The notes under the pieces are model-generated. The model was not told the origin of the DNA and did not search any database. It worked only from the letters and a program-made list of their open reading frames with translations. Shown here in pieces: positions 1 to 64,000 of a DNA stretch of 64,000 bases; the first letter of the stretch is position 1, and every line of letters begins with the position of its first letter. The DNA comes from Candidatus Gastranaerophilales bacterium. GTDB taxonomy: Bacteria; Cyanobacteriota; Vampirovibrionia; Gastranaerophilales; Gastranaerophilaceae. The stretch is taken from assembly GCA_944325315.1 (NCBI GenBank), contig CALVAA010000002.1, positions 1-64,000 on the forward strand, in the 5' to 3' direction. The translations under genes were made by a program, and so were the position numbers.

Positions 1-363
1 CATATCCTACGCTTTGGCAACAACTCTTAACATACTTACGCAATTAAAATTGCTTGTATGTTAGAGTTTTGCATCCAGCATTCTAAAGCTCGCTTGTGCT
101 CGCTAAGAATGAGTGTATGTCATTCTTGTATCATTAAAATTTCCAAAACCTTGTGTTAAATTTTCTGAAAGTTTGAATGATTAATTCAATCTTATTTTAG
201 TTTTTCCGCCTGTGGGTATTTCGCAAAACTCATTATCGCTTGCGCTGTCGTTCGTTTGCTCAATTATCCTACGGCGGCTATCAACAGTTGCGACCAAAAC
301 TCGTCGTTTTGGTCTTCACTCTGGCTTACGCTTTCTTAATTCCTTGCACAACTGGACTATACT

Positions 364-393
364 AAAATAATCAAAATATCCGTACAACTCAAA
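364..393 (+). repeat. Direct repeat, copy 1
   Basis: This 30-bp sequence begins AAAATAATCAAAATATCCGT and recurs at 532-561 with two substitutions. The copies lie 168 bp apart, close to the initiator tRNA gene. Their role is unknown. A short related string (TTCGTACAGTCC) lies between them at about 434. Confidence 0.6.
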
Positions 394-531
394 AACGGCG
401 CATATCTCACTGATAATATACAAATCTCAATTTATTCGTACAGTCCAGAAAAAGTCCAGTTTTCCAGTTTGATTTTTTTGGAACACTTAATTTTTCCGAT
501 CTGAAAACGCCCTCGCAGAGCGACCTAAGCC

Positions 532-561
532 AAAATAATCAAAGTATCCGTACAAATCAAA
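532..561 (+). repeat. Direct repeat, copy 2
   Basis: Second copy of the 30-bp direct repeat at 364-393, with A to G and C to A differences. It could be an attachment-like site or simply a duplicated intergenic segment. No integrase is present in the window to favour the first reading. Confidence 0.6.
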
Positions 562-637
562 CCGGTCGTTAAATTACAATAGGGCTTTATTATTATTAAA
601 AACAATCAATTACACAAATATTACACAAAGGTATTAA

Positions 638-670
638 AAAAGGGTTCAGCCAATTAGCTAAAACCCTTTA
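638..670 (-). terminator. Rho-independent terminator of tRNA-fMet
   Basis: Read on the minus strand, AAAGGGTT (669-662) pairs with AACCCTTT (646-639), and a T-run follows at 641-636. It sits 8-40 nt past the 3' end of the minus-strand tRNA-fMet gene and has the classic stem plus U-tract form. Confidence 0.75.
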
Positions 671-677
671 AAATAAT

Positions 678-754
<77 letters not shown>

Positions 755-1118
755 ATAAAGCATATTGTGAGTAAACTCTCTCAACAATAACATTATTAAA
801 CGCTAAAAAAGAAAAATCAAGCCCCGCATAAACTTATTTTACAAAAAATCCGAAATTAATTTTAAACACACAATAACAAAAAATATAACCCCTAAAAGTC
901 TTAACATTTTGTATGAAATGTTAAATGACAAATTTGTTAGCTATTGTTATTAATCTTATAGTACCACATTATAATTTCAATTTAAATATTTATCATTCAA
1001 AAACAGGAGAAAAAAGCCCCAAAAAGCGCTTATGCCCTCTTTTTTTTAAATACTGAAAGAAAATAAAAAGCGCTTAATAAATAAGCGCTAATAAAAACAC
1101 AAAATAATAAAGTAAAGA
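755..1118. other. AT-rich intergenic region with palindromes
   Basis: No gene is visible in this gap between tRNA-fMet and the prepilin-like gene. It contains a palindrome at 901-924 (TTAACATTT, 6-nt loop, AAATGTTAA) resembling the palindrome at 3201-3230 on the other side of the prepilin gene. It also contains the terminator-like hairpin at 1069-1089. Confidence 0.5.
1069..1089 (-). terminator. Terminator of the prepilin-like gene
   Basis: A perfect inverted repeat (AGCGCTTA, 5-nt loop, TAAGCGCT) lies 30 nt past the stop codon of the minus-strand gene that ends at 1119. On that strand it is followed by TTTTTATTTT, giving a good intrinsic terminator. A second AGCGCTTA string lies at about 1025-1032. 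Confidence 0.7.
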
Positions 1119-3107
1119 CTATTTTAATGGCACTACCCTTGTGATACAACGAACCGAAAAAGCCTCATACTTGTATCTAGTTGATTCGTTAATTGTGTAT
1201 TCGCCTTGATTTTCCACATTGATGTTTTCTTTGGTATTTTCATTTCCAAATGCCATTCTATGGGGTGCGCAGTGCGTATCCTTGCCGTCAACTTTACATT
1301 TTTTCATTAATGCATTTGTAGAACTGTTCGAGCAAAGCGGCCAAGTACCACCGCCAAATCCGCAAAAATTAGCTTCAAGCGGTGCGTTAAATAACGCATT
1401 TTGCCAATCAGCTTTTTTAATCAGAGCCCAGGAAGCTCCAAGTAAATCAATTTTAGAGCAAATATATACTGCAGCTTTTTGAGTACAAACTAATCTATCA
1501 GAACCATCTGTTGCAGTATCTCCATCCCAGCAACATCTTTTTGAGTTAGTATCATTTGTACAGTTACCACTGCCTGCCTTTAGATATGAAACACCGGAAA
1601 TTTCTTTTTTTTGATTATTCTTATTTACACAAGCACCGAGCTTAGAAGAATAATACGCACTTCCGCAGTCAGCTGCTTTAGTTGGTGGACCCCAGCAATA
1701 TCCGTCGCTTTTAAGAGTATAGCCCGATACACATGCACTACATTTACCTGTAGCTTTATTGCAAGTAGGAGAACATTTTCTGGGTAAACCGGAGCACTCT
1801 TTACAATTGCCGCTGTTACCTGCTGCAGAATAGTACCCATCAGCACAAGCTTTCCTGTTTACACCGTCGGTACATTTATAACCCGCTTCGCATTTAACAC
1901 AATTTCCACCGGATACATAGTATCCTTTAGAGCATTTGGTACAAGCACAACTTGTATTATAAGTAGAACAGCTTGCTTTTTCTGCACAACATATACCACC
2001 GGTCAATTTATATCCTGAATTGCAACCACTGCATCCGCAGCTAGTATTATAAGAAGCGCAATTGGAAACATTACCGCAGCATTTACCGCCTGATAAAGTA
2101 TATCCTGAATTGCAACCACTGCATCCGCAGCTTGTATTATAAGAAGCGCAATTGGAAACATTACCGCAGCATCTACCGCTAACAAGAGTATATCCTGAAT
2201 TGCAACTGCTGCACCCGCAAGTGGTTGTAGAACAATTAGAACAATTTACAACAACCGAAGAACAATTCTTACAACTACTCTGACCGGTGTCTTTCTGACA
2301 AGTTCCTGCGCCACATGCAACAGGTGTTCCGTTACACTTCCAACCCGCAGGACAAGTAAGACAAGTAGTTCCCCTATAATTACCGCTCCAATTTCCGCTT
2401 GCATCCGTAGCATAAGTACCTGCCCCACAAGCTGAACAAGAAGAAGCCTTTGCATGGGAATAATGAGCATCTTTTGTCCAGCAATCACCATGACCGCTTC
2501 CGCCGGGGCAATAATATCCGGCTTCGCAGTCTGTACAATCAGTGTTTCCTTCTCCTGAATTGTATGTTCCTGCGGGACATGCCGCACACACGGTATCAAG
2601 CCCCTTATTAGGGTTATAAGTACCTGGTGCACACTTCAAACAAGAAGTCCGACCTGGATTATCCTGATATTCGCCTCTATCACATTGTGCTCTATTGATG
2701 CCGTCAGCGCATTTGTATCCCTTAGGACAAACTTTGCAGCTGTTGTTTTCAAGATAGTACCCCGGTTTGCATTGTGTGCATTGAGCACCCCTTTGACATA
2801 GTTTGCAGTTGATGTCAATTGTTGTGCAGGCAATGCAGTTGCAGGTTTCTGTTTCTGTGTATGTTCCTGCTGAACATAATTTGTTGCATACAAGACACCT
2901 TTTTGTTTTTTCACAGAGTTTGCATTCAGGACCGAATTTTTCTTCACAGTCTATGGTTAGGTTGACCAGATTTGTTGAAAGGTTTAGTTTTCTTCCTGTT
3001 ATTTTTTTTGTGACAATAGGAGTAACGGATGCTGCTATGCATGCTATTGCAATAAGAGCAACCATCATCTCAACAAGCGAAAACGCCCATTTGTTCTTAG
3101 AATTCAT
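1119..3107 (-). CDS. Cysteine-rich prepilin-type surface protein
   Basis: This is a 662-residue protein that starts like a type IV prepilin or pseudopilin. After a short basic leader come A8 and F9, with E13 at the +5 position, and then a roughly 20-residue hydrophobic helix. A prepilin peptidase would be expected to cut before F9, with Ala rather than Gly at -1. Residues 50-540 are dominated by Cys-Gly-rich modules (CxxC, CxxCxxGY) resembling growth-factor-receptor or furin-like repeats. They include three near-identical 30-residue units. The last 100 residues form a different domain containing WALIKKADW and SVRCIT. It is probably anchored in or displayed from the envelope and stiffened by disulfides. 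It diverges from the glycosyltransferase operon. The N-terminus is a confident call; the function is unknown. Confidence 0.85.
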   Translation of the reverse strand: MNSKNKWAFSLVEMMVALIAIACIAASVTPIVTKKITGRKLNLSTNLVNLTIDCEEKFGPECKLCEKTKRCLVCNKLCSAGTYTETETCNCIACTTIDINCKLCQRGAQCTQCKPGYYLENNSCKVCPKGYKCADGINRAQCDRGEYQDNPGRTSCLKCAPGTYNPNKGLDTVCAACPAGTYNSGEGNTDCTDCEAGYYCPGGSGHGDCWTKDAHYSHAKASSCSACGAGTYATDASGNWSGNYRGTTCLTCPAGWKCNGTPVACGAGTCQKDTGQSSCKNCSSVVVNCSNCSTTTCGCSSCNSGYTLVSGRCCGNVSNCASYNTSCGCSGCNSGYTLSGGKCCGNVSNCASYNTSCGCSGCNSGYKLTGGICCAEKASCSTYNTSCACTKCSKGYYVSGGNCVKCEAGYKCTDGVNRKACADGYYSAAGNSGNCKECSGLPRKCSPTCNKATGKCSACVSGYTLKSDGYCWGPPTKAADCGSAYYSSKLGACVNKNNQKKEISGVSYLKAGSGNCTNDTNSKRCCWDGDTATDGSDRLVCTQKAAVYICSKIDLLGASWALIKKADWQNALFNAPLEANFCGFGGGTWPLCSNSSTNALMKKCKVDGKDTHCAPHRMAFGNENTKENINVENQGEYTINESTRYKYEAFSVRCITRVVPLK
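2011..2280 (-). repeat. 90-bp tandem repeats inside the Cys-rich gene
   Basis: Three in-frame units begin with the same string (TATCCTGAATTGCAAC on the plus strand) at 2011, 2101 and 2191, an exact period of 90 bp, or 30 residues. The first two are almost identical and the third has diverged. Each encodes a CxxCNSGY...GGxCC...NCxxYNTSC module. This suggests recent expansion by slippage or recombination. Confidence 0.85.
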
Positions 3108-3428
3108 ATTTTTCCCTTTGTGTTTTATTGTTTAGCTAAAAAAGAAGATAGATGCTTTAAAAGCAAAACAATTCTATAACTATCTCATTGTGTTTTGATT
3201 CACTTAACAATTTGAATAAAATGTTAAGTGATACTTCATGATATTTAAAATATTAGCACATGTCGCTTTTTTTTCAAAACGGAATAGTTCAAATACTGTA
3301 CTAATTAATTTTTAAATTCCCATATACTCTGCATTTTAACCTAATGCAACATTTTATTCAAATTGTTAAGTAATTAATAATTTATTAAAAACTAGCCTTT
3401 TAATTCAAAAACAAATTAAAATTAATTA
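3108..3428. promoter_or_regulatory. Divergent intergenic region with paired palindromes
   Basis: This 321-bp AT-rich region separates the prepilin-like gene (minus) from the glycosyltransferase operon (plus). A palindrome at 3201-3230 (CACTTAACA, 12 nt, TGTTAAGTG) is partly repeated in inverted orientation at 3348-3371, where 24 bp are identical. Sites of this form beside divergent genes could bind a dimeric regulator. I cannot name one, and the promoter elements are not clear. Confidence 0.45.
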
Positions 3429-4406
3429 ATGACAAAAATAAGCGTATTAATACCCGTCTTTAACAGTGAAAAATATCTTAAAGATTGTATTAAAAGTGTA
3501 GTAAATCAAACATTAAAAGATATTGAAATTATAATTATCAATGACGGATCTTATGATAATTCAATAAACATAATAGAAGAATTCCTGTTAAATGATAAAA
3601 GAATAAAACTCATAAACAAAAAAAATACAGGCTATGGAAACAGTCTTAATACTGCTATTAAAATAGCAAAAGGGAAGTATATATCAATAGTTGAATCTGA
3701 CGATGTAATAAAACCCGAAATGTTGGAGGTTTTATACAATAAATTAAAAGAAGACGATTATGACATCGTGAAAGCATGCTTTTATTTATACAAAGGGAAA
3801 ACATTAAAAAGTTACAGTTTCAACAAAAAAATTGACATTAAAAAAACCCAAAACGTTTTTTATGCGCCTCAAATTTTAACTTTAAAACCAAGTGTTTGGA
3901 GCGCAATATATAAGAAAAAATTTTTAAATGATAACAATATATTTTTTAACGAGACACCTCAAGCATCTTTTCAAGATATTTCATTTCAATTTAAAGCAAT
4001 GTTTTTGGCTAAAAAAATTAAATTTATACAAGACAAATTATATCTATACAGAACAGATAATCCAAACTCAAGTATAAATTCCACCGATAAAGTATTTGAA
4101 ATTTGCAGTGAATTTGACTCAATCAACATATTTTTAAACAATAAAAAGACAAATGCGGCTATAATGAATCAAAAAATTCTTTTTGAATTTTTGGCATATA
4201 TTTGGAACTATAAAAGAATAAAAAACAAATACAACAAGATTTTTATGGAAAAAATTCACTCAATTATGAGTGGATATCAAAGCAAAGATTTCTACAAAGA
4301 TAATAAAATTCCTTTTAAAGAAAAAATTAAATTTTACCTTTTAATGAACCATCTTAATATTTTTGAATATATTCTTTATATTATTAAAAACTATGCAAAT
4401 AAATAG
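3429..4406 (+). CDS. Family 2 glycosyltransferase
   Basis: A 325-residue GT-A fold transferase. The N-terminus has the GT2 signature: SVLIPVFNSEKYL, then SVVNQTLKDIEIIIINDGS, then a VESDD motif in place of DxD at about residues 91-95. It should transfer a sugar from a nucleotide donor onto a growing surface glycan at the cytoplasmic membrane. The acceptor is unknown. The C-terminal third is Lys/Asn-rich with a hydrophobic end that may touch the membrane. It leads an operon with the UDP-glucuronate decarboxylase and UDP-glucose dehydrogenase genes 31 bp downstream, so it probably uses a sugar derived from that pathway. Confidence 0.88.
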   Translation: MTKISVLIPVFNSEKYLKDCIKSVVNQTLKDIEIIIINDGSYDNSINIIEEFLLNDKRIKLINKKNTGYGNSLNTAIKIAKGKYISIVESDDVIKPEMLEVLYNKLKEDDYDIVKACFYLYKGKTLKSYSFNKKIDIKKTQNVFYAPQILTLKPSVWSAIYKKKFLNDNNIFFNETPQASFQDISFQFKAMFLAKKIKFIQDKLYLYRTDNPNSSINSTDKVFEICSEFDSINIFLNNKKTNAAIMNQKILFEFLAYIWNYKRIKNKYNKIFMEKIHSIMSGYQSKDFYKDNKIPFKEKIKFYLLMNHLNIFEYILYIIKNYANK

Positions 4407-4437
4407 TTTTATAATAATATATTCTAAGAGGTTGTAA

Positions 4438-5364
4438 ATGAAAAAAATATTAATCACTGGCGGAGCGGGTTTTTTAGGTTCAAATTTAACCGAAAAATTA
4501 ATCGAAAATAACTTCATTATCTCAATTGACAATCTTTCAAGCGGAAGCATTCAAAATGTCAAGCCTTATCTAAACAGACCGAATTTCCAATTTATCGAGC
4601 ATGATATCATTCAACCCATAGATATTGAATTTGATGAAATTTATAATATGGCTTGTCCTGCAAGTCCTGTTTTGTATCAAAAAAACCCTATTCAAACAAT
4701 TAAAACATCAATTATCGGCACACTGAATTTAATTGAAATTGCAAGAAAAAACAATGCAAAATTTCTCCAGGCATCAACAAGCGAAATTTACGGCGATCCT
4801 GTTGAACACCCTCAAAAAGAAACATACAGAGGAAATGTTGATACAAAAAGCATAAGAAGTTGCTACGACGAGGGTAAGCGTGCAAGTGAAACAATTCTTT
4901 TTGACTACAACAGAATTTATGGAGTCGATACAAAAATTGCAAGAATATTTAACACCTACGGAAAAAATATGTTGAAAGACGACGGCAGAGTCATATCAAA
5001 TTTTACCGTGCAAGCACTTCTAAATAAAGACATAACTGTATACGGAAATGGCTTTCAAACACGTTCCTTTTGTTATGTTGACGATTTAATCAAGGGTCTT
5101 ATAAAATTAATGGAAAGTAATATCAATGATGCTGTTAACCTTGGAAATAATGAAGAACATACTATTTTAGATATAGCAAATATTGTAATCAAAAAGACAA
5201 ACTCAAAATCAAAAATTGTATACAAAAATCTTCCTTGCGATGATCCCAAAAAAAGAAAACCGGATATTTCAAAAGCCAAAAAGCTTTTAAATTGGACGCC
5301 TGAAACAAATCTTGAAGTCGGTCTTGATAAAACAATAGAATACTTTAGGGAGATTTTAAAATGA
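4438..5364 (+). CDS. UDP-glucuronate decarboxylase (UDP-xylose synthase)
   Basis: A 308-residue extended SDR enzyme. The Rossmann motif GGAGFLGS (8-15) binds NAD. The ACPASP string, TSEIYGDPxEHPQ (114-126) and the catalytic Y143xxxK147 in SCYDEGKR are the specific marks of UXS. UXS oxidises, decarboxylates and re-reduces UDP-glucuronate to UDP-xylose. The start has a good ribosome site (AGAGG, 7 nt upstream). It overlaps the next gene by 4 bp. That gene supplies UDP-glucuronate, so the two make a complete UDP-glucose to UDP-xylose route. A related 4-epimerase remains possible, but the ACPASP/SCYDEGK motifs favour UXS. Confidence 0.88.
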   Translation: MKKILITGGAGFLGSNLTEKLIENNFIISIDNLSSGSIQNVKPYLNRPNFQFIEHDIIQPIDIEFDEIYNMACPASPVLYQKNPIQTIKTSIIGTLNLIEIARKNNAKFLQASTSEIYGDPVEHPQKETYRGNVDTKSIRSCYDEGKRASETILFDYNRIYGVDTKIARIFNTYGKNMLKDDGRVISNFTVQALLNKDITVYGNGFQTRSFCYVDDLIKGLIKLMESNINDAVNLGNNEEHTILDIANIVIKKTNSKSKIVYKNLPCDDPKKRKPDISKAKKLLNWTPETNLEVGLDKTIEYFREILK

Positions 5365-6653
5365 AAGTTGCAATACTAGGAATAGGTTATGTAGGTTTGA
5401 GTATTGCAGCTTGCCTGAGTGAATTAGGGCATAAAGTATTTTGCTATGATTGTGATAAAGAAAAAATAAACTCAATAATAAACGGCAAATGCCCGATTTT
5501 TGAACCCGATCTGGATGAATTAATCAATAAAAATACGACTTTAAAAAGGCTCTTTTTTTTAACAGACATAAAACATGTCATAAAAGATACGGACATTTGT
5601 TTTATTTGCGTCGGAACACCCAATAACAAAAAAGGCGAAGCAGATACAACACAAGTTGATAATGCAGTTGATTTAATTGCAAAAAACATTAACAAATACT
5701 GTGTGATTATAAACAAATCAACAGTTCCTGTTGGCAGCACGAAATATTACAGAGAAAAAATCTTAAAAAAAACAAATACCGAATTCGACATTGTTTCAAA
5801 TCCTGAATTTTTAAGACAAGGAAACGCCATAAAAGACTTTTTGCACCCGGAAAGAATTGTCATCGGAACAAGCTCTAAAAAAGCACGGGAAAGAATGCTT
5901 GAATTATACAAACCATTAAATCTAGATGAGAAAAAAATTATCTTAACGGATGAAAATTCGGCAGAAATGATAAAATACAGCGCAAATTCTTTTCTTGCAC
6001 TAAAAATTTCCTTTATCAATGAAATTGCAAATTTATGCGAGAAAACAGGAGCGAATATTGAAGATGTAAAAAAAGGGGTTTCTCTTGATTCAAGAATTGG
6101 AGACAAATTCTTAAACGCAGGAATCGGTTTTGGAGGCAGTTGTTTTCCGAAAGATATAAATTCGATAATAAATATTGCCAAAAAAAACAATGTCTCTCTA
6201 AAAACTATACAAGCTGCAAAAGAAGTGAATTTAGCTCAAAAAGAAATATTTTTTAAAAAAATTTTAAATTTCTACAAAGGAAACATAAAAGGAAAAACAT
6301 TTACTATATGGGGGCTGTCTTTTAAGCCTAAAACAAACGATTTAAGACATGCTCCTTCCTTATACCTTATTAAAAAACTAGTCAAAAAAGGAGCAAAGAT
6401 TAAAGCTTATGATCCCAAAGCAAAATTTAGTCATAAAAATTTTGAACAAAAAAACAACCAATTTGAAGCACTCGAAAACTCAAACGCATTAATTCTTGTC
6501 AGCGAATGGGAAGAATTTAAAAATCCCGACTTTTTCTTTTTAAGCAGGTCTTTAAAAGACAAAGTCATTTTTGATGCAAGGAATCAATATATAAATAGAA
6601 ATTTGAAAGAATACGGTTTACAATATTTTTGTGTAGGTAAAAATGAACAATAA
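5361..6653 (+). CDS. ugd: UDP-glucose 6-dehydrogenase
   Basis: A 430-residue member of the UDP-glucose/GDP-mannose dehydrogenase family. It has the N-terminal NAD fold GIGYVGL (7-13), the substrate loop NPEFLRQGNAI (147-157) and the catalytic cysteine C261 in GGSCFPKD. The C-terminal UDP-binding domain contains GLSFKPKTND and LRHAPS. It carries out the two-step NAD-dependent oxidation of UDP-glucose to UDP-glucuronate in the cytoplasm. It is translationally coupled to the decarboxylase by a 4-bp overlap and runs 11 bp into the next gene. Confidence 0.95.
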   Translation: MKVAILGIGYVGLSIAACLSELGHKVFCYDCDKEKINSIINGKCPIFEPDLDELINKNTTLKRLFFLTDIKHVIKDTDICFICVGTPNNKKGEADTTQVDNAVDLIAKNINKYCVIINKSTVPVGSTKYYREKILKKTNTEFDIVSNPEFLRQGNAIKDFLHPERIVIGTSSKKARERMLELYKPLNLDEKKIILTDENSAEMIKYSANSFLALKISFINEIANLCEKTGANIEDVKKGVSLDSRIGDKFLNAGIGFGGSCFPKDINSIINIAKKNNVSLKTIQAAKEVNLAQKEIFFKKILNFYKGNIKGKTFTIWGLSFKPKTNDLRHAPSLYLIKKLVKKGAKIKAYDPKAKFSHKNFEQKNNQFEALENSNALILVSEWEEFKNPDFFFLSRSLKDKVIFDARNQYINRNLKEYGLQYFCVGKNEQ

Positions 6654-7269
6654 AATTAAAACAATATGTATATTTGCAAGTTCGTCAAACAAACTAAACA
6701 ATGCATATTTTAATGATGCTTACAAACTGGGATGTGAAATTGCAAAAAACGGATATAATATAGTATACGGAGGCTCTAATCTCGGCCTGATGGGAGAAAC
6801 TGTACATGCAGCAAAAACAAACGGGGCGGAAATTATCGGAGTAATGCCTGAAAAACTGTACAATTTAGGAATAGACCCCGGGGAATGCACAAAATTTATA
6901 TTAACAAAAGGCATGCGTGAAAGAAAAGCAAAGATGGACGAGTTGTCTCAGGCTACAATTGCTCTTGCAGGAGGCTTTGGAACGCTTGAAGAATTGAGTG
7001 AAATTATTGTTCAAAAACAATTAGGATATAATAATAAACCTATTGTCCTTTTAAATACTAACGGTTATTATAACGGTTTGATTAACTTTTTTGACGATAT
7101 TATCAATCAAAACTTCGCACCAAAAATAACATCAAATTTATACTATATAGCAAATAATCCTTCTGATGCCGTAAAATATATCAACAACTACAGCTTCCAA
7201 CAAATAGATTATTTAAATAAAAAGCTTAAAGATGAAAAAGAATTTGCAAAAAATCAACCTAAAGGTTAA
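6643..7269 (+). CDS. LOG-family nucleotide phosphoribohydrolase
   Basis: A 208-residue protein of the LOG/TIGR00730 family. It has the nucleotide-binding GGSNLGLMG motif near residues 41-49 and the catalytic GGFGTLEE motif near 107-114 (usual form PGGxGTxxE, here AGG). Family members cleave the N-glycosidic bond of nucleoside 5'-monophosphates. In plants they activate cytokinins, and in bacteria they are often housekeeping nucleotide hydrolases. The start lies inside the last codons of ugd, so it is co-transcribed with the sugar operon, perhaps only by position. Confidence 0.88.
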   Translation: MNNKIKTICIFASSSNKLNNAYFNDAYKLGCEIAKNGYNIVYGGSNLGLMGETVHAAKTNGAEIIGVMPEKLYNLGIDPGECTKFILTKGMRERKAKMDELSQATIALAGGFGTLEELSEIIVQKQLGYNNKPIVLLNTNGYYNGLINFFDDIINQNFAPKITSNLYYIANNPSDAVKYINNYSFQQIDYLNKKLKDEKEFAKNQPKG

Positions 7270-7329
7270 TTTGCAAAATATTGAACATGTTTCATACTAT
7301 AAATGTAAATAATAAGACTTAGGGATATA

Positions 7330-7659
7330 ATGCTGGATAAAATACAGAATTCAAATTCAGAATCAATTAATCAAAGTCAAAATTTGGATAGAATTAGAGG
7401 GTTGGGTCAAACAAATCCTTTTGAAGAAAGCGATAACAGATTTTTTATAGATGAATCGCAAATTTCCAATGAAGCACTTGAAAAGTATCAAAGAGAAGAA
7501 GATGTTAAAACCTTTAGCAAAATTCTTTTGGATACTGATGAAAAGCAGGCAAACGAGCTTGTTTTAAAGCAAGCATTTGAAGGAAACTTTTCAATTGATG
7601 ACACCGATTTTCTATCTAAACTACTTGATAATGAAGAATTTTTAAATGATATTGCTTGA
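7330..7659 (+). CDS. Small acidic protein of unknown function
   Basis: A 109-residue acidic, polar protein rich in Asp/Glu/Asn/Ser, with no signal peptide and no membrane segment. The N-terminal 40 residues look disordered. Residues 45-105 are predicted by eye to be helical, with repeated hydrophobic spacing (FSKILLDTD..., FLSKLLDNEEFL). I do not recognise a family. The end overlaps the YkgJ-like gene by 14 bp, so the two are probably translated together. It may be a small chaperone or adaptor, but nothing proves this. Confidence 0.65.
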   Translation: MLDKIQNSNSESINQSQNLDRIRGLGQTNPFEESDNRFFIDESQISNEALEKYQREEDVKTFSKILLDTDEKQANELVLKQAFEGNFSIDDTDFLSKLLDNEEFLNDIA

Positions 7660-8089
7660 AAAAATCAAAAAGTTTTATTATTTAAAAATTCTAAAAAGAA
7701 GATATTACAGATATGGCAAATGTAATATGTGCGGAAGGTGCTGCAAGAATATATATGTTTGGCATGAAAAAAAAGTAATATCTTCAAAAGAAGAATTTGA
7801 AAAAATTAAAAACAAAAGTTCTTACAGCTTTTATAAACACATAAGAATAACAGGTAAGGACGATTTTGGTCTGATTTTTTCATGTGATAAATTTGATGAA
7901 GAAAAAAAACTATGCAAAGACCACAAAAAAAGACCTTCTATTTGCAAAAACTATCCAAACGAAAAAATTTTTTCATTTGGTGCAAGTCTTTATGATGACT
8001 GCGGATACTCATTTAAACCTATTGAAAGTTTTGATGAAGTATACAAAAAAATTTCCAAAAAACCGCCTAAAAATTATGAAACACGCTAA
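7646..8089 (+). CDS. YkgJ-family cysteine-cluster protein
   Basis: A 147-residue protein with the CxxCxxCC cluster typical of the YkgJ/UPF0153 family (GKCNMCGRCCKNI, about residues 25-37) and a second set in LCKDHKKRPSICKNYP. These cysteines are thought to bind zinc or an Fe-S centre. The family has few studied members. A basic N-terminus (KKFYYLKILKRRYYRYGK) may contact nucleic acid or membrane. It overlaps the preceding gene by 14 bp and abuts folP, which is convergent, with no space between the stop codons. Confidence 0.8.
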   Translation: MILLEKIKKFYYLKILKRRYYRYGKCNMCGRCCKNIYVWHEKKVISSKEEFEKIKNKSSYSFYKHIRITGKDDFGLIFSCDKFDEEKKLCKDHKKRPSICKNYPNEKIFSFGASLYDDCGYSFKPIESFDEVYKKISKKPPKNYETR

Positions 8090-9253
8090 CTACAATGAAT
8101 ATTCAAACAGTCTTTCATTAAACTTTAAAGCATCAACTGCAAGCTGAACGTTGTGCGTTCTTATATATTCTATATCGTTTTGTATTAGATATGAAACAGC
8201 TAAAGCAGAAACAAAATCAGCATTTTTGGGCTCTTTAGTGTTAATTACATCCTGCATAAATCTTTTTCTGGATACACCAGCTAAAACAGGAAAAGAAAGC
8301 GAATTAAACTCATTAATCCTTTTTAACAGTTCAAAATTTTGGGATATGTTTTTTGCAAACCCAAAACCAACATCAACTATTATATTTTCTTTTTTAAGAC
8401 CGTTATTTTGTGCAAAATCAGCTTTTTCTTTTAATTCTTTGTAAATTTCATCAACAATATTATTATAGCTTGTCATAGAATCCATTGAAGTGAAATCGCC
8501 TCTTGAATGCATTATTACAAGCTTTTTATCGAATTGTTTGCACAGATTTACAAATTCGGGATTTTTCATAAAGCTTACATCGTTAATAATATCACACCCT
8601 GCTTCTAAAGCAGCTTTTGCACATGCAAGAGTAATTGTATCCACGCTAAGCTCAATATCTTTAAAGGCAGTCTTTAGGGCAGTAATAATCGGAATAACTT
8701 TTTCAATTTCATATACAACGGAAACTAGATCCGCTTTTGGTTTACTTGATTGAGCACCAATATCAATAACATTTGCACCCTGCTCAATCATTTCAACTGC
8801 ATGGTTTATAGCTCTGTCTATTTCAACAAATTCTCCGCCGTCAGAAAAAGAATTTGGAGTAAGGTTTAAAATTCCCATAATTTTAGTTTTTCTTTGGGGT
8901 TTTAAAGCTAAATCAATTTCCTGATACAAAGTTTGGGATAAGTTCTTAAGAGAAAATGGTTGTTTTTCAAGTTTTTTAGCAACAGATATAAGTTGACAAA
9001 TTGAACCGGATAAAATGCAATCCGAAAAACTAACGGAACAATCAATTACCCCTCTGTTAACAGCACAGTCACAGCCGACAGAAAGAGCAGCTTGTTTTAT
9101 AATTGTAGCTTGCGATGGTGTAACATCGAAAATTTTTATCGATAAAAATAAGTGCTTTTTTATTGCGGTATTAATATAGCTTTCATCAAACCCAACTGAT
9201 GAAATTTCTTTTTTTATAAATTTTTTTAAAACAGTTTTAGATAAAAATTGCAT
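8090..9253 (-). CDS. folP: Dihydropteroate synthase
   Basis: The TIM-barrel DHPS domain covers about residues 125-387. It has MGILNLTPNSFSDGG, GANVIDIGAQSSKP, the DVSF/IINDVS strand and the GVSRKRF phosphate loop. It condenses p-aminobenzoate with dihydropterin diphosphate to make dihydropteroate in folate synthesis. The N-terminal 125 residues are an extra domain absent from the E. coli enzyme but seen in some other bacterial and archaeal DHPS proteins. I chose the ATG at 9253. An in-frame TTG at 9268 is possible, and neither has a clear ribosome site. folK is in the same window but 30 kb away. Confidence 0.92.
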   Translation of the reverse strand: MQFLSKTVLKKFIKKEISSVGFDESYINTAIKKHLFLSIKIFDVTPSQATIIKQAALSVGCDCAVNRGVIDCSVSFSDCILSGSICQLISVAKKLEKQPFSLKNLSQTLYQEIDLALKPQRKTKIMGILNLTPNSFSDGGEFVEIDRAINHAVEMIEQGANVIDIGAQSSKPKADLVSVVYEIEKVIPIITALKTAFKDIELSVDTITLACAKAALEAGCDIINDVSFMKNPEFVNLCKQFDKKLVIMHSRGDFTSMDSMTSYNNIVDEIYKELKEKADFAQNNGLKKENIIVDVGFGFAKNISQNFELLKRINEFNSLSFPVLAGVSRKRFMQDVINTKEPKNADFVSALAVSYLIQNDIEYIRTHNVQLAVDALKFNERLFEYSL

Positions 9254-9328
9254 TTTTTTGTTTAACAAATATAATTAGAATACATTATATTAATAGATTA
9301 ATCATAACATTAAGTCAAGGAGAATAAA

Positions 9329-9607
9329 ATGGCAAACGCTAAGCTAAAAATCGAACTTAGAGAAGAAGGCAAAAACCCCCGCCAGATACGTGCAAACGGT
9401 TTTTTACCAGGCTCGGTATACGGCAAGGGAATGGAAGCAAAAAATATTCAAATTAATACACACGAATTTGAACTTGCATACAGAGACAATAAAGAAAACA
9501 CTTGGGAATTGGATTTGAACGGTGAAAAACTAAACGTAAAAATTCAAGAATTGCAAGTTAATTATGCAACAAAAGAATATCTAAATGTTGAATTTGCCCT
9601 CGCTTAA
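9329..9607 (+). CDS. rplY: Ribosomal protein bL25 (short form)
   Basis: A 92-residue protein matching the 5S rRNA-binding domain of bL25: the N-terminal LREEGKNPRQIRANGFLPGSVYG motif and the C-terminal VQELQ-like KIQELQVNYATK segment. It lacks the extra C-terminal beta-domain of the longer TL5/Ctc type. A strong ribosome site (AAGGAG) lies 7 nt before ATG. It overlaps the convergent small gene that ends at 9604 by 4 bp. Confidence 0.88.
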   Translation: MANAKLKIELREEGKNPRQIRANGFLPGSVYGKGMEAKNIQINTHEFELAYRDNKENTWELDLNGEKLNVKIQELQVNYATKEYLNVEFALA

Positions 9608-9900
9608 TCATCTTTTTCATTGTTTTCGTCATCTAAAAAAGATGCACTAAAAACTTCCTGAGAATTAAGTGAATCAACAAGGTGGTTATATCTTTCCATC
9701 CTTAATTTAAGCCAACTCAACATAGAATTTGAACCAAAAATTTTTACAACACGAACAGGAGCAAAACAGTTTCTGTTTGTGTTGTAGTTTTCTTCCATAA
9801 AAGTTTGGCATTTGCAATTAAGCTCATCTATTAAATCGTAAAGTGTTTTTAACCAAGCACTTTGAACGGAGAGTTCATCAACTTTAAATTCCAATATCAT
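9604..9900 (-). CDS. Small protein of unknown function
   Basis: A 98-residue acidic protein with no signal peptide. Two helical stretches (residues 8-40 and 55-80) contain a regular Leu pattern (AWLKTLYDLIDEL; MLSWLKLRMERYNHLVDSL), and the tail is acidic (DDENNEKDD). I do not recognise a family. The ORF is full-length, has clean boundaries and abuts rplY convergently, which favours a real gene. Confidence 0.6.
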   Translation of the reverse strand: MILEFKVDELSVQSAWLKTLYDLIDELNCKCQTFMEENYNTNRNCFAPVRVVKIFGSNSMLSWLKLRMERYNHLVDSLNSQEVFSASFLDDENNEKDD

Positions 9901-10002
9901 AATCCAACCTGCTTTCCATGCCTAAATGCCATATTACTTTTAGTTATAAGATTCCACAAAAACAGCTTTTATAACAGGCTAAAAGTATGATAATATTGTA
10001 TT

Positions 10003-11676
10003 ATGGCATATACAAGTGAAAAAATTAAACAGCAGGCAAAATTAATGCCAAAACTTCCGGGTTGCTACCAATACTTTGATTCCAAAGGCGAGATAATATA
10101 CATCGGGAAAGCAAAAAACTTATATAACAGGGTAAACAGTTACTTTGTCGGAGAAAAAAACGATTCTGTTAAAACTAAAATTCTGGTTTCCCAAATTGAT
10201 AAAATAGAATGCATTGTTGTAAACACGGAAATTGAAGCATTAATATTGGAAAACGAGCTCATAAAAAAGCACAAACCAAAGTATAATATACTTTTAAAAG
10301 ATGATAAAAAATTTCCTTACTTTTTAATAACAAAAGAAGAGTACCCAAGAATAACAGTAGCAAGAAAGGCAAATAAAAATTCGCTAAAAGGAAAATACTA
10401 CGGACCATACACGGATTCAAGGGCAATGTGGACAACCTTGGAAGTAATTAACAAAATTTTTCCTTTAAAAAAATGTAAGACACCAAAATATAAATCCCGT
10501 CCTTGCCTTTACTATGATATAGGTCAGTGCCTTGCACCTTGTCAAAAAAAAGTAACGAGCGAAGAATACAATAAAATCATAAAAAGCGCCGAATTGTTTT
10601 TATCCGGAAGAAGCAAAGAGCTAACAGGAATTCTTAAAAAAGAAATGGATAAAGCAAGTAAAAAGCAAGAATTCGAAAAAGCGCTTTTATACAGAAACAG
10701 TATTAATGATATTGAAAAAACACTTGAAAAACAGAGTGTTGTTTTCGAATCGCAAAAAGCAAACAATGATTATATAGGAATCAAATACCATTCAAATTTA
10801 ATTTGTTTGAGCATACTGCAGGTAAGATGCGGAAGATTAATAAACAAAAAAGATTTTTCATTTAATTTTATTTTAAAAGATAAAGAAGATTTTAACGAAA
10901 TTCTTCAAAGTACAATTAGAGAATACTATATGCTGTTAAATGATGAAGAACTGCCCGCTAAAATTATACTTGAAGATACATTTTCAGATATTGATTTATA
11001 CAAAAAGTGGCTTTCTTTAAGGCTTAATAAAGAAGTAAACATCATAAAAGCGACAAGTAAAAAAGACAAAGAACTGTTGGGATTATCGCAAAAAAATGCC
11101 CAAAACAATCTTGAACAACATAAACTAAAAGAATTAAATAACATTCAAAACGATTACAACGAAATCGGTTCATATATACAAGAAAAACTAAAACTTAAAA
11201 ACTTTCCGCACACAATTGAATGCTACGATATATCACATATACAAGGCACTAACACAGTGGCTTCAGGCGTATTTTTTGAAAACGGGCAGCCAAAAAAAAC
11301 AAACTACAGAAAATATAAGCTCAAAACGGTTAAAAAAGGTGAAGTCGATGATTTTAAGTCTTTAAGAGAAATTTTATCAAGAAGGTTTAAAAGAATAAAA
11401 GAAGGAAAAATCAAAGCTCCGGATTTAATTATAATAGACGGAGGGAAGGGACAACTTTCCGGTGTTGTTGAAACAATGAAAGAATTTAATCTTGAACTTA
11501 ATATTGTATCTCTTGCAAAAAGAGAAGAGGAAGTTTTTCTTCCAAACGAAAAAAATCCCGTTATTTTTCCGGTTAATTCTCCGGCGCTTCATCTTTTTCA
11601 AAGAATTAGAGACGAAGCGCACAGGTTTGCAATAACTTTCCACAGACAGCAAAGGAGTAAAACCATGCTTGAATAG
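10003..11676 (+). CDS. uvrC: UvrABC excinuclease subunit C, lacking the C-terminal HhH domain
   Basis: A 557-residue UvrC that makes both incisions around UvrB-bound damage. It has a GIY-YIG nuclease at 18-100 (GCYQYFD, Y33IGK, R43, E83). A four-Cys cluster (C158, C168, C176, C180) probably binds Fe-S. A UVR/UvrB-binding helix lies near 215-240, and an RNase H-like 5' nuclease domain contains ECYDISHIQG and IIDGGKGQL. The protein stops right after HRQQRSKTMLE, where most UvrC proteins continue about 50 residues into a tandem helix-hairpin-helix. No HhH remnant follows in any frame, so the loss is not a recent frameshift. uvrB is 2.6 kb away and convergent. Confidence 0.94.
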   Translation: MAYTSEKIKQQAKLMPKLPGCYQYFDSKGEIIYIGKAKNLYNRVNSYFVGEKNDSVKTKILVSQIDKIECIVVNTEIEALILENELIKKHKPKYNILLKDDKKFPYFLITKEEYPRITVARKANKNSLKGKYYGPYTDSRAMWTTLEVINKIFPLKKCKTPKYKSRPCLYYDIGQCLAPCQKKVTSEEYNKIIKSAELFLSGRSKELTGILKKEMDKASKKQEFEKALLYRNSINDIEKTLEKQSVVFESQKANNDYIGIKYHSNLICLSILQVRCGRLINKKDFSFNFILKDKEDFNEILQSTIREYYMLLNDEELPAKIILEDTFSDIDLYKKWLSLRLNKEVNIIKATSKKDKELLGLSQKNAQNNLEQHKLKELNNIQNDYNEIGSYIQEKLKLKNFPHTIECYDISHIQGTNTVASGVFFENGQPKKTNYRKYKLKTVKKGEVDDFKSLREILSRRFKRIKEGKIKAPDLIIIDGGKGQLSGVVETMKEFNLELNIVSLAKREEEVFLPNEKNPVIFPVNSPALHLFQRIRDEAHRFAITFHRQQRSKTMLE

Positions 11677-11707
11677 CTTTAATATTAAATACCGTTAATG
11701 CTTAATC

Positions 11708-11740
11708 TTGACATAATTTCTTTATTTAATAAAATATAAA
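11708..11740 (+). promoter_or_regulatory. Promoter of tRNA-Cys
   Basis: A consensus -35 box TTGACA at 11708-11713 is followed after 16 nt by TAAAAT (11730-11735), and TATAAA overlaps just downstream. The predicted start site lies just before the tRNA at 11751. The spacing fits a sigma-70 type promoter. Confidence 0.6.
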
Positions 11741-11750
11741 TAAATGTTAA

Positions 11751-11821
11751 GGCGACATGGCCAAGTGGTAAGGCAGGAGCCTGCAAAGCTCTTACCCCCG
11801 GTTCGAATCCGGGTGTCGCCT
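11751..11821 (+). tRNA. tRNA-Cys (GCA)
   Basis: A 71-nt cloverleaf with anticodon GCA, acceptor stem GGCGACA/TGTCGCC and T at the discriminator position 73, a known identity element for cysteinyl-tRNA synthetase. CCA is not encoded, and the gene runs directly into a T-run. Confidence 0.96.
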
Positions 11822-11829
11822 TTTTAATT

Positions 11830-13221
11830 TTAAGCAACATTTTTCATAATTTCTTTTTCATCTTTTTCAACAATATAAGCCGGATAGCCTGCATGGTGAA
11901 TTTTAGGCAAAAGCCACTCTGCACTGTATTCGACAAACTGCGGATTATCGTCGTCAGTATCTACGCATACAAAAATTGTTTTGCCGTCTTTATTAATTTT
12001 ATAATCAACAATAGTGATTTCATGACCATTAATAATCCTGTTTGGCGGCCCATCATTATTTGGATTATAGTAACCTGATGAAATTCTTCCTGATGTCTCG
12101 TTAGTAAGAACATATCCGATTATAACGTTTTCTCCCGTTTTTAAAGCATCTTTTATATGTTTTTCAATTTTTTCTAAAGAACAATTATACCCGACAAGGT
12201 TTTGGTTATCGTCAATTTGTTGATATACAAGAGATGTAATTTCTTTATTTTTAATTAGAGATTCAACAAAAGTTTTTTCAAGCTCAATCAGCCCTTGAGG
12301 GTTAGAACTAAAGTCACCTTTTCTGGTATCTGTTAGAGTGTCATATGTGCCTTGAGAACCCGTATTCATAATTGCGCTTTGAACAAGCACATCAGCAGCA
12401 TTTCTCTCGCCTTTGTCCCAATAGTTACTTTGAATATATGCTCTTATGTATGCATTATCATCGGAATTAATTTTTATTTTTGCTTTGTCAAGCGAAAAGC
12501 CGACTACTTTTGCTTTTAAAAGATTCAAAATTCTTATTGCTTCAAGTTTATTTTTAGAAAGAGAAGTTAAATCAACATTCAAATAAACAGATTTTTCAGG
12601 TCCGGATAGTCCGTTAATCCATCGTGCAAATTCGGCAGGATATTTATTTGCAAGATTAACCTCAATTGAAGCCGCAGCACAAGTTCCTGATGATTCAATA
12701 TCCATCAATCCGGGGTCTTTTTTTGCGTCGGATGAATTATCCAAAGACGACACAATTTTTCGTTTTTCATTGTCAGGAATATCGCCAAAGTTTTGAGTTA
12801 TGTATTTAGGATTTACTAAAATATCCAAAGTATTTGAAATCAGGCCTTTTGAGTCCAATCCTTCAACTCTTTTTGTTGTTGCCATAGCATATAGATTATC
12901 CAAAGTTGTTGATGAATCACTTTTTGATTTAGATAAAAGTTTTCCGTTTTTTAAAAGAAGCTCCAATTGCTTTTGACAGCTTAAATTGTCCGAATTTTGA
13001 CTAATCGGGACATCTCTGAGGTAATTGATCAAAAACAAGTACTTTTTAGTATCGTCATTTGTAAGAATCGTATTAACGGTATTTTGTGCCAGGACATTTT
13101 GAGTATTCAAAGAAACTTGAGAGTAAAAATTATTATTGCAAACAGCACCGGCATAATTTTTTACTTTTGAATGCGCTTTTCTGATGGTATTGTTATTTAA
13201 AATATCTACACTGTTTATCAC
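11830..13221 (-). CDS. Putative papain-like cysteine protease of unknown family
   Basis: A 463-residue protein without signal peptide or membrane segments. The first 170 residues are helical and polar. The second half has the look of a papain-like fold: C181 in SSGTCAAAS at the start of a helix, then H400 in NGHEITIVDY heading a beta-strand. After that comes VCVDTDDDNPQ with D421, then a segment ending EWLLPKIHHAGYPAYIV. This Cys...His...Asp order matches C39, bacteriocin-peptidase or transglutaminase-like enzymes. I infer a protease or amide-cleaving enzyme, but sequence similarity to named families is not obvious. It lies alone on the minus strand just past tRNA-Cys. Confidence 0.6.
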   Translation of the reverse strand: MINSVDILNNNTIRKAHSKVKNYAGAVCNNNFYSQVSLNTQNVLAQNTVNTILTNDDTKKYLFLINYLRDVPISQNSDNLSCQKQLELLLKNGKLLSKSKSDSSTTLDNLYAMATTKRVEGLDSKGLISNTLDILVNPKYITQNFGDIPDNEKRKIVSSLDNSSDAKKDPGLMDIESSGTCAAASIEVNLANKYPAEFARWINGLSGPEKSVYLNVDLTSLSKNKLEAIRILNLLKAKVVGFSLDKAKIKINSDDNAYIRAYIQSNYWDKGERNAADVLVQSAIMNTGSQGTYDTLTDTRKGDFSSNPQGLIELEKTFVESLIKNKEITSLVYQQIDDNQNLVGYNCSLEKIEKHIKDALKTGENVIIGYVLTNETSGRISSGYYNPNNDGPPNRIINGHEITIVDYKINKDGKTIFVCVDTDDDNPQFVEYSAEWLLPKIHHAGYPAYIVEKDEKEIMKNVA

Positions 13222-13356
13222 GATATTAAACTAACCCGACACTTATATATTTATAAAAAACTTAAGATTAAAAAAAATTGATATTTTTTTAATTAATATT
13301 AACACAATTAAATATTTAATATACAATAAATATTAACAGAACACTTTGGGGTAAAA

Positions 13357-14325
13357 ATGATAAACAAACTTCAAAATACTGACATAATAAGCGCAATTAA
13401 TACTATAGACTGTGAAATAGATGCAATTGAAGAATTAAAAAGTCTTCTTGATGAGAATTTAACAAAAGCACTGGACTTAATTGAAAATGCCAAAGGAAGA
13501 ATAATTTTAACAGGTATGGGAAAATCCGGACATATTGCAAAAAAAATTGCAGCTTCTCTTGCTTCAACCGGTACTCCTTCTTTTTTTATGCACCCTGCAG
13601 AAGCAAGTCATGGCGATTTAGGGATGGTAACAGATGACGATGTTATAATTGCTATATCAAACAGTGGTGAATCCAAAGAATTAATAGATATTTTAAACTA
13701 TTCAAAAAGATTTGATATTAAATTAATTGCAATCACAAAAAATCCCAATAGTTCACTTGGAAAAGCAGGTGATATTGTTTTAAGATTACCGTTATCCAAA
13801 GAAGCTTGCCCTCTTGGACTCGCTCCGACTTCATCCACAACGGCAACTCTTGTTTTGGGGGATGTTATCACCGTTGGAATGATAGAAAGAAAAGGTTTTT
13901 CCAAAGCGCAATTTAACCAAAGACACCCCGGCGGGAAACTTGGTTCTATTTTGCAAAAAGTAAAAGATTTGATGCACACAAATAATGAAATGCCGATATT
14001 AAAAGAAAATGCTTCAATGGATGAAATTATTCTTGAAATGACTTCAAAAAGACTTGGATGCGTAGGGTTTGTTGATACAAACGGCAATTTTTGCGGAATG
14101 TTTACAGATGGCGATTTAAGAAGATGCATAAATGAAAATTTAAGAAACGTAAAAGCAAAAGATGTTATGACAAAAAACCCGATTACAGTCGACAAAGAAC
14201 TCTTTGCTTCGGAAGCAATTAAAATTATGAATAAAAATAAAATTACAAACCTTTTTGTAATTGAAAATAAAAAGCCAATAGGAACACTACACATTCATGA
14301 TCTTTTGAAAAGCGGAATAGCATAA
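13357..14325 (+). CDS. kdsD: Arabinose-5-phosphate isomerase (KpsF/GutQ family)
   Basis: A 322-residue protein with an N-terminal SIS sugar-isomerase domain (TGMGKSGHIAKKIAASLASTGT at about 50-72; HGDLGM; SNSGESKEL) and two C-terminal CBS domains (about 205-260 and 270-322). It interconverts ribulose-5-P and arabinose-5-P, the first step to Kdo of lipopolysaccharide, so it is a marker for an LPS-bearing outer membrane. The HPGGKLG motif before the CBS pair is typical. It is convergent with uvrB with 2 bp between stop codons. The alternative GutQ role cannot be excluded by sequence alone. Confidence 0.92.
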   Translation: MINKLQNTDIISAINTIDCEIDAIEELKSLLDENLTKALDLIENAKGRIILTGMGKSGHIAKKIAASLASTGTPSFFMHPAEASHGDLGMVTDDDVIIAISNSGESKELIDILNYSKRFDIKLIAITKNPNSSLGKAGDIVLRLPLSKEACPLGLAPTSSTTATLVLGDVITVGMIERKGFSKAQFNQRHPGGKLGSILQKVKDLMHTNNEMPILKENASMDEIILEMTSKRLGCVGFVDTNGNFCGMFTDGDLRRCINENLRNVKAKDVMTKNPITVDKELFASEAIKIMNKNKITNLFVIENKKPIGTLHIHDLLKSGIA

Positions 14326-14327
14326 AA

Positions 14328-16328
14328 CTACTTGATTAAACTTTTAATTTTCTTAATCTCGTCTCTTAATTGTATTGCACGCTCAAAATCCAAAAGTTTG
14401 GCAGCCTTATGCATATCAGCTTCAAGTGAATCTAAAAGCTTTGGTAAATCCTTAACATCTACGTTGTATTCCGCCATTTGTTCGGCAACAACATCTTCAA
14501 CGCTTCTGTAGCTTTGAACAAGTGATAACAGATTGTTTTGGATTGATTTTTTAATTGTTTTTGGAACAATATTATTTTCTTTGTTGTATTGAAGTTGAAT
14601 TTGCCTTCTTCTTTTTGTCTCCTCAATTGCAATTTGCATTGAATCGGTTATTTTGTCAGCATACATTATTACTTTGCCTTTGGCGTTTCTTGCACTTCTT
14701 CCGATTGTTTGAATTAAAGAAGTTTCGCACCTTAAAAAACCTTCTTTATCAGCGTCCATTATAGCAACAAGAGATACTTCAGGAATATCAAGACCTTCTC
14801 TTAATAAATTAACACCGACTAAAATATCAAATTCGCCAAGCCTTAAATCTCTGAGAATTTCGACACGCTCCAACGATTTAACTTCGCTGTGCAAATACCT
14901 TACTTTTAAACCTTGATTTTGAAGATACCCTGTAAGCTCTTCCGCCATTTTTTTAGTCAATGTTGTAATTAAAACTCTGTCTTTGTCTTCAATAGTTTTG
15001 TTTATTTCAAGAATTAAGTCTTGAACCTGGCCTATAGTTGGTCTTACATCCACTTCAGGATCAAGCAGTCCTGTGGGCCGTATTATTTGTTCTACAATTT
15101 GAGAACTTTCATTTCTTTCAAATTCCGCAGGTGTAGCTGAAATATATATTTTTTGACCGTTTTTTTCTTTGATTTTTGAATAAAATTCTTCAAACTTTAA
15201 AGGTCGGTTATCCCTTGCACATGGCAATCTGAATCCAAAATCAATCAGCGTGTCTTTTCTTGCTTTGTCTCCAAAATACATTCCTTTTAATTGAGGAATA
15301 GTAACATGTGATTCATCTATTACTATTAAAAAATCATCTTGAAAATAATCCAAAAGTGTTGCAGGAGGGCTTCCCGGTTTTCTTCTTTCAATTATTCTAG
15401 AATAATTCTCAATGCCGGGACAATAGCCCATTTCTTTAATCATTTCAATATCATAATTAACCCTTTGAGAAAGCCTTTGTGCTTCTACAATCTTGTTTTG
15501 ATTTTTAAATTCAACAAGTCTTTCATTTAACTCATATCTTATTAAATCAATAGTTTCATCAGTTCTTTCGTCATATGAAAGATAGTGAACCGCAGGATAG
15601 ATAACAATTTCATTGGGTTTTTCGATAATTTCGCCGGTTATCGCATCGATCCTTGTTATCGATTCAATTTCGTCTCCAAAAAAAGAAATTCTGTTAATTA
15701 TTTTTTCAAAACTCGGCATAATTTCAACAACATCGCCCCTTGCTCTAAACGTAGAACGTTTTAATTCGACGTCATTTCTTTCATATCTGACACCCACAAG
15801 ATATGTTAATAAATCTTTTCTGGATATTTCTTGCCCTAAAAAAAGTTCAACCGTACCTTTAAAATAGTTTTCAGGAAGCCCCAAACCATATATACAGCTT
15901 ACAGAAGCCACAACTATAACATCGTCTCTTTCAAATAAGCTTCTTGTTGTGTTATGACGGAGTCTGTCTATTTCATCATTTATAGATGCAGATTTTTCAA
16001 TATATGTGTCAGTTCTCGGAATATATGCTTCGGGTTGATAGTAGTCATAGTATGAGATAAAATATTCAACCGCATTATTTGGAAAAAGTTCTTTAAATTC
16101 ATTATACAGTTGTGCTGCAAGAGTTTTATTATGGGCTATTACAAGGGTTGGCTTTTGAACCTTTTCAATAACATTGGCAATAGTAAAAGTTTTTCCGGAA
16201 CCCGTAACTCCCAAAAGCACCTGAGAATCAAACTTATCAATAATTCCTTTCGATAATGCTTTAATCGCTTTTGGCTGATCCCCGGAAGGCGCAAAGTCGG
16301 ATTTAATAACAAATTTACCATGTTTCAT
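14328..16328 (-). CDS. uvrB: UvrABC excinuclease subunit B
   Basis: A 666-residue helicase-like protein that verifies damage passed by UvrA and positions UvrC. It has Walker A GVTGSGKT (40-47) and the beta-hairpin region [12 protein letters not shown]. The DEAD-box-like DESH motif is in [11 protein letters not shown], and helicase motif VI is in QTIGRSARN. The C-terminal UVR domain [14 protein letters not shown] binds UvrC. Its length is normal for the family. It is monocistronic on the minus strand; uvrC is in the window but uvrA is not. Confidence 0.97.
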
Positions 16329-16447
16329 AGTAAAAGTTTAGCTCAACAAAAGGGTATATTCAACAAATAATATTAATTTTTATTTACAAAATGTCAATAA
16401 TTTTTATTGATTATTTTTGTAGGCAAGGTAATGGATGTGAGGTAAAG

Positions 16448-18049
16448 ATGTATATTAGCAAAATTAATACACTAAAATCATACGGTTTAAATCCCAAAAT
16501 AAGAACTTTTAAGACCAATCCCATTTATTTTGGAAATTGCCAAAAAGACAGTTTTGAAAAACAAAAAGAAAAACAAAGCGAGACTTCAGGATATCTCAGA
16601 AAACTTTTTGATATAAAAACACAAATAGAAAAACTAAAAGAAGAATATAAAAAATACAAACAAGCAAAGTATACAAGCAAAGAAGAATTTGACAGAAATT
16701 TTGAAACTGCAGGAAAAATAAAAGAAAAAATCAAAGAATTAGACAACGAAGAAAAAGAGTTAGTTAAAAAAATTATACCCAATTCCGAATTTTTACTTGA
16801 TGATGCAATAAACTGGAAGCAAAGAAAAGAGATTCTCAAAAGTCGACCTGAAATAGTTGTATTGAATGAAAATAAAAAAGCACAGCAAGACACAAGCACT
16901 AAAGCTACTTTATATTATAGCCCGTATTTTCTTATCACCAAAACCGGAGCAAAAAACTTTTTAGATTTATCTTTTGAAACAAATAAATCAAACTACGAAA
17001 CATTAATGAAAGATTCAACACTGTCTCAAAAAAAACTTTGCGATTTATACGGTTTTACATATGGTGAAATACAAAGATATACAAAAGAAGGATACTTAAA
17101 CAAAATACAACTTAAAAACTGTTTCACGGGAGAATTTGAACCCATTACAATGTATGATATTGAAGACAGCCAAAACTTAAATAACGGGATTAAAAGAAAA
17201 TTACAACTGCGCAATATGCTTCCCAAACCATCAAAACACATAGATAAACCTTATATAAGCATAGAATACTTAGCTTCGTTGGGTTTTGGTACAAAAGAAG
17301 AAATTGAAGACAGTATTAAAGATAAAAAAATTGAGCCCCCGATTGAAATAGAAGCAAAAACAGCAAACAACAAAACAAAAACAGTAAGAGTAATTAATGT
17401 AAAAAGCCCCAAAAACGAAGGTGAGCTTAAATATTTAAGGAACAACAATAAAAAGCTTGCGCAAATCAATCAATTTGCGCAACTTGCAAAAACCGACATT
17501 GAAGATGTTGAAAACGGACTTTTGTCCGGTGAAATCGAAAACATAGGAGAATATCTGTTTTCTGAAGATAAACACCTGTACTTGTTTGATCTTAAAAACC
17601 CAAAAAATATCAATTTTGTAATAAAAAAACAAATAGAAAATTTAATTATTAGGTTAGAAAATAAAAGAAAAATTTCAACAATAAACAAAATTATATGGAA
17701 ACTTTCACCTTCGCTTGAAAAAGCATCAAAAAAGTATTGCGCAATGTATCCTGAAATAATTGAAATATTTAAAAAGCAAGATGAAATTACGCAATACGAA
17801 GAAAAAGTGTTAAAAGGCGAAATTAAAGAAGATGAATCAATTGCCCCGTATTTGACAAAAGAAGAAAGAGAAAAATTAAACAAATTCTTTAAAAGCGTAT
17901 GGATTCACTCAGACTACTCGGAAGTTAAAGAAGCAAGAAAAAAAGCAAACGCCGCATACAGACAATATAAAAAAGAAGGCATAGATGCAATAGAAGACAA
18001 GACAATAAGAAAAGTTATTGAGGAAGTGCTTAAAAACGAAGAAAGTTAA
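16448..18049 (+). CDS. Lineage-specific protein with HTH-like segments
   Basis: A 533-residue Lys-rich protein. I start it at the ATG at 16448, which has a GAGGT ribosome site, and not at an upstream ATG 57 bp earlier. Residues 1-40 carry a short N-terminal motif ending NPIYFGN, like two other unknowns in the window. Residues 45-115 are a charged coiled coil. Three later segments resemble excisionase/MerR-like helix-turn-helix units: KLCDLYGFTYGEIQRYTKEG, IEYLASLGFGTKEEIEDSI and FAQLAKTDIEDVENGLLSG. The function is unknown; a nucleic-acid or scaffold role is inferred. The next gene starts 2 bp after its stop, so the two form one unit. Confidence 0.7.
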   Translation: MYISKINTLKSYGLNPKIRTFKTNPIYFGNCQKDSFEKQKEKQSETSGYLRKLFDIKTQIEKLKEEYKKYKQAKYTSKEEFDRNFETAGKIKEKIKELDNEEKELVKKIIPNSEFLLDDAINWKQRKEILKSRPEIVVLNENKKAQQDTSTKATLYYSPYFLITKTGAKNFLDLSFETNKSNYETLMKDSTLSQKKLCDLYGFTYGEIQRYTKEGYLNKIQLKNCFTGEFEPITMYDIEDSQNLNNGIKRKLQLRNMLPKPSKHIDKPYISIEYLASLGFGTKEEIEDSIKDKKIEPPIEIEAKTANNKTKTVRVINVKSPKNEGELKYLRNNNKKLAQINQFAQLAKTDIEDVENGLLSGEIENIGEYLFSEDKHLYLFDLKNPKNINFVIKKQIENLIIRLENKRKISTINKIIWKLSPSLEKASKKYCAMYPEIIEIFKKQDEITQYEEKVLKGEIKEDESIAPYLTKEEREKLNKFFKSVWIHSDYSEVKEARKKANAAYRQYKKEGIDAIEDKTIRKVIEEVLKNEES

Positions 18050-18051
18050 AA

Positions 18052-19278
18052 ATGAGAATAAATCAAATAAATACAATCCCCAAAACAAAAGCAGCATTTT
18101 TCCAAAGTAAAATTAATATTAATTTTACTTCAAATGTTAAAAACGACACTTTTTCAAAGGAAAATAAATCGGAAAGCAAAAAAGCCTATGAAGATCTTGT
18201 TAAAGCAGCTGAAATAATGGGCTTTGAAGGGGATGAAGATGAAAAAGTTAATTTATTGATTACAAAAACACAAGAACTTGAAATGCTTGGAAGCGGTATT
18301 GAAGGAAAAGTTTATGCAATTCCGCATACAAATTTAGTTTTAAAAGCAAGACACAGTTTTGAAGCAGACAACCTGACAAAAAAAGCAATTGATAAAATAA
18401 ATGAACAAGACAGAGCAAACAATGTGTTACTTAAAGGCGAAAAATATCAAATAATGAGAAAAATATCCGGAGCAGACAGATCCGACGCACGAATCAGCTC
18501 CAGTATGGAAATATTTGAAATCATAACGGAAAATATGCCACAGATAGCATATAACGATTTAATTAAAAAAATCGCTAAAATACACCAGGCCGGATTATTT
18601 TTGGATAACCTCGGGGATAATTTTATTATTGATATTCAAAATGAAAAATTTGAACCTTTAGACAACCGCACAACAAGCAATTATTGCGGATATTCACACA
18701 AAAAAACAAAACAAAAGAAAAAATGTCTTGTTAATCCGATAAGCTGTGCATGTGATATGCTCAAAATACACCCTGTTAAAAGTACATTTCCCATGGTCTT
18801 TAAAAAAATATTAAAGGCAACGGCAAGTGACTGTGAAAACTTTGACACCTTTATTATAGATAACGACGTTAAAAGATATCTTAAAAATAATGAAATTTTT
18901 GAAGCACCTGTAGCTGAACTTAAAAAACTGGAAACAAAAAAGAAAATATTAAAAGCAATAGGCTACAACAGCGCTTTGGTAAAAGCAAAGTTGAAAAAAC
19001 AAATTGATGTATACAACAATAAATTGGACACACTGGTCCAAGATCAAGATTGCCATATTTCAAAAGAAGACTTATTGCAGCTTAAAAAACTTATTGATAT
19101 AAATGTTAAAATAAGAGTTGATAGTATGCTTTTAATTGCCAAAAAAGAAAATATCGAAATAGCAGACTACTCAACAAACGCAACAAAAAAAGAGCTTAAA
19201 GACGCCATTAAAAAACATAGGCTTGAAGCCCGCAAAATCAAAGATAAACTAATAGAAAAATATAATTTATATATTTAG
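18052..19278 (+). CDS. Divergent protein-kinase-like protein
   Basis: A 408-residue protein with no signal peptide. Residues 23-28 (NINFTS) are the N-terminal motif shared with neighbours. Residues 79-206 show a kinase-like order: a glycine-rich loop LGSGIEGKVY (79-88), a possible ATP lysine K98 in LVLKAR, then IHQAG...DNLGDNFIID (177-194). There D185 and N190 could match the catalytic Asp and Asn, and PLDN (D204) could stand for the Mg-binding DFG. The remaining 200 residues are a Lys-rich helical region. I infer a small or degenerate kinase, perhaps acting on other proteins or as a secreted effector. It forms a unit with the gene ending 2 bp upstream. Confidence 0.6.
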   Translation: MRINQINTIPKTKAAFFQSKININFTSNVKNDTFSKENKSESKKAYEDLVKAAEIMGFEGDEDEKVNLLITKTQELEMLGSGIEGKVYAIPHTNLVLKARHSFEADNLTKKAIDKINEQDRANNVLLKGEKYQIMRKISGADRSDARISSSMEIFEIITENMPQIAYNDLIKKIAKIHQAGLFLDNLGDNFIIDIQNEKFEPLDNRTTSNYCGYSHKKTKQKKKCLVNPISCACDMLKIHPVKSTFPMVFKKILKATASDCENFDTFIIDNDVKRYLKNNEIFEAPVAELKKLETKKKILKAIGYNSALVKAKLKKQIDVYNNKLDTLVQDQDCHISKEDLLQLKKLIDINVKIRVDSMLLIAKKENIEIADYSTNATKKELKDAIKKHRLEARKIKDKLIEKYNLYI

Positions 19279-20087
19279 CCTAAATCTATGGCTTTTTGCA
19301 TAGTATCTTTAATTGTTTTATCAAAAATGTTTTCAATATCTGAACCCGACAGAACATTATTACCAACTTCCGTACATCCGCCCGGAGTAGTGACATTTTT
19401 AATTAAAGTATCAATATCAAAATTATTTTCAAAAATCATTTTAGCACTTCCTAAAGCAGTCTGCGTGGATAACAAAAGCGCTTGTTTATAATCAAGTCCC
19501 AGTTTGGAAGCGCTTTTTGCCAAAAGTTCTATAATTTTAAAGTAAAAAGCCGGACCTGAGCCTGATAAAGCAGTAATTATATCAATTTTATCTTCGGTTG
19601 TTTTAATAACTTTTCCACAGTTTCCCATAAATTTGAAAGCAAAATCAAAGTTTGCGCTATCAATATCATCCAAAGCACAAACTGCACTCATAGCCTCATT
19701 AACCAAGGCGGGTGTATTAGGCATTATTCTTACAATTTGACCTTCAGGAAGATATTTTTTATACTTTTCAAGTTTAACTCCGGCTAAAATGGACATAATA
19801 AGTTTGTTTGAACATCCGTCTTTAATTTCATTTAAAAGGCTATCTATACCAAAGGGTTTAATGGCAATAAGAATAACATTTGTTTTTGACAAAAGTTCAT
19901 CAAGTGAAAAAAGAGCCCCCAGATTTAATTTATCAGCAAGAGCGTTTAAATTATCTTGGTTTGTATCATAAAGAAATATATTATCGTTTTTCAAAAAACC
20001 GTTGTTGACAACTCCTTTCAGTATAGCACTTGCCATTTTTCCGCAACCTATTACTCCCAATTTAACTTCGTTAATATTTGATACCAT
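19275..20087 (-). CDS. proC: Pyrroline-5-carboxylate reductase
   Basis: A 270-residue enzyme that makes the last reduction to proline. It has the N-terminal Rossmann motif LGVIGCGKMASAIL and the ProC substrate region (ALSGSGPAFYF; TPGGCTEVG near the end). Its length is typical. The start has a GAGGTG ribosome site. It overlaps the convergent kinase-like gene by 4 bp and diverges from rpmH through a compact two-way promoter. Confidence 0.96.
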   Translation of the reverse strand: MVSNINEVKLGVIGCGKMASAILKGVVNNGFLKNDNIFLYDTNQDNLNALADKLNLGALFSLDELLSKTNVILIAIKPFGIDSLLNEIKDGCSNKLIMSILAGVKLEKYKKYLPEGQIVRIMPNTPALVNEAMSAVCALDDIDSANFDFAFKFMGNCGKVIKTTEDKIDIITALSGSGPAFYFKIIELLAKSASKLGLDYKQALLLSTQTALGSAKMIFENNFDIDTLIKNVTTPGGCTEVGNNVLSGSDIENIFDKTIKDTMQKAIDLG

Positions 20088-20188
20088 AATCTTGACACCT
20101 CATTTTGTCTAATATAGTATAGTAAATACCGACATAATAACTATGTCAAGCTAATAATAAATTAATATAAATTCACAAGGAGAAAAAA
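20088..20188. promoter_or_regulatory. Divergent proC / rpmH promoter region
   Basis: On the plus strand TTGACA (20092-20097) is followed by an AT-rich -10 region (TATAGTAT, about 20113-20120) leading to rpmH. On the minus strand a second TTGACA (20149-20144) faces it, with TACTAT sequences downstream leading to proC. The two -35 boxes form an inverted repeat and the -10 regions nearly overlap, so the two promoters probably compete. Confidence 0.6.
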
Positions 20189-20341
20189 ATGCGTCGTACT
20201 TTGGAAGGTACAAAAAGAAAAAGACAAAAAGTAAGCGGTTTTAGAGCCAGAATGGAAACTAAAAACGGCAGACGTGTAATAAATGCAAGACGTGCCAAAG
20301 GGCGTCATAAAGTAGCAATAACAGCTAAAAATCGTGCTTAA
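20189..20341 (+). CDS. rpmH: Ribosomal protein bL34
   Basis: A 50-residue very basic protein. After the [22 protein letters not shown] opening come the hallmark [15 protein letters not shown] segment and a normal end. The lead residues RRTLEGT replace the more usual KRTYQPS. It has a strong AAGGAG ribosome site. It overlaps rnpA by 8 bp, the usual order. No dnaA or DnaA-box cluster is next to it, so this is not visibly the origin. Confidence 0.95.
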
Positions 20342-20705
20342 AAAAAATAATCGCTTAAAGTCAAAAAAGGCATTTATTGCCACATATAAAAATAATAATG
20401 TAATAAACAGCGAAATGTTCATATTACATATAGGAAAAAATAAAACAGACAAAAACTGCCCCACAAGGGTAGGTTTTGTTGTTTCAAAAAAAGTTCATAA
20501 ACGTGCGGTAAAAAGAAACAGAATAAAACGCCTGCTTAGAGAAGTCATAAGGCTAATGTATAAAAGCAACGACACAAGTACGATAGATAATTATCAGAGT
20601 TTAATATTTACCGCAAAAAAAGAAGCTCTTGAAAAAACCTATCATGAAGTCAAAAACGATATCTTAATATTACTAAACAAACTAGCAAAGAAAAATATTC
20701 AGTAA
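20334..20705 (+). CDS. rnpA: Ribonuclease P protein component
   Basis: A 123-residue basic protein that helps the RNase P RNA mature tRNA 5' ends. The RNR motif is seen in [15 protein letters not shown], with the upstream [10 protein letters not shown] strand. It starts at GTG inside the last codons of rpmH (8-bp overlap), so it is translationally coupled. The yidD/yidC genes that usually follow are not present; a uridine-kinase-like gene follows instead. Confidence 0.95.
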
Positions 20706-20721
20706 TATTATATAAAATACC

Positions 20722-21588
20722 ATGGATACACTAGTAAAACAGCTACTTCTTAATCAATCAAAAGAAAAAATTCAAAAGCCGAACTGCAAAACTCGCTCCG
20801 GCAGATCGTTTCTTGCATTTTATCTTCAAACTAAATTCAAACAAATTATAAACCATGATAAAAAATCAGACAGGCAAATAATTATAAGTTATAAAAAAGA
20901 TTTTCTGGATAAATTCACTCAAAGACTTATAGAAAAACCCCAAGAAAGAATTTTAATTGCTTTGAGCGGCGAGAGTGCAAGCGGAAAATCGACAATTTGC
21001 AGTCAAATATCAAAATGCATTGAAACTTTAAACCTGCCAATTACAATAGTAAGCGCCGACAACTACTTTAAAGATATTTCACATTTAATTGAAAAATACG
21101 GAAATTTTGACCTTTTAAGAGACCATGGATACGATGTGGATTCGCCTGATAACTTTGATTTAGATTTATTAAGAAGCGACATGTTAGATTTAAAAAAAGG
21201 CAAAGACATATACTCTCCTCAATACCTTGTAAACGGCACAGGAAAATCCAAACCTAAATCAATTTTTACGCAATCCAAAAAAATCATAATTGTTGAAGGA
21301 ATGTGCTCTATTTATAAAAAAGTACAAGATATTTTTGATATAAAAGTATATATAGATTTAGATGAACAAGAAAGAAAAAGGCGTTTTTTAAACAGAGCCC
21401 AAAAAAGAAACCAGGATGAAGTTAACGCATTGAAGCACTGGCAATATATTCAGTTTGCAGGCAAAAAATATGTCGCAAGCAACAAAAAAAACTGCGATAT
21501 CATTATTAACGGCGAATGTAATTTAGAATATTTTTCAAGAATGGTGGAATATATAAATTTAATAACAAACAACTTTTCCGAAGAATAA
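20722..21588 (+). CDS. Uridine kinase / phosphoribulokinase family P-loop kinase
   Basis: A 288-residue protein. Residues 75-270 form a uridine-kinase-like domain with P-loop GESASGKST (83-91), VSADNYF after strand 2, DSPDNFDLDLL, VEGMC after strand 3 and an RRFLNRAQKRN lid. The family phosphorylates uridine/cytidine or similar small molecules. The N-terminal 70 basic residues are an addition with no recognised fold. The substrate is not determined. It lies 16 bp after rnpA and probably shares its transcript. Confidence 0.8.
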   Translation: MDTLVKQLLLNQSKEKIQKPNCKTRSGRSFLAFYLQTKFKQIINHDKKSDRQIIISYKKDFLDKFTQRLIEKPQERILIALSGESASGKSTICSQISKCIETLNLPITIVSADNYFKDISHLIEKYGNFDLLRDHGYDVDSPDNFDLDLLRSDMLDLKKGKDIYSPQYLVNGTGKSKPKSIFTQSKKIIIVEGMCSIYKKVQDIFDIKVYIDLDEQERKRRFLNRAQKRNQDEVNALKHWQYIQFAGKKYVASNKKNCDIIINGECNLEYFSRMVEYINLITNNFSEE

Positions 21589-21612
21589 CGCTCAGTTTGC
21601 CTTTTAGGCGAT

Positions 21613-21684
21613 TTGTAAAGTTTTGTAACAAAAAAAGCTTACGTTGCAATTAGATACTTAATATATACTTTATATATATGTAAG
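21613..21684 (+). promoter_or_regulatory. Candidate control region of paralog A
   Basis: TTGTAA occurs twice with a 10-bp period (21613 and 21623), about 117 bp before the gene at 21730. A TATA-rich segment (21670-21684) is the likely -10 region. The layout resembles that of the two downstream paralogs, although the sequence differs. Confidence 0.4.
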
Positions 21685-21729
21685 CACAAAGGTCGAACGC
21701 TTAGAGAAATTTGAATCGAGGTAAATAAA

Positions 21730-22197
21730 ATGGGCTGGGTATCATTATCACTAAGAAAATTAAGTCTAAAAGAAGGCATTAACTCACACGAATTGCGTGA
21801 TATCCAAATTTCACGTTTAACAAGATCAAATCAAAGAAACTTATCCTATGATCAATCCGTGTATAACAAAAACAAGCAGAACGAATTAAATGATGCTAAA
21901 TCAGAATATATGGAAATAAGAGACGAAAGACCCGATGTTCAATCTGAAGAATATGCCGAATGGCAGCTTGACTACAGTGCTGCTAAAGAAGACTATGAAG
22001 CACAAAAACTCGACATCAATAACTATTATGATGATTTAATGAGCGAAATAGAAGAAGAAGCGACCGATGAAGAAACAAGACTTCAAGAAGAACAAACAAC
22101 TTTAGAGGCACAATTGGAAGCAATGAGAAGCGAATTTGAAAGTGTAAACGATCAAATAAGTTCAGATATTGAAAACTCTAAATTGAAATTAAGTTAA
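21730..22197 (+). CDS. MGWV-family coiled-coil protein, paralog A
   Basis: A 155-residue, strongly acidic, cysteine-free protein with no signal peptide. It starts MGWVSLSLRKLSLKE, continues LRDIQISRLTRSNQR and ends with a long coiled coil and DISSDIENSKLKLS. Two further paralogs downstream share both ends (MGWV...QISR..R; EEEAxDxET...xxIKLS) but differ in the middle. Here the middle contains QSEEYAEWQLDYS. I do not recognise a family. Conserved ends with a variable core resemble flagellins, EspA-like filaments and other self-assembling or exported helical proteins; that is inference only. The ribosome site is GAGGT. A terminator follows inside the convergent kinase gene. Confidence 0.75.
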   Translation: MGWVSLSLRKLSLKEGINSHELRDIQISRLTRSNQRNLSYDQSVYNKNKQNELNDAKSEYMEIRDERPDVQSEEYAEWQLDYSAAKEDYEAQKLDINNYYDDLMSEIEEEATDEETRLQEEQTTLEAQLEAMRSEFESVNDQISSDIENSKLKLS

Positions 22198-22217
22198 TAA
22201 TATAAAGGAATAATATA

Positions 22218-22736
22218 TCAGCCGATGAATTTAGTGAACAACATACAAATTTCATCGGCTTTTTTATCTAAAGCTTCCAAATTGCTGTTGTTCTCAATAA
22301 TTAAGTCCCAATTTCGATAATTATCCAACTCAGTTTCGGATCTATCGTCAATATTTGTTATAATCCCTCTCTGTGCCCTGTTTTCGACACTTGATTCAAC
22401 TCTTATACAATACGCACCTTGTCTTTTAAAAAAATTCAACTCTTTTTCAAAGCGAACATCAGGCACAATAATTTTATCCATCTTAACAAGACACTTGAGC
22501 CAGTATTCACCGTCTTTTGACCTTCCCCAATTGCCTAATTCAATTAAATCATTTCTGTATAGGTGTTTGTTTTTTTCAATTTCCTCAAAGGTTAGACTTT
22601 TTCTTTTTGCATACTCAATTTTTATTGCATCCCCAATTCCTACCCTTTTAAAGCCCGCTAGCTTACCAAGAATAATTTTTGCCAATGTGTCTTTGCCGCA
22701 GTATTGTTTTCCTGAAATAACAATAATTTGTTTCAT
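22218..22736 (-). CDS. P-loop nucleotide kinase (dNMP-kinase-like)
   Basis: A 172-residue P-loop kinase with GKQYCGKDT (9-17), IGDAIKIEYAKR and VPDVRFEKELNFFKRQGAYCIRV. The last matches the DVRF-Ex-E-hx4-G pattern of deoxynucleoside-monophosphate kinases and related proteins. It would phosphorylate a nucleotide or similar small molecule; the substrate is unknown. I chose the ATG at 22736 (MKQIIVISGK). A TATAAT box ends 6 nt before it, suggesting a leaderless transcript. An in-frame ATG at 22766 would place the box inside the gene. Confidence 0.7.
   Translation of the reverse strand: MKQIIVISGKQYCGKDTLAKIILGKLAGFKRVGIGDAIKIEYAKRKSLTFEEIEKNKHLYRNDLIELGNWGRSKDGEYWLKCLVKMDKIIVPDVRFEKELNFFKRQGAYCIRVESSVENRAQRGIITNIDDRSETELDNYRNWDLIIENNSNLEALDKKADEICMLFTKFIG
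22220..22266 (+). terminator. Terminator of paralog A, inside the opposite gene
   Basis: A 10-bp perfect stem (AGCCGATGAA 22220-22229, TTCATCGGCT 22251-22260) is followed by TTTTTA. The hairpin is made from the last codons of the minus-strand kinase gene (FIG stop), so one sequence serves as coding end and as terminator of the opposing gene. Confidence 0.75.
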
Positions 22737-22780
22737 AAATGGATTATAAGATAAATACAATATCATCGCAAATTAAAACA

Positions 22781-22853
22781 TTAAGAATTGTTAAGATGTT
22801 TTAAAAGACGGGCAATAATTTCTCTCCAAAAAACTTTATTTGTTTGTAGGGAA
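22781..22853 (+). promoter_or_regulatory. Candidate control region of paralog B
   Basis: TTAA occurs at 22781, 22791 and 22801, a triple direct repeat with 10-bp period, 121 bp before the ATG of paralog B. TTGTAGGGAA lies at 22844-22853, 58 bp before the ATG. The same two elements occur at 122 and 58 bp before paralog C. No regulator is known. Confidence 0.5.
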
Positions 22854-22901
22854 ATAATACAATATTAATATTACACACAACCAAGGGGAAAGAGGTATAC
22901 T

Positions 22902-23672
22902 ATGGGATGGGTTACGCTGTCTTGTCGCAATAAGGAAGATATTGCAACAAAGTCTTATTATCAATTCCGCCTGCTCCAAATTTCAAGGGAACAAAGACAA
23001 AGAGCAAGGTACTATTCTTTAATGAGTACCAATGTTAAAAACGACCAGGCGAATGAAAATTCTCAAATTAATGCTAACTACAATTCAACAGTGGAAAGAC
23101 TCAGAAATGAGAAAGATACGTTGAGTTTGATTCAGTCCATAAAAGAAAAGCAAGAATCCGGAGCTGAATCTGTTGAATTTAGTCAAGAAGAAAAAAATCT
23201 AATTGAAAGCGATTTGTATAAATCCGCAAAAGAAAAAGAAGAAACCGGCTCGAATAGTTTCACCCAAGAAGAAAAAGAGCTTTTAGAAAGTGACTTATAT
23301 AAATCGATAACAGAAAAATTCGAATCAATTTCTAATTCAAGTGAATATTCCCAAGAAGAAATAGAAATAATGCAAAGTGAGGAATACATAAACAATGATG
23401 ATTCAGTCTCTGAATTAGATAACCAAATTAAAGATATACAGCAACAAATAGAAGATGCTCAAATCAATCGTCAAAGTGAATATGAATCTACTATGCTGCG
23501 CTATGAAAGTGAACTTGCTTTGATTGAAGAAGAGGCTAACGATGTTGAGACAATGTATCAACTCGAGCAAAACGACGTGGAAACACAACTGGAATCAGTG
23601 TCTAACGAACAGCAAGCAGTTAAAGACTCCGTAAGTACCGAAATACAAAACGGAACAATAAAGCTAAGTTAG
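22902..23672 (+). CDS. MGWV-family coiled-coil protein, paralog B
   Basis: A 256-residue member of the same family. It opens MGWVTLSCRNKED, continues YYQFRLLQISREQRQRARYY, and its C-terminal 60 residues (YESELALIEEEANDVET... to IQNGTIKLS) match paralog C closely. The middle (about 85-170) holds three degenerate copies of a 27-29-residue unit built on (F/Y)(S/T)QEE(K/I)..(L/I/M).S(D/E).Y. It is strongly acidic and predicted to be almost all helix. The length difference from A and C comes from these repeats. Ribosome site GAGG. Function unknown; structural or exported roles are inferred. Confidence 0.75.
   Translation: MGWVTLSCRNKEDIATKSYYQFRLLQISREQRQRARYYSLMSTNVKNDQANENSQINANYNSTVERLRNEKDTLSLIQSIKEKQESGAESVEFSQEEKNLIESDLYKSAKEKEETGSNSFTQEEKELLESDLYKSITEKFESISNSSEYSQEEIEIMQSEEYINNDDSVSELDNQIKDIQQQIEDAQINRQSEYESTMLRYESELALIEEEANDVETMYQLEQNDVETQLESVSNEQQAVKDSVSTEIQNGTIKLS
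23165..23405 (+). repeat. Three internal repeats in paralog B
   Basis: In-frame units FSQEEKNLIESDLYKS, FTQEEKELLESDLYKS and YSQEEIEIMQSEEYIN are spaced 27-29 residues apart, with low-complexity linkers rich in Glu, Ser and Lys. The nucleotide copies are imperfect, so the expansion is not recent. Confidence 0.65.
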
Positions 23673-23693
23673 TTTAATAAATAATAACAGTAA

Positions 23694-23719
23694 AGAGGCT
23701 TGAATATTTTCAAGCCTCT
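23694..23719 (+). terminator. Hairpin after paralog B
   Basis: A perfect 10-bp stem (AGAGGCTTGA / TCAAGCCTCT) with a 6-nt loop lies 22 nt after the stop codon. No T-run follows it, so it may stabilise the mRNA end rather than terminate strongly. Confidence 0.5.
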
Positions 23720-23793
23720 GATAAAACAAATCTAATTTGAAAAACACTCTTTTTTCAAAAGAATGCATATTTTGTACAGCTTTTAAGAGATTG

Positions 23794-23867
23794 TTAAGTT
23801 TTATTAAGCAATAAAATAAAAAAAAGCAATTTTTAACTTGAAATTTTTTTTATTATATTGTAGGGAA
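23794..23867 (+). promoter_or_regulatory. Candidate control region of paralog C
   Basis: TTAA repeats at 23794 and 23804 (10-bp period) lie 122 bp before the ATG. TTGTAGGGAA at 23858-23867 lies exactly 58 bp before it, as in paralog B. The 5' untranslated region ends GAGGAAAGAGGTTTTACT, almost the same as for B (GGGGAAAGAGGTATACT). Confidence 0.5.
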
Positions 23868-23915
23868 CTTAACACACACGTTACAAAATAAACTTACGAG
23901 GAAAGAGGTTTTACT

Positions 23916-24422
23916 ATGGGATGGGTTACACTTACTTTAAGAAAGAAAGAATTAAAGGTTGAGCATTCGTATTATCAATTGCGCGCCTTACAAATTTCAA
24001 GAGAAAAAAGAGCACTGGCAAGACAAAAGCAGTTGAGTTCGACTGAAATCAACAACCAGCAGTCTCAGGAGTTGGCAAGCATTAAAGAATCAATCTATAA
24101 TGCAGCATACGACGATTATTACAATACAACCGAAGCAAATAAGCAGGCTGCTGAAGCAAATGGCGAAACGGTAGATAATAGCGAAGCGCAAACAGAATTA
24201 AACAGAGCTATTATGGAATACCAAACACAAGCCGACGCAATAAAATCAATGTATGAAAGCGAGCTTGCGATGGTAGAAGAAGAAGCAAATGATCAGGAAA
24301 CACAGCTGGATGTTGAACAGGTAGATGTTGAAACACAGATGGAAGCAATATCCGAAGAAATGAGTGCGGTATCCGATGCAATAAGCACTGAAATTCAAAA
24401 CTCAACAATCAAATTATCCTAA
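23916..24422 (+). CDS. MGWV-family coiled-coil protein, paralog C
   Basis: A 168-residue acidic protein with no cysteine and no signal peptide. The N-terminal block (MGWVTLTLRKKELK, then YYQLRALQISREKRALAR) and the C-terminal block (YESELAMVEEEANDQET to IQNSTIKLS) are the family marks. The middle is rich in Ala, Glu, Asn and Tyr. Heptad-like spacing over the last 70 residues suggests a coiled coil. It ends before a two-way terminator shared with the convergent EF-hand gene. Function unknown. Confidence 0.75.
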   Translation: MGWVTLTLRKKELKVEHSYYQLRALQISREKRALARQKQLSSTEINNQQSQELASIKESIYNAAYDDYYNTTEANKQAAEANGETVDNSEAQTELNRAIMEYQTQADAIKSMYESELAMVEEEANDQETQLDVEQVDVETQMEAISEEMSAVSDAISTEIQNSTIKLS

Positions 24423-24454
24423 TTTAAAGTAACATCCTAAGTAAAACTCATAAA

Positions 24455-24485
24455 ATAAAAGCCAAGGAATTCCTTGGCTTTTATT
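24455..24485. terminator. Two-way terminator between paralog C and the EF-hand gene
   Basis: The perfect palindrome GCCAAGGAATTCCTTGGC (24461-24478) is flanked by A-rich sequence on the left and TTTTATTTT on the right. It works as an intrinsic terminator on both strands for the convergent genes ending at 24422 and 24486. Confidence 0.8.
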
Positions 24486-25022
24486 TTATCCGAAAACTTT
24501 ATCTTCTTTATCGCTTGTTGAATCCGTATCTTGTATTCGGGATTCATAAAACATAGACATTTGTGTCGGGTTAATTCTTGGGTACTTTTCTTTTACATCT
24601 TTAATCTGTTCGTTTATTCTATAAGCATTAATTTCAGCCTGCGTAACTCTGCCGTCGTGATTAGTATCTATTGTATTAAAATTAGATAAAACCGTATCCA
24701 ACAGACTGGACATTGTAGAGCCGCCGTTTGCACACAATTGGGTTAATTCATTATAGGTCATACCTTGAGTTTTTAATTTTGTAACATAATTATTTACATC
24801 ATTGATACCGATTTTTCCGTCACCGTCCATATCAATTTGATTAAAGTTGGTCATCATATAGCTTCTAAACGTCTGATTAACGGTATATCTTATTGTATCG
24901 TTTGAAGGATTTAGGATGTTATCCAATGTTAAACCGTCTGCACCATTTAACATTAACAAATAATTTGCATTTAAACCCGATATTGCACCGGTAAATAAAC
25001 TTGAACCGATTAAATTTGCCAT
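24486..25022 (-). CDS. EF-hand calcium-binding protein
   Basis: A 178-residue protein with two EF-hand loops. Loop 1 is DMDGDGKIGIND (64-75), ending in Asp instead of the usual Glu. Loop 2 is the canonical DTNHDGRVTQAE (119-130). Each is flanked by helices. The first 35 residues are apolar and glycine-rich (LIGSSLFTGAISGLNANYLLML) but lack a positive start, so it is not a standard signal peptide. It should bind Ca2+ and change shape or interact with a partner. It sits beside the MGWV-family genes, with which it shares only a terminator. Confidence 0.75.
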   Translation of the reverse strand: MANLIGSSLFTGAISGLNANYLLMLNGADGLTLDNILNPSNDTIRYTVNQTFRSYMMTNFNQIDMDGDGKIGINDVNNYVTKLKTQGMTYNELTQLCANGGSTMSSLLDTVLSNFNTIDTNHDGRVTQAEINAYRINEQIKDVKEKYPRINPTQMSMFYESRIQDTDSTSDKEDKVFG

Positions 25023-25143
25023 TTTTTTACCTCATAACATTTTTATATATTTTAATGTTTTATTTTCAAAAGTAAAACAAACAAATGTATGAAAAATTAT
25101 TAATTTTTTGCTTATAAAGCACGGATTTTGCTAATATTTTACA

Positions 25144-26982
25144 ATGAATATTTTGATAACGGCTTCAATATATATTCTTGCGATACTTTTGCGTTTAAAC
25201 TATGATATTTTTATACCCGGATACTGTTTTGATGAAATTGCAATAGTTGGCATTGCAAAAGAATCCTTCCCTTTGGGAATAATAAAAACACTTATTAATA
25301 CAGACTACCATGCACCTTTATATTATTTTATTGTTCACTTTTTTACTCATTTTAGTAATGAATGGGTTTATCTTAGAATATTTAACGTTATCTTATCAAC
25401 GATAAACATTTTTGTATTTTATAAAATTGCAAGGCTGCTTTTAAATAAAAAATTAAGCTATATTTTACCGCTATTGTTTACTTTGTGGCACTTGCAGATT
25501 ACAACTGTCAGCTTTGTTAAATTTTATTGTTTTTGCATATTGTTATTCAGTATAAATTTATACTATTTTATTAAAATCATAAAAAAAGATGCCGGCTATT
25601 ATAAATTTGCTTTTTGTTCCATGTTTTTTATTTTAAGTTCTACTCTGGGCTTTATAGCTGTTTTTGTACAATATTTGATTTTAATTTACAGCGGAAAAAG
25701 AACAAAAAAACTTTTTTATTCTTTTTTAATATCATTTTTAGGTTTTTTGTTATACTTTCCTATACTCATAAAACAATTTTTAATGAGTATAAATACACCA
25801 ATAAGTCCTCATAGCGGATTTAGCGGCTTTTCGTTTATAGCTTTGTATAACTTTTTTAACGACTATTTTTCTCCGCTTGTAAACTATTCTTGTAATTTGA
25901 TTACAATTGAATCATACAGTTATTATTTAAATATTATCAATTCTTTTTACAATAAAAGCTTTGATTTATTTTCTTTTTTTGTATTCTTGTTTTTTTCCTT
26001 TATTCCGACATTTTCAGCTATTTTTCTTGTGTTTTATTCAATTAAAAAAAACAAAACGATTTTATTAATAAATGTTTTTAGTTTTTCATACCTATTAATT
26101 TTTATCATTCTAAACAAACTCAAAATAACGGGCTTTATACCGTTATATCTTTATCCTTGCGGGATTGCTTTAATTATTGTCTTTGCTGCAGCACTGTCTT
26201 ATATAAACAAAACATTGAGACATGTTATATTATTTTATCTGATTACAATCAATCTTTTAATTTCAACATACTACCCCATAAACAAAAGAGGGGAAACAAA
26301 AGCAAAAATTTACTACGGAGTTGAAAAATATTTCAAAGAACACAATCAAAAAAATACATACTACATTCTAAGCTGCGGAGGAAGGTTTTTAAAAAGTTAT
26401 TATAAGAACAAAAATACATTCGATTTTGACTGGGAAAAAATGGGGGGAGGTTTTCAAAAAGAATACCTGGGATATATTTTTGGTAAAAATAAAGTCAAAA
26501 ATATAAACAGTAATAATATATCAAAAATTATTATTCCATTAATTTTGGAAGACAAAAAAAGTCCCGACTTTGAAGAATACTTTAATGAAAATATCAAAAA
26601 TAAGCTAAAAAAAGGCGATAAAATTGTATTAATGTTTGATGCAAGCGAAGAAAGCTTCCTTATTAAAAAAAGACAATATTTAAATGATTTAAAGCATAAA
26701 AAATACTCAAGAGATTTTGCAAAACTAACAATAAGGCCGGCAAACGATAAAGATGTTTTTAACGGTGGATATTTGCAGGAAATTATATCAACATACTCTT
26801 TTGAATATTTAATTGAGCTTTTAGATAAAAATTTCAAAAGAATACTTGTTGAACAATACACAAAAACAACAGATAACGACTATATCAGGACTTTTGAATC
26901 AAAAAATTTTCAAAAATCAACTCTTTGGATAGGACAAAACGCACTTAAAGGGTGGATATTTGTAACATATCAGAAACAATAA
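25144..26982 (+). CDS. Multi-spanning GT-C glycosyltransferase-like protein
   Basis: A 612-residue integral membrane protein with roughly 10-11 hydrophobic segments in the first 380 residues and a soluble C-terminal 230 residues. The first periplasmic loop has YCFDEI and DYHAPLYYFIVHFF, the acidic-plus-PLYY pattern of ArnT/PMT-like GT39/GT83 enzymes that use lipid-linked sugars. It would glycosylate an envelope substrate outside the membrane. The acceptor is unknown. It stands alone, 79 bp before fusA. Confidence 0.7.
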   Translation: MNILITASIYILAILLRLNYDIFIPGYCFDEIAIVGIAKESFPLGIIKTLINTDYHAPLYYFIVHFFTHFSNEWVYLRIFNVILSTINIFVFYKIARLLLNKKLSYILPLLFTLWHLQITTVSFVKFYCFCILLFSINLYYFIKIIKKDAGYYKFAFCSMFFILSSTLGFIAVFVQYLILIYSGKRTKKLFYSFLISFLGFLLYFPILIKQFLMSINTPISPHSGFSGFSFIALYNFFNDYFSPLVNYSCNLITIESYSYYLNIINSFYNKSFDLFSFFVFLFFSFIPTFSAIFLVFYSIKKNKTILLINVFSFSYLLIFIILNKLKITGFIPLYLYPCGIALIIVFAAALSYINKTLRHVILFYLITINLLISTYYPINKRGETKAKIYYGVEKYFKEHNQKNTYYILSCGGRFLKSYYKNKNTFDFDWEKMGGGFQKEYLGYIFGKNKVKNINSNNISKIIIPLILEDKKSPDFEEYFNENIKNKLKKGDKIVLMFDASEESFLIKKRQYLNDLKHKKYSRDFAKLTIRPANDKDVFNGGYLQEIISTYSFEYLIELLDKNFKRILVEQYTKTTDNDYIRTFESKNFQKSTLWIGQNALKGWIFVTYQKQ

Positions 26983-27061
26983 CTTAAAATACTTGCTAAT
27001 GGTCTTGTTTATGCGAAAATAATGTATATACAGATATAATTAAAGAAAAGGAAATAAAAAT

Positions 27062-29149
27062 ATGCCAAGACAAACAGCATTGGATAAAATACGTAATATT
27101 GGTATAGCTGCGCATATTGATGCAGGTAAAACCACCACAACAGAACGTATTTTATTCTATACGGGAAAAACACACAAAATCGGAGAAGTTCACGATGGTG
27201 CTGCGGTAACCGATTTTATGGAACAAGAAAGAGAAAGAGGTATTACTATTCAATCAGCAGCAGTTACTGCCGAATGGAAAGGTCACCAAATTAATATTAT
27301 AGATACCCCGGGACACGTGGATTTTACAATTGAAGTAGAACGCTCGCTTCGTGTATTAGACGGTGTTGTTGCGGTATTTTGTGCAGTGGGCGGCGTGCAG
27401 TCCCAATCCGAAACGGTTTGGAGACAAGCTAACAGATACGAAGTTCCAAGAATGGTATTTGTAAATAAAATGGATAGAACGGGGGCTGATTTTTACCGTG
27501 TAGTTGATCAAATCAAAAACAGACTCGGTGCAAATGCTGTTCCTATTCAACTACCGATTGGTGCTGAAGATAATTTTACCGGTCTTGTTGATTTAATGAC
27601 AATGAAGGCAGAAATTTATACAAACGATCTTGGTACCGATATAAAAGAAGAAGAAATTCCTGCAGAACTTAAAGAAAAGGCAAAAGAATACAGAGATGCA
27701 ATGGTTGAGGCAATTTCTGCAGAAGATGATGAATTAATGGAAAAATTCTTTGAAGATCCTGATTCAATCACTGTTGAAGAACTTAAAAAAGGATTAAGGA
27801 AAGCAGTTTGCAATAATAAAATTGTTCCTGTGTGCTGCGGTACAGCATTTAAAAACAAAGGTGTGCAACTTTTGTTAAACAATGTCGTAGACTATATGCC
27901 TTCACCTGTTGATGTTAAAGCTATTGAAGGCGAATTGGAAGACGGCACAAAAACTCAAAGACACTCGTCAGACGATGAGCCGTTTTCTGCTTTGGCATTT
28001 AAAGTTATGACAGACCCATTTGTTGGTCGTTTAACATTCTTAAGAATATATTCAGGAAAAATTACTTCCGGTTCTTACGCACTTAATTCTACAAACGGTA
28101 AAAAAGAACGTATTTCAAGATTGGTTAGAATGTATGCAGATCAACGTCTTGAAGAACAAGAAGTATATGCAGGTGATATTTGTGCAGCTGTTGGCCTGAA
28201 AGACACAACAACAGGTGATACATTATGCGATGAAAAAGCTCCTATTATTTTAGAAAAAATGAGCTTCCCCGAACCTGTAATTTCAGTTGCAATTGAGCCA
28301 AAAACAAAAGCCGACCAGGACAAAATGGGTATTGCGCTTCAAAAATTAGCTGAAGAAGACCCGTCTTTTAGAGTTAAATCAGACACTGAAACAGGACAAA
28401 CAATTATTTCAGGCATGGGAGAATTACACTTAGATATCATTGTTGACCGTATGTTAAGAGAATTCAAAGTTGAAGCAAATATCGGCCAGCCTCAGGTAGC
28501 TTATCGTGAAACAATCAGAGGAACAGCCGATCAGGATTCTAAATTTATTCGTCAATCAGGCGGTAAAGGTCAATATGGTCATGTTAAAATTAAAATCTCT
28601 CCTGCAGAAGAAAACGCCGGATTTGTTTTTGAAAACAAAATTGTTGGTGGTGCTATTCCTAAAGAATACATTGAGCCTGCAAGAAAAGGTATGGAAGAAG
28701 CACTTGAAGGCGGAATTCTGGCAGGATATCCTATGATTGATGTTAAAGTTGAACTGTATGACGGAAGCTACCACGAAGTAGATTCATCTGAAATGGCATT
28801 TAAAATAGCAGGTTCAATGGCAATTAAGGAAGGTGCCAAAAAAGCCCAACCTTGCATATTAGAACCTATGATGAAAGTTGAAATTGAAATTCCCGATGAA
28901 TACACAGGTACAATCATTGGCGATATTTCAAGACGTCGTGGCAGAGTGGAAGGTCAAGAGCCTCAAGGCAACACCGGAAATGTCATAGTAAGAGCAATTG
29001 TTCCGCTTGCTAACATGTTTGGCTACGCTACGGACTTACGTTCAAATACGCAAGGCAGAGGAACTTTCTCTATGGAATTCCAATGTTATGAACAAGTTCC
29101 TGCCAATATCGAAAAAGAAATTATTTCAAAGTCTTCAGTGGCTCAATAA
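27062..29149 (+). CDS. fusA: Elongation factor G
   Basis: A 695-residue translocation GTPase of standard length. Switch and G motifs are clear: AHIDAGKTT (P-loop), [18 protein letters not shown] and NKMDRTGAD. Domains II-V follow, with domain IV QYGHVKI and [11 protein letters not shown]. It moves tRNAs and mRNA on the ribosome and helps recycling. It is apparently monocistronic: there is a TATAAT box at 27035-27040, an AAAGGA ribosome site, and a strong terminator follows. Confidence 0.98.
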
Positions 29150-29160
29150 AAAATAATTAA

Positions 29161-29190
29161 AGACCGCATGCATTGCGGTCTTTTTTTTAT
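29161..29190 (+). terminator. Terminator of fusA
   Basis: An AGACCGCA/TGCGGTCT hairpin (29161-29181) is followed by eight Ts. It starts 12 nt after the fusA stop codon and is a textbook intrinsic terminator. Confidence 0.9.
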
Positions 29191-29216
29191 TAACTCTCTT
29201 TCGATTTTTATTTTGT

Positions 29217-30263
29217 TTATTCTTTTGCTGAAATTTTATAAAAATTGCAGTTATTATACCGTTCAAAACCGCTAATTGAATCCCAATCACTAAGATACAT
29301 GTTAACGTTCTTTCTGACCGGAATAACGGCAGCTTCAGATTCTCTGTATACTTCATTTACATCTTTGGCAAAATGTTCACTAGCGTCAAAAAGTGCTTTT
29401 TTTACTTTTAAATTGCCGTCACTGTTTGCTAATTCAAAAATATAATCAGCAACTATGCCAAATTCAGGAATTTCATCTTTAGCGTATTTACTGTCTTTAT
29501 ATTCAACAACAGGATTGACATATACTTTAGCGCTTTTCAAATTGTCATTTTCATCAAGTGAATATACAACCATAGAACCTGCAGTTAAAGAATTATCTTT
29601 TACTTTAACGTTATTTAAAGTTACAGGTAAATCAAAAGCTTTTGTAAATTTCAAACTTTCTATGTCCAAACCCGAAGGATAATAAAGATTTATCTGTCTT
29701 GCGTCATATGAATTATTGGATAGTTTATGAAAACGTTTTATTTCGGCAAAATTTTTAAAATCATATACTCTCCTTGCAGCCGTCAGCTCATCTTTTGAAT
29801 TTATAATTCCGTCAACAACATAGCTTACCGGAGTGTTTAATTCTATTTGGCTATTTGTCGGTATAGGTTGTTTTTCGTAATATATTCTTGATTCAATATC
29901 ATCATTTTCATCTACAACCTTAAATTTTAAGCCCTTATACCTCGAAAAACTATAGCTGTCGTTTTCAACAAAGTCTTTAGCATCTTGGAATTTAGCAAAT
30001 GAATCAATCAAATTTTCATACGCCCATTTACAAATATCAATTCCTCTTGGAATAGAATGATTAATATAACCTATATTTTGCCACATTTGAGCATTCTTTT
30101 CATCATATACAGAAGATATGTAGCTTGATGTTTTGTATAAAGTTTTTTTAATGCTGTTATTTGAATCATACAAAAAAGATTCTGGATTTAAACTTTTGCT
30201 TTCATTAATATCATTTATACCAAAAGATATATTTTGTCTAAATGGAGTAATTTTTGTAATCAT
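29217..30263 (-). CDS. Protein of unknown function with N-terminal ISFG motif
   Basis: A 348-residue protein when started at the ATG at 30263 (MITKITPFRQNISFG). A longer version starting at 30356 would add an implausible Phe-rich stretch. It has no signal peptide. The N-terminal motif (basic or polar stretch, then ISFGIND) resembles the starts of the proteins at 16448 and 18052. The body alternates beta-like and polar segments and has several Asn/Lys-rich loops and a central SYVVDGIINSKDELTAARRVYD. I recognise no family. Its partner or role is unknown. Confidence 0.65.
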   Translation of the reverse strand: MITKITPFRQNISFGINDINESKSLNPESFLYDSNNSIKKTLYKTSSYISSVYDEKNAQMWQNIGYINHSIPRGIDICKWAYENLIDSFAKFQDAKDFVENDSYSFSRYKGLKFKVVDENDDIESRIYYEKQPIPTNSQIELNTPVSYVVDGIINSKDELTAARRVYDFKNFAEIKRFHKLSNNSYDARQINLYYPSGLDIESLKFTKAFDLPVTLNNVKVKDNSLTAGSMVVYSLDENDNLKSAKVYVNPVVEYKDSKYAKDEIPEFGIVADYIFELANSDGNLKVKKALFDASEHFAKDVNEVYRESEAAVIPVRKNVNMYLSDWDSISGFERYNNCNFYKISAKE

Positions 30264-30338
30264 AATTATATATCCGTCATTAACTTCAAATATACAAAAC
30301 AATAAAAAAAATTTTTTTGCTATAAGACAAAAAATAAA

Positions 30339-30354
30339 GGCGCAATAATGCGCC
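30339..30354 (-). terminator. Terminator of the 86-residue gene
   Basis: Read on the minus strand, GGCGCA-TTAT-TGCGCC is followed by TTTATTTTTTG. It lies 56 nt past the stop of the gene ending at 30410 and before the next minus-strand gene, so it separates the two transcripts. Confidence 0.65.
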
Positions 30355-30409
30355 ATTGCAAACCTACCTATAATCCCCCATTTCAGATAAATAATTACCG
30401 GTTAGATAA

Positions 30410-30670
30410 TTATTTACAAATATTCGTTACAAAAGATACCATGTCATAAAAGCTTTCTTTGACAAAATCTTTTGCTAACACTTTCAAAGATGCGTTTTGT
30501 ATAGACTTAAAAGCAAGGTTAATAGGATCTTGTGTATTTTTAAATTTGTACCTGATACTTTTGTTGTCTATTTCATCCAAATTTAATCTCAAAGCTTCTT
30601 TGTCGCAGTTAATCTCGAAAGGATTAAATGTTTCTTCTTCTAAAGCTTTTAAATTGTAATTTCTTGGCAT
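30410..30670 (-). CDS. Small protein of unknown function
   Basis: An 86-residue protein with an acidic first half and an amphipathic helical second half (LAFKSIQNASLKVLAKDFVKESFYDMV). The ribosome site AGAGAG is about 7 nt before ATG. It has no signal peptide and no recognised family. A terminator follows. Confidence 0.55.
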   Translation of the reverse strand: MPRNYNLKALEEETFNPFEINCDKEALRLNLDEIDNKSIRYKFKNTQDPINLAFKSIQNASLKVLAKDFVKESFYDMVSFVTNICK

Positions 30671-30807
30671 ATTTTATCTCTCTTTTTGATATACTCTATA
30701 TATTTATAAAGTATTTTTTTATCTATAAATTGCCTTTTTTATAAATAATTTATATATATTTTTTATTCAAACGGGTTAGAATGCTTTAACCGCCTGGATT
30801 CTTAATA

Positions 30808-30826
30808 TTAAGAAATATTAAGTTAA
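30808..30826 (+). promoter_or_regulatory. TTAA direct repeat before the sigma-factor operon
   Basis: TTAAGAAATATTAAGTTAA has TTAA at 30808 and 30818 with a 10-bp period, 70 bp before the start of the three-gene sigma module. The same pattern precedes paralogs B and C of the MGWV family. It may be a regulator site, or an AT-rich promoter element. Confidence 0.35.
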
Positions 30827-30877
30827 TTTTTGAACATTTTTTTAAAAAAAACGTTATAATAAAAAAAAGGAAATACT

Positions 30878-31108
30878 ATGGATAAATTAACCGAACTTAT
30901 TCAAGAGGCAAAGCCTCTTTATAAACAGAGAAAAAGACAAAAAACTATGACAACGATGGTTCTGGGACTTAGCTTGCCGATGATATTTACTATAAGCTTA
31001 TTTCAGCTCTACATAAGCGGAAGCGAGGTATATATTGCACTTGAAAACAGCACCCTGCAAACTAAGCTTCTGGAAGACGAGTTTGGACTTTTAGGATGCA
31101 ATTATTAA
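30878..31108 (+). CDS. Small single-span membrane protein, putative anti-sigma factor
   Basis: A 76-residue protein with a basic cytoplasmic N-terminus (about 1-30), one transmembrane helix (about 31-48) and a short outside tail. It lies upstream of, and overlaps by 13 bp, an ECF sigma factor, itself followed by a periplasmic Spy-like protein. This architecture matches the CnrY/NccY type of anti-sigma factor, whose cytosolic end traps the sigma and whose periplasmic end meets CnrX. No sequence match is claimed; the role is inferred from size, topology and context. Confidence 0.6.
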   Translation: MDKLTELIQEAKPLYKQRKRQKTMTTMVLGLSLPMIFTISLFQLYISGSEVYIALENSTLQTKLLEDEFGLLGCNY

Positions 31109-31605
31109 AAGAAATAATAGACAAAAACGGCTATAAAATAAGGCAAATTATTAAAAACTTCACAGGCGAATACAATGAAGATTTAGAACAGGAAGTATAT
31201 ATTAGAACTTATCTGAATCTTGACAAATACAAAGAAAGAAACAAATTTTCGCAATGGATTTGTACAATCGCCGCGAATTTATGCAGAGATTATTTAAAAA
31301 GTGTAGGGTTTAAAAACAAAAACAAAACCACTTTAGATGACGATTTACTTGCAAGACAAAAGGCAAATGATAATCCGAGTGAATTATACAACAGAAAAGA
31401 AAGACAAAAGATTATTCTAAAAGCAATAAACTCTCTTCCTTTTAAGATGAAACAGGTAATTATTCTATATGAATTCGAAGATTATTCTTATGAAGAAATT
31501 GCCAAAAAACTTAAAGTTCCGCAAGGCACGGTTAAATCCAGGCTAAATAATGCAAGAAAAATGCTTGCAAAGTGTCTTAATTTCTTAATGGAGGAAAATG
31601 ACTAA
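31096..31605 (+). CDS. ECF-type RNA polymerase sigma factor
   Basis: A 169-residue sigma-70 family protein with only regions 2 and 4. Region 2 includes EDLEQEVYIRTYLNLDKY and the KFSQWICTIAANLCRDYLK helix. Region 4 includes LPFKMKQVIILYEFEDYSYEEIAKKL and the helix-turn-helix end GTVKSRLNNARKML. It would direct RNA polymerase to a small regulon, probably including its own operon. It overlaps its neighbours by 13 bp and 1 bp, so stoichiometry is likely set by translational coupling. Confidence 0.9.
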   Translation: MQLLKEIIDKNGYKIRQIIKNFTGEYNEDLEQEVYIRTYLNLDKYKERNKFSQWICTIAANLCRDYLKSVGFKNKNKTTLDDDLLARQKANDNPSELYNRKERQKIILKAINSLPFKMKQVIILYEFEDYSYEEIAKKLKVPQGTVKSRLNNARKMLAKCLNFLMEEND

Positions 31606-32060
31606 TGAAAAAAATAATAATAAGTGCTTTTTTAATTACACTTTTTTTATCATCAGCACCTTCTTTTTCAAATGACTACAAAAACACTCCATCAAGACCA
31701 AATCCAAAAGAAATCAACAGAATGATTGAAAAAAGACTTGATTTAACAAATGAGCAAAAAGAAGAAATTAAAACCGCTTTGCAAGAAAACAGAAAAGAAA
31801 TGAAAAAAATTATTAAACGAATGATATTTTTGCACGACAAAATAAAAACCGTATATCAAACAGAATCATCAAAATACCAAGCACACATCAAAACTGCACC
31901 CTACAAGGCCGAGTTGGTTATATTGAAGCAAAGGGCAGATATGCTAAGAAATGAAAACAGAAAAGCTTTTGAAAATTTACTTAACAAAGAACAAAAAACC
32001 GAATTTGAAAAAATTAAACAGGAAATGCGGCAAAACAAACCGCATCATTTAAAAAATTAG
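31605..32060 (+). CDS. Periplasmic Spy/CpxP/CnrX-like protein
   Basis: A 151-residue protein with a Sec signal peptide (about 1-22, cut after FS/SN). The helical body contains an LTxEQ motif (DLTNEQKEEI) and a second copy near the end (LLNKEQKTEF). This is the pattern of Spy, CpxP, ZraP and CnrX, which sense metals or bind unfolded proteins in the periplasm. It has few His/Cys, so metal sensing is not evident. Its position directly after the sigma gene suggests a sensor or an output of that module. Confidence 0.75.
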   Translation: MKKIIISAFLITLFLSSAPSFSNDYKNTPSRPNPKEINRMIEKRLDLTNEQKEEIKTALQENRKEMKKIIKRMIFLHDKIKTVYQTESSKYQAHIKTAPYKAELVILKQRADMLRNENRKAFENLLNKEQKTEFEKIKQEMRQNKPHHLKN

Positions 32061-32656
32061 TCTTCTTTTTTCATATTTTTTTTAAATTTTTTTATTTCAT
32101 CCTTAATTCGGGATTTTTGTGCTTTTTTTTCTGAATTTACATTTTTTTTATCCATTTTTGATTGAATTTTTGCTTTTTTTCTTTTAATTATTTTATCGGC
32201 CTTTTGACTTTGTTTTTCCGCAGCGTTTTTGTTCAACTCATCTTTTGAAAAAGCATTTTTTATGCTTTTAAAGCTAAATTTGTTTTTTTGTTCGGCGGAT
32301 TCGCTTTTGGCTTTATCAAATTTTAAAATATCTTGAATGTTTTTTTTAAGGTTTGAAAGTTTGCTTTTTAACTTAGAAAAAACCCCTTTTTTAAACCCTA
32401 AAACACCGCCGCCGATAGCTAATGCACCGACAAAAAGAGCAACAAGCGCTTTTTTGACTTTACCTGTTTTTTTTGCTTTAGGATTCAAAGTTCCTTCTTT
32501 AATATCCTGTTTTTGGAAAGTATCATTTGCATATTGGTTTCCCGTTTTTATATACTCACTTAAAGACCCGCCCATATTAAGCACTGTCTTTCCACCCAAA
32601 TCAGCAATATTTGGGACAATATTTTTATATGGAATATGCGAATTGTAGTTTGTCAT
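32057..32656 (-). CDS. Lysine-rich protein with one membrane segment
   Basis: A 199-residue protein. Residues 68-88 (ALVALFVGALAIGGGVLGF) form one glycine-rich membrane helix. The following 110 residues are extremely Lys-rich and probably coiled coil or disordered. The first 60 residues are polar. No family is recognised. The high positive charge could bind nucleic acid or membrane lipids. It overlaps the Spy-like gene convergently by 4 bp. Confidence 0.6.
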   Translation of the reverse strand: MTNYNSHIPYKNIVPNIADLGGKTVLNMGGSLSEYIKTGNQYANDTFQKQDIKEGTLNPKAKKTGKVKKALVALFVGALAIGGGVLGFKKGVFSKLKSKLSNLKKNIQDILKFDKAKSESAEQKNKFSFKSIKNAFSKDELNKNAAEKQSQKADKIIKRKKAKIQSKMDKKNVNSEKKAQKSRIKDEIKKFKKNMKKED

Positions 32657-32706
32657 ATATCAATAAAGTATTTAATTATTAAAAAATTGCCAATCATAAA
32701 AAAAAT

Positions 32707-34296
32707 ATGTTAAATAAAATAATGGACAAAAAAAACATAATAATCTTAACAGTTGTATTTATAATTTTTAGCATTTTATTTTACGCAAAAAGCGCAAATA
32801 TGCTTATAGACTTTTCCAGAGAAAGCTATATTCCTTATCAAATGCTAAATAACAAGATTTTATATAAAGATATTTTCTTAATTTACGGATTTTTTGGATA
32901 CTTTATAAACTATTTAATTTATAAAATTTCACCAAACATTAATTTGATATTAATACTTGCGCACATATTGTCTTACTTTATTTTGATTTTATTTTATTAC
33001 ATTGCAAAAAAAATCACCTCCAAAAGCATTGCTTTAGTTTTTTCAATGTTTTTTTTAACGGTCAGTATATTTTCAAATTCAACTTTTTCTTTTGTTGTGC
33101 CCTATTCCTATTCAAACTTATGGGGCGTTTTTGCAGTATATCTTGGCTTATTTTCTATTTTGTATCAAAAAGATAAATTATTGTTTTTGTCTTTAGGTTT
33201 GGTTTTTGTAAACCGAATCGAATTTTTTATTCCTGTTTTATTATTTTCTTTAATTTTTTTTCATATACAAAAAAGAAAAATTTTGATAAATATTCCATAT
33301 CTTATCGTTTTCCCCTTAATTGAGTGTTTGTATATTTATTTAAATAAAATCAGCTTAAAAGACATTATAAACAATTTTAGTTTCATAAAAACAATGGTTT
33401 TAGCCGATTCAATAAAAACGCTATACAAAGGCATGGGAAGTTTTTTTGAAATTGAATATTTTAAACACAATTTGATTTTAACTCTGATTTTTGGATTGAT
33501 ATTTGTAATATCATTCATCCTGTTTAAATACAAAAAACCGGTTTTTTCTTATATATTTTTATTTATCTCTTTTCTTTATGCAGAGCTTAACTTTTGTCTA
33601 AATTTATCTGCTTTTGTTGTAGTTTTTTTATTCATATTTTTACTTATAAAAAAACAAATAAGAACAAGAGAAATCATGCTCTTCTTTTTTGCTATGGTAT
33701 TAGCTTCAAAATGTTTTTTTGCAATAAATCCGCTTTCTTATTCAAATTCTGCATATTGTCTTATATTAATGCTTTTATATAAATTTTTGTCAAAATTTTT
33801 AAACCGAAAATGGCTCACTTATAGTTTTATAATTTTATTCACACTAATAGCTTGTAAAAATATAAGTTATTATTTTAAAAATCAAAAATACCCCTATACT
33901 GCAAACATAGGAACGGTATACTTAAATAAAGACGAGATTGAACTGTTTAAAAAGCTTAATTTGTATATTAAAAAAAATATTAAAAAAGACGAAAACTTTA
34001 TCGTAGTTCCGGAAGGACAAATTATAAATCTGATACATCAAAAACCTTTTCAATACTATAATTCAACCTTTACTCCTCTTGATTTTGAAACTTTTGGAGA
34101 AAAAAATATAATTACAAATTTAAAACAAAGCAAAACCGACTACATTATATTTTACCCGAGAAACACCCATGATTACGGCGCTGACACAATTTGTTTTGAT
34201 TATGCGGTTGATTTTTGTACATATATTTCGGATAATTATACAAGAACAGCTATAATAGAAGCAAAATCAAGAGCACTTGTATTTAAAAGAAAATGA
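32707..34296 (+). CDS. Multi-spanning membrane protein, GT-C-like
   Basis: A 529-residue membrane protein with about 10-12 helices in the first 400 residues and a 130-residue soluble end. After the first helix it has DFSRESYIPYQ, comparable to the acidic periplasmic loop of GT39/GT83-type glycosyltransferases. I infer a lipid-linked sugar transferase, with low certainty about substrate. It shares the ATGA overlap with rimO and is therefore co-transcribed with it, with no obvious functional link. Confidence 0.6.
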   Translation: MLNKIMDKKNIIILTVVFIIFSILFYAKSANMLIDFSRESYIPYQMLNNKILYKDIFLIYGFFGYFINYLIYKISPNINLILILAHILSYFILILFYYIAKKITSKSIALVFSMFFLTVSIFSNSTFSFVVPYSYSNLWGVFAVYLGLFSILYQKDKLLFLSLGLVFVNRIEFFIPVLLFSLIFFHIQKRKILINIPYLIVFPLIECLYIYLNKISLKDIINNFSFIKTMVLADSIKTLYKGMGSFFEIEYFKHNLILTLIFGLIFVISFILFKYKKPVFSYIFLFISFLYAELNFCLNLSAFVVVFLFIFLLIKKQIRTREIMLFFFAMVLASKCFFAINPLSYSNSAYCLILMLLYKFLSKFLNRKWLTYSFIILFTLIACKNISYYFKNQKYPYTANIGTVYLNKDEIELFKKLNLYIKKNIKKDENFIVVPEGQIINLIHQKPFQYYNSTFTPLDFETFGEKNIITNLKQSKTDYIIFYPRNTHDYGADTICFDYAVDFCTYISDNYTRTAIIEAKSRALVFKRK

Positions 34297-35597
34297 AAAA
34301 CAAAGAAACAATTGGAATAATGCAGTTTGGCTGCGCAAAAAATTTAATAGATCTTGAGCTTATGCTTGGTTTGTTGACAAAAAACGGTTATAGTTACAGT
34401 CTTGATGCAGATGATAAAAAAATTAAAACCGTTATAATAAACACTTGCTCTTTTATATGTGATGCAGAAAAAGAAAGCATAAGAGCAATTATTGATATGA
34501 TTGAAAAAAGAAAAAGAATAATTCTTACAGGCTGTCTTGTACAAAAATACAAAGAAGAATTAGAAAAACTATTGCCCGAGGTGACAAATTATATAGGCAC
34601 TTCCAACTATGACAAAATAATTGAAGCAATTGAAAACAAGAAGTATTACTGCGTTTCAAAAACACCCGAGTACAATTATAGGGAAGATGTCAAAAGAGAG
34701 CAAATAACAGTAGGCTCATCCAGCTATATTAAAATATCCGAAGGCTGTTATTACAATTGCGGGTATTGCGTAATACCAAATTTAAGAGGAAAATACAGAT
34801 CAAGAAAAATTGAAAATATCGTCTCGGAAGCAAAAGAACTTGCTAACAAAGGTGTATCGGAAATTATTTTAATAGCTCAAGATACAACCAGCTATGGGCT
34901 GGATTTATATAAAAAACCCATGCTTTCAACTTTACTTAAAGAACTAAACAAAATCAAAAATTTGAATTGGATAAGAATCATGTATATGTATCCGACAAAT
35001 TTTAATGATGAATTAATTGATACAATAGCTGTTTCGGATAAAGTTGTAAAGTATATAGATATTCCTCTTCAGCATTCACATCCAGACGTATTAAAAAGAA
35101 TGAAAAGACCAATAGCGGATTATTCTGAATTGATAAACAAAATAAGAAAAAAAATTAAAGATGTCGCAATAAGAACAACGTTTATAGTGGGTTACCCGGG
35201 AGAAAGCGAAGCGGAATTTGAACATTTATATAATTTTGTAAAGAATATTAAATTTGACAGACTTGGAGTTTTTACATATTCAAGAGAAAAAAATACTTAC
35301 GCATACTCCCTTAAACCGCAAATAAAGTCTGTTATAAAGACAAAAAGAAAAAATGCAATTATGAAACTTCAACAAAAAATTTCTAAAGAAAATAATAAAA
35401 ATTGCAAAAATAAATACATTCGCTGTATAATAGAAGAAATCCATACGGATGGGCTAATTGTTGCAAGAAGCTATAAAGACGCTCCTGATATAGACGGATT
35501 AGTTTATATAAAATCAAAAGAACATTTAATACCGGGAGATATTGTAGATGCGAAAATTACCCGATTTTCAAATTATGATATGTATGGTACAGTATAA
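34293..35597 (+). CDS. rimO: Ribosomal protein uS12 methylthiotransferase
   Basis: A 434-residue radical-SAM methylthiotransferase that modifies an Asp of ribosomal protein S12. It has an N-terminal UPF0004 domain (GCAKNLIDLELMLGLL, NTCSF, GCLVQKY). The radical-SAM motif is in EGCYYNCGYCVIPNLRGKYRSR, and a C-terminal TRAM domain ends at GDIVDAKITRFSNYDMYGTV. The LID..LML and IPNLRGKYRSR strings favour RimO over MiaB. Confidence 0.92.
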   Translation: MKNKETIGIMQFGCAKNLIDLELMLGLLTKNGYSYSLDADDKKIKTVIINTCSFICDAEKESIRAIIDMIEKRKRIILTGCLVQKYKEELEKLLPEVTNYIGTSNYDKIIEAIENKKYYCVSKTPEYNYREDVKREQITVGSSSYIKISEGCYYNCGYCVIPNLRGKYRSRKIENIVSEAKELANKGVSEIILIAQDTTSYGLDLYKKPMLSTLLKELNKIKNLNWIRIMYMYPTNFNDELIDTIAVSDKVVKYIDIPLQHSHPDVLKRMKRPIADYSELINKIRKKIKDVAIRTTFIVGYPGESEAEFEHLYNFVKNIKFDRLGVFTYSREKNTYAYSLKPQIKSVIKTKRKNAIMKLQQKISKENNKNCKNKYIRCIIEEIHTDGLIVARSYKDAPDIDGLVYIKSKEHLIPGDIVDAKITRFSNYDMYGTV

Positions 35598-35647
35598 CAA
35601 ATAGAATAAGTAGTACATAAAAAGTACTTTGGGATTAAGGAAACTCA

Positions 35648-36040
35648 ATGTCAAACGGTGATAAAAAAACAATAAATACTACACTGGCAATTTTACCGAT
35701 AAGCTCAATTGCTCAGGCGCTGGGTGTACATCAAAGAACGCTTAGAATTTATGACAAAGAAGGAATTTTAACTCCTTCAAGGTCGCAAAAAAACAGAAGA
35801 AACTATAGTATTGACGATCTTGAAAAAGCAAAACTTGTTTTATACTTAACAAGAAATCTTGCGCTAAACTTATCAGGAGTAAAGATAATTCTTGCAATGC
35901 TTGAGATGAACAAGGTTAAGCCGAGTGATTACATTAAATATATAGAAAAAATTGCAAAATGTGCCGGTATAAATACTCAAAAACAGGAAAGCAACATAGA
36001 AAAGACTTCTAAAAGAGGAAGAAAAGCTAAGCTTTCTTAA
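35648..36040 (+). CDS. MerR-family regulator, HspR-like
   Basis: A 130-residue protein with a winged helix (ISSIAQALGVHQRTLRIYDKEGILTP...NRRNYSIDDLEKAK) and a segment LNLSGVKIILAMLEMNK resembling the HspR form of MerR. HspR proteins repress dnaK-type heat-shock operons. No chaperone gene is nearby, so the target is unknown. It has a Lys/Arg-rich tail. Its end overlaps the 3' end of lipA on the other strand by 14 bp. Confidence 0.75.
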   Translation: MSNGDKKTINTTLAILPISSIAQALGVHQRTLRIYDKEGILTPSRSQKNRRNYSIDDLEKAKLVLYLTRNLALNLSGVKIILAMLEMNKVKPSDYIKYIEKIAKCAGINTQKQESNIEKTSKRGRKAKLS

Positions 36041-36908
36041 CTTTTTCATAGGATTCTTTAGCTTTATATGAGCTTCTTGCAAGCGGCGACACAACCGGAA
36101 GAATATTTGTATATTTTTTTATAAAATCTTTAATTTGGCTATACTCTTCAAGACTGTAGTATTTATCAACAGCAAGGTGTTCTTTTGATGGCCTTATATA
36201 CTGGCCTATGGTCAGTATATCAATCTTGATTTTTTCCAGTTTTAAAATAAGGTCTTTTATCTCATCTATTGTTTCGCCAAGCCCAAGCATAAAGCCGGTT
36301 TTAGTTATAAAGCCATTATTTTTCATGTATTTTAAAACTTCAATAGAACAGTCAAAATTTGCAAGCTGTCTTGCTTTTGGATAAAGCCTTTCGATGGTTT
36401 CAATATTATGATTAAAAACATCGGGTCTTGCATGAATTATTCTGTCAAGCGCAATTTTACTGCCCTTAAAATCAGGGGTCAGAATCTCTATTTTAACATC
36501 GTTTTTTACTTTTCTAATCTCGTCTATAGTATTTTTAAACTGAATCGAGCCGAAATCAGAGTTTTCTTTTAAATCATCTCTGGTAACAGATGTTATTACG
36601 CAATATTTTAAGCCTAATTCTAAAACCGCTTTAGCAACATTTTTAGGTTCGCTATAGTCGACATTGCGGGGAGTTTTATGCGAAATATTGCAAAAAGCGC
36701 AGTTTCTGCTGCATGTTTTACCTAAAATTAAAAAAGTAGCTGTGCCGTTTGAATAACATTCACACTTATTGGGACACCTTGCGCCGTCACAGACAGTGTT
36801 TAGGCAATTGTCTTTTAATATTTTTCTGACATTTTTGTATTCGATGTTATCTAATGGAGCAAGTTGAGTTTTTAGATAATCCGGCAATCGTGTTATTTTA
36901 TTCGTCAC
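36027..36908 (-). CDS. lipA: Lipoyl synthase
   Basis: A radical-SAM enzyme that inserts two sulfurs into octanoyl groups to make lipoate. Both cluster sites are seen: the auxiliary CxxxxCxxxxxC motif in CLNTVCDGARCPNKCEC and the radical-SAM CSRNCAFC. I chose the GTG at 36908, with a GAGG ribosome site 7 nt before it, giving 293 residues. A GTG four codons upstream is possible. It overlaps lpdA by 11 bp, consistent with joint work on lipoate-dependent complexes. Confidence 0.95.
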   Translation of the reverse strand: MTNKITRLPDYLKTQLAPLDNIEYKNVRKILKDNCLNTVCDGARCPNKCECYSNGTATFLILGKTCSRNCAFCNISHKTPRNVDYSEPKNVAKAVLELGLKYCVITSVTRDDLKENSDFGSIQFKNTIDEIRKVKNDVKIEILTPDFKGSKIALDRIIHARPDVFNHNIETIERLYPKARQLANFDCSIEVLKYMKNNGFITKTGFMLGLGETIDEIKDLILKLEKIKIDILTIGQYIRPSKEHLAVDKYYSLEEYSQIKDFIKKYTNILPVVSPLARSSYKAKESYEKVKKA

Positions 36909-38214
36909 GCAAAACCTCACAAATAATTTCCGAGTAGCTTGGATGAGGAAAAATCATATTTCTTATTTCTTCCACAGGAATATTTTTGTCAATAAATACA
37001 CCAAACAAACTTATTAAATTTGAGGCATCTTTTCCGATAACATGTGCGCCTTTAATTAAACCTTCTGAAGAAATTATCACTTTTACAAAACCTTCCGTTG
37101 ATTCATCGCACCAAGATTTTGCAATAGCACCAATTGGTATTTTTTTAATTCTGTATAGTGAACCATCCTGAATATCTTGCTCTCTGAGACCAACCGAAGC
37201 AATTTCCGGGGTTGTATAGATTACCGAAGGAACAGGTTTTTTAATAATTTTTTCATTATATAAAATTTTATTCATGACGGCTTTTGCCTGGTATTGTGCC
37301 GCATGGGCCAATAAAACTTCGCCTGCTGCATCACCGATTAAAAACAGATTATCTATATCTGTTTCATAAGAATCACGCATTTTTAGTCTAAAGCGCTCAT
37401 GACAGCCCGCAACCGTTATTTTAGGAAGAACAGGAACCCTGCCTACAGCGGATAATAAGCAATCCAGTTCTAAAATAACACCGGAATTCAGTTCAATTCT
37501 GTGATCAAAGATGTCTTTAATAAAGTCATCTTTATAAAAAGAAATTCTGTTGTTTTTTAATATTCTCTCCAATCTTTTTTGTATATCAATATCTGATGAA
37601 GGCGAAAGTTCTTTTGCCTTTTCGATTACAACTACATCTACATTTAAATTGGAAAGTATCATAGCCCATTCAAGACCAATTGCACCGCTTCCTATGATGC
37701 CTATTGTTTTTGGAAGACTTTTCATAGCATAAAAATCATCAGAATTAATAATAAATTTTCCGTCACGATGAAGGTCCTTCAACTGAACAGGCTTAGAACC
37801 CGTTGCAATAATAATATTTTTTGCTTTATACATATTGCCGCCGGAATATATTTGGACCTCTGTATCATTTATAAAAAGTTCAACTTCTCCTTTTACAAGG
37901 GTGATTTTCCTTGAAAGCATATTTTCAAGCGCATGATTAAACTTTGAAACAATATTGGTTTTTCTATCCAACATTTTTGACCATTCAAATGAAGGGGAAG
38001 AAAAAAGATTTATTCCTAATTTATCACACTCGGATATTTGTTTAAATAAAGAAGCACTGTGTATAATTGCTTTTGTCGGAACACAGCCGGTATTTAAACA
38101 AGTACCTCCAAGTATTGCTTTTTCAAACGCTATTACATTTAGACTATTTTCAATTGCTATTTGTGCCGCTTCGACACCGGCAGGCCCGAGGCCAATAATT
38201 GCTAAATCATACAT
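36898..38214 (-). CDS. lpdA: Dihydrolipoyl dehydrogenase
   Basis: A 438-residue flavoprotein disulfide reductase. It has the FAD-binding LGPAGVEAA motif, the redox pair in CLNTGCVPTKA, the NAD motif GSGAIGLEWA and the C-terminal catalytic HPSYSE. It re-oxidises dihydrolipoamide in 2-oxoacid dehydrogenase or glycine cleavage complexes. The ATG at 38214 has GGAG 7 nt upstream; an adjacent TTG is less likely. It sits between the BaiN-like gene and lipA in one minus-strand unit. Confidence 0.93.
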   Translation of the reverse strand: MYDLAIIGLGPAGVEAAQIAIENSLNVIAFEKAILGGTCLNTGCVPTKAIIHSASLFKQISECDKLGINLFSSPSFEWSKMLDRKTNIVSKFNHALENMLSRKITLVKGEVELFINDTEVQIYSGGNMYKAKNIIIATGSKPVQLKDLHRDGKFIINSDDFYAMKSLPKTIGIIGSGAIGLEWAMILSNLNVDVVVIEKAKELSPSSDIDIQKRLERILKNNRISFYKDDFIKDIFDHRIELNSGVILELDCLLSAVGRVPVLPKITVAGCHERFRLKMRDSYETDIDNLFLIGDAAGEVLLAHAAQYQAKAVMNKILYNEKIIKKPVPSVIYTTPEIASVGLREQDIQDGSLYRIKKIPIGAIAKSWCDESTEGFVKVIISSEGLIKGAHVIGKDASNLISLFGVFIDKNIPVEEIRNMIFPHPSYSEIICEVLRDE

Positions 38215-39338
38215 CAAACTACTCCATTATTTTTCTTAATTATAAAACTAACTACATCAATTGCAACAACATAAGCACTTGACCAGCAATTTTGAAGATT
38301 AAAACCGCCGCAAAAACCGTCAATATTAAGAATTTCACCGCAAAACCACAGGTTATCTGTTGTTTTTGATTTACAATTTTTATCTACAGCACATAAATCA
38401 ATTCCGCCGGCATTTACAATTTCTCCCGAGGGTGAAGCTGCTTTTACATTTAAAGTTAAAAAAGAATAACTTTTAAGGATGTTTTTTGAAGCTTCGGCTG
38501 CATTAATATCAAAATTCTTTACCGTTCTTTTAGCAAGCGCCCTTGGAATAAAACTTGAAACCAGATTCCCGATTGATTTTTTAGGATATTTTTTTGCTAA
38601 ATCCAACAATTTTTCAGATTCAAATAAATTGATTTTGATATCATAGGGGAAGGATTTAAAAGCATTTATTGAAGATATTTTAAACGCCAAAGGGCCGGAA
38701 ATTGCGTTTTTTGTGAAAATAAATTCACCGTCTAAAGATTTTACGCTCACTCCCATCGGACAATCAAAATCATTAATAATCAGCGAACAGAGAGCTTTTT
38801 TAAAAGGAATATATTTTTGTCCTGTGGATTTTATTAAATTTTCACTGTCTTTTGAACCATTCGAGACTACAATTGCATCAAAATTTTGTATATCTTTAAT
38901 TGAATTAATTCTTTTTTTAACTATTTTAATATTTTTACTTTTAAAAAGTTCGTCAAGCATCTTATTTCTTACATATTTTGCCGAATTTGAAACCGGAAAC
39001 ACTCTGTTGTCGCTTTGAGTATAGGTTTTTATGCCTATTGATGAAAAGTAGTTTATTGTATCAATGTTGGAATGTCTTGAAAAAAGCGAGTATAAAAACT
39101 TTTCACCTCTCGGATAGTTAGAAGCAAAGTCTTTAATATCGCTTATTGAATTAGTAATATTGCATCTTCCGCCGCCTGTTTTTAATAATGTTTTTAAAGG
39201 CTCGGATTTATCAAAAAGAGTGACAGTAAAAGAGTTAAATTTTCTTTCCTTAAATTCCTTTAAAATATTTAACGCACAATAAACACCGCTTGGACCGGCG
39301 CCGACTATTGCAATATTATTTTGTTTGAACCGTACCAT
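38214..39338 (-). CDS. BaiN/RdsA-like (HI0933-family) FAD oxidoreductase
   Basis: A 374-residue flavoprotein of the aminoacetone-oxidase/HI0933 family. It has VGAGPSGVYCAL near the start, the TGGGRCNITN motif, and a C-terminal VNAGGIDL with WFCGEILNIDGFCGGFNLQ. Family members reduce or oxidise diverse small molecules; the substrate here is unknown. It overlaps folK by 23 bp and lpdA by 1 bp, so it is co-translated with both. Confidence 0.85.
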   Translation of the reverse strand: MVRFKQNNIAIVGAGPSGVYCALNILKEFKERKFNSFTVTLFDKSEPLKTLLKTGGGRCNITNSISDIKDFASNYPRGEKFLYSLFSRHSNIDTINYFSSIGIKTYTQSDNRVFPVSNSAKYVRNKMLDELFKSKNIKIVKKRINSIKDIQNFDAIVVSNGSKDSENLIKSTGQKYIPFKKALCSLIINDFDCPMGVSVKSLDGEFIFTKNAISGPLAFKISSINAFKSFPYDIKINLFESEKLLDLAKKYPKKSIGNLVSSFIPRALAKRTVKNFDINAAEASKNILKSYSFLTLNVKAASPSGEIVNAGGIDLCAVDKNCKSKTTDNLWFCGEILNIDGFCGGFNLQNCWSSAYVVAIDVVSFIIKKNNGVV

Positions 39339-39825
39339 ACAAAAAAACGTCTTCCGGGTTTTCTAATTCGTCATACAATTGACTAAAAGTTTTATCAAAA
39401 ACAGGATGAACTAAATCAGGCTTTAGTTCCAACATAGGAACTAACACAAAGGCTCTTAAATGTATGAGAGGATGGGGGATTATAAGCTCTTTTCCGACAG
39501 AAAGAATTTTATCATCATACATTAAAATATCTATATCAATAGTCCTTTGCCCCCACTTTTCCGAATCTTTTCTGACTCTTCCCAGTTTATTTTCAATACT
39601 TTTTGTATAATTTAAAAGTTCAACAGGCGAAAAAGTTGTATCCAAAGCTAACACAGCATTTACAAACCAAGGCTGGTTTTTGTTTCCCCAAGGCTCAGTT
39701 TCATAAAAAGATGAAGTTTTTACAATTTTTATTTCATTTGAAATTGCAAGTAAACTAACCGCTTGCTGGATATTCGACAATCTGTCCTGCTGATTTGAAC
39801 CGAGTGATAAAAAAACCCGCGCCAT
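39316..39825 (-). CDS. folK: Hydroxymethyldihydropterin pyrophosphokinase
   Basis: A 169-residue HPPK that attaches pyrophosphate to 6-hydroxymethyl-dihydropterin, the step before folP. It has the LSLGSNQQDRLSNI loop, ETEPWGNKNQPWFVNAV and the signature QRTIDIDILMYDD. The C-terminus continues 20 residues beyond the typical end, into the start region of the next gene. Head gene of the folK-BaiN-lpdA-lipA run. Confidence 0.96.
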   Translation of the reverse strand: MARVFLSLGSNQQDRLSNIQQAVSLLAISNEIKIVKTSSFYETEPWGNKNQPWFVNAVLALDTTFSPVELLNYTKSIENKLGRVRKDSEKWGQRTIDIDILMYDDKILSVGKELIIPHPLIHLRAFVLVPMLELKPDLVHPVFDKTFSQLYDELENPEDVFLYGTVQTK

Positions 39826-39854
39826 AAATTTAACTATTCCTTTAACTTAATATA

Positions 39855-39884
39855 TTTAACATTTTATAATTCTTTTGTTATAAT
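39855..39884 (+). promoter_or_regulatory. Promoter of ftsH
   Basis: TTTAAC (39855-39860) and TATAAT (39879-39884) are spaced 18 bp, followed by a 30-nt leader with an AGAGGAG ribosome site before ATG at 39915. The match to a sigma-70 promoter is fair. Confidence 0.5.
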
Positions 39885-39914
39885 ATCAATATATATTTTT
39901 TAACAGAGGAGCTT

Positions 39915-41855
39915 ATGAATAAAAATCAATCAACCGGTATAATAGTTATTGTTGCAATAATTCTCATTGCTTTACTTTCAATTGCATTTGAAGGACCGCA
40001 AACTTCAACAAGTGAAATATCATACAGTCAATTTTTAAATAAAGTTCAAATGGGAACAATCGAAAGTGTTGTCATATCTAAAGACACACTTGTTGCAACT
40101 CCGAAAGAAAGCGGGCAAACCGGGCAAAATGATGTACAGACAACAAAAAAAACACAGCCCGAAGGTACACAAAACAATAAAGTAAGCAACCCTTTAAATA
40201 TAAACAATTTAACATCACAAAAAATTCCAAAAGTACAATTTAAAGTACAAATCCCCGAAGCAGACGATGATTTGTATGAACTTTTAAAAGAAAAAAATAT
40301 TGAAATTACGGTTGCAAAACCGCAAACAAATTCATGGTCAAATATTTTAGGCTCAATTATAATCCCAATAATATTTATAGCAATAATGATTATCCTTATT
40401 CTTAAAGGTATTCAGCAGACAGGTTCTTCGGCTTTAAATTTCGGTAAATCCAAGGCGAAAATGCTCGCTGATGATAAAATCAAAATCACCTTTAAAGATG
40501 TTGCCGGAATTGACGAAGAAAAACAAGAGCTTGAAGAAATCGTAGACTTTCTTAAAAACAGCGAAAAATACACAAAACTTGGCGCAAAAATTCCAAAAGG
40601 GGTGCTTTTGGTTGGCGCACCCGGCACAGGTAAAACATTAATGGCAAAAGCTGTTGCAGGAGAGGCAGGAGTACCGTTTTTTTCAATATCAGGTTCTGAT
40701 TTTGTTGAAATGTTTGTCGGTGTCGGCGCAAGCAGAGTTAGAGACTTGTTTGAACAAGCAAAAAAACACCAACCATGTATGATTTTTATTGATGAAATTG
40801 ATGCTGTAGGACGCCAAAGAGGTGCAGGCATGGGCGGCGGTCACGATGAACGTGAACAAACTTTAAACCAATTACTTGTTGAAATGGATGGTTTTGATGA
40901 AAACACAAATATTATCGTTATAGCAGCAACAAACAGACCGGATATCTTGGATAGCGCTCTATTAAGACCCGGCAGGTTTGACAGACAAATTTATGTGAAC
41001 GAACCTGATGTTAAAGGCAGAGAGGAAATCTTAAAAGTACATGCAAAAAACAAAAAACTGGCAAGCGATGTCGACCTTAAGGTTTTAGCTAAAAGAGTTC
41101 CGGGTTTTACCGGAGCTGATTTAAAAAATCTTTTAAATGAAGCTGCACTTTTAGCGGCAAGAAACGGTGGCGAAGTTATAACAATGGATGATATAGACAA
41201 ATCCATAGATAGAGTTATAGCAGGCATTGAAAAGAAATCAAGCGTATTAACACAAGAAGACAAAGAAAGAACAAGCTACCATGAAGCAGGACATGCTGTT
41301 ATACTAAAAATGCTTGAAGATTGCGAAGAAGTGCAAAAAATCTCAATTATTCCAAGAGGCAGAGCACTTGGCTTAACTTGGTACACTCCGAAAGACGATT
41401 CCAAACATCAGACAAAAAGGAAACTCTTAGCTCATATTACAGATCTTTTGGGAGGCAGAGTTGCAGAAGAACTTGTATATAGCGACAATATCTCAACAGG
41501 CGCTTCAAACGATATGCAAAGAGCTACAAAACTGGCAAGAAATATGGTTTCACAATGGGGAATGTCTGAAAAAATGGGCAATATGACATACGGCGAGCCG
41601 CATGAACATGTATTTATGGGAAGAGATTTTGGACAAACAAAAGACTACTCCGAGCAAGTTGCATACGAACTCGATGTTGAAGTTAAAAGAATAATTGATG
41701 AAAGATATGAGCTTGCCAAGAAAATATTAATCGAAAACAGAGACATATTAAACGAATTGGCAAATTCTCTTTTAGAACATGAAACAATTAATGCGGAAGA
41801 ATTTGATGAAATTGTAGAAAAAGTTAAACAAAGAAGGCAAGAATCACAAGCTTAA
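39915..41855 (+). CDS. ftsH: ATP-dependent zinc metalloprotease FtsH
   Basis: A 646-residue membrane AAA+ protease that degrades misassembled membrane proteins and short-lived regulators. It has TM1 at about 8-26, a periplasmic loop and TM2 at about 151-173. Walker A is GAPGTGKT (234-241), Walker B is FIDEIDAV, then the SRH arginines and zinc motif HEAGH. An unusual Gln/Thr/Asn-rich stretch (about 62-105) lies in the periplasmic domain and looks like an added disordered segment. Monocistronic, with a long hairpin after it. Confidence 0.98.
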
Positions 41856-41918
41856 AATATGTATTAAAATTTTGTAATAAATATTTAATTTCTTCTAAAG
41901 CAAGTATCAAAATGACCG

Positions 41919-41960
41919 ATATAGTATAAGTAAGCAAAATAGCTTTTACTTATACTATAT
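41919..41960 (+). terminator. Long hairpin after ftsH
   Basis: A 15-bp perfect arm pair (ATATAGTATAAGTAA at 41919-41933, its complement at 41946-41960) encloses a loop that itself pairs AGC/GCT. It is followed by TTATTT. It probably ends ftsH transcription, or could form a stable leader for the small gene 17 nt further on. Confidence 0.6.
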
Positions 41961-41977
41961 TTATTTAAGGATAGAAA

Positions 41978-42274
41978 ATGATAGATATCAACCAAAAAAG
42001 CATTCAAAATATTAGCCAAATTAATAATCAAAATTTGCCAAAAGAAAAAAGTCAAACAAGAGAACAAAAACAAATTTTAAGCACTTCAAATGAGGATAAA
42101 CAGGGTGCTTTAAACAATAATGAACTAAGCTTAGGGCTTGAAAAACTGGGCGAGTACAATAAAACTCAAATTTATTTTGATAAAAACAAATACAAAAATT
42201 ATACAGCATTAACAAACGAAGTTACACAAGGGTTAAGCGAGATGCTTAACAATTTAGCACAGAAAATCAATTAA
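41978..42274 (+). CDS. Small Asn/Gln-rich protein of unknown function
   Basis: A 98-residue polar protein rich in Asn, Gln and Lys, with no signal peptide. The C-terminal 40 residues (NYTALTNEVTQGLSEMLNNLAQKIN) look helical. The AAGGA ribosome site is well placed. Low-complexity N-terminal 60 residues resemble regulatory or adaptor proteins, but no family is recognised. It overlaps the convergent zinc-ribbon gene by 4 bp. Confidence 0.55.
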   Translation: MIDINQKSIQNISQINNQNLPKEKSQTREQKQILSTSNEDKQGALNNNELSLGLEKLGEYNKTQIYFDKNKYKNYTALTNEVTQGLSEMLNNLAQKIN

Positions 42275-44259
42275 TCATTCTCTAAAGGGGGTTCTATCTC
42301 CTGCTCGGGAGGGTTTTGAATTTCTTCATCCGGTACTAAAACACTATCTTTGTTTTCTTCAATCTTAGGCATTATATTTGCTTTTTGCTCATGGCTATTC
42401 TTTTCATCCAATGCTGTTTTTTCATCATATCCCGCATAGCTGTTTGCATTATCACCTTCAAACGGTTCACCGATTGTGTGAATTGTAAATTTATATGTTG
42501 GGGTTTGTTCACTCATAACATCTGCGCCAACATTTTGGCTATGGAAAGATACAACAACATCAGAGTTTGAATCAACAGAAAACATATTTGGTAAGGTTAA
42601 AGGCGTAATTTCTCCGCTCAAAGAAGTGAAAATATACTTAGACCAGCCGTCACTATAGCGAGAAAGAATAATATAGTTTGCTTTTTTGTTTGGCTTTTCT
42701 ATTAGAATATTGTAATTACTGTAATTATCAATATTTATTACCTCGATACCCTGAAAAACGGATGTAACATCACTAAAGGCAAGATTTCTTATTGAAAATA
42801 TTTTGTTATTATGTACGATTTTCGATAGAGAAAGTTTATCTGAATTATACACATATAATGTGTTGTTGATTAAATAAAGATACGAGTATTTTTGAATATT
42901 GATTTCTTGAACACGTGAAAAAGAATTATTGTATATTGTAATATTATTATTTGCATCAGGTTTTGAAATTAAAAGTTCTTCCTGTGTCAGTTTATTTTCC
43001 GAATTATATTCATAAAACTTTGAAGTTGCAATATTATATATATACACAATATCCAAATCAGTGCTTTGGGTAAAAAATACTTTTCTAAGTTGTGAAAATA
43101 TGTCACTAAAAGAACTGTTTTGAATATTCTGTTCAAAATTATCCTCAAAAATTCCATACGGATAGTCGTTTTTAAAATTTTCTTCGCTATAACTTCTTTG
43201 TTTATCTAAATAGCTCATAATTAAAGGGCGAAGCATGGATTTATTTTTAGTTTTTATAAAATATTTATATGCATTTTTAAATTCATTTTTCATCTCTTGG
43301 GTAGTTGTTGCATAAATCGAAGGGGTGAAAATAAATTTTCTGAAATCCGAATACAATACTTTTTCGACATCTTCTTTTATATTTGCATCTGTTGTTCTTA
43401 TAAAAAATTGCTCATAAGAGGCAATTTTATCCGCAAGCTTTTTTGGTGATATTTTAAGAGATAAATCAACAGAAACCGGCCCGTTGTATTGAGCTCTCAG
43501 TTTTAAGTATTCTTTTGTTTGGCTTGCGAGATATTTTGAAAAAGTTTTTTTAATATACTTATTATTTGGATACAAAATAACTTTATTATAATCCGGATAA
43601 GCGTACACAGGGGTATTATAAAATTCTTTATTTAATTTCGAAGCACAAATCTTTGAGCTTTTGTAATCCGAAATATTATCGCACTCTATAACTTCGCCTT
43701 TTTTTAAATTTGCAATTTCAATATGTGGTAATTTATCCATTTCCTTTAAATAGGCATTGAAAATTTGATTTTTTTTATCGGAGTTATCTTCAGAATATTT
43801 TAAATATAAAAGCAAGAATGAATCAACACTACTAATCAAGCTTTTCAATTCCCTAAAGCCGTCAGGTTCTTTTAAAAGAGGAATTTGCTGTGGATTTAAC
43901 AATAAATTATTATACTGTAGTACTCTTTTTTGCTGATAGTGTTTATTTAATACGAAATCCAGAACAAAAGCAAATAAAGAAATTAAAACCAGAATAAAAA
44001 CGGCAAATCTGAAAATTGGCAAATCTACAATACGATTCCGTTTAAATGTATTTAAAGTATTATTTTTTAAAAAAACAGAATCATCTTTTTTAACCGAATT
44101 TAAAACAGCTTTTGAGTCTTCTTCCTGTTTTTTATCCATTTCTTCTTTTATAATATTTTTAATTGCTATATCATCACTTGCAATTTTCGCACCACAGCGT
44201 GCGCAAAAAATATCAAATTCGCCATATTCAAAACCACATTTTGGACATTTGTTTGCCAT
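42271..44259 (-). CDS. Zinc-ribbon membrane protein of unknown function
   Basis: A 662-residue protein. I start it at the ATG at 44259 (MANKCPKCGFEYG), 2 nt before the end of the upstream gene. Residues 5-25 are a CPKC...FCARCGAK zinc ribbon in the cytoplasm. One transmembrane helix follows (about 90-110). Roughly 530 residues are outside, with many Tyr/Asn/Lys, TPLTLPN and repeated YL-rich beta-like segments. The tail is Pro/Glu-rich. It resembles zinc-ribbon receptors with large extracytoplasmic domains. The function is not known. It is directly behind the UGM-like flavoprotein gene and probably shares its transcript. Confidence 0.7.
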   Translation of the reverse strand: MANKCPKCGFEYGEFDIFCARCGAKIASDDIAIKNIIKEEMDKKQEEDSKAVLNSVKKDDSVFLKNNTLNTFKRNRIVDLPIFRFAVFILVLISLFAFVLDFVLNKHYQQKRVLQYNNLLLNPQQIPLLKEPDGFRELKSLISSVDSFLLLYLKYSEDNSDKKNQIFNAYLKEMDKLPHIEIANLKKGEVIECDNISDYKSSKICASKLNKEFYNTPVYAYPDYNKVILYPNNKYIKKTFSKYLASQTKEYLKLRAQYNGPVSVDLSLKISPKKLADKIASYEQFFIRTTDANIKEDVEKVLYSDFRKFIFTPSIYATTTQEMKNEFKNAYKYFIKTKNKSMLRPLIMSYLDKQRSYSEENFKNDYPYGIFEDNFEQNIQNSSFSDIFSQLRKVFFTQSTDLDIVYIYNIATSKFYEYNSENKLTQEELLISKPDANNNITIYNNSFSRVQEINIQKYSYLYLINNTLYVYNSDKLSLSKIVHNNKIFSIRNLAFSDVTSVFQGIEVINIDNYSNYNILIEKPNKKANYIILSRYSDGWSKYIFTSLSGEITPLTLPNMFSVDSNSDVVVSFHSQNVGADVMSEQTPTYKFTIHTIGEPFEGDNANSYAGYDEKTALDEKNSHEQKANIMPKIEENKDSVLVPDEEIQNPPEQEIEPPLEND

Positions 44260-44261
44260 AT

Positions 44262-45767
44262 TCAATCCTGTTTTTTTATTAACTCTCTTGCTACATTTAT
44301 ACCACAAACCATAGCTTCATCCATATTATTATATTTGTGAAGTCCGTTTCTTCCTATTAAGCTTAAGTTTTTAATAGTGTATAAATATTCTTTTATTATA
44401 TCAATATTTTTATAAGTTGAATAATACCCGGGGTAAGCTTTTTTTTCTCTTATAACTTTTGTTTTTAAAATGCTTTTCTTTGAAAAAAGACCATATTTTT
44501 GACACTCATCCGACGCCAAATCAACTATCTTATCATCAGACATAGTCCAAATTGCATCATTTTCAAAAACAAAATATTCAAGCGAGATAAGATATTTGTT
44601 TTGAAAATCCGGAACCAAATAACAGGACCAATTGTTCATAATCTGGATTCTTGAAGCAATTGCATCTTTTTCTTGCAAATATATCCAACAGTCCGGAGCA
44701 GTATTGTTTATTGTATTAAAATTAGTTGTGTTTTTTAAATTGAATTCGTTTGTGTAAAAACTAACCAGAATATAGTCTCTGTAAGGCAGATTTAATGCGT
44801 TTTGTTTAATATTAAAAGGTGCATCAATACCTTTTATTAAGTCTTTAATAGGAATAGAAGAAATGAAATAGTCAGCAGAAAGTTCCAATACTTGATTAAA
44901 CTTGTTCTTATATTTAACAGACAGAATCTTGTTGTTTTCAATATTAAAGTCTTCAAATTCAGATTCAAAAATAAATTCGCCGCCATTTGCTTTGATGTAA
45001 TCTGCCATTAAATTCCAAAGTTGCGAACAACCAAATTTCGGGTAATAAAATTCGTCTATTAGAGATGTTTCTTTGGCAAATTTTAAAAATTTTAGTTTTG
45101 AAATAAAGGAATTTAAAAGTGTTTTAAACAAAGACAGTTTTTTAATTCTCTGTCTGCCCCACTCACAAGAAAGACAAGCAGCATCAACACCCCAAACTTT
45201 TTTCGTATAGTCTTTAAAAAAAATGTTGTACAAAACAAGACCAAAACGATTAATGAAAAAATCCTCAAGATTTTTCTCTTCTCTTTTTATTAAAACAGAT
45301 TTAAAATAACTTAGAGCTGAAAGCACAGCTGTTTTAAACCCTAATTTTTTAAGTGTGGAAAAAGTAAATTTTAAAGGATATTGAAAAAATTTTGAATTAT
45401 ATATTATACTGGAATACCTCTGCCTTATTAGCATGACATTATCGGACTCGTTTGGATTCAAACCGTTTTTGGGATATTTAATTTTCCTGTTTGCATATAT
45501 ATCATCCAAAGAAGGGGCATTTTGATGTTGTAAAAAACTGTCCCAAATCGATTGAATATATTTGTCCTTTGTGAAAAGTCTGTGACCGCCTATATCTACA
45601 CCCAAATCATCCCAGTAAACTGTCCTTGAAAGACCGCCCACACAGTCCAATTTATCAAGCAAAATCGGTTTTATATTAGAATTTGTTTTAATAAGTTCAT
45701 ACGCTAAAGCCAGCCCTGAAGGGCCTGCACCTAATATTAAAGCTGTTTTTTTATTATTTTTATCCAT
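44262..45767 (-). CDS. UDP-galactopyranose-mutase-like / amine-oxidase-fold flavoprotein
   Basis: A 501-residue FAD enzyme. The Rossmann motif GAGPSGLALAYEL is near the start, followed by GGLSRTV and DIGGHRLFTK. The YPLKFTFSTL...FFKDYTKKVWG block is shared by protoporphyrinogen-oxidase-like and UDP-galactopyranose-mutase-like proteins of cell-surface sugar clusters. The likely substrate is a sugar or isoprenoid; I cannot decide. It forms a minus-strand group with the small secreted protein upstream and the zinc-ribbon protein downstream. Confidence 0.72.
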   Translation of the reverse strand: MDKNNKKTALILGAGPSGLALAYELIKTNSNIKPILLDKLDCVGGLSRTVYWDDLGVDIGGHRLFTKDKYIQSIWDSFLQHQNAPSLDDIYANRKIKYPKNGLNPNESDNVMLIRQRYSSIIYNSKFFQYPLKFTFSTLKKLGFKTAVLSALSYFKSVLIKREEKNLEDFFINRFGLVLYNIFFKDYTKKVWGVDAACLSCEWGRQRIKKLSLFKTLLNSFISKLKFLKFAKETSLIDEFYYPKFGCSQLWNLMADYIKANGGEFIFESEFEDFNIENNKILSVKYKNKFNQVLELSADYFISSIPIKDLIKGIDAPFNIKQNALNLPYRDYILVSFYTNEFNLKNTTNFNTINNTAPDCWIYLQEKDAIASRIQIMNNWSCYLVPDFQNKYLISLEYFVFENDAIWTMSDDKIVDLASDECQKYGLFSKKSILKTKVIREKKAYPGYYSTYKNIDIIKEYLYTIKNLSLIGRNGLHKYNNMDEAMVCGINVARELIKKQD

Positions 45768-45770
45768 AAT

Positions 45771-46175
45771 CTAAAAAGAAATAACGGGTTTTTTAATTTC
45801 CTGCATAATGTTTCTTACTTGTTTATAACAAGTATTTACTGTAGATTCATATGTAACAGGCTCTAAATTTTTAGTCATGTTTGAGGTAATGTTTTCATAA
45901 TCACCATTTAAAGACTCATACTGAGCTGGTTTATAAGATTTAATTCTTGCAGAAAACGGTGTCAGTTTACCTGATTGCATGGTGACAACTAAATCATAAC
46001 CGTGCGAATCTTTGAATTTAATATTATAAAAATAATATCCGCTAAACTCTTTTAGGCTGTCTTTATCTAGAAAAACCTGCCTACCATGCGGAGTTTTAAG
46101 TTCCAGCCAAGTAATTGCATATGTCGGATTTAAAAAAGACAAAGCCAAAAGTAATATTAATAATTTATTTTTCAA
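45771..46175 (-). CDS. Small secreted protein of unknown function
   Basis: A 134-residue protein with a clear Sec signal peptide (MKNKLLILLLALSFLNPTYA) and probable cleavage after TYA. The mature part begins ITWLELKTPHGRQVFLDKDSL, which resembles a surface-adhesin-E-like or periplasmic beta-domain in many small exported proteins. Two cysteines are present at most. It leads the minus-strand group with the flavoprotein 3 nt downstream. Confidence 0.65.
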   Translation of the reverse strand: MKNKLLILLLALSFLNPTYAITWLELKTPHGRQVFLDKDSLKEFSGYYFYNIKFKDSHGYDLVVTMQSGKLTPFSARIKSYKPAQYESLNGDYENITSNMTKNLEPVTYESTVNTCYKQVRNIMQEIKKPVISF

Positions 46176-46271
46176 AATATGCCTCCATTAAATTATTTTA
46201 TTTGATTTAGAAAAAATTGCAAAAGAATTTAAAAAAAGTTATAATTCACAAAAACAGATGAAAGGAAAAGA

Positions 46272-47249
46272 ATGATTGTTAACTATATAATTATTGCACT
46301 TGTTTCTTTTTTGGCAGGCATTATTGTTTCTTTTGTTTTTTTTAAAACACAAAAAGAAAATAACGCACTTATAATAATGCTTAACGATTTCAGAAGAACA
46401 ATTGAAGAATTTAAAAATCAAAACATTCAAAACACAAAAGAAGTGAATTTAGCTCTTGAAAAAACAAGCGAGCTTGCAAAAGTTTTAACAACAAACCAAA
46501 ATTTAAAAGGGCAATTTGGAGAAGATTGTCTTGAAGCCGTTATAAAAACTTGTTTTCCTAATCAGAATATTAATTATATTAAGCAATTTGAGACAGTCAA
46601 TTCAGACGACAGAAGAATTAAACCCGATTACCTAATAAAGCTTCCAAATGACAAATCAATTCTCATTGACTGCAAATTAAACCTTGAAAAATATATTGAA
46701 TACGTTGAAAATAAAGACAATGAAGTAAAAAAAGCAGAATTTATAAAAGACATAAATGCGACCATTAATAATCTTGCAAATAAAAAATATGAAACCTCAA
46801 AAGAAATCAACCAACCGGATTTTATTTTGATGTATATACCTCTAGAACCCGTGCTGACAACAATTTATACTGATAAAGATTTTTTAGGCATAATTAAAAA
46901 TGCAAATGAAAAAAATATTATTTTGACAGGAAACTCAAGCATTATCACTACCCTCAGGTTGACAAAACTGCTTTGGGCACAAGACAGTCGTGAAAAAAAC
47001 ATAGAAAACATAGTAAACTGTGCACAAAATATTTACGAATATATAGCCCTGCATACAAGCAATCTAAGCAATATTAAAAAACAGTTGGATTTAAGCTATC
47101 AAAATTTCAATAAAGAATACGAAAAAATGATATCTAATAAATTATTTCAAAATATTGAACAGCTAAAAAGCTACGGGATTCAATCATCAAGTAAAAAAAC
47201 CGGAAGAAAAATAAGCGAAATTACAATTGAAAAGGAATTTTTACAATAG
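46272..47249 (+). CDS. rmuC: DNA recombination protein RmuC
   Basis: A 325-residue protein with an N-terminal membrane helix (about 4-24), a coiled coil (30-75) and the RmuC nuclease-like domain: LKGQFGEDCLEAVI, then KPDYLIKLPNDKSILIDCKLNLEKYI (Asp and Lys of the restriction-endonuclease fold) and LMYIPLEPVL. It limits recombination between inverted repeats. It is shorter than the E. coli protein, mostly in the coiled coil. Confidence 0.9.
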   Translation: MIVNYIIIALVSFLAGIIVSFVFFKTQKENNALIIMLNDFRRTIEEFKNQNIQNTKEVNLALEKTSELAKVLTTNQNLKGQFGEDCLEAVIKTCFPNQNINYIKQFETVNSDDRRIKPDYLIKLPNDKSILIDCKLNLEKYIEYVENKDNEVKKAEFIKDINATINNLANKKYETSKEINQPDFILMYIPLEPVLTTIYTDKDFLGIIKNANEKNIILTGNSSIITTLRLTKLLWAQDSREKNIENIVNCAQNIYEYIALHTSNLSNIKKQLDLSYQNFNKEYEKMISNKLFQNIEQLKSYGIQSSSKKTGRKISEITIEKEFLQ

Positions 47250-47293
47250 CCGTTTGATGAATTTATGTAAATTTTTTAAAATTATATGATGAT

Positions 47294-47311
47294 ATCCTCC
47301 ATTTGGAGGAT
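47294..47311 (+). promoter_or_regulatory. Hairpin that pairs with a ribosome-binding site
   Basis: ATCCTCC (47294-47300), loop ATTT, GGAGGAT (47305-47311): a perfect 7-bp stem that hides a perfect GGAGGA Shine-Dalgarno sequence 14 nt before the ATG at 47325. This could make translation depend on temperature or on a factor. It could also be a spent terminator of rmuC, but no T-run follows. Confidence 0.5.
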
Positions 47312-47324
47312 TAATATAAATATA

Positions 47325-47531
47325 ATGGAAATTGTTAAAATACTCAAAGACTATTCAAAAACCCCGCTTGAAAAAGAATTGAGCAAATATTTCACCCAAA
47401 AGCTTGATTCGGTTGTTTGTTGCGAAAAAATAAAAAATACAAAATTTATGCTTCAATACATAAAACCGGTGCATGATTTTGTTATTTATACAACATCTTT
47501 AACAGGCAGCGGAGTAAAAAGAATGCTATAA
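47325..47531 (+). CDS. Small protein of unknown function
   Basis: A 68-residue protein (MEIVKILKDYSKTPLEKELS...) when begun at the ATG at 47325, which has a GGAGGA site upstream. The in-frame ATG at 47286 has no ribosome site. Helical start, two Cys (VVCCEK), ending GSGVKRML. No family recognised. It overlaps rnhA convergently by 6 bp. Confidence 0.5.
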   Translation: MEIVKILKDYSKTPLEKELSKYFTQKLDSVVCCEKIKNTKFMLQYIKPVHDFVIYTTSLTGSGVKRML

Positions 47532-48011
47532 TTCAAAACCTTTATCGTATTCCAAATTATTATTACTTCTTGCCTCTACTGCCATTTTATCGCATAATTC
47601 ATTATATTTGTTATCATTATGGCCTTTTACCCAAATATATTCAATTGTGTGATTTTTTGATAACTGAATAAATTTTTGCCACAAATCAACATTTTTTACT
47701 TTAGAATTGCTGCTTGTTTTCCAATTTTTTTTAATCCACCCTTGAAGCCAGTTTTTATTTATTGCATCAATTACATACTTTGAATCGGAATATAATTTAA
47801 TACAACAAGGAACTTTTAAAATACTCAAAGCATCAACAACTGCCATAAGTTCCATTCTGTTATTTGTTGTTAATTCAAAGCCTTTTGATATTTTTTTAAA
47901 AACCATTTTTCCGTCTTTTTTTTGATACATCAAAATTGCCCCGTATCCGCCCTTTCCGGGGTTATTTGCGCATGCACCGTCTGTGTAAATTTCGACATTT
48001 GGTTTATCCAT
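47526..48011 (-). CDS. rnhA: Ribonuclease HI
   Basis: A 161-residue enzyme that removes RNA from RNA:DNA hybrids. The catalytic set is complete: D11 (IYTDGAC), E54 (NNRMEL), D76 (YSDSKYV) and D140 (NELCDKMA). The basic protrusion (WLQGWIKKNWKT) of the E. coli type is present. It diverges from the DAHP synthase gene. Confidence 0.96.
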   Translation of the reverse strand: MDKPNVEIYTDGACANNPGKGGYGAILMYQKKDGKMVFKKISKGFELTTNNRMELMAVVDALSILKVPCCIKLYSDSKYVIDAINKNWLQGWIKKNWKTSSNSKVKNVDLWQKFIQLSKNHTIEYIWVKGHNDNKYNELCDKMAVEARSNNNLEYDKGFEL

Positions 48012-48151
48012 AAAAAAATTATAGCTTAATTTTTAAACTAATCAATCAATTAATAAATTACAACATTTCTTAATAAGTGCTATACAAGATAATTTATTTA
48101 TGATTGAATGGTAAATGCGAAATTTAATGTTTAGAATGGAGAAGCATAGCA

Positions 48152-49189
48152 ATGATTATAGTCATGGAACATAACGCAACCATTGATCAGTTAAACAGAG
48201 TTATTAAATATGTTGAAGACAGAGGACTTAAAACACAGGTAAATAAAGGCGAGCTTCTAAATGTAATAGCTGTTATAGGTGATAAATCCGGCTTAAATGC
48301 AGAAAATATTGCAGCCATTGAAGGCGTTCGTGAAGTTAAAAAAATTCAGGAAGCATACAAATTGGTATCCAGAATAGCACACCCCGAAGACACTGTTATA
48401 AAATTTCCAAACGGAGTAAAAATAGGCGGCCTGGAACGCCCTGTACTAATGGTTGGCCCTTGCTCGGTTGAAAAAGACTTTGACGGTTTGCTTCAAGTAG
48501 CAACCGCCGCAAAAGAAATGGGATGCCAATTTCTGAGAGGAGGCGCTTTTAAACCGAGAACAAGCCCTTATGATTTTCAGGGTTTAGAAGAAAAAGGACT
48601 GCAGTATCTTGCTCAAGCAAGAGAAAAAACAGGACTTTTAGTTGTAACCGAAGTTATGGATACAATGGATATAGCTTTGTTGTGTAAATATGCAGATATT
48701 TTGCAAGTCGGTGCAAGAAATATGCAGAACTTTAAGTTGTTAAAAGCCCTTGGAAGAATTAAAAAACCCGTAATGATAAAAAGAGGCCCCGCAGCTACAA
48801 TAAAAGAATTCTTGCTTGCGGCCGAATATGTTGTATCAAACGGCAACCCTAATGTAATACTTTGCGAAAGAGGGGTAAGGGGCTTTGATACGCAGTTTTC
48901 AAGAAATGTTCTTGATATTGCTGCTGTGCCAATTATAAAAAAATATTCACACTTGCCTGTTATAGTAGATCCATCCCACGGAACAGGAAAGAGATATTTA
49001 ATTGAACCTATGGGTAAAGCTGCTCTTGTTGCAGGTGCACACGGACTTATGTTTGAAGTACACCACGACCCTGATAATGCAATGTGTGACGGAGCGCAAA
49101 GTTTAGGCATTGAACAATTTAAAGAAGTAGCAAGATCTTTAAATAAACTTATCGGAAGAATCGATTACGATAATAAAAATAATAAATAG
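48152..49189 (+). CDS. aroF: DAHP synthase (3-deoxy-7-phosphoheptulonate synthase), AroF/type I-beta
   Basis: A 345-residue enzyme, the first step of aromatic amino acid synthesis from PEP and erythrose-4-P. An N-terminal ferredoxin-like regulatory domain (1-70) is followed by the TIM barrel. The barrel has GPCSVE, FLRGGAFKPRTSPYDFQGL, QVGARNMQN and IVDPSHGTG. The layout matches the Thermotoga type with an N-terminal regulatory domain that can respond to Tyr/Phe. It lies 37 bp before glyQ. Confidence 0.95.
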   Translation: MIIVMEHNATIDQLNRVIKYVEDRGLKTQVNKGELLNVIAVIGDKSGLNAENIAAIEGVREVKKIQEAYKLVSRIAHPEDTVIKFPNGVKIGGLERPVLMVGPCSVEKDFDGLLQVATAAKEMGCQFLRGGAFKPRTSPYDFQGLEEKGLQYLAQAREKTGLLVVTEVMDTMDIALLCKYADILQVGARNMQNFKLLKALGRIKKPVMIKRGPAATIKEFLLAAEYVVSNGNPNVILCERGVRGFDTQFSRNVLDIAAVPIIKKYSHLPVIVDPSHGTGKRYLIEPMGKAALVAGAHGLMFEVHHDPDNAMCDGAQSLGIEQFKEVARSLNKLIGRIDYDNKNNK

Positions 49190-49226
49190 TTGTAAATAAT
49201 TACTTTTGTAATAAAATAGGAAAGTT

Positions 49227-50102
49227 ATGGCTCTTACATTTCAAGAACTTATATTAAATTTATCAAAATACTGGTCAGACAATAACTGTGTCATTCAACA
49301 ACCTTACGACATTGAAAAAGGTGCAAGTACAATGAATCCGGCTACTTTTTTAAGAGCACTCGGTCCGGAGCCTTTTAATTGCGCCATGGTCGAACCTTGT
49401 AGAAGACCGACCGATGCCAGATACGGCGAAAATCCCAACAGATTGGGGCACTACTTTCAATATCAGGTAATATTAAAACCTTCGCCGGATAATGCTCAAG
49501 ACTTATATTTAAACTCACTAAGCGCAATGGGAATAGATCTTGAAAAGCATGATGTCAGATTTGTTGAAGACAATTGGGAATCTCCAACCCTGGGGGCGGC
49601 AGGAGTCGGTTGGGAAGTTTGGCTTGACGGCATGGAAATTACTCAATTTACATACTTTCAACAAGTCGGCGGTTTAGAAGTAAAACCGGTTGTACTTGAA
49701 ATAACATATGGTTTAGAACGTATTGCAATGTATTTGCAAAATAAAGACAGTGTTTTTGATATTAAATGGAATAACGATTTAAAATACGGCGATATTTATC
49801 TCCAAAACGAAATTGAACAATCTAAATACAATTTTGAAATATCTGATGCAAAAAGATTGTTTGAACTTTTTGATTTGGCATCAAGCGAAGCTAACAACTG
49901 TATGGAAAACAACATAGTCCTGCCTGCATATGACTGGGTATTAAAATGTTCACACACATTCAACTTGCTGGATGCAAGAGGCGTTATAAGCAAGGATGAG
50001 CGTGTAAATTACATCAACAGAGTTAGAACTTTGGCTTCAAAAGTTGCTAAATTGTATGTGGAACAAAGAGAAAGACTTGGTTTTCCTCTTATTAAAAAAT
50101 AG
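49227..50102 (+). CDS. glyQ: Glycyl-tRNA synthetase alpha subunit
   Basis: A 291-residue alpha subunit of the tetrameric bacterial Gly[38 protein letters not shown] and [13 protein letters not shown]-like [16 protein letters not shown] are diagnostic. It carries the aminoacylation core but needs GlyS for tRNA binding. No glyS follows, so the two subunits are unlinked here, as in several other lineages. Confidence 0.97.
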
Positions 50103-50111
50103 AAAGTGCCT

Positions 50112-51707
50112 ATGGGAAAAAACAACGATTTTGATTTATCATCAAATTCAGAACAAAAAGCTGAAATTAATGTGCTGTCCGGTTTTGTAAAAAATCTTTT
50201 AACACTAAAAAATCCGGATAATATGCTAAAACAAGCGCAAAAGGTTGGTTTAAAAAAAACTTTGGGAGCGTTTGACTTAATTATTTTAGGTGTTGGCGCT
50301 ATAATCGGTAGCGGAATATTTACGGTTGTAGGAATTGCTGCAGCGGGTTCATCAGAATCAATCGGAGCGGGTCCGGGGTTAATTATATCAATGATACTCG
50401 CATCGCTTGCCTGTGTATTTTCAGCATTATGTTACAGCGAGTTTGCTTCAATGATACCTGTTGCAGGAAGTGCATATTTATATACATATGCTACAATGGG
50501 CGAATTTATGGCTTGGCTTATCGGCTGGGTTCTAATGCTTGAATATATTGTCGGATATATTGCCGTAGTTAGTGCTTGGAGCGGTTATTTTATGCAATTT
50601 TTGAAGGGTTTTTCAAAATATCTTCCCGATTTTATTGTTAATCCGCCCGTTTATCTAATCCATGATTATTCAACTGCCGTACATGAATTAACATTAAAAG
50701 GCATAAATCCGGATTCAGTTATACCCAACTTTTTAGGCATACCTGTATCTGTCAATATACCGGGGATTCTTATTACGCTTTTTATTATTTTAACTTTAAT
50801 TAAAGGCATACAAGAGTCAACAAAAATGACCGGGCTTATGGTGGCGATAAAACTCGGCGTTGTAGGACTATTTATACTAACGGGAGCATTTTACATAAAA
50901 CCTGAAAATTGGATTCCGTTTGCTCCAAACGGAATCAGCGGAATTTTTATGGGTGCATTCATAATATTTTTTGCCTACATTGGTTTTGATGCCCTTGCAA
51001 CAGCAGCAGAAGAGACAAAAAACCCGCAGAAAAATCTTCCGATTGGCATTATTGGTTCTCTTGGCGTTTGCACAATAATATATGTTCTTGTAGCGCTGGT
51101 TTTAACAGGAGTTGTGCCCATTAACCAAATTGATACACACGCACCAATAGCATCTGCTATGGTTATGGTCGGACAAAGTTGGATTGCAGGATTAATATCA
51201 ATTGGCGCACTAACAGGACTTACATCTGTTTTATTGGTATTGATGCTTGCAGGAACAAGAATACTTTATGCTATGAGCAGAGACAGATTCTTGCCTAAAA
51301 TTCTTCAAACACTACATCCTAAATACAAAACACCGCATATTTTAACAATAATGGTAGGAATAATCTGTATTATAGGTTCTCTTACACTGGATATATCGAC
51401 TGCGGCTGAGCTATGCAATTTCGGCACTTTTGCTTCATTTATAATCGTGTGTGTTGCTGTTTTGATACTGAGAAAAACAGATCCTGACAGGCCAAGACCG
51501 TTCAAAGTACCGTTTTCACCTTTTTTGCCATTAATGGGAATATTCTGTTGCGGCGGATTAATGCTCTATTCTATGCAATTTTTACAAAAATCAAGATTAC
51601 TGTTTCCGATATGGGTAGTTATAGGAATAGTATTATACTTTGTATACTCATACAAGCAGCTAAGAAAAGAAGGTCATGGGGCTTTAAAAGAGGAAGATAA
51701 TGCATAA
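50112..51707 (+). CDS. APC-family amino acid permease 1
   Basis: A 531-residue transporter with about 12 membrane helices. GVGAIIGSGIFTVVGIAA is the unwound helix-1 motif of the amino acid-polyamine-organocation family, cationic amino acid transporter branch. GFDALATAAEETKNPQKN is the conserved cytoplasmic loop. It would import an amino acid by proton symport or exchange; the substrate is not deduced. ATG at 50112 or GTG at 50106 could be used. It overlaps the next permease gene by 8 bp. Confidence 0.9.
   Translation: MGKNNDFDLSSNSEQKAEINVLSGFVKNLLTLKNPDNMLKQAQKVGLKKTLGAFDLIILGVGAIIGSGIFTVVGIAAAGSSESIGAGPGLIISMILASLACVFSALCYSEFASMIPVAGSAYLYTYATMGEFMAWLIGWVLMLEYIVGYIAVVSAWSGYFMQFLKGFSKYLPDFIVNPPVYLIHDYSTAVHELTLKGINPDSVIPNFLGIPVSVNIPGILITLFIILTLIKGIQESTKMTGLMVAIKLGVVGLFILTGAFYIKPENWIPFAPNGISGIFMGAFIIFFAYIGFDALATAAEETKNPQKNLPIGIIGSLGVCTIIYVLVALVLTGVVPINQIDTHAPIASAMVMVGQSWIAGLISIGALTGLTSVLLVLMLAGTRILYAMSRDRFLPKILQTLHPKYKTPHILTIMVGIICIIGSLTLDISTAAELCNFGTFASFIIVCVAVLILRKTDPDRPRPFKVPFSPFLPLMGIFCCGGLMLYSMQFLQKSRLLFPIWVVIGIVLYFVYSYKQLRKEGHGALKEEDNA
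50913..50935 (+). repeat. 23-bp palindrome in permease 1
   Basis: ATTCCGTTTG-CTC-CAAACGGAAT is a perfect inverted repeat inside the coding sequence (IPFAPNGI). The identical palindrome sits at 52444-52466 in the paralog. It is part of an almost identical block of about 90 bp. Confidence 0.85.
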
Positions 51708-53202
51708 AAGAATTATTTCAAACCTTTTAACAAGAAAAACAGCAAAAGAACTAATAGAAAGAGCAAAAACAGGTTCTCTTAAAAAAAGTTTAAATGCTTT
51801 TGATTTGTTTGTTATAGGGATAGGCGCCGTAGTAGGAACAGGAATATTGACAATAATAGGAACGGCAATACAAGGCGGTCCTGAAAATCTGGGCGCAGGC
51901 CCTGCAATAGTAATTTCTATGATACTGGCAGCTTTAGCATGTATATTTCCTGCATTATGTTATAGTGAAGTAGCCTCAATAATCCCTGTTTCAGGAAGTG
52001 TTTATACTTATTGTTATGCAACATTAGGAGAATTTGCAGCCTGGATAGTAGGTTGGGTTCTTATGCTTAACTATGTCATCGGAAATGTAACCGTTGCAAG
52101 CTCATGGTGCGGATATTTAACCCAACTTTTAAAAGGTTTTTCAAAATACCTTCCTGATTTTGTGGTAAATTTTCCGCTTTGGCTCAGGAGCGATGTTAGA
52201 TCTATATACCATATGTGCGAAAAATACGGGCTTGATGCGCATGATAAAATGCCGTTTTTATTTGATAAAATACCTGTTGCAATTAACATTCCAACGATAG
52301 CGCTTACTCTTATAGTAACTTTAATTCTAATTAAAGGTATCAAAGAGTCTACACGCTTTGCATCTGTTATGGTATGCTTAAATATCTTAATGATACTGTC
52401 ATTCATTATAACCGGAGCATTTTATGTTAAACCCGAGAACTGGATTCCGTTTGCTCCAAACGGAATCAGCGGAATAATTATGGGAGCATTCATAATATTT
52501 TTTGCCTACATTGGTTTTGATGCTGTTTCAACAGCAGCCGAAGAGACAAAAAACCCGCAAAAAGATATTCCAACTGCAATTATAGGAACACTTCTTTTTT
52601 GCACAGTCTTATATATTCTTGTTGCTCTTGTTTTAACAGGAATTATTCCATTGAATGACATCAACCCTTCTGCACCCATATCGGCAGCTTTAAGAGTAAT
52701 AAACAAAGATTATCTTGCAGGATTTATATCCACCGCTGCAGTTTGTGCTCTTGCGTCGGTATTTTTAATTTGCCAGCTTGCTTCAACAAGAATACTTTAT
52801 GCTATGAGCAGGGACAAATTTTTACCCAGAATTTTAAGAGCAATAAACAAAAAATACAGAACACCGCACGTTATGACTTGGCTTGTCGGAGGAGTGATTA
52901 TAGTTTGCAGCTTATTTATGGATTTGAATGTATCGGCAGAACTCTGCAATTTTGGAACTTTTACATCCTTTATAGCAATATGTGCCGCTGTTATAATCCT
53001 AAGAAAAACAGAGCCCGACTTAAAAAGATCCTTTAAAGTACCCCTGGTTCCGCTTTTTCCAATTATAGGAATCATAAGCTGTCTTGCCCTGATGGTATAT
53101 TCATTTAAGCAGCTTACAACCAGTACTTTAATGTTTCCGCTTTGGGTTTTAATCGGAATCGTGATATATTTCGGCTTTAGCTATAAAAATTTAAGAAAAT
53201 AA
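51700..53202 (+). CDS. APC-family amino acid permease 2
   Basis: A 500-residue paralog of the permease just upstream, with the same motifs (GIGAVVGTGILTIIG; GFDAVSTAAEETKNPQKD). Some blocks are nearly identical at the DNA level, including a 23-bp palindrome encoding WIPFAPNG. The two genes overlap and are read together. They may take up different substrates or form a pair; nothing distinguishes these options. Confidence 0.9.
   Translation: MHKRIISNLLTRKTAKELIERAKTGSLKKSLNAFDLFVIGIGAVVGTGILTIIGTAIQGGPENLGAGPAIVISMILAALACIFPALCYSEVASIIPVSGSVYTYCYATLGEFAAWIVGWVLMLNYVIGNVTVASSWCGYLTQLLKGFSKYLPDFVVNFPLWLRSDVRSIYHMCEKYGLDAHDKMPFLFDKIPVAINIPTIALTLIVTLILIKGIKESTRFASVMVCLNILMILSFIITGAFYVKPENWIPFAPNGISGIIMGAFIIFFAYIGFDAVSTAAEETKNPQKDIPTAIIGTLLFCTVLYILVALVLTGIIPLNDINPSAPISAALRVINKDYLAGFISTAAVCALASVFLICQLASTRILYAMSRDKFLPRILRAINKKYRTPHVMTWLVGGVIIVCSLFMDLNVSAELCNFGTFTSFIAICAAVIILRKTEPDLKRSFKVPLVPLFPIIGIISCLALMVYSFKQLTTSTLMFPLWVLIGIVIYFGFSYKNLRK
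52444..52466 (+). repeat. 23-bp palindrome in permease 2
   Basis: Second copy of the palindrome seen at 50913-50935. Conservation at synonymous sites, beyond the protein need, suggests recent gene conversion or a constraint on the DNA/RNA hairpin. Confidence 0.85.
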
Positions 53203-53208
53203 AAACCA

Positions 53209-53589
53209 TCAATTATCTTCTTTTATGTCAAAAGTAGATATTGCTTTATTTGAAGCGGGTTCATAAGTATTTAAAATTTTCTTTGCTTTTTTTATTTGAC
53301 TGAATTTTTCTTTAGTTTTTTCTCTTAAGCTCACAACAAGGGCAATGTTTTGTTTTTCAAGATCAACCAGTTTCTTTCTGATTTTTAAAAGTTCTTTGTT
53401 TGATTTTATAGCATCCAATCTTGGTTTTTCAAAAAAAATAATTTGTCTCAAAAGCGCTTCTTTTTCCTGAATCGCAATATCCACGCTTTCCCAATCATCA
53501 TTTTCAATTAATTTATTTATGTATCTGTTTGACTTATAAAACTTATCATACAGAAGTTTTAAATGGTTATAATCGTTTATACTAAGCAC
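53209..53589 (-). CDS. FliT-like flagellar chaperone/hypothetical
   Basis: A 126-residue helical protein. I begin it at the GTG at 53589, which has an AGAGGA ribosome site inside the end of fliS (8-bp overlap). A longer ORF would translate the low-complexity Asp track in another frame. The body (LLYDKFYKSNRYINKLIENDDWESVDIAIQEKEALLRQI) fits the FliT fold of helical bundles and its NDDWE-type motif. The position after fliS also fits. FliT-type proteins escort the filament cap protein FliD and adjust flagellar gene expression. Confidence 0.65.
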   Translation of the reverse strand: MLSINDYNHLKLLYDKFYKSNRYINKLIENDDWESVDIAIQEKEALLRQIIFFEKPRLDAIKSNKELLKIRKKLVDLEKQNIALVVSLREKTKEKFSQIKKAKKILNTYEPASNKAISTFDIKEDN

Positions 53590-54055
53590 TGTAGCCGTCC
53601 TCTGAATCATCGTCATCGTCGTCATCATCGTCATCAGATGACTCATAGTAATCATCGGAATCATCTTTTTCTTTTATTTGTTCTTTTTGAGCAAGCATAA
53701 TAGCCTTTTCCCAAGTGGCTTTCAAACTTTTCAGATATTTTAAAACTTCATCAACTGGTTCGATTTCTCTTTTAATATTTGCATGGACAAGTCTTCTTAT
53801 AAAATATTCATACAAACTTTCAAGATTCTGCGCAAGCTGCGGTGAAATTTCTCTGTCAAGAGAGTTAATAAATTCCTGAATAATATTTTGTGCACCAATT
53901 AAATTATTGTGAGTGTTTTCAATTTCTTTATTGTTCATTGCAATTTTAGCTTTGTTTAAAAACTGAATCGCAGCATCGTAGAGCATAATAAGAATTTGTT
54001 CTTTTGAAGTTGTCTCAATATTGGCCTTTTGATATTGTTTAACGTATTGGTTCAT
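53582..54055 (-). CDS. fliS: Flagellar secretion chaperone FliS with acidic tail
   Basis: A 157-residue protein. Residues 1-125 are FliS: YVKQYQKANIETTSKEQILIMLYDAAIQFL, then the REISPQLAQNLESLYEYF helix. It binds flagellin in the cytoplasm and keeps it from polymerising. The C-terminal 25 residues are a run of Asp/Ser/Glu (DDDDDDDDDSED) encoded by a GTC/ATC-like repeat track. Such an acidic tail is not usual in FliS. It follows a FlaG-like gene and precedes the FliT-like one. Confidence 0.93.
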   Translation of the reverse strand: MNQYVKQYQKANIETTSKEQILIMLYDAAIQFLNKAKIAMNNKEIENTHNNLIGAQNIIQEFINSLDREISPQLAQNLESLYEYFIRRLVHANIKREIEPVDEVLKYLKSLKATWEKAIMLAQKEQIKEKDDSDDYYESSDDDDDDDDDDSEDGYSA

Positions 54056-54059
54056 ATTA

Positions 54060-54500
54060 TTAAAGTTTCCTATTAACTATACTGCCATTGAATTCTGACA
54101 TATAAGAAGCGAATTTTGTAAGTTGTGTTGCATCAATCTGTTCTAGAATCTGCTTTGTTGTTTTGTCTACTATCAAAATTGAGTTAGTATTATCATCAAT
54201 TTTAAGAATATACTTATCACTCATTGATAAATCATATTTTACCACATTTTTTATTTCACTTAAATCATTGTCTTCACCTTCGGCACTATTTTCACTATTT
54301 TCACTATTTTCACCATCAAAATCAAAAGTGTTTTGGTCATGGTCATTTTTTTTATCAGGATCTACAATCTGACCTTTTGACAAGCCGTCAACCGCTTTAT
54401 TTTGAATAATTTGACCAAAATTCCCGGCTTCATTCAGCTGAGCCGAATTATGCTCAGGTGTAACTCTTAACTGATTTATAGATATCCCGTCCAGGCCCAT
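54060..54500 (-). CDS. FlaG-like flagellar protein
   Basis: A 146-residue protein. The N-terminal half is polar and low complexity (NSENSENSAEGEDND). The C-terminal part (SDKYILKIDDNTNSILIVDKTTKQILEQIDATQLTKF) matches the FlaG pattern of filament-length proteins. It stands first in the flaG-fliS-fliT order with a 4-nt gap to fliS, so this is a flagellar operon. No flagellin or fliD gene is in the window. Confidence 0.75.
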   Translation of the reverse strand: MGLDGISINQLRVTPEHNSAQLNEAGNFGQIIQNKAVDGLSKGQIVDPDKKNDHDQNTFDFDGENSENSENSAEGEDNDLSEIKNVVKYDLSMSDKYILKIDDNTNSILIVDKTTKQILEQIDATQLTKFASYMSEFNGSIVNRKL

Positions 54501-54614
54501 GATAAACTTCTTTCGTTAATTAATTATAACTTATTTCACATATTTTTTAATAAATTATATAATGTATTTATAAACTGTTATAAGTTGGTTTTAAAAATAG
54601 AGGAATACTTTAAA

Positions 54615-55370
54615 ATGCAAAAAACATCAGATCTTTTTATTCAAAACATAAAAAATCTTCCGATTTGGGTAAAACAAGTAATGGCAAAAGAAATTGCCGA
54701 TGACTTGAAAGCAAAATTGGATGAATTCAACGAACTTATTCAAGGCGAAGACTTGTTTCAATATATGTGTCCAAAGGTTACTTTTAAAGGCAGACAAGAG
54801 CTCGAACAAAAAGTTTTGAGGCTTTCTGAGGGATACTACATATTTATGAAAGATTTGATTGAAGGATGCAATATTTTCGAAATAACTCTAAAAAACAACT
54901 GGGCACTTGCAGACAGCGCTAAAATATATACAAGATTATTGGAACTTGAATATATACAACAACCGGAAGACATTATATCAAGTAAAACAAGCGCAGTAGC
55001 ACTGTTCATAGCCGGAAAAATCAGAACGGGAGAATTTTTAAAAAGAATAAACAAAATTAACGTAGCCCAGCTTGAACAAGCAATAAGATACCAAAAAGAA
55101 CTAAATGACGAAGGAAGACATATAAAAATGGCAAGCATTTTAATAAAGTTAGGCTTTGTAACAGATAAAGGACTTGACAGCTTGCTGCTTTTAAAGGATG
55201 AATCCAAAAAACGCCTGAATCCGGCATTAGGGTTTATTTCTATAAAATACAAAGATGCTCAAGACGAGCAAAATCAAATCTATAGAATGCAAAGAGAAAT
55301 TGCAAGACTTGAAAATGAAAATATAATAATGAAAAAAAGACTTAAAAAGATTTTAAATATCAATGAATAA
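54615..55370 (+). CDS. GspE_N-like domain protein of unknown function
   Basis: A 251-residue protein starting at the ATG at 54615 with GAGGAA 8 nt before it. The region 145-215 (GEFLKRINKINVAQLEQAIRYQKELNDEGRHIKMASILIKLGFVTDKGL) matches the type II secretion/pilus ATPase N-terminal pattern (GEhLhxxxhhtxxQLxxAl). The start contains polar helices, and the end is a coiled coil. It diverges from the flagellar trio. It may adapt an assembly ATPase; this is inferred from the domain only. Confidence 0.65.
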   Translation: MQKTSDLFIQNIKNLPIWVKQVMAKEIADDLKAKLDEFNELIQGEDLFQYMCPKVTFKGRQELEQKVLRLSEGYYIFMKDLIEGCNIFEITLKNNWALADSAKIYTRLLELEYIQQPEDIISSKTSAVALFIAGKIRTGEFLKRINKINVAQLEQAIRYQKELNDEGRHIKMASILIKLGFVTDKGLDSLLLLKDESKKRLNPALGFISIKYKDAQDEQNQIYRMQREIARLENENIIMKKRLKKILNINE

Positions 55371-56292
55371 TGACCATGAAATTCTCCTAAAGACCACAAG
55401 GCAAGGATACACCGACTTTTGTTATTGGGGGAGTGTTTATCTTGCAAACGAAAAAAAAATATACTACAAAAAAGGATTAAGTCCGGATAGCATTGTATTT
55501 ATGCGCTCAGTTGCAAAACCTTTACAGGCTTCAATTATTTGCGATTATAATATCATCAATGACTATCAAATAAAACAAGAAGACCTTGCGCTTTTTTGTG
55601 CTTCACACAGCGGAAGTAATCTGCATATTGAAAAAATAAAAGCAATATTAAAAAAACACAATTTAAAAATAAAAGATTTATCTATTTGCCCTCAAGAACC
55701 ACTCGATAAAAGAGATTTTAAAGGAAGAAAAACAAAACTTCACAACAACTGTTCAGCCAAACATACAATGATGCTTCTTGTAAGCAAATATTTAGGTTTC
55801 GACTTAAAAGGCTACGAAAAGCCTTCTCATCCTATTCAAAAATTAATTAAAGAAAAACAAGAACATTTATCAGAATATAAAAGCAATATATTAACATACG
55901 ACGGTTGTTGCACCCCTCTTTGGGGGCTGCCCGTTAAAAACGTTATAAAAGCATACTTTAATTTTTTTCACGATGACAAATACAAAATCATTATAGAATC
56001 GATTATAAAAAATCCATACTTATTCGGAGGATATAATCGTCAGGATAGCGAAATCATAACACTTTCCAAAGGAAAACTTTTTGCCAAAGTAGGAGCAGGC
56101 GGATTCATCATAATATACAATTTTAAAGAAGATGAAATTCTTTTAATTAAACTCGCACAAAACAACAATGAAGCAAGAAAATTAATAACACTTAACATTT
56201 TAAATAAAATAAATTGGATTAAAAGCGAAGTTGAAAATTATGAGTACAACCAAAAAAATCAAAAAGTTGCAAAGTATTGTTATAAATTTTAA
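55363..56292 (+). CDS. Asparaginase, type II (Rhizobium-type family)
   Basis: A 309-residue protein of the asparaginase II family (PF06089-like), distinct from the E. coli enzymes. It has RSVAKPLQAS, FCASHSGSNLHIEKIKAIL, KLHNNCSAKHTMMLL, YDGCCTPLWGLP and the late glycine-rich VGAGGF. It probably hydrolyses asparagine to aspartate in the cytoplasm. It overlaps the preceding gene by 8 bp. Confidence 0.87.
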   Translation: MNNDHEILLKTTRQGYTDFCYWGSVYLANEKKIYYKKGLSPDSIVFMRSVAKPLQASIICDYNIINDYQIKQEDLALFCASHSGSNLHIEKIKAILKKHNLKIKDLSICPQEPLDKRDFKGRKTKLHNNCSAKHTMMLLVSKYLGFDLKGYEKPSHPIQKLIKEKQEHLSEYKSNILTYDGCCTPLWGLPVKNVIKAYFNFFHDDKYKIIIESIIKNPYLFGGYNRQDSEIITLSKGKLFAKVGAGGFIIIYNFKEDEILLIKLAQNNNEARKLITLNILNKINWIKSEVENYEYNQKNQKVAKYCYKF

Positions 56293-56353
56293 TTTTTTAT
56301 AATTTTTTTTAAAAAAAGTTAGCTTTAATTTAAATTTAAAGTAAAATGGATGT

Positions 56354-56806
56354 ATGACAAGTGCAAATTACATGAATTTAAAATCAAGAGTGCAAAAGCA
56401 GCAGAAGAAAAAAATCCGCAAAATAAGATTTTACCACTCTTTTTTGACAATAGTTTTACTTTTGTGTGTTATTCAAATCAGCTATAGTGCACTTTTAAAT
56501 TTGGCAAAAATTGTTGTTTATCAAACAAAAATAATACAAGCTCAGCAATTGAAATCTCAAGCTGAAGACAGAAATAAACATTTAAAAAATGAGATTCAAA
56601 ACTTCAGCTCAATGTATAAAGTAGAATCAATTGCACGAAACAACCTTAAAATGGCTGCAAAAGATGAGGTCTTAATTATAATCAATCAACCGCAACAAGA
56701 GATAAAAGAAGTACAGAATTTTCCTCAAAACAAATTTGTTAAATTTCTTGAAACCTTTGCATCAAAGTTCAATAGAGATGTTGCCCCCGATAAAACATCA
56801 GACTAA
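56354..56806 (+). CDS. Septum-formation initiator (FtsB/DivIC-like)
   Basis: A 150-residue bitopic protein with a basic N-terminus (KKKIRKIRFYHS), one membrane helix (about 30-50) and a coiled coil (55-100). A family-typical YKVESIARNNLKMAAKDEVLII block follows. Such proteins join FtsL and FtsQ at the division site. Its start has only a weak ribosome site. The C-terminal 40 residues look disordered. Confidence 0.8.
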   Translation: MTSANYMNLKSRVQKQQKKKIRKIRFYHSFLTIVLLLCVIQISYSALLNLAKIVVYQTKIIQAQQLKSQAEDRNKHLKNEIQNFSSMYKVESIARNNLKMAAKDEVLIIINQPQQEIKEVQNFPQNKFVKFLETFASKFNRDVAPDKTSD

Positions 56807-56807
56807 T

Positions 56808-56951
56808 CTACTTTACAACCCTAAGCATTTGTCTTGTATCAGACAAATTTAAAATTGCAGCACATGCAAGTCTTCGTCTTTTTAACATACCGTTTTGAAT
56901 CAGTTCACAAGAATTATAGTAATTTTTATTTTTACTTATTGATTTAAACAT
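56808..56951 (-). CDS. Small basic protein (47 residues), uncertain
   Basis: From ATG 56951 with AGGTG upstream, it encodes a 47-residue protein with SCELIQNGMLKRRRLACAAILNLSD. The pattern vaguely recalls the RNA polymerase omega subunit region but is too short and divergent to claim. It could be a real small regulator or a spurious ORF. It is convergent with the DivIC-like gene, 1 bp apart. Confidence 0.4.
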   Translation of the reverse strand: MFKSISKNKNYYNSCELIQNGMLKRRRLACAAILNLSDTRQMLRVVK

Positions 56952-57069
56952 AAAACACCTGTAATCTTTACATATAAAATATCGGCAGCGACACAATAAT
57001 CTTTAGTTTCAAGAGTAAATATTAAAATATATTAAGACAATTTTTAAGCTTTTAAGTTATAATTATTTT

Positions 57070-58425
57070 ATGGAAAATAAAAAAGTTAAAGTTATAGGCT
57101 CGGGGCTTGCAGGCAGCGAAGCTGCATTGTATTTAGCAAAAAAAGGATACGAAATAGAATTATATGAAATGCGGCCCAAAAAACAAACCGGTGCTCATAC
57201 AACAGCTTTCCCGGCAGAGCTTGTATGCTCAAACAGTTTAGGTTCAAATGACCCGCTTTTGGCATCAGGGCTTTTAAAACAAGAAGCCTTGATATTGGGC
57301 TCAAGTCTTTTTGAAATTGCTTTAAAAAATTCCGTTCCAGCCGGAAATTCTCTTTCTGTTGACAGATTCGGCTTTAGCAAAGATATTGAAAAAAAAATAC
57401 AAAGTTATAGCAATATAAAAGTAATTCGGGAAGTCTATGAAAAAATAAATCCAAACACACCTACAATTATTGCAACCGGGCCTTTAAGTGAAAAAAGACT
57501 TTGTGAAAACATAAAGCAAGAATTCGGATTTGATGATTTTCATTTCTTTGATGCCATTGCCCCGATTGTACAAAAAGATTCTATTGATTTTTCAAAAGCT
57601 TTTTGGGCATCAAGATGGGATAAAGGCGAAGCCGATTTTATAAATTGTCCTTTAAATAAAGAAGAATATGAAAACTTTTACAACATTCTAACTACCGCCA
57701 AAAGAGCTCCTTTGAAGGATTTTGAGGCACAATATTTTGAAGGCTGTATGCCTATTGAAGTAATGGCATCAAGAGGAATAGACACTCTAAGATTTGGTCC
57801 GATGAAGCCTGTCGGGCTTTTTGATAAAAGAATTAAAACTGAATTTAAAAAAAATCAATTTTGGGCAGTAGTCCAGCTAAGACAAGATAATAAAATAGCA
57901 GATTTATATAATCTTGTCGGTTTTCAGACAAATCTTAAATGGGGTGAGCAGAAAAAACTGATTCAATCTATACCGGGACTTCAAAATGCGCAAATAGTAA
58001 GATACGGTCAAATGCATGCAAATACCTTCATAAACTCACCAAAGATATTAAATTGTTATCTGCAAACAAAAAAATATAAAAATATATTCATAGCAGGACA
58101 ATTGACCGGTGTGGAAGGATATTCGGAAAGTATTTCAACCGGGCTTTTAGCTGCAATAAATATGGATAGATACTTATCGTCTAAAGAAATGATAAAATTA
58201 GACAATACAACAATGCTCGGAGCATTGGTAGAATATATCACTTTTATAGGACATAAAAAATTTCAACCGATAAATTCCAATTGGGGGATTGTTAAAGCAA
58301 TTGAAGAGGATAAAAAGAAATTAAAAGATAAAAAATATAAAAATGAACTTTTATCAAAAAGAGCATTAAAAGAAATTGAAAAGATAAAAAAAATACTCGA
58401 GGAGGAAACACAATGCGCTTTTTAA
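57070..58425 (+). CDS. trmFO: Folate-dependent tRNA U54 methyltransferase
   Basis: A 451-residue FAD/folate enzyme that makes ribothymidine at position 54 of tRNA. It has GSGLAGSEAALYLAKKG, YEMRPKKQTGAHTT, ELVCSNSLGSND and AGQLTGVEGYSES, which are diagnostic. Its length is typical. It overlaps pepA by 13 bp. Confidence 0.97.
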   Translation: MENKKVKVIGSGLAGSEAALYLAKKGYEIELYEMRPKKQTGAHTTAFPAELVCSNSLGSNDPLLASGLLKQEALILGSSLFEIALKNSVPAGNSLSVDRFGFSKDIEKKIQSYSNIKVIREVYEKINPNTPTIIATGPLSEKRLCENIKQEFGFDDFHFFDAIAPIVQKDSIDFSKAFWASRWDKGEADFINCPLNKEEYENFYNILTTAKRAPLKDFEAQYFEGCMPIEVMASRGIDTLRFGPMKPVGLFDKRIKTEFKKNQFWAVVQLRQDNKIADLYNLVGFQTNLKWGEQKKLIQSIPGLQNAQIVRYGQMHANTFINSPKILNCYLQTKKYKNIFIAGQLTGVEGYSESISTGLLAAINMDRYLSSKEMIKLDNTTMLGALVEYITFIGHKKFQPINSNWGIVKAIEEDKKKLKDKKYKNELLSKRALKEIEKIKKILEEETQCAF

Positions 58426-59900
58426 CAAAAAAAATTGAAGAAACGGACGCAAAAACTTTTATTTGCTATATGTTTGAAGATGATATAAATAAATCCGACC
58501 TGTTTAATTATCTGGATTGTCTGTCTCAAGGAATGTTAAATAAGCAGATATATCAGTATAAAACAATCACCGGGAAATTTTTAGAAACATACAAATATTC
58601 AATAAACGAAAATATGCTTGTTGTTATATGTGCTTTAGGCAAAAAAAGTGAACTAACACGTCAACGCTTCAGTCAAGCAACGGCTAATGCCGCAAGAACG
58701 GTTAAAAATTATACAAAAGATAAGACTCTGGCAATTGAATTAATTGAAAATACAAACGATTGTAATAGATCATCCAAATACTTTACAAAAAAAGACTCGG
58801 CTCAAATCGCTCTTTGTGCATTAAGGATAGGGCTTTATGAGTTTAATAAATATTTGGCCGAAAAAAAAGAAACAATTGAAACAATAGAACTTTTAGACAA
58901 CAATCTGAATAAAGAAATTGAACAAGGTGCTCAAATCGGCGCATACAGTTCTTTTGCAATGAAGTTTGCAAAAGACCTTGTAAACGAATCAGCACAAATT
59001 GTAACCCCTGCTTATATTGCAAATTTAGCTGAACAAATTGCAAAAGAACATAAGCTGGAAGCAAAAGTTTACGATAAAGAACAAATAAAAAGACTCAACA
59101 TGAATGCATTTTTAGCCGTAGGGCAAGGAAGTGTTAATGAACCGAAATTCATACACTTAACATACACACCCAAAGGCACACCAAGAAAAAAAATAGCACT
59201 TGTAGGCAAGGGGGTAACTTTTGATGCAGGCGGAATGAATATAAAACCTGCAGCATCAATGCTTACAATGAAGTCTGATATGTCGGGTGCTGCTTGCATT
59301 TTGGGGATAATTCAAGCGATTGCAAAGCTGGAGTCAGATGTAGAATTACACGCAATAAGTGCATTATGCGAAAACATGACATCAGCATCCGCATATAAAC
59401 AAGGTGATATTTTAACAGCAATGAACGGCAAAACAATAGAAGTGGATAACACCGATGCCGAAGGAAGAATAACTCTTGCAGATGCACTCAGCTACTGTGA
59501 CAAACTTAATGTTGATGAAGTTGTAGATATTGCAACTTTAACAGGGGCTGTTATTGTTTCTTTGGGGCACAATATAACAGGCGTTATGGGAAATAACCAA
59601 GAGCAAATTGATAAATTTATGGAAATTTCGAAATTATCTTGTGAAAATGTATGGCAAATGCCGGTTTTGGATGAATTGAAAGATAATTTAAAATCTGAAA
59701 TTGCGGACTTTAAAAATACCGGAGGAAGAAATGCGGGAACATCAACAGCTGCTTGGTTTTTGTCTAACTTTACAAAATCAAAATCATGGATGCATCTGGA
59801 TATAGCAGGAACAGCATATCTTGAAAAATCAAATAAAGAAACATTGTCCGGCCCGACAGCTGCTATGACAAGAAGCTTAATAAATTATATACTGTCATAA
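58413..59900 (+). CDS. pepA: Leucyl aminopeptidase (M17)
   Basis: A 495-residue metallo-aminopeptidase. It has GKGVTFDAGGMNIKP (Lys and Asp ligands), MKSDMSGAA, NTDAEGRITLADAL and ATLTGAV. The N-terminal domain is divergent from E. coli PepA. It releases N-terminal residues from peptides in the cytoplasm. The GAGGAGG ribosome site is strong, and the start overlaps trmFO. Confidence 0.95.
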   Translation: MRFLTKKIEETDAKTFICYMFEDDINKSDLFNYLDCLSQGMLNKQIYQYKTITGKFLETYKYSINENMLVVICALGKKSELTRQRFSQATANAARTVKNYTKDKTLAIELIENTNDCNRSSKYFTKKDSAQIALCALRIGLYEFNKYLAEKKETIETIELLDNNLNKEIEQGAQIGAYSSFAMKFAKDLVNESAQIVTPAYIANLAEQIAKEHKLEAKVYDKEQIKRLNMNAFLAVGQGSVNEPKFIHLTYTPKGTPRKKIALVGKGVTFDAGGMNIKPAASMLTMKSDMSGAACILGIIQAIAKLESDVELHAISALCENMTSASAYKQGDILTAMNGKTIEVDNTDAEGRITLADALSYCDKLNVDEVVDIATLTGAVIVSLGHNITGVMGNNQEQIDKFMEISKLSCENVWQMPVLDELKDNLKSEIADFKNTGGRNAGTSTAAWFLSNFTKSKSWMHLDIAGTAYLEKSNKETLSGPTAAMTRSLINYILS

Positions 59901-59942
59901 TATAACTATGATACAATAGAAAAAATTAAGAAGGAGGCGATT

Positions 59943-60230
59943 ATGAAAAAAGCAATTTTATTTATGGCTCTGTTTGCAATGATGTTTTTAAATTTACCAA
60001 CCTTTGCAGAAGGAACACACGGTACTGACGGGCAAGTGTCCGGTAGGAGTGTCGGAGCATCTATTTGTTCGCTCTTGATCTGGCCGGGAATTGGTCAAGC
60101 GATAAACGGACAATCAGCTGAAAAAAACATAACCCATGCCGTATTGGGTCTTACAGGCATATTCAGACTATGGTCATTCTATGATGCAATTATAGACAGA
60201 CAAGGCGGCGTTTGGCACAATAGAATATAA
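59943..60230 (+). CDS. Small exported or membrane protein
   Basis: A 95-residue protein with a Sec signal peptide (about 1-21, ending TFAEG). A hydrophobic helical segment follows (VGASICSLLIWPGIGQAINGQ). A second hydrophobic stretch includes AVLGLTGIFRLWSFYDAI. The signature WPGIGQ...I..G recalls TM2-type proteins, with the D/YDAI motif. It has a GAAGGAGG ribosome site and a hairpin after it. Function unknown. Confidence 0.6.
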   Translation: MKKAILFMALFAMMFLNLPTFAEGTHGTDGQVSGRSVGASICSLLIWPGIGQAINGQSAEKNITHAVLGLTGIFRLWSFYDAIIDRQGGVWHNRI

Positions 60231-60245
60231 AGCAATATAAAAAAT

Positions 60246-60276
60246 AAAAAAGCCTCTCAATTTTTATTGAGAGGCT
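60246..60276. terminator. Two-way terminator
   Basis: AGCCTCTCAA (60251-60260) and TTGAGAGGCT (60267-60276) form a 10-bp stem with a loop of six. Five As precede it on the plus strand (a T-run for the minus gene that ends at 60297). It is shared by the small exported protein and the HEAT-repeat protein. Confidence 0.7.
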
Positions 60277-60296
60277 TTGTGCTTATATACAACTTC

Positions 60297-61151
60297 TTAA
60301 AAGAAGCTAGGCTTTTTAACATTTTGCGCACCTTGCATTGCTTCCCAATTGGCAGCCATGATTTTTTTGAATGATTTTAATGCAGTGTCTTCAAGTTCTC
60401 CCAATTCTTCAGCATTAATAATCAATTCACGCAAAGGCAACAGTGCTCTTTGGTCTCTTAAAACGCCCAGGGCTGCAGCAGCGCCTGCACGTACAAGGTC
60501 ATTTTCCTTTTCGTTTTTCATAACATCGATTAAAGCAGGAACGGCTTTTTTATCATTCAGCTTACCTAATGATGTAACAGCATAAATACGAACATTAACC
60601 CACTCATCATTAAGCATTTTGATAATCTTGTCAACACATTTCGGATTACCGATTTCACCTAATGCACGGGTAGCATCGCAGCGGACATTAACTTTTTGAT
60701 GATCAAGAGATTCAATTAAAGCATCTGTTGCAACATCTCCGATTTCAATCAACGCTTCAGTTGCAGTAATACACACTTGTGGATTTTCGTCATTTAAAGC
60801 TTCCACCAAAGGCTCAACTACAACATCGCCGCCAAGACGACCTAGAGCTCTTGCAGCTCTAACTCTGACATCTACATTTCTGTCAACCCTTAAAGATTCA
60901 ATTAAAGGCTCGGTTGCACTTACATCACCCAACTCGCCTAATGCACGGGCTGCATACAAACGTACAGAACCGTTTTTATCATTTTTAAGAACATCGATTA
61001 AAGGTTCAACGGCAGAAAAGTCACCCATTTCGCCTAAAATTCTTGCTGCGTTATATCTGACTTTTTCGGAATTGGAAGTTTTTAAATCTTTTACCAATTC
61101 ATCAAAAGATTTTTTTGCAGACTTTTTTCGATTGTTCACACTGATTGTCAT
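60297..61151 (-). CDS. HEAT-repeat protein
   Basis: A 284-residue protein made of seven HEAT-like units of about 31 residues (each with VRxxAARALGxLGD...AVEPLIxxL). It starts at ATG 61151 with GGAGGA upstream; an ATG 18 bp earlier is also in frame. This type, named after phycobilisome lyases CpcE/F, serves as a protein-binding scaffold. There are no phycobilisome genes here, so a general partner-binding role is inferred. Confidence 0.9.
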   Translation of the reverse strand: MTISVNNRKKSAKKSFDELVKDLKTSNSEKVRYNAARILGEMGDFSAVEPLIDVLKNDKNGSVRLYAARALGELGDVSATEPLIESLRVDRNVDVRVRAARALGRLGGDVVVEPLVEALNDENPQVCITATEALIEIGDVATDALIESLDHQKVNVRCDATRALGEIGNPKCVDKIIKMLNDEWVNVRIYAVTSLGKLNDKKAVPALIDVMKNEKENDLVRAGAAAALGVLRDQRALLPLRELIINAEELGELEDTALKSFKKIMAANWEAMQGAQNVKKPSFF

Positions 61152-61169
61152 TGATTCCTCCAATAACAT

Positions 61170-61638
61170 TTACACACTATTACCTATATATTAATAAAGA
61201 ATATTTATACAAATTAATTGACAATAATTGTTGTTAATTTAAATTTATGTAACGAATATTTATAATTTATCAGAATCATGATTAATAATTTGTTTGCCGC
61301 CATTAGCACTGCTTAGTTATATTATCATTTTTTTTGGTGTTTGTCTTACATTATTTGATTTAGATAGTAATTTTTTACAATTATTTAAATAAATATACCG
61401 AACATTAAATTATATGCAGAAGCATTTTATTAACATTTCTTAATAAATTTTTTAATTTTAATTTTATTTGTGCATATATAAAACTAATTCGCATGGATTA
61501 CATTTTGATTTGGAAAATTATATATAAATTTTAAACATAACACAAATATCCGTACTGTATTTTCATATATTTTTTAAAAAACAGCAACAGTCATTTAACT
61601 ATTTAAACAGAACTATTTAAACACAACCGGAATAGAAA
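61170..61638. other. AT-rich intergenic stretch
   Basis: No gene is visible between the HEAT gene and tRNA-Leu. It is very AT-rich. TTAACATTTCTTAATAA (61430-61446) is the reverse form of the TTAA-repeat motif seen elsewhere. I see no clear promoter boxes, small ORF or structured RNA. Confidence 0.45.
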
Positions 61639-61725
61639 TGCCCTGGGCCAGACTTGAACTGGCACGAAGTTATTAGCCTCATTGGATTTTAAGTCCAACG
61701 TGTCTACCGATTCCACCACCAGGGC
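61639..61725 (-). tRNA. tRNA-Leu (TAA)
   Basis: An 87-nt class II tRNA with a long variable arm, anticodon TAA and A73, a known leucine identity. The acceptor stem GCCCTGG/CCAGGGC is perfect. CCA is not encoded. Confidence 0.95.
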
Positions 61726-61777
61726 AAAATAGTGTATTTAGCGCCAAAGCGCTAGTTAATAATACAATAAAAAAAAA

Positions 61778-61990
61778 TTATTGTCCAGAACTTTTTTCTA
61801 TAATTTCGTTCATGGCATTTACCATCTCATCAACATCAATCCCATGGACTTTAGCACCTGCTTCAAGGTTTTCAAACCTGGCAGCAGCGCAACCGATGCA
61901 GCCCATGCCGTACTTTGCAAAAACCTCCAGAGTTTCGGGATGATCTTGAACAATATCCATTATACCCATTTCTTTTGTAATTTTTTCCAT
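61778..61990 (-). CDS. DUF1858-domain protein
   Basis: A 70-residue protein with the DUF1858 pattern: MGIMDIVQDHPETLEVFAKYGMGCIGCAAARFENLE. The CxxC pair may bind a metal or act in redox. Members occur alone or fused to ScdA/RIC-type iron-repair proteins. It precedes tRNA-Leu on the same strand. Confidence 0.85.
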   Translation of the reverse strand: MEKITKEMGIMDIVQDHPETLEVFAKYGMGCIGCAAARFENLEAGAKVHGIDVDEMVNAMNEIIEKSSGQ

Positions 61991-62131
61991 TTTTTTTGCC
62001 TTTTTTGATTTTATTATTAATACATTACCATGGATAAAGAAAATAGTACAGCCATTTATTCAATAGGTTTGGTGTCGATAAAAAGAAGCAGTATCAGAAA
62101 AAAATACAGCTTCGACAGCAGTGTTTATAGT

Positions 62132-62644
62132 TTATTGGTCAGATTCAAAATTTTTCTTGAGGAGTTTTTCAAAATCCGACGGTTTTATATCCTGAATAAA
62201 ATTTTTGAACTCTAATGCTTCCTGTTCGTCTTTTTCCGTATCAACAGAAACTAATCCGACCGCCATAACGCTTTCACTGATAAAGATAGGAACATCTGCC
62301 CTAAGAGCTATTGCAATAGCATCTGACGGACGGGAATCAATTTCAATTTCTTTATTCAATTTATCGTTGTACATAAAAATTGATGAAAAATATGTTTGGT
62401 CATCTACGTCGTTTATTTCAACTCTTGTTATTTTAAATTCGGATTTATCTGCAATATCTATAAATAAATCATGGGTCATGGGCCTTGAGGAAGGAATATT
62501 TTCAATTTTTCTAATTATAGCACTTGCCTCAGCTGAGCCTATCCAAATAGGCAAAGCTTTTCGGTTCTGTTCGTCATTCAGCACAACAATCGGTGAACCT
62601 GTTCTTGTGTCAAGCGCAATGCCCATTACTTTCATTTCTAGCAT
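62132..62644 (-). CDS. BFN (DUF151) domain protein
   Basis: A 170-residue protein of the bifunctional nuclease family (PF02577-like). It has MKVMGIALDTRTGSPIVVLND, LPIWIGSAEASAI, RPMTHDLF and IDSRPSDAIAIALRADVPIF. The plant member degrades DNA and RNA. The C-terminal 35 residues are an acidic extension. The start has GGAG 8 nt upstream. It diverges from the ligase gene. Confidence 0.9.
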   Translation of the reverse strand: MLEMKVMGIALDTRTGSPIVVLNDEQNRKALPIWIGSAEASAIIRKIENIPSSRPMTHDLFIDIADKSEFKITRVEINDVDDQTYFSSIFMYNDKLNKEIEIDSRPSDAIAIALRADVPIFISESVMAVGLVSVDTEKDEQEALEFKNFIQDIKPSDFEKLLKKNFESDQ

Positions 62645-62760
62645 TAGGTTATCTCCTTTAAAAAAAATTATATCACTAATAATTTTATAAATTTACAAAT
62701 ATTTAGACTATTTTTTAAAAAATAATATATAATATAGTAGATAACTTTTTAGGGGAGACT

Positions 62761-64000
62761 ATGTATAAAAAGATGGAAACAAATATACTATCGTTCATTG
62801 AAAAAAGAAGTAAGGAACTAAATGAGCATATAGCGCTTGGTATACGTTCTAATTTAGGCTGGAGTGAGTTAACGTTTAAGGGCTTAAATATTCTTTCAAG
62901 AAAACTTGCAAGTTATTTAATTGAAATAGGCATCAACAAAGGCGATAAAATTGCAATATTATCAGAATCTATGCCTGAGCTTGGTGCGACATTGTTTGCA
63001 AACATTTTATCAGGTGCGATTAGCGTACCTTTGGATATTAAACTTACAATTCACGAACTTACGCACATTCTGTCAGATTGCCTCCCCAAAGCGATTATGA
63101 CATCAAGTGCACATTTGGATGATGCCGTAAAATTAAAAGAAATTATTCCGTCAATTGAAAATATAATAATAATAGATGGCAAAGGTGCAAACAAAAACTA
63201 TGTAAACCTACACACGCTTTCTGATATGCCTGACAAAAAATGGCGTCACAGATGTCCGGATAAAACGGCATTAATAGTTTATACCTCGGGCACAACGGGA
63301 AATCCAAAAGGAGTTGAAATTACATACAGAAATCTATACTCCCAGGTAAAAGCGGTAGGCAAGTGTTTTAAATTCAATTCGGATGATTCAATGTTATCCA
63401 TCCTTCCTATGAACCATCTTTTTGAAATATCCGTAGGTTTTATGTCATTTTTAAATAAAGGCTCAGCTATATACTATTCGAGTAGTTTAAAACCTAAAGA
63501 CATTTTTTCAATAATTAAGGAGAAAAATATTACTTTTATGGTTGCAGTTCCTGCGTTTTTGAAGTTAATAAAAACAACACTTGAAGGTGAAATAAGGCAA
63601 TATGGTAAAATTGAAAAAATGCTTTTTAATTTTAAATACCGTTTAAGTTCAATTATTAAAAATAAAAAATTATCAAAATTTTTATTTAAAAATATTACTA
63701 AATGCTTTGGCAAAAACTTCAAGGGATTTATGTCCGGAGGAGCGCCATTGGATATAGAAGTTGCTAAATTTTTTGAAAATATAGGCATAAGAATATACGA
63801 AGTATATGGTTTATCTGAAGCAAGCCCTATTGTCACAATGAACACCGACAAACACTTCAAGCTGGGCTCTGTCGGAAGACCCATAAGCAATGTAAAAGTA
63901 AGATTAGACAAAGAAACAAAAGAATTGCAAATTCTTGGCGATAATATAATGAAAGGATACTATAATAAACCTGAATTAACCAAAGAAGCAATTATGGAAG
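62761..64000 (+). CDS. Long-chain acyl-CoA ligase (AMP-dependent), truncated by window end
   Basis: The first 413 codons of an AMP-forming adenylate synthetase with no stop codon before the window end. It has the nucleotide motif YTSGTTGNPKGVEITYRNL (about 179-197), the NHLFEISVGFM substrate region, and YGLSEASPIVTMN. It resembles long-chain fatty-acid-CoA or O-succinylbenzoate ligases; the first is favoured by the layout. It has an AGGGGAG ribosome site. Because it is cut off, it would be missed by a stop-to-stop scan. Confidence 0.88.
   Translation, partial: MYKKMETNILSFIEKRSKELNEHIALGIRSNLGWSELTFKGLNILSRKLASYLIEIGINKGDKIAILSESMPELGATLFANILSGAISVPLDIKLTIHELTHILSDCLPKAIMTSSAHLDDAVKLKEIIPSIENIIIIDGKGANKNYVNLHTLSDMPDKKWRHRCPDKTALIVYTSGTTGNPKGVEITYRNLYSQVKAVGKCFKFNSDDSMLSILPMNHLFEISVGFMSFLNKGSAIYYSSSLKPKDIFSIIKEKNITFMVAVPAFLKLIKTTLEGEIRQYGKIEKMLFNFKYRLSSIIKNKKLSKFLFKNITKCFGKNFKGFMSGGAPLDIEVAKFFENIGIRIYEVYGLSEASPIVTMNTDKHFKLGSVGRPISNVKVRLDKETKELQILGDNIMKGYYNKPELTKEAIME

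What the first reader, a model, noticed from the sequence alone, without database searches (positions are those of the whole stretch)
21730..24422. Three paralogous MGWV...IKLS acidic coiled-coil proteins: a candidate new filament or secreted family
The proteins at 21730, 22902 and 23916 share an N-terminal block (MGWV(S/T)L, then (L/F)RxxQISRxxR) and a C-terminal block (EEEAxDxET... to (I/L)KLS) but have unrelated, acidic, helical middles of different length. They have no signal peptide and few or no Cys. Conserved ends with a variable middle are typical of flagellins, EspA-like filaments and some scaffold proteins that assemble through their ends. I recognise no named family. The paralogs have kept similar leaders, so they may be produced under the same signal. 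The window also has flagellar (T3SS-type) export genes 30 kb away. Link to export is inference.
Basis: partly seen in the sequence, partly recalled or inferred. Interest (0 to 1): 0.82.

Follow-up and report, generated by a model that had tools for sequence, protein, structure and literature searches.

The report
Hairpin protein family with unrecognised type-III-like exporter
Three neighbouring genes belong to an undescribed family of helical-hairpin proteins found only in the non-photosynthetic relatives of cyanobacteria, where it travels with a second, flagellum-derived protein exporter that had been read as leftover flagellar genes, so the proteins are probably its exported or surface-building parts.

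Summary
The three proteins share homologous N- and C-terminal blocks around unalignable middles. The genome holds at least nine members (107-429 aa), and relatives have up to about 30 matches. The superfamily is absent from Pfam, NCBIfam and PHROGs and was found only in Vampirovibrionia (Gastranaerophilales-like and Vampirovibrionales genomes). Vampirovibrionales carry a minimal 109-aa form; AlphaFold predicts an antiparallel two-helix hairpin for it and for the window protein, with the variable part at the hairpin tip. In 23 genomes a minimal member lies 6-15 kb from an operon encoding FliE, FliF, a FliG-like protein, FliH and a second FlhA (FlhA2). This operon exists in genomes without flagellin or a flagellar FlhA, and FlhA2 falls below NCBI's cut-offs for both FlhA and SctV. 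Conserved cassette partners are a 270-aa translocator-like protein and a 90-aa protein. Upstream regions are enriched, with the correct 2-nt spacing, in HLR1-like RpaB boxes; one member adjoins rpaB. Composition is secretion-like (few Cys, acidic). Best reading: exported hairpin subunits or decorations of a flagellum-derived type III system, coupled to RpaB. Export and filament formation are inferred, not shown.

The parts
21730..22197 (+). family member 1 (155 aa): helical-hairpin protein, no Cys
   Evidence: beats all 100 heptad-preserving shuffles against the minimal-family profile
22902..23672 (+). family member 2 (256 aa): same ends, longer repetitive acidic middle
   Evidence: weakest match to the minimal profile, 1 of 100 shuffles reaches it
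23916..24422 (+). family member 3 (168 aa): AlphaFold2 model is one antiparallel two-helix hairpin (helices 2-82 and 89-167, pLDDT 94)
21612..21629 (-). perfect HLR1-type direct repeat GTTACAAA-AC-TTTACAAA, about 118 bp upstream of member 1; candidate RpaB box
   Evidence: the only exact match in 64 kb; HLR1 definition from PMC9241938
22788..22804 (-). degenerate repeat of the same type upstream of member 2 (weak)
   Evidence: not individually above chance
23791..23807 (-). degenerate repeat TTAATAAAACTTAACAA upstream of member 3 (weak)
   Evidence: not individually above chance
24486..25022 (-). EF-hand pair protein, conserved convergent neighbour of the array across the genus; relation to the family unknown
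   Evidence: Pfam EF-hand_7 5e-10; synteny in L048, L049, L051, L053

Best explanation
The three genes encode members of a Vampirovibrionia-specific superfamily of exported helical-hairpin proteins. SHOWN: (1) N- and C-terminal blocks are homologous across the superfamily and are predicted to pack as one antiparallel hairpin, with the variable part inserted at the hairpin tip. (2) The superfamily co-occurs with a second flagellum-type export operon (lytic transglycosylase/FliE/FliF/FliG-like/FliH/FlhA2, with a separate rod cluster) that is independent of flagella. (3) Ancestral-type members sit in a conserved four-gene cassette beside that operon. (4) Upstream regions are enriched in correctly spaced HLR1-like RpaB boxes, and one member adjoins rpaB. 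INFERRED: the proteins are substrates of this second type III gate and leave the cell without a cleaved signal. The hairpin ends form the subunit-subunit interface of a short needle- or filament-like structure on its rod, or a coat at its tip, while the tip insert is displayed outside and diversifies, as flagellin D2/D3 does on a D0/D1 core. The window trio is a recent local expansion of compact surface variants, and RpaB ties their production to cell redox/energy state.
For: Homology: hhalign of the broad vs minimal profiles, prob 97, E 1e-10, full length; 21 of 22 beat all heptad-preserving shuffles. Fold. Co-occurrence in a 146-genome class sample: family in 70 genomes, of which 68 also have a full-length FlhA2 at >=60% identity; no listed family-negative genome has one. 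Linkage: 23 of 29 genomes have a minimal member on the FlhA2 contig, all 6.5-15 kb away; cassette long member / 270 aa / 90 aa / 108 aa, with the minimal member next to the 'MSYKND' protein also in another order (L142, L159). G029: two members beside a paralog of the operon's transglycosylase. G138: a member about 110 bp upstream of a FlhA-cytoplasmic-domain protein. Flagella-independent: G028, G029, G033, G034 lack flagellin and a flagellar-type FlhA yet have the second FlhA and the family, and keep rod-like genes. Composition: zero-Cys 70% vs 16% of length-matched soluble controls, pI 4.7 vs 6.0, like the genome's flagellins at 4.5. Regulation: 42% vs 10% of controls with a 2-nt spacer and 11% AT-matched; little excess at other spacers except 1 nt; the neighbour of the C9 member is RpaB by NF045944, 361 vs cut-off 330.
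Against: No experiment; no direct evidence of export. The window trio itself is not next to export genes. Co-occurrence and synteny are clade-level, so few independent events. Some family-negative genomes (f10-f12) have FlhA proteins 41-49% identical to FlhA2, possibly a distant version of the system without the family; G077 has the family without a full FlhA2. One member in G254 lies in a flagellar locus (L180), so flagellar export cannot be excluded. The hairpin fold is generic (Foldseek best E 0.04) and fits cytoplasmic chaperones equally. Long members are less Cys-poor. The HLR1 test counts related promoters as if independent, and the c0-c1 cassette promoter has only a weak box.
Confidence: 0.55

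Rival explanations
1. Cytoplasmic scaffold or chaperones of the second type III system: members stay inside, bind the FlhA2 cytoplasmic domain or other substrates, and act like FliS/FliT/FliJ or prefoldin-like helpers.
For: Hairpins of this size resemble prefoldin and other cytosolic hairpins in Foldseek; one member precedes a FlhA-cytoplasmic-domain protein; minimal members are not acidic (median pI 8.1).
Against: Inserts of up to ~650 aa rich in Ser/Thr/Asn/Tyr and up to ~30 matches per genome are unlike chaperones; marked Cys depletion.
Confidence: 0.2
2. Effectors or diversified surface adhesins delivered by the second system (or by the flagellar one) that do not polymerise.
For: Variable middles, paralog expansion, local duplication; Foldseek also lists FadA and the IpaB coiled coil, not significantly.
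Against: Conservation of both ends down to the last residues and a near-invariant minimal form suggest a structural role; invariant residues are not confined to one helix face, weakly suggesting all-round contacts.
Confidence: 0.15
3. The FlhA2 association is only shared ancestry: both are old genes of one clade, and the family does something unrelated under RpaB (for example an envelope scaffold).
For: Most members lie at scattered loci far from export genes; co-occurrence is clade-level.
Against: The four-gene cassette stays within about 15 kb of the operon in 23 genomes, and pairs stay together where it has moved.
Confidence: 0.1

Closest known systems
Flagellin (D0/D1 helical ends with variable D2/D3)
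   Same: Conserved N- and C-terminal helices that pack together, a hypervariable insert of very different length, several paralogs, acidic, Cys-poor, no signal peptide
   Different: No sequence or profile homology (hhalign prob 0.1); ends are different motifs; the family occurs in genomes without flagellin
Type III needle and EspA-type filament proteins (SctF, EspA)
   Same: Small helical hairpin as minimal form (109 aa) with a Pro-containing turn (NLEPESP); gene near a type III operon
   Different: No sequence match in profile searches of PDB chains; the linked operon is flagellum-like (FliE, FliF, rod proteins), not an injectisome operon; a dedicated SctF/EspA profile was not available
Type III translocator coiled coil (IpaB N-terminal domain)
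   Same: Best Foldseek match of the minimal hairpin, TM-score 0.83
   Different: E 0.04, not significant; a fold shared by many hairpins; no hydrophobic segment in the family (the cassette neighbour 'MSYKND...' has one)
Filament-less hook-basal-body-like remnants in non-motile bacteria
   Same: Rod and export genes kept without filament genes
   Different: Here the system is a second copy coexisting with a flagellum in many genomes and has its own cassette; published work (PMC4040986, PMC3787301) treats the genes as incomplete flagella

Membership tests
Flagellin (PF00669/PF00700) | Match to the flagellin N- or C-terminal domain | tested here: not met
   no Pfam or NCBIfam hit; hhalign of minimal profile vs flagellins from the same lineage prob 0.1
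FliE | Profile similarity to FliE | tested here: not met
   hhalign prob 0.3 against FliE of the same system; rod proteins not compared directly
Type III needle / EspA-type filament | Sequence or profile match | tested here: not met
   no such entry in PDB profile searches at E up to 10 nor in Pfam/NCBIfam scans of members
Type III needle / EspA-type filament | Helical hairpin with termini together | tested here: met
   AlphaFold2 models pLDDT 94 and 90; generic fold, so weak
Type III needle / EspA-type filament | Export through the gate and polymerisation | not testable with these tools
   needs biochemistry or microscopy
Flagellar FlhA (second gate, FlhA2) | NCBIfam FlhA equivalog cut-off 772.1 | tested here: not met
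   687.5 bits
Injectisome SctV/HrcV (second gate, FlhA2) | NCBIfam SctV cut-off 692.25 | tested here: not met
   591.8 bits
RpaB regulon (HLR1) | Two (G/T)TTACA(T/A)(T/A) repeats 2 nt apart upstream | tested here: met
   enriched as a set and spacing-specific; perfect in 3 of 9 own genes, one of them in the window; HLR1 definition PMC9241938
RpaB regulon (HLR1) | RpaB binds and regulates | not testable with these tools
   RpaB is encoded next to the C9 member; binding untested

The most novel reading that the evidence does not exclude
Vampirovibrionia build a previously unrecognised surface machine: a flagellum-derived type III system with an FlhA2 gate and rod, whose axial or tip structure is made of this new hairpin superfamily (with a translocator-like partner), diversified by inserts at the hairpin tip and coupled to RpaB. 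It would be a third kind of type III apparatus besides flagella and classical injectisomes, present in gut commensals and possibly used by the algal predator Vampirovibrio.
Probability: 0.35. Interest if true: 0.9.

Novelty: new variant of a known kind. Interest (0 to 1): 0.76.

Why it matters
Incomplete flagellar gene sets in gut 'Melainabacteria' have been read as flagella lost or being lost. The evidence here points to a conserved second export system with its own candidate substrates, in bacteria of animal guts and in the lineage of an algal predator whose attack apparatus was proposed to be a type IV system. If right, it gives these mostly uncultured bacteria a defined way to put diversified proteins on or beyond their surface, adds a new family to type III biology, and suggests that a regulator of cyanobacterial light/redox responses (RpaB) controls surface proteins in their non-photosynthetic cousins.

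Tried and rejected
Pfam, NCBIfam and PHROGs for the three proteins: only sub-threshold coiled-coil noise. Viral contigs with one member: nothing, so no prophage link found. PDB profile searches: coiled coils only. Foldseek: no significant match. Flagellin and FliE homology rejected by profile comparison. Weak A4 'family' hits on FliE-like and other coiled-coil ORFs at E 0.01-1 discarded as noise. The idea of an N-terminal (V/I)SF(G/K) export tag on other proteins was not enriched by my pattern (11 vs 8 shuffled). The T3SS2 operon promoter showed no obvious HLR1 box by eye. Literature: no paper found describing a second type III system in this class.

Full report
1. Observation. The window encodes three + strand proteins at 21730, 22902 and 23916 with matching ends. 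They recognise each other at E 9e-15 to 3e-13 in a search of the genome, and a fourth lies at C9:42924. None matches Pfam, NCBIfam or PHROGs above noise. The 1.8 Mb genome, an RpaB response regulator of the cyanobacterial type and named relatives in the collection (Vampirovibrio, Vampirovibrionales, 'Cyanobacteria' MAGs) place it in the class Vampirovibrionia/'Melainabacteria'; that it is a Gastranaerophilales gut lineage is my inference.

2. How large the family is. The search with the 23916 protein finds members in every same-genus genome and in G029 of another genus. A 22-sequence profile hits 178 of 241 genomes of the order. Weak hits turned out to be members with other leaders (MYAIF, MSLLIFAYRK) and long members such as 'MGLAASQARYLALTARKSDLEY...' with middles bringing them to 763 aa. 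A broad profile hits all 52 same-order genomes in a class sample. The other orders hold a minimal 109-aa form, 'MGFAASQARYLMLTARKSDLELQGQFINQARLQLANITGALF..NLEPESP..LQARIAAIQ.IDKALELQ..R..TQ..A..TE..AV.KVI.KNI.S.FKTF'. The broad and minimal profiles align over their full length (prob 97, E 1e-10). As a control for coiled-coil similarity, 21 of 22 window-type proteins score above all 100 heptad-preserving shuffles of themselves against the minimal profile, and flagellin and FliE profiles from the same lineage give prob 0.1 and 0.3. With the minimal profile the own genome shows five further loci (C1, C3 twice, C7, C11), so at least nine genes in all.

3. Shape. AlphaFold2 on the family alignment gives the 168-aa window protein as two long antiparallel helices, 2-82 and 89-167, mean pLDDT 94, and the minimal form as helices 4-46 and 53-108, pLDDT 90. 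The variable middle is therefore at the hairpin tip and the conserved ends lie together at the base. Foldseek finds no significant relative; the best for the minimal form is the IpaB coiled coil of a type III translocator (TM 0.83, E 0.04), among prefoldin, FadA and ESX hairpins, and the window protein matches generic SMC-like coils. Invariant residues are spread round the helices rather than on one face, whereas hydropathy is periodic on the C-terminal helix; this fits a subunit buried on several sides but is weak evidence.

4. A second export system. A FlhA (FHIPEP) search gives two full-length proteins in most genomes of the order: one of flagellar type (E about 1e-263) and one more distant (about 1e-216), plus a ~486-aa protein with only the cytoplasmic domain. 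Five genomes (G028, G029, G030, G033, G034) lack the flagellar-type FlhA and have no flagellin, yet keep the second. Its operon reads: lytic transglycosylase, FliE, FliF, a FliG-like protein (by position and eye; no Pfam match), FliH, FlhA2. By NCBI's curated cut-offs FlhA2 is neither FlhA (687 vs 772) nor SctV (592 vs 692). Rod-like genes of FlgB/FlgC/FlgF-G type persist as a cluster in flagellin-free genomes. [quoted passage not shown] I found no paper calling this a second system.

5. Family and system go together. In a class sample of 146 genomes the minimal profile finds the family in 70 and in none of the other 76. Of the 70, 68 have a full-length FlhA2 at >=60% identity; the exceptions are G077 (only a cytoplasmic-domain-type hit) and G314 (56% complete). 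No family-negative genome has one at that identity. Families f10-f12 have FlhA proteins at 41-49% identity, which may be distant versions of the same gate. A phylum sample adds no convincing hit outside the class (one at 1.9e-4). Because this is clade-level, I put more weight on linkage: among 29 genomes for which a minimal member is listed, 23 have it on the FlhA2 contig, always 6.5-15 kb away, and the other six are on separate contigs of drafts. The neighbourhood is a cassette: long family member, a 270-aa 'MSYKND' protein with a hydrophobic stretch in its C-terminal half, a 90-aa basic protein, and a 108-aa minimal member, transcribed towards the operon. A minimal member paired with an 'MSYKND'-type protein occurs in another order (L142, L159). 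In the own genus the cassette has split into two pairs that stay together (C1 and C7). In G029 two members lie beside a paralog of the operon's transglycosylase; in G138 a member lies about 110 bp upstream of the FlhA-cytoplasmic-domain gene. One G254 member lies in a flagellar locus.

6. Common signal. Upstream regions of family genes are enriched in two TTA(A/C)A-type repeats. Scoring the HLR1 layout (PMC9241938), 42% of 168 family upstreams reach 15 of 16 positions against 10% of controls and 11% of AT-matched controls; the excess is specific to a 2-nt spacer (26% vs 12% at 1 nt, near background otherwise), Fisher p about 1e-25 ignoring relatedness. In the own genome three of nine are perfect, including 21612-21629 in the window, against 1 of 52 window controls. 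The C9 member directly precedes rpaB (RpaB identity), and so does its counterpart in G029.

7. Composition. 70% of family proteins of 150-260 aa have no Cys against 16% of soluble controls; median pI is 4.7 against 6.0, like the genome's own flagellins at 4.5.

8. Reading. The simplest account is that the family are substrates of the FlhA2 system, with ends built to assemble and tips free to vary; the compact window trio would be a local expansion. Export, assembly and RpaB control are inferences. Rivals are cytoplasmic helpers, non-polymerising effectors or adhesins, and mere shared ancestry.

Noticed in passing
G000:C21:14198-15238 (L044:7815-9266) and homologs: A ~486-aa soluble protein consisting of an unknown N-terminal part plus only the FlhA cytoplasmic domain is found in most genomes searched, unnamed; possibly a sorting factor.
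   Followed up: partly
L204:7585-8403 and homologs; L142:441-1394: 'MSYKND' protein (270-317 aa) with amphipathic ends and a hydrophobic Gly-rich stretch, next to family members in two orders; looks like a translocator, no family match.
   Followed up: partly
window 16391-18049, 18052-19278, 29217-30356, 32057-32656: Several large proteins without signal peptide begin with an Asn/Ser-rich stretch ending in a motif like ISFG/INFTS; a crude pattern was not enriched overall, but the look is recurrent.
   Followed up: partly
window 1119-3107 (-): Type IV pilin-like N-terminus followed by many Cys-rich CxxC repeats, an unusual combination; a similar Cys-rich protein without the pilin start is at L043:9089-10294.
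   Followed up: no
window 24486-25022 (-): EF-hand pair protein without signal peptide, strictly syntenic with the family array across the genus.
   Followed up: partly
window 53209-55370: FliS-like and other small flagellar-type genes (by eye) next to a protein (54585) whose homologs directly precede a family gene in three Vampirovibrionales genomes (L145, L148, L149, homology by eye).
   Followed up: partly
L175, L176 (Vampirovibrio chlorellavorus NCIMB 11383): The algal predator carries at least two minimal members; its attack apparatus was proposed to be a type IV system (PMC4451040).
   Followed up: no
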